Shown: piece after piece, positions 1 to 11,179 of the stretch
How the letters are laid out: each line of letters starts with the position of its first letter
How positions within the stretch are numbered: the first letter of the stretch is position 1
Source of the DNA: Isotricha intestinalis
Taxonomy: Eukaryota > Ciliophora > Litostomatea > Vestibuliferida > Isotrichidae
Length of the DNA stretch: 11,179 nt
Direction of reading: 5' to 3'
NCBI GenBank assembly: GCA_023807065.1
Contig: JAJJLU010004618.1
Span: forward strand, 1 to 11,179
The notes under the pieces: model-generated
Seen by the model: only the letters and a program-made list of their open reading frames with translations
Databases searched by the model: none
Told to the model about the DNA's origin: nothing
Made by a program: the position numbers and the translations under genes

Positions 1-144
1 ATGGAAGTTTTGGGAATTTCATGTATTACTAATATGGTAACTGGTATTGCAAAAGAAAAACATTCATATGAAGAAGTTTTAAAGGATGGATCAATGGCAA
101 GTCAAAACTTATGTATGTGGGTTGAAAATATTATTAAAGATTTA
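1..144 (+). pseudogene. Purine nucleoside phosphorylase, C-terminal end (partial, fused to pepF)
   Basis: The first ~48 codons match the end of trimeric-type purine nucleoside phosphorylase, which cleaves purine nucleosides with phosphate in the cytosolic salvage pathway. The signature is EVLGISCITNMVTGIA followed by a HSYEEVL segment and a final amphipathic helix ending near ENIIKDL, which is where the family normally ends. The ATG at position 1 is an internal Met, and the rest of the protein lies before the window. There is no stop codon after the last family residue: the same frame continues into the oligoendopeptidase below. That absence could come from loss of the stop and intergenic spacer, or from a true fusion. 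Family assignment is fairly sure from the GISCITN motif; the exact end is inferred. Confidence 0.75.
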
Positions 145-1881
145 AAAACATTGGAAGAATCTATACCAAAATTTAGTAAAAATTTTAATAAGTTAACAGA
201 AGTTGAGATTGAAACACCTAATAAGAATGAGATTGTAAAGGCAAAAACAATTAATGAAAAATTAATTCATGCTAGTACAAGTGAAGAAGCAAATAAGATC
301 ATTGAAAAATTCTTTTCTTTTTTTGATACAGTTTTCAACTATTAAAATTTTAATTTATATTCGACATTCAATGGATACAAGTTATAAGAAATTTATCGAA
401 TTAAATAATTTAATGGATGAAATAAATCCCGAGATTGAAGAAGCTCAAAATAAAGTTTTAGATTCAATCATCCATCATATATTGAAAAAAGAGATTGAAG
501 AAAAATATGGTAGTCTTATTATTTAGATTTAGTGAATTAAATAATAAGACATTCTCAAAAGAAATCATGGAAGATTTAGTTGAAGAAAATAAATTATGTA
601 GTGAATATAATAAACTTGTTAGTTCAGCTTTAATTGAATATAAAGGTCAAAAATATTTTCTTCCTCAAATGGGCAAATTTAAAAACTCTAATGAGCGAAA
701 AGAAACAAAAGAAGCAACTGAACCTACTTAGAATTTTATGAAGAAAATGATGAAAAACTTGGTTCTATATATGATTCTTTAGTTAAAGTAAGAACAAGGA
801 TTGCAAAGAAACTTGGATATGAAAACTTTATTCAACTAGGATATGACAGAATGGGAAGACTAAGATTGGAATAAAGATGATGTTAAAAAATATCGTGAGA
901 AGATATATAAATATGTTGTTCCTTTTTATAAGAAGATTTGGACTGCTCAAGAAAAAAGACTTGATTATGAAGATAGAATGAAATATTATTTTGCTAATAT
1001 TTTCTATAAGAGTGTAAATCCTGTTCCTAAAGGAAATATTAAAGATTTAATTCCTGCAGCTCAAAAGATATATTCTCAAATGCATAAATATACTGATAAA
1101 TACCGTATTTTAATTTTACGGTAGAACATGATTGTTTAGATTTAGAAGCAAGACCAAATAAATCTGGGGGAGCTCATATGGAATATATTCTAGGAGTTCA
1201 AACATCATTTAACTTTTCAAATTTTATGGTACAAGTGATGAAGTTGATGTTTTAACTCATGAATTTGGTCATTCTTTACAAGGTTTCCTTGGTGATAAAC
1301 AAAAAGTATCATTCTAAAGAATTCCAGGATATGAATCTTGTGAAATTCATTCAATGAGTATGGAATTTTTAGCCATAGATTGAAAACTTCTTTAGTGATA
1401 AAACAGAAAAATATAAATATAAACATATATGTAATTCAGTTACATTTATTCCAATGGTGCAATAGTAAATGATTCCAAGCATATGTATATGAAAATCATG
1501 ATATATCTCATAAACAAAGAAAAGATTAATGACGAAAATCAGAAAAGAAATATTTACCTTATAAAAAATATGATGGTAATACATTCTTAGAAAAGAGTGG
1601 ATTTTGGATGATTCAACATCATATATTCGAACTTCCATTTTATTATTTAGATTATACAATTGCCCAAGTTTGTGTTTTACAATTCTTAATAATAATAATA
1701 AGAGTCCATCAAAATGAAAAATGCCTTTAAGAAATATATTAATTTAGATTTACTTACTGGAACAAAACCATTTAGAAAACTTTTATCTGTAGCAAATATT
1801 AATAATCCTCTTGATGGTAATAATTTAAAGAAAGTTGCTTCATCTATTTCAAAAATCTTGAAAAAATTTGATGTTGAATAA
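145..1881 (+). pseudogene. pepF: Oligoendopeptidase F, M3-family zinc metallopeptidase, broken by frameshifts
   Basis: This is a cytosolic M3-family oligopeptidase. Reading across frames recovers the family in order: an N-terminal helical part (YIRHSMDT near 355-380), VEENKLCSEYNKL (~580-620), VKVRTRIAKKLGYENF (~785-830), the zinc motif HEFGH at 1258-1272 with VDVLT before it, YESCEIHSMSMEF (~1330-1370) carrying the third zinc ligand, KKYLPYKKYDGNTF (~1545-1590) and a C-terminal helix ending KKFDVE. The span of ~1.7 kb fits a ~570-residue family member. About ten frame changes are needed, near 325, 518, 850, 1100, 1215, 1385, 1455, 1480 and 1690. In-frame stops include TAA 861-863, TAA 1315-1317 (Tyr expected), and TAA 1527-1529 followed by TGA 1530-1532, where Trp is conserved before the KKYLP block. 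The zinc residues survive but the gene is not translatable as read. No separate start codon or ribosome site is visible after the PNP end. Confidence 0.88.
1684..1703 (+). repeat. AAT trinucleotide microsatellite inside pepF
   Basis: Five or so tandem AAT units follow TTCTT and precede GAGTCC. The pepF frame ending ...VLQF must change here to reach the MKNAFKKYINL block, so the repeat marks a likely slippage site. In an intact relative this stretch would encode the loop after the conserved Gln-Phe pair. Confidence 0.7.
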
Positions 1882-1897
1882 TTAGATAAATTAAGAT

Positions 1898-2504
1898 AAC
1901 ACTTAAATTTATATAGAATAATTTGTATTCTATGAAAAAAACAAAAACTAGAAAGTCTAAGTATTTTTGCTATAGTTACTATTTTTAAACCTGATAAATA
2001 TAATGTAATTATTTTTTTATTTTCTTTTGATAAAGAAATAATAAATTTTTCAATATCTAATTCAACAAATATATTTTTTTCATAATCATAAGAAGTTGAT
2101 TTTATATATCTAGGATCTTTAGAATCAAATAATAAATTCGGTTAAAGGGGTTTTCTTCTTCTTTCTATAGATTGTATTTTTTTCATTTTTTCATATTTAA
2201 ATACTTTAGCAATGCTTTTGCTAAGTAAATGTCTAAAGACACCTTTAGTTGGCTCATAATAATTAACTGCTTTTACAATAACTTGCATTACTAAAATTAT
2301 GAAATCTTCATATTTTAGATAAGAATATAATCTAATATATCTTTTAAAAGCTATTGATATGTAAGGATAAATATTTTTTCTTAAATAAGCTAAGGCAGTA
2401 GAGTAATTTTTAGCCTTAAGGACAATTTCATTAGGCGATAAAAAAGAATAAAGTTCTTTTAAACCATATTGTAAATCTTCTTTTATAGATAAGACATCAT
2501 TCAT
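1898..2504 (-). CDS. SigH/ComX-like RNA polymerase sigma factor, interrupted by one TAA
   Basis: The reading starts at the ATG at 2504-2502 (MNDVLSIKEDLQYG) and stays in one frame for about 200 codons, the usual length of SigH-like sigma factors. The N-terminal half is helical with a region-2-like pattern (YIRLYSYLKYEDFIILVMQV, then FRHLLSKSIAKVFKYEK). The C-terminal half has a region-4 helix-turn-helix: LSKENKKIITLYLSGLKIV, then TIAKILRLS and a final basic helix. The only interruption is a TAA at 2144-2142, after ERRRKPL in the linker between the two regions. It would be Gln if read through, but linkers are poorly conserved. The gene lies 84 bp downstream of rlmB on the same strand, matching the Firmicutes rlmB-sigH order. 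Its natural end is unclear because it converges on the 3' end of pepF without an obvious stop. An alternative is a more divergent ECF-type factor. No rpmG, secE or nusG follows. Confidence 0.72.
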
Positions 2505-2588
2505 TGTATTATATAAATTGGATTTGAAAATCGTTAAGTTTTATTGAATAATAAATTTGCATAAATATTCCTTTTTTTCTATTAGAAT

Positions 2589-3291
2589 TTATTTCAGAAA
2601 GAAGATAGCAGTTGGAATACTTGCATTTAAAGTAGTAACTTTATGATTTAAAGGAATAGAAGCTTTATAATCAGAATTTTTTCTAACTAAAGAATTAACT
2701 CCACTTCCTTCATTTCCTATTACTAGTGCAATTTTCCTTTTATAGTCAATTAAATCATATTCTTGACTTCCTTCACCTGCACTTGCAACAATCCAAAAAT
2801 CTTCTTTTTTAATCTTTATATGTTTTGATTCAAATTCACAACTTGAACAATAGATATTAAAGATTCAGCACCAGTTGCTATTTTTGAAACGTAGTAGTTA
2901 TTTGAACTTTTCGATGACGACCATTAATTATAGTATCAACACCAAAAAGCAACTGAAAATCTGATTATAGAACCAAAATTAACAGGATCATTTAATTAAT
3001 CAAGAATAACAATGTTTGCATAATTATTATCTTTAATATTAAATAAGACAGTTTCTAATTTGGAATAGACAAATTCTTCAACTTAACATACTATTCCTTG
3101 ATGGTTATTAAATGATAATAATTCATTAAGTTTTTGTTGGTGATAAGTTTAACTGGTGTGTTTTTTTCTTTTGCAATTAAATAGGCTTCATTAAATTGAT
3201 GATTTTCATTTAAAAAGACTTGTTTGACATGATTAGTTTCTTTAATTGCATTTAAAGAAGGAATTTTCCAATAAATGATATTATCATTCAT
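2589..3291 (-). pseudogene. rlmB: 23S rRNA 2'-O-ribose guanosine methyltransferase (SpoU/TrmH family), frameshifted
   Basis: This is a SPOUT-fold rRNA methyltransferase acting on large-subunit rRNA. From the ATG at 3291, the start reads MNDNIIYWKIPSLNAIKE, the small N-terminal substrate-binding domain, followed by VKLITNKNLMNYYH. After a frame change near 3112 come HQGIVC-VEEFVYSKLE and then VILD-LNDPVNFGSIIR, which is motif 1 with its conserved Asn and Arg. AFGVDTIINGRHRKV and IATGAESLISIVQV follow, and finally KIALVIGNEGSGVNSLVRKN (motif 2) and IPLNHKVTTLNASI (motif 3). The ~234-residue span matches the family. Frame changes are needed near 3112, 2950, 2885 and 2820. Two in-frame TAA codons (complement of 3083-3085 and 2996-2998) lie where relatives often have Gln. 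The catalytic motifs are largely preserved. It precedes the sigma factor in the same direction, as in Firmicutes. Confidence 0.87.
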
Positions 3292-3461
3292 CTTTTACCA
3301 AAAATAAAACTATAAACTAAATTAAAAAAATTCACAAATATAATAAAAATATATAAGAAAATAATTAGTTCCTTTTATTCAACAAAATCCTTAATTTAAA
3401 ACTAAAAGTAGTATTAAATTAATTAAATATGAGTTTTTTTGAAACAAATTTTAAATTTTAG
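3292..3461. other. AT-rich spacer between rlmB and the HTH gene
   Basis: This 170-bp stretch is almost entirely A and T, with no open frame, inverted repeat or clear promoter that I can support. Both neighbours are transcribed on the minus strand, so any rlmB promoter would lie here. Confidence 0.5.
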
Positions 3462-3670
3462 TTATTCTTTTATTATCCAATGACCACCTTTAACTTATTC
3501 AACATGAACAATCATATTAGATAATTTTATAGTTCTAATAACTGTTGCCTTGATATACCAATTTCAGCTACTTTTTTGTCTTTTGAAATAGAAGGATAAA
3601 TTTTTAATAAATCTATAATCTTTTTTTCAACTTGATTTACAGGCTAAAGATAATTAAAATTATCATTCAT
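3462..3670 (-). pseudogene. Small stand-alone winged helix-turn-helix protein, frameshifted
   Basis: From the ATG at 3670-3668 the peptide reads MNDNFNYL, a TAG at 3646-3644, then PVNQVEKKIIDLLKIYP and KDKKVAEIGISR. After a frame change near 3555 it continues TVIRTIKLSNMIVHVE, a TAA, then VKGGHWIIKE and a stop at 3464-3462. The pattern, a helix pair, IGISR-TVIRTIKL recognition helix and a short wing ending GGHWII, resembles the C-terminal winged-helix domain of divergent-AAA/Schlafen-type ATP-binding regulators, where it ends in a GYW motif. Here it is only about 70 residues with its own start, so it is either a solo domain or the leftover tail of a longer gene whose ATPase part was deleted. 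The DNA-binding role is inferred from fold similarity alone. Confidence 0.5.
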
Positions 3671-3822
3671 AGCAAATTTGTTATATTGTAGTAATACTAT
3701 AAGATTATGATTTCAATTATTACAATAATTCAATAAACACTAGTAATTCAAGATGAGTATTAAAAAAATGATATACAAACTTTTTTTCTATATAGTAGAC
3801 TAATTAGAAATGAGGAATAATT
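3671..3822. other. Divergent intergenic region between the HTH gene and tig
   Basis: This 152-bp AT-rich spacer lies between two divergently oriented genes, so it should hold promoters for both. Several TATAAT-like strings occur, but the composition makes them uninformative. The only useful signal is GAGG at 3812-3815, placed seven bases before the ATG at 3823, as expected of a ribosome-binding site. Confidence 0.4.
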
Positions 3823-4651
3823 ATGAATATTTTCAGTGGGTTAAAGAGTTTATTTCTTGCTGTAATTGCATCATATACTTTTTGTATATTTTGTGATGGT
3901 CTTGATTCATTACTTGAAAGTACTAAAACAAGTACGGATGAAGTATTCCAAAGATTAATGATGAATTTGCTACAACTTTAACTGGTAAATTTGTTTCAAA
4001 AGTTTAGCTGAATTAAAAAATATAGTTAAAGAACATTTAGTTAAAACTAGTTAAGATAAATATTTAACTGATGTATTAAATGTTATTATTAAACAAATAA
4101 AGAAAGAATCTACTTTTGAAATTCATGAAAAGATTATTGAAGAAAATATTCAAAAGAGAGTTAAAAATATTGAAGATCAAGCTAAGAGTTATCGACTTAC
4201 TCTTGATGAATTCTTAAAAATTCAAAATACTAGCTTAGATACTTCTAAAGAAAATTAAAGAACAAATAATTAATGAAACACATAATTCTTTAATCACTGA
4301 AGTTATTGTAAAAAAGAAAAAATTGTTTTACCAACTAAAGAAGAATTAAGTGAATATCTTGGACTAGTGTTGATGAATAAATTATTAATTTAAATTCTTA
4401 TTTTACTCAACAAGGAAATTAGAAAGAAGAAGCTAATTTTCATGTTCAAATAAGAGTTAATGATAAATTACTTGTTTTAAATGGAATCAAGAAAGAAGAG
4501 AAAAATGCTGAAAAGAAAGAAGATAAAAAAGCAGAAGATAAAAAAGAAGATAAATCAAATAGTAAAAAAGAAACAAAAGAAGAAAAAAAAAGAACCAGCA
4601 AACAAGACTAAAAAAGAAGAAGATAATTGTTTTTTTGCCTTTAATATCTAA
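3823..4651 (+). pseudogene. tig: Trigger factor, C-terminal chaperone domain; N-terminus and PPIase domain missing
   Basis: The C-terminal arm of trigger factor, the ribosome-bound folding chaperone, is recognisable. Near 3950 it reads PKINDEFATTLTGKF, the end of the PPIase-to-arm linker, then AELKNIVKEHLVKTS, IIKQIKKESTFEIHEKIIEE, VKNIEDQAKSYRLTLDEFLK, EQIINETHNSLITEVIVKK and NDKLLVLNGIKKEE. A Lys/Glu-rich tail follows. The ribosome-binding domain and the PPIase body are absent. Instead the reading opens at 3823, behind a good GAGG site, with a hydrophobic segment (LKSLFLAVIASYTFCIFC) that is foreign to the family. Frame changes occur near 3955, 4000, 4250, 4310 and 4360, plus one at an A-run near 4585. 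TAA 4052-4054 falls after LVKTS. The end is uncertain: a frame through the tail stops at 4651, but the natural end may be earlier in the Lys/Glu tail. It lies just upstream of lon, as in Firmicutes tig-(clpX)-lon clusters. Confidence 0.75.
4495..4630 (+). repeat. Lys/Glu/Asp low-complexity tail of tig with long A-runs
   Basis: Purine-rich repeats of AAAGAAGA type encode an alternating Lys-Glu-Asp tail, a common C-terminal extension of trigger factors in AT-rich Mollicutes. The A-run near 4583-4591 coincides with a frame change. The minus-strand image of this tract gives a spurious Phe/Leu-rich ORF. Confidence 0.6.
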
Positions 4652-4688
4652 TTTTTCAGTAGAATAATTGATTTTACTATGCAAAAAA

Positions 4689-4715
4689 TTAGCACTCTAT
4701 GCTCTTTTGTGTTAA
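4689..4715 (+). promoter_or_regulatory. CIRCE-like HrcA operator upstream of lon
   Basis: TTAGCACTC at 4689-4697 is a perfect left half of the CIRCE element. Exactly nine bases later, TTGTGTTAA at 4707-4715 matches the right half GAGTGCTAA at six of nine positions. CIRCE is the binding site of the heat-shock repressor HrcA, and Mollicutes are known to place it before lon, clpB and dnaK. It sits 28 bases before the lon start codon. The left half may double as a -35 (TTAGCA) with TAAAAT at 4713-4718 as a -10 at 18-base spacing, so repressor binding would cover the promoter. The right half may have degenerated. Confidence 0.78.
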
Positions 4716-4729
4716 AATATTATAGTTTT

Positions 4730-4734
4730 GGAGG
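4730..4734 (+). promoter_or_regulatory. Ribosome-binding site of lon
   Basis: GGAGG lies nine bases before the ATG at 4744 and decides the lon start. It is the best Shine-Dalgarno match in the window and supports a bacterial origin for this segment. Confidence 0.7.
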
Positions 4735-4743
4735 ATAACATAT

Positions 4744-7157
4744 ATGAATACCTAAGAAAGTAAGAGATTATCTGTTGTTCTGAATCATCAACAAGTATCT
4801 TTATCTGATTTAGAGATAAAATTATATGTTTCAAATAATTATGATACTAATTTATTTTCAAATTTAAAGGTAAATTATGAATTTGTAATGGCCTATGCCT
4901 TAAGTGATAATGCCTATGGATATTTGATAATTTAATTTTACTTGGAGTTAAATCAATCGGAACTTTACCTAAAATGACTAATATAGATTAAAAAAATAGG
5001 TTTTGTTATTTCTGCTTTTTGTAAAGATGTTGTTGATTTACAAGAATTTGCAATTGATAATTATACAAAAACAATTCATGCAAACTGTTTTCAAAGAACA
5101 TAATTTGTTAGACCAGATAATTTAGTGTATGAAAAATTAGGAAATTTTACAGCAAATTATAGTGAATTAAAAAACAGATATCCTAAACTCCCACCTTTAC
5201 CTGATTTTTCTCAAACTGTCAAAGAAATTAATTATATACCATATCATATAGCAGCTTTTTTAGACTCTACTGCTTATACAAAGATGAGATTACTTGAAAA
5301 AAAGATGTTATTGAAAAATTTAAAATAGTTAGTAAAGAACTTGAAATATTTAATCTTGATGCAAAAGTTGAATTTGATATTAATCAAATGGTTTCTTGAT
5401 AAAAATCAAAGAGAATATGTTTTAAGAGAAAAAATGAAAGTTGCTAAAAATCATCAACTTAAAGAATTTGATGGTGAAGATAAAGAAATGCGTTATGAAA
5501 AAGCATTAACTGAATATCCTGAAAATATTTAAATCTGTATCAAAAATGAATTAACAAGATTTAAAGCTATGCCATCAATGTCTCAAGAAGCACCAATGAT
5601 TCAAGGATATCTTGATTTTACTTGTTGATTTACCTTGGAAAAAATCTTCAACTGATAAAGAAGATTTAAATGATGTTACTAAAGTATTAGAAAAGAATCA
5701 TAATGGTCTTGAAAAACAAAAAGAAAGAATTTTACAATATCTTTCTGTTAAACAGCTTACTAAATCCTTAAAAGCACCTATTTTATGTTTTTATGGAGCA
5801 CCAGGTTTGATAAAACATCTCTTGCAATATCAATTGCTGAGGCTCTTGGTCTTAACTTTGTTAAAGTTGCATTTGGTATATTTCAGATGAGGCTGAAATT
5901 AGAGGTCATAGAAAAACTTATCTTGGTGCAATGCCAGGTAAAATAATTTCATCTATTAATAAATGTAAAACAAATAATCCAGTCTTCTTACTTGATGAAA
6001 TAGATAAAATTAATGGTGGCGATTATCATGGAGATCCTGCTAGTGCATTATTAGAAGTTTTAGATCCTGAACAAAATAAATTCTTTGTTGATAATTATAT
6101 AAATGAACCATTTGATTTATCTAATTTTTTATTTATTTGTTGGGCTAAGGGTGTATCTAAAATTCCTGTTCCACTTTTAGACAGACTTGAAATGATTGAA
6201 TTAAATACTTATACTAAGTTTGAAAAGAAGAAATGGCTAAAAAACACTTAATTAAACTTGAAGAAGAAAATAATGGTGTTAAAGAAAATATGATGACTTT
6301 GACTGATGATACCCTTGACTATATTATTGAATTTTATACTATGGAAGTTGGTGTTAAAACCTTAGAAGAAAATTAGGTACTATTGAGCGTAAATTTGCTG
6401 TTGAATGTTTATAAACCCTGAAGAAAATTAAAAAATTACTATTAATGTTGAAAAAGTAAAGCAATATTTAGGTACTGAAATCTTCCTTCATGACCATAAC
6501 TTAAAGATTCTCAAATCGATATCATTAATGTTTTAGCCTATACTGATTCTGGAAGAAAAGTTTTAAGAATTGAAGTTAATATATTCTCTGGAAAAGGTGG
6601 ACTAATCTTAACTGGTAATTTAGGTTATGTTATGAAAGAAGCTTGTGAAACAGCCTTTTCATATGTTAGAAGTATTGGACCAGAAATTGGTATCCATCCC
6701 GAGCTCTTTGCTAATAATGATATTCATATTAACTTCCCAGAATCAGTAACTCCAAAAGATGAACCTAGTGCTGGTTTAGAAATAGCTTTATGTATCATTT
6801 CTGCTATTTCTAATTTAAGAATTAGAAATGATGTTGCAATGATTGGTGAAATTGATCTTCATGGTAATGCACTTCCAATTGGTGGTTTAAGAGAAAAAAC
6901 AAACTCGGGTAGTAGAGAACATTTAAAAACTATCTTTGTAACAAAAGAAAATAACAAAAATATTTTTGAATTTACCAAATGAAATGACTAGTGTATTAGA
7001 AATTGTCACAGTAAGTAAACTTAGAGATATGTTTAATAAAGTCTTTTTAGAAGATATTACTAAAGAAAAAGATAGAATTGCTAAAATCACTTCCCAGATA
7101 AACAATATAAAAAAAGCAATTCTAAATTTAAAAAGACAGCAAAAAAATAATGAATAG
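4744..7157 (+). pseudogene. lon: ATP-dependent protease Lon, near full span, frameshifted
   Basis: Lon is a cytosolic AAA+ serine protease that degrades misfolded and regulatory proteins. The ~800-codon span matches the family. Blocks in order: substrate-binding N-domain (LILLGVKSIGTLPKM near 4940), DKNQREYVLREKMK (~5398), MPSMSQEAPMIQGYLDF (~5570) with LVDLPWKK, Walker A region 5795-5820, [19 protein letters not shown] (~5888-5942), Walker [10 protein letters not shown] (~5985), [20 protein letters not shown] (~6040), and the protease domain with Ser at 6767-6769 and Lys at 6896-6898 (GGLREK). The Ser-Lys dyad survives. Walker A reads GAPG, frame change, then DKTSLA where Gly-Lys is expected, and the residue two before the catalytic Ser is Glu instead of Gly. 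About ten frame changes are needed, several at A-runs (e.g. ~5300). In-frame stops include TAA 4753-4755, 5101-5103 and 5530-5532. The 3' end overlaps the ysxC start by eight bases. Confidence 0.92.
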
Positions 7158-7722
7158 TACTTTTAGAAAAATTCAATTTATTAAAAATGCCTTAAAAAAG
7201 GAAGATTTTGTCTATGATAAAAAATAAATTACTTTTTTAGGAAGAAGTAATGTTGGAAAATCAACTTTAAATAATTCACTTATTAGTGAAAAGAATTTTA
7301 TGAAGATAAATAAAACTCCTGGAAGAACTATTTTTCTTAATTATGCTTTAATAAATGATAAATTTTATTTTGCTGATTTCCTTGTTTATGGATATGCTAA
7401 AAATAAATTAAAATCTTTTACTAAACTTATGAGTGATTTTTTAGATAATAATTCTGTCCTTTCCAAAATCTATTTATTAATTGATTCAAGAAGAGGAATA
7501 AATGATGAAGAATTTGAATTCATTAATAATTTAAAATCCCTTAATTTTAAGCTTAGTATTATATTTACTAAATGAGATAAATTAAATGCATAGGAAAGAA
7601 GTTTTTTAAATAAAGAAAAAGAAAAAGTCTAAAAATTAAATATTACATATTTTGAAGCTTCTTATAATAACAATAACTTAATTGAAAAAATACAAAAAGA
7701 TATTATTAGTGCTTTAAATTAA
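7150..7722 (+). pseudogene. ysxC: Ribosome-biogenesis GTP-binding protein YsxC/EngB, four in-frame stops
   Basis: This small TRAFAC GTPase is needed for 50S subunit assembly. The frame from ATG 7150 to TAA 7720-7722 is 190 codons, the usual family length, with no net frameshift. G1 is GRSNVGKST (7240-7266). The switch-I region reads KTPGRTIFLNYALINDKFYF, matching the family's KPG-T-LN pattern, and YGYAK follows. G3 should be DLPG but reads DFLV (near 7375-7390). G4 reads FTK-TGA-DKL at 7564-7584. Four in-frame stops occur: TAA 7225, TGA 7573 (Trp is a common Mollicute residue between Lys and Asp here), TAG 7591 and TAA 7630. The start overlaps the end of lon, as in the conserved lon-ysxC operon, suggesting coupled translation in the ancestor. 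Without the G3 Gly the protein would not hydrolyse GTP normally even if stops were read. Confidence 0.9.
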
Positions 7723-7819
7723 ACTGTAATCTCTTCCTTTACATATTTATAAAGAATATTAAATAATATATAATATGTTGTCTATTATTTTTATATAATA
7801 ATTTTTTGAGGTATGTAAG
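7723..7819 (+). promoter_or_regulatory. ysxC-valS spacer with valS ribosome-binding site
   Basis: This 97-bp AT-rich spacer contains two TATAAT strings (7769-7774, 7794-7799), but no properly spaced -35, so a promoter is only possible. GAGGT at 7808-7812 precedes the valS ATG by seven bases. There is no T-box leader signature, although Firmicutes often use one at valS. Confidence 0.4.
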
Positions 7820-8746
7820 ATGAAAGAAATGTCAACGGAATTTAATCATAAAGAAGTTGCAAAAGAAAAAATCAATTTTTGGATTGATAATAAATATTTG
7901 AAGCAAATTAGCTCAAAACAAAAAGAAAAAGCCATTTTCAATGATTATTCCACCTCTAAACCTTACAGGCATTTTACTTATTGGTCATTCTCTAGATAAA
8001 ATTATTATTGATATGATTTGTCGATATAAAAAGATGGATGACTATGATTTACTTTTTTTACCTGGAATCTATCATGCTGGTTATGCAACTTAAGAAAAGG
8101 TTGAAGAAAAATTTGCAGAAGAGGGTAAAAACAAATATGAAATGGGTAGAGAAAAGTCTTTAGAAGAAACTTGAAAGAAAGAAAAATATGCTGAATATAT
8201 AAAAAAAAAAAAACCAATGATATGCCCTTAGTTTATCAATGAATTATACAAAAAAAAGATTCACTCTTGATGAAAAGATCAATAATCTTGTTAATACTGT
8301 ATTTAAATCTTTATATGAAAAAGGAATAATATATCAAGATGAAAGAATTATTAACTGGGATCCTGTTTTATAAACTGCTTTAAGTGATGTTGAAGTCATT
8401 TATCAAGAAGATAAAGGTAAGTTTCAGTATTTTAAATATTATTTTGAAGATAAATCATCTTATTTAGAGATAGCAACTACCAGACCTGAAACTATGTTTA
8501 GTGATCAAGTAGTAGTTGAAATAGTAAAAATAAAAGATTATCTTAAATATATTGGAAAAAAAGTTATTAATCCAGCTAATAATGAATTACTTGAAATTAT
8601 TGGTGATTGTGATTATTATGTTGATCCTGATATTCTTGATACTTGGTTTTCTTCAGCTCTTGCTCCGTTTGGCTTTTTAAATTTTCCTGATGATTGTAAT
8701 TTTTTTTCACAAACGAAAATATTAATTTTAGAAAAAACAAAAAAAT
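7820..8746 (+). pseudogene. valS: Valyl-tRNA synthetase, N-terminal part only, internally deleted
   Basis: This is a class Ia synthetase fragment of ~309 codons against ~870-900 for the family. From ATG 7820 it reads MKEMSTEFNHKEVAKE, then after a frame change near 7935 MIIPPLNLTGILLIGHSLD. The HIGH motif is LIGH, so its first His is lost. LFLPGIYHAGYAT (Asp to Tyr in the DHAG motif), TAA 8091-8093 at the conserved Gln, EKVEEKFAEEGKNKYEMGRE, NYTKKRFTLDEKINN, INWDPVL, TAA 8371-8373 at the conserved Gln, TALSDVEV and ATTRPETM follow. TGA 8172-8174 and 8218-8220 fall at conserved Trp positions. A 13-A run (8201-8213) carries a frame change. After INPANNELLEIIGDCDYYVD the text jumps to PDILDTWFSSALAPFG, omitting roughly 200 residues of the editing domain. 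Family identity is lost near 8715; KMSKS, the anticodon-binding domain and the tail are absent. Confidence 0.92.
8201..8213 (+). repeat. 13-base poly-A run in valS
   Basis: Thirteen consecutive A residues lie between the KYAEYI block and the Gln-Trp block of valS. The reading frame must change across the run, so it is a site of slippage in replication or of homopolymer miscounting. Confidence 0.8.
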
Positions 8747-8762
8747 AAATTAAATAATTAAA
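8715..8762. other. Likely junction between bacterial segment and AT-rich tail
   Basis: Up to about FLNFPDD the valS text is recognisable; the next ~12 codons match nothing in the family and then stop. Three bases into the next block, on the opposite strand, a charged C-terminus ends with a TAA at 8765-8763. Composition, strand and gene style all change across this short interval. The exact breakpoint cannot be fixed without a reference. Confidence 0.5.
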
Positions 8763-9960
8763 TTAATCTTCTTTTTCTTTTTCATTAATAGCTTCTGCTT
8801 TATCAGTAATTTTATTTTCTTCTTCACTATCAACATTTACGTTTCAAGCATGAATTTTAAATTCTCTTGTTTATTCTTCATACATTTCAGGAGTAATAAA
8901 AATTAATTTATGTTCATAAATTTAATAAACCAATTTCAAGTGGTAAAGCCATTTTTTTTCTATATTATTTCCATTATTACTTGTTGAATAATTTGTTTGA
9001 GAATTTTTATTGAATTTATTTAAATAAAGATATGTATTTAAACTAAACCCAAAAAATAATCCTGACATTGTCGTTGATATAATTAAACAAATAAATAAAA
9101 AACAATAAAAGAAAAAATAAATTTCTGAAGAATCTACACAAAATTATTGCATAATCTAAATATTAAAAATATTATTCCAATAACAAAAATTGTTATGAAA
9201 AAATTGAAAGAACCAAAGAAAATCTTCTTAAATGATTAAAATATTTATATTTTTTATAATGATTTTCAGGACTTTTCATAAAAGGACATCCAATAAATAC
9301 CATATAATATTTTTTCCCTATAATTTTAAGATAATTAAAATTCAAATTTATTAAACCTAAATTATTATAATAATCACTTATTTCTGAATTTAAATCTGAA
9401 TATTTAATATTATCAATTAAAACTTTACTTCTAATTCCATTATCATAATATATAAATTTGAATCAAAATGATTACAATAATGGGATCCATTATATAATAT
9501 ATTATATAAATTTAAACCTTCATTTTGATTATTTGAATTAATATTACTTAAATCATTATATGCATATTGTAATTTATTTCCTAAATTAATATCAGATAAT
9601 AATTCATTGAATTAAAACAAAGATAAACTTGTATTTGTTGAAATTGAAGGAATAAATATATCAGTTTCAGAATTATAATTTAAACAAAATTATTTAAATT
9701 TACTTTCGATTCTTCATTTAATATTGTATTATAATATTCTATATAATCACTTTTTTTTCCATTATATTTTTCTCTAAATAATTGATGAAAAGAAATTATA
9801 CTTCTTTGACTTCTTATTACATAAATATATTGATTTTTATAAGTTAAAATTGTTTTTGAATCACAATTTCATTAATTTTATGACATGAATAAATTTTATT
9901 ATAAGTTTTTTTATTACAAATATTTTTTTGCTCAGAAAAAAAAATAGCAGAATTAAATAT
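8763..9960 (-). pseudogene. Possible membrane-protein C-terminal half read with TAA/TAG as Gln; unrecognised
   Basis: I do not recognise a family. Read from 9960 downward with frame changes, the minus strand gives soluble-looking, Asn/Tyr/Ile-rich text such as VIRSQRSIISFHQLFREKYN (~9790), NLGNKLQYAYNDLSNIN (~9580) and MVFIGCPFMKSPENHYKKYK (~9270). Two hydrophobic stretches follow: FNFFITIFVIGIIFLIF (~9200) and CLFICLIISTTMSGLFFG (~9090-9050). The end is charged: YEHKLIFITPEMYEE, TAA 8873-8871, TREFKIHA, TGA 8846-8844, NVNVDSEEENKITDK, closing at TAA 8765-8763. This could be the extracellular domain, last helices and cytoplasmic tail of the protein that begins upstream. No conventional ORF of 60 codons exists, so coding status depends on reading stops as sense, or on decay. 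The low-complexity composition makes any frame look hydrophobic, hence low confidence. Confidence 0.3.
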
Positions 9961-10560
9961 ACAATAACAAGAATCTTTTTTATATCTAGGAACTAAAATT
10001 TATATTTGTAATTAAATTATTATTCTAATTTCTTTGATATAATTTTCTTAAATTTTTCCTGTTTGAGTTTGAGTTCTCATAAATAAAAGCGGACTTATCA
10101 TAATTAAAAGAAGATATAATACTAAAAGTAAAATTTCTATTAACCATTCACTTAAAGAATGTGTTATTTTTATATTATTATTTTTATTGATTTTGTATTC
10201 GGAAGTTTTTTCTCATTTCACTTTTTTATTTTTTTAAATAAATAATGAACAATTTTATTTGAACTTTTTAATTAAATAAATAATTTTTATTATATTCTTT
10301 ACTTTTATTTAAACTTAAATAATTTTTACTTAATTAATATTAAGAAATTTTTTTGGTAAAATGATTAATAATATTCAATAAAAAACTGGAAGGATTAATA
10401 CATATATTACTGAATAATACCAAAATCTAATTTTTAAATATAAATAAGTGAAAATTAAAGAATATAAAGTAATATAACTCTAAGTTAACAATCCAATTAT
10501 ACAAATTATAATAGATAATTTTTTTCATTTAGAACAAATCTTAAAATTAAATAAATAATA
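9961..10560 (-). pseudogene. Possible multi-pass membrane protein, one frame of 200 codons with 12 in-frame stops; unrecognised
   Basis: One frame on the minus strand can be followed for 600 bases. It gives two or three hydrophobic helices, including IRFWYYSVIYVLILPVFY (~10423-10370) continuing across a TGA into ILLIILPKKF, then a Lys/Asn-rich polar stretch (~10330-10160) and a helix IEILLLVLYLLLIMISPLLF (10137-10081) followed by MRTQTQTGKI, TAA 10050-10048, ENYIKEIRI and VPRYKKDSCYC. The twelve in-frame stops are mostly TAA/TAG where Gln would be unremarkable and TGA where Trp fits a helix edge. The alternation of helix and polar loop looks like a real membrane protein, perhaps a channel or receptor of an AT-rich protist, but I cannot assign it. 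Random AT-rich sequence would give about as many or somewhat more stops, so this is not proof of coding. Confidence 0.33.
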
Positions 10561-11179
10561 ACAGAGAATACAGAATTAAAAATATTATTTTCAATTAAAA
10601 TTGTAAAAACCATAATAATTAATCCACAAATTAAAAAAACAGAGAAATTTAAAAACGAAAAATAAAAAATAAACAAGGATGAAATTTTATAAAAATTTTA
10701 CAATATCTTTTAAAGATATTTTGTTCTGAAAAAGAAATATTAATTTCAGCTTTTCTTTAAAAGATTCTTGGATTTTTTTATTTTTATAGAAGAAGAAATT
10801 TCAAAAGCTTTTTCACTATTATTATCATTATTATTCAAAACTTTTATATTTTTGAATTTTTATTTTAATATTAATTAAATCTTTCAATATAAATTTATTT
10901 TTTATTAAAAATATATTTATTAAATTATAATCATTATTTTTAATATTTATAATATTTTCTATATTTAAATAATAATATTAAAATTTGGAAATTTAAAATT
11001 ATTATAAATAAATATATTTCCTTCAATTCTTAATTATTTTATATTTTCTAAAAATGATTTTTAATATATTCATCATATTCATTAAAATATTAAACAATTT
11101 TCATTTTCTATTTTTATTCCCATTTTATGAGCTTCTTTGCAATTTTCCTTTAATATAATATAATTAATTACACCCTAAA
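10561..11179 (-). other. AT-rich tail, possible upstream part of the same membrane protein
   Basis: No ORF or RNA is supportable. Minus-strand fragments in shifting frames include IILKENCKEAHKMGIKIEN at the right edge (~11160-11105), GNIFIYNNFKFPNFN (~11020), KVLNNNDNNSEKAFEISSS (~10840) and a hydrophobic run SVFLICGLIIMVFTILI (~10645-10600). They suggest coding sequence with frame breaks leading into the helices described at lower coordinates. The text is rich in Asn, Ile, Phe and Lys, as expected of any AT-rich DNA, so this is a weak call. Confidence 0.25.

Follow-up and report, generated by a model that had tools for sequence, protein, structure and literature searches.

The window, i.e. 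the whole stretch of DNA that was analysed (11,179 nucleotides), is the entire contig C2054, one of the smaller contigs of a 57.3-Mb assembly with 2153 contigs. Its first 8715 positions form a bacterial part, which opens on the plus strand with the 3′ part of a gene that we take, from a motif, to be purine-nucleoside-phosphorylase (PNP)-like (1–345; open frame, 114 aa). This is followed by a plus-strand stretch spread over several frames (360–1890), which contains an HEFGH motif and is, judged by that motif, presumably M3-peptidase-like. Six-frame scans gave no Pfam match to the former stretch and none at E ≤ 0.001 to the latter. Further downstream lie a broken SpoU-type rRNA methyltransferase gene on the minus strand (2589–3291), with PF00588 in two different minus frames; the C-terminal part of the trigger factor gene tig (3944–4640, plus strand; PF05698), with two in-frame TAA inside and homology to another contig, C1319; and the lon protease gene (4744–7157, plus strand), with 13 frameshifts and five in-frame TAA over 793 aligned codons. 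The engB gene (YsxC/YihA GTPase; 7150–7722, plus strand) occupies one frame with no net frameshift; residues of its DxPG motif are replaced, with compensating gaps in the alignment there. It is followed by the truncated 5′ part of valS (7820–8715, plus strand), and by a junction at 8716, where similarity to host-like DNA begins. An open 120-aa frame on the minus strand (2142–2504) had no Pfam match and may resemble a sigma-70-like factor. No tRNA was found in the window with ARAGORN.

The closest relatives of the bacterial genes, among the matches listed, were metagenome proteins: for engB, P0001 (71%) and P0002 (73%) over 99% and P0003 (91%) over 74%; for Lon, one at 81% over 98% of the searched part; and for ValRS, several at 74–75% over 79% of the searched part. 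The few names given among the nearer relatives read “Bacilli bacterium”. One scan of genome contigs yielded three distant Lon loci at 40–43% identity. A DNA search with window positions 3800–8700 returned 130 matches; those listed beyond the window itself and C1319 all fell within 4466–4630, where tig ends in a Lys/Glu-rich segment, and were discounted as low-complexity matches.

The host-like part and the host code

From 8716 to 10835, the window matches contig C1155 at about 89–91%. C1155 carries an intact 533-aa frame in the standard code, which is membrane-protein-like, and the window holds a broken copy of this region on the minus strand, with its coding part ending near 10216. The valS profile match stops at 8628, and since the similarity to C1155 starts at 8716, the last ~30 bases of the interval 7820–8746 considered in the earlier note belong to the host-like part. 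GC content per 1000 bases is 0.24 in 8001–9000 and 0.16 in 9001–10000.

Compared with C1155, this tail has 129 substitutions (61 transitions and 68 transversions), which are GC>AT biased, and 27 indel events. It carries one-base indels in homopolymers, one deletion of 92 nt, and a cluster of deletions totalling 50 nt. The 80 substitutions within the frame are distributed 31/29/20 over the codon positions, and the codons in register show 12 synonymous, 52 nonsynonymous, and five stop changes (TGG>TAG, GAA>TAA, TTA>TAA, CAA>TAA, and AGA>TGA). The same kinds of stop thus arise in a copy of a standard-code host gene. That the tail is a read of the C1155 locus itself is disfavoured by the 129 substitutions and the 50–92-nt deletions. 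A repeat lies at 10819–11091 (plus strand), with copies of 79–85% near the ends of C1234, C1382, and C2039 and also on C761; it is perhaps subtelomeric.

The code of the host is the standard one. Among its frames of 300 codons or more (14 loci, some overlapping, with frames partly counted twice), TAA is the terminal codon 18 times, TAG twice, and TGA once, and 429 CAA and 115 TGG codons occur in them. The beta-tubulin of the assembly is closest to PDB entries 6u0h and 7miz, which we take to be from Tetrahymena and Toxoplasma. Ribosomal protein L3 had no match in the assembly, which therefore looks incomplete. No telomere was obvious at eleven contig starts inspected, and six telomere-type patterns (CCCCAAT not among them) gave nothing in the loci examined; this would be odd for the somatic genome of a ciliate. 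In PMC11316547, trichostome ciliates, Muniziella cunhai among them, are described as using the standard code with TAA as the commonest stop and a low GC content (26% in M. cunhai). The present host, an alveolate-like protist and probably a ciliate, agrees with them in all three respects, and the pieces examined have 16–26% GC, mostly below the 26% of that species (PMC11316547).

Premature stops in the bacterial genes

The valS part was aligned at the DNA level, in a frameshift-aware manner, to a profile of 50 intact ValRS relatives (P0121–P0170, of 120 listed; first 420 profile columns). The earlier note had described two TAA at near-invariant Gln and two TGA at conserved Trp in this gene, and all four codons are present in the sequence where it placed them (TAA 8091–8093 and 8371–8373; TGA 8172–8174 and 8218–8220). 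Three of the assignments agree with the family: TAA 8091 stands where 50/50 relatives have Gln, TGA 8172 where 48 have Trp and two Tyr, and TGA 8218 where 50/50 have Trp, though it adjoins a frameshift and a gap. The fourth was wrong, as the column of TAA 8371 holds Lys in 42 relatives, Arg in seven, Met in one, and Gln in none. Overlooked at that time were TAG 7909 (Arg in 39/50, beside a frameshift) and five frameshifts over the 262 aligned codons of valS.

For engB, the profile was built from P0001–P0040 of 120 listed relatives. Its four premature stops fall at a Val/Ala/Ser column (TAA 7225; Ile in P0001 and P0002), a Cys/Val/Thr/Tyr column (TGA 7573), a column with Ser at 0.65 (TAG 7591), and a K/L/A column (TAA 7630). 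The lon profile comprised, from 120 listed, those among P0241–P0243 and P0253–P0299 longer than 700 aa. The five TAA of the window gene stand at Y 0.51 (4753), P/A (4989, beside a frameshift), L/I/V/Q (5101), K/Q/R (5530), and S/Q/A (6429). C1319 has a lon copy too, for which the profile was cut to 450 columns, and its seven TAA stand at K/R/L/D/Q, N 0.66, K 0.83, K 0.42, R 0.55/K 0.25, Q 0.90, and Y 1.00.

Damage was not confined to stops. Together, lon and valS have 18 frameshifts, and 67 residues are changed at the 446 near-invariant columns of engB, valS, and lon. Sixty of these changes are single-step, with 46 GC>AT, seven AT>GC, and about 32 transitions. The C1319 lon copy has ten changes in 103 near-invariant columns, about seven of them GC>AT and four of them transitions. 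Point mutation in the bacterial part was thus AT-biased. The transition excess is not general, with 4/10 in C1319 lon and 4/14 among polarised window/C1319 changes.

Expected numbers of stops were calculated with substitution rates from the tail of the window against its intact host counterpart, and codons within about four of a gap or frameshift were left out, which dropped TAA 4989, TAG 7909, TGA 8172, and TGA 8218 of the window. The same filter was applied to the changes at near-invariant columns and to the tabulation by family residue. Over the 1061 clean codons of engB, valS, and lon, 9.3 TAA, 1.5 TAG, and 2.5 TGA were expected, and eight, one, and one were observed. Eight clean TAA in 1061 aligned codons cannot be reconciled with intact standard-code genes, and their number is about that predicted from point mutation at the divergence of the tail. 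Because the rates were drawn from the window's own tail, this agreement in part reflects a similar degree of decay in the two halves.

The predicted sources of TAA were Glu (0.35), Lys (0.19), Gln (0.16), Leu (0.13), Tyr (0.08), and Ser (0.07). Scored against this mutation mixture, TAA as Gln obtained a log2 likelihood ratio of −8.75 over 15 clean TAA (eight from the window and seven from C1319), and 15 CAA codons used as a control scored +22.35; taken singly, 7/15 TAA scores lean to Gln. Tabulation by family residue, as the earlier note had proposed, was run on the window genes and C1319 lon, with a majority residue defined by a frequency of 0.5 or more. Eight of the 15 clean TAA stand at majority columns (Gln 2/21, Lys 2/112, Tyr 2/53, Arg 1/54, Asn 1/51, Glu 0/77, and Leu 0/124), and the other seven at columns without a majority. 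TAA at Lys, Tyr, and other residues accords with the mutational spread which that note had linked to decay; the zero count at Glu does not. The single scores that lean to Gln and the rate of TAA, which is highest at Gln columns, speak against decay, but decay too would give a high rate at Gln, as CAA>TAA needs only a C>T change and this class is the fastest in the tail. A simple mutation model is at odds with the result for Glu, which was predicted to be the most frequent source although 0/15 TAA have a Glu majority in their column. TAA 7225 also speaks against decay, since no single substitution leads to it from the residues of its column.

For TGA as Trp, the score of −4.63 rests on one clean TGA, both Trp-site TGA having been filtered out. 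At the Trp columns of the window genes and C1319 lon, TGG occurs four times (of five aligned TGG in these genes) and TGA twice, and one further TGA falls at the Cys/Val/Thr/Tyr column. This reassignment is neither shown nor needed, since TGG>TGA is one G>A step. As for the choice between decay and reassignment, which had been left open, the mixed columns and the frameshifts favour decay, and the columns disfavour TAA as Gln, a reading that is not supported given its negative likelihood ratio and the Lys/Arg residues at one of the two key sites.

Bacterial blocks and host pseudogenes on other contigs

C1319 matches positions 3944–5867 of the window (tig–lon) at 83% DNA identity. There, tig–lon adjoins split or truncated rpoB and rplL, both split over frames, and an rplJ match, and then host-like DNA with an open 442-codon frame. 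The differences between the two lon copies are distributed 28/25/71 over the codon positions (304 codons). The even distribution over codon positions seen in the host-like tail is thus not found among the bacterial differences, and we read their third-position excess as earlier bacterial divergence. No stop is common to the two lon copies, the stops standing at different columns, and the frameshifts differ in place, with one exception: near column 188 each copy carries an indel, though not of the same size. The third-position excess and the lack of a common stop suggest that the window and C1319 represent separate captures from related bacteria. One insertion later duplicated into both contigs is disfavoured by the same excess and by the differing stops and frameshifts. 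Around position 2600 of C1319, the external-1 domain of rpoB almost directly adjoins trigger factor, the N-terminal domain of which was not found; the arrangement is probably an internal rearrangement of the bacterial block.

Bacterial genes were also seen on C1848, namely YgjP, SpoU, a class I tRNA synthetase with anticodon domain over three frames, which may be IleRS-like, and an S4/pseudouridine synthase gene. The bacterial stretches of the window, C1319, and C1848 are each located at the end of the contig or close to it. The 70-kb C933 has bacterial genes between a cyclic-nucleotide-binding (cNMP) gene at 36.5–37.4 kb and MORN repeats at 68.0–68.9 kb; the interval 60–66 kb lies outside the part that was read. 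This block (about 42.2–53.7 kb) contains L1, RHS/LysM, List_Bact repeats, clpX–clpP–tig, and an amino-acid kinase gene; clpX, clpP, and tig each extend over several frames, and a frame of 651 codons has stayed open within the bacterial part. The MORN gene itself is split over two frames.

Host genes are broken in a similar manner. Two alpha-tubulin copies are full-length or nearly so, one with three stops (CAA>TAA twice) and five indels (C1843), and the other with seven stops at W, G, G, Q, S, Y, and R (C2063). Changes in these pseudogenes include Q>TAA, W>TGA, Y>TAA, and R>TGA. The mismatches of C1843 (22/16/122 by codon position) are mostly at third positions, indicating mostly older divergence under selection and a recent death. 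Several intact alpha/beta tubulin pairs exist elsewhere in the assembly.

Searches for three markers did not point to a complete bacterial genome in the assembly: bacterial DnaA, the bacterial GyrB C-domain, and bacterial RpoB domain 6 were not found, the only two RNA polymerase beta domain-6 genes having open frames of ~1200 codons and being taken as host.

Origin of the stops and comparison with known systems

We consider it likely that the stops reflect decay of captured bacterial DNA in a protist genome under AT-biased mutation, and not a new code. Nuclear-type DNA of a standard-code alveolate protist, probably a ciliate, would have taken in part of a Bacilli-type genome (PNP-like, M3-peptidase-like, SpoU, tig, lon, engB, and valS), which at 8716 meets the dead copy of the host gene. 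With no selection on the bacterial genes in that setting, AT-biased point mutations, slippage indels, and deletions would accumulate. Sense codons one step off, such as CAA, AAA, and TAT, would drift to TAA, and TGA would arise from TGG, TGT, and other codons, so that stops at conserved Gln and Trp would be the visible part of this decay. In the assembly, bacterial genes appear joined to host DNA both at 8716 of the window and on C933; the join is presumably present in the living genome, and the DNA may have come from food or a symbiont. Decay explains the stops, the frameshifts, the mutation spectrum, and the join to host-like DNA.

The strongest competitor, which we still regard as improbable, is an artefact, namely a chimeric contig from a food or associated bacterium, of low coverage and left uncorrected, in which errors made the stops. 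The one-base homopolymer indels of the tail, the small size of the contig (11,179 b), and the position of the bacterial stretches at or near the ends of C2054, C1319, and C1848 would fit such an origin, as would the 28/25/71 distribution, by which each lon copy came from a once functional bacterium. However, substitutions in the tail outnumber indel events by about 5 to 1 (129 to 27), and raw long-read error is unlike such a substitution excess with GC>AT bias and 50–92-nt deletions. The near-even spread of the tail's differences from C1155 over codon positions, the full-length broken host tubulin in the same assembly, and the split bacterial genes between host-type genes on the 70-kb C933 also argue against it. 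A simple chimera with a live bacterium is disfavoured, as the bacterial genes are broken.

Reassignment of TAA (and TAG) to Gln and TGA to Trp, in a living bacterium or in the host, is highly improbable. It draws on TAA 8091 at an invariant Gln, the two TGA at Trp columns (8172 and 8218), and the seven single scores leaning to Gln, but TAA also occurs at Lys/Arg (8371), Tyr (4753), and Val/Ala/Ser (7225), and on C1319 at Lys, Asn, and Tyr. The combined score is against Gln, all three standard stops terminate the host frames, in which CAA and TGG are in use, and the same genes are frameshifted (lon 13, valS 5), which no code explains. Even less credible is a living, degenerating endosymbiont chromosome with pseudogenes in a contig wrongly joined to host DNA, which close intact metagenome relatives would suit (engB up to 91% over 74%, among the matches listed), but which is opposed by the frameshifted lon and valS and an engB with four premature stops, by the split rpoB and rplL on C1319 and a tig with in-frame TAA, which a living cell could hardly bear, by the failure to find bacterial DnaA, GyrB C-domain, and RpoB domain 6 in the assembly, and by decay of the joined host part too.

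Known stop reassignments include TAA and TAG as Gln in ciliates and TGA as Trp in Mycoplasma (code 4). The window is like these in having TAA at a Gln column and TGA at Trp columns, and unlike them in having TAA at Lys, Tyr, and other residues, frameshifts, and a standard-code host. Nuclear copies of organelle or symbiont DNA of the NUMT type are non-functional, captured, and neutrally decaying; the window resembles them as dead DNA that was captured and is decaying, but its donor would be a Bacilli-type bacterium and not an organelle. A further comparison is TvLF, a 34-kb Peptoniphilus harei-like cluster in Trichomonas vaginalis, which is described by Strese et al. (2014, PMC4082486) as recent, with stops in eight genes over the strains studied and 11/27 genes equal in length to those of P. 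harei. Both cases comprise a multi-gene Firmicute block in a protist genome, with informational genes among those gaining stops (PMC4082486). Unlike TvLF as so described, the present blocks have most recognised bacterial genes broken, lie on several contigs, come from more than one bacterium, and adjoin a host pseudogene; TvLF was confirmed by PCR in further strains, whereas the join in the window is known from the assembly alone (PMC4082486). In a literature search of partial coverage, we found no paper describing bacterial blocks that decay in the genome of a ciliate-like organism.

Beyond decay of captured DNA at this locus, we raise a wider idea that is possible but that we rather doubt: the protist genome, perhaps a germline (micronuclear) part expelled from the working nucleus, may be a graveyard that holds dead host genes and has repeatedly taken in long blocks of bacterial chromosomes, at least twice from the same Bacilli lineage (the window and C1319) as well as from another bacterium (C933).

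The analysis disposes of a misleading sign of a new genetic code in bacteria and shows how inserted bacterial DNA in decay can mimic such a code. If the joins are real, the contigs show informational genes of bacteria entering a protist genome in blocks and dying there. Comparison between blocks could then date their uptake and decay, and contigs of this kind in protist assemblies would be neither clean contamination nor useful transferred genes. If the graveyard idea holds, these blocks would form a lasting record of how a protist that feeds on microbes takes up DNA.
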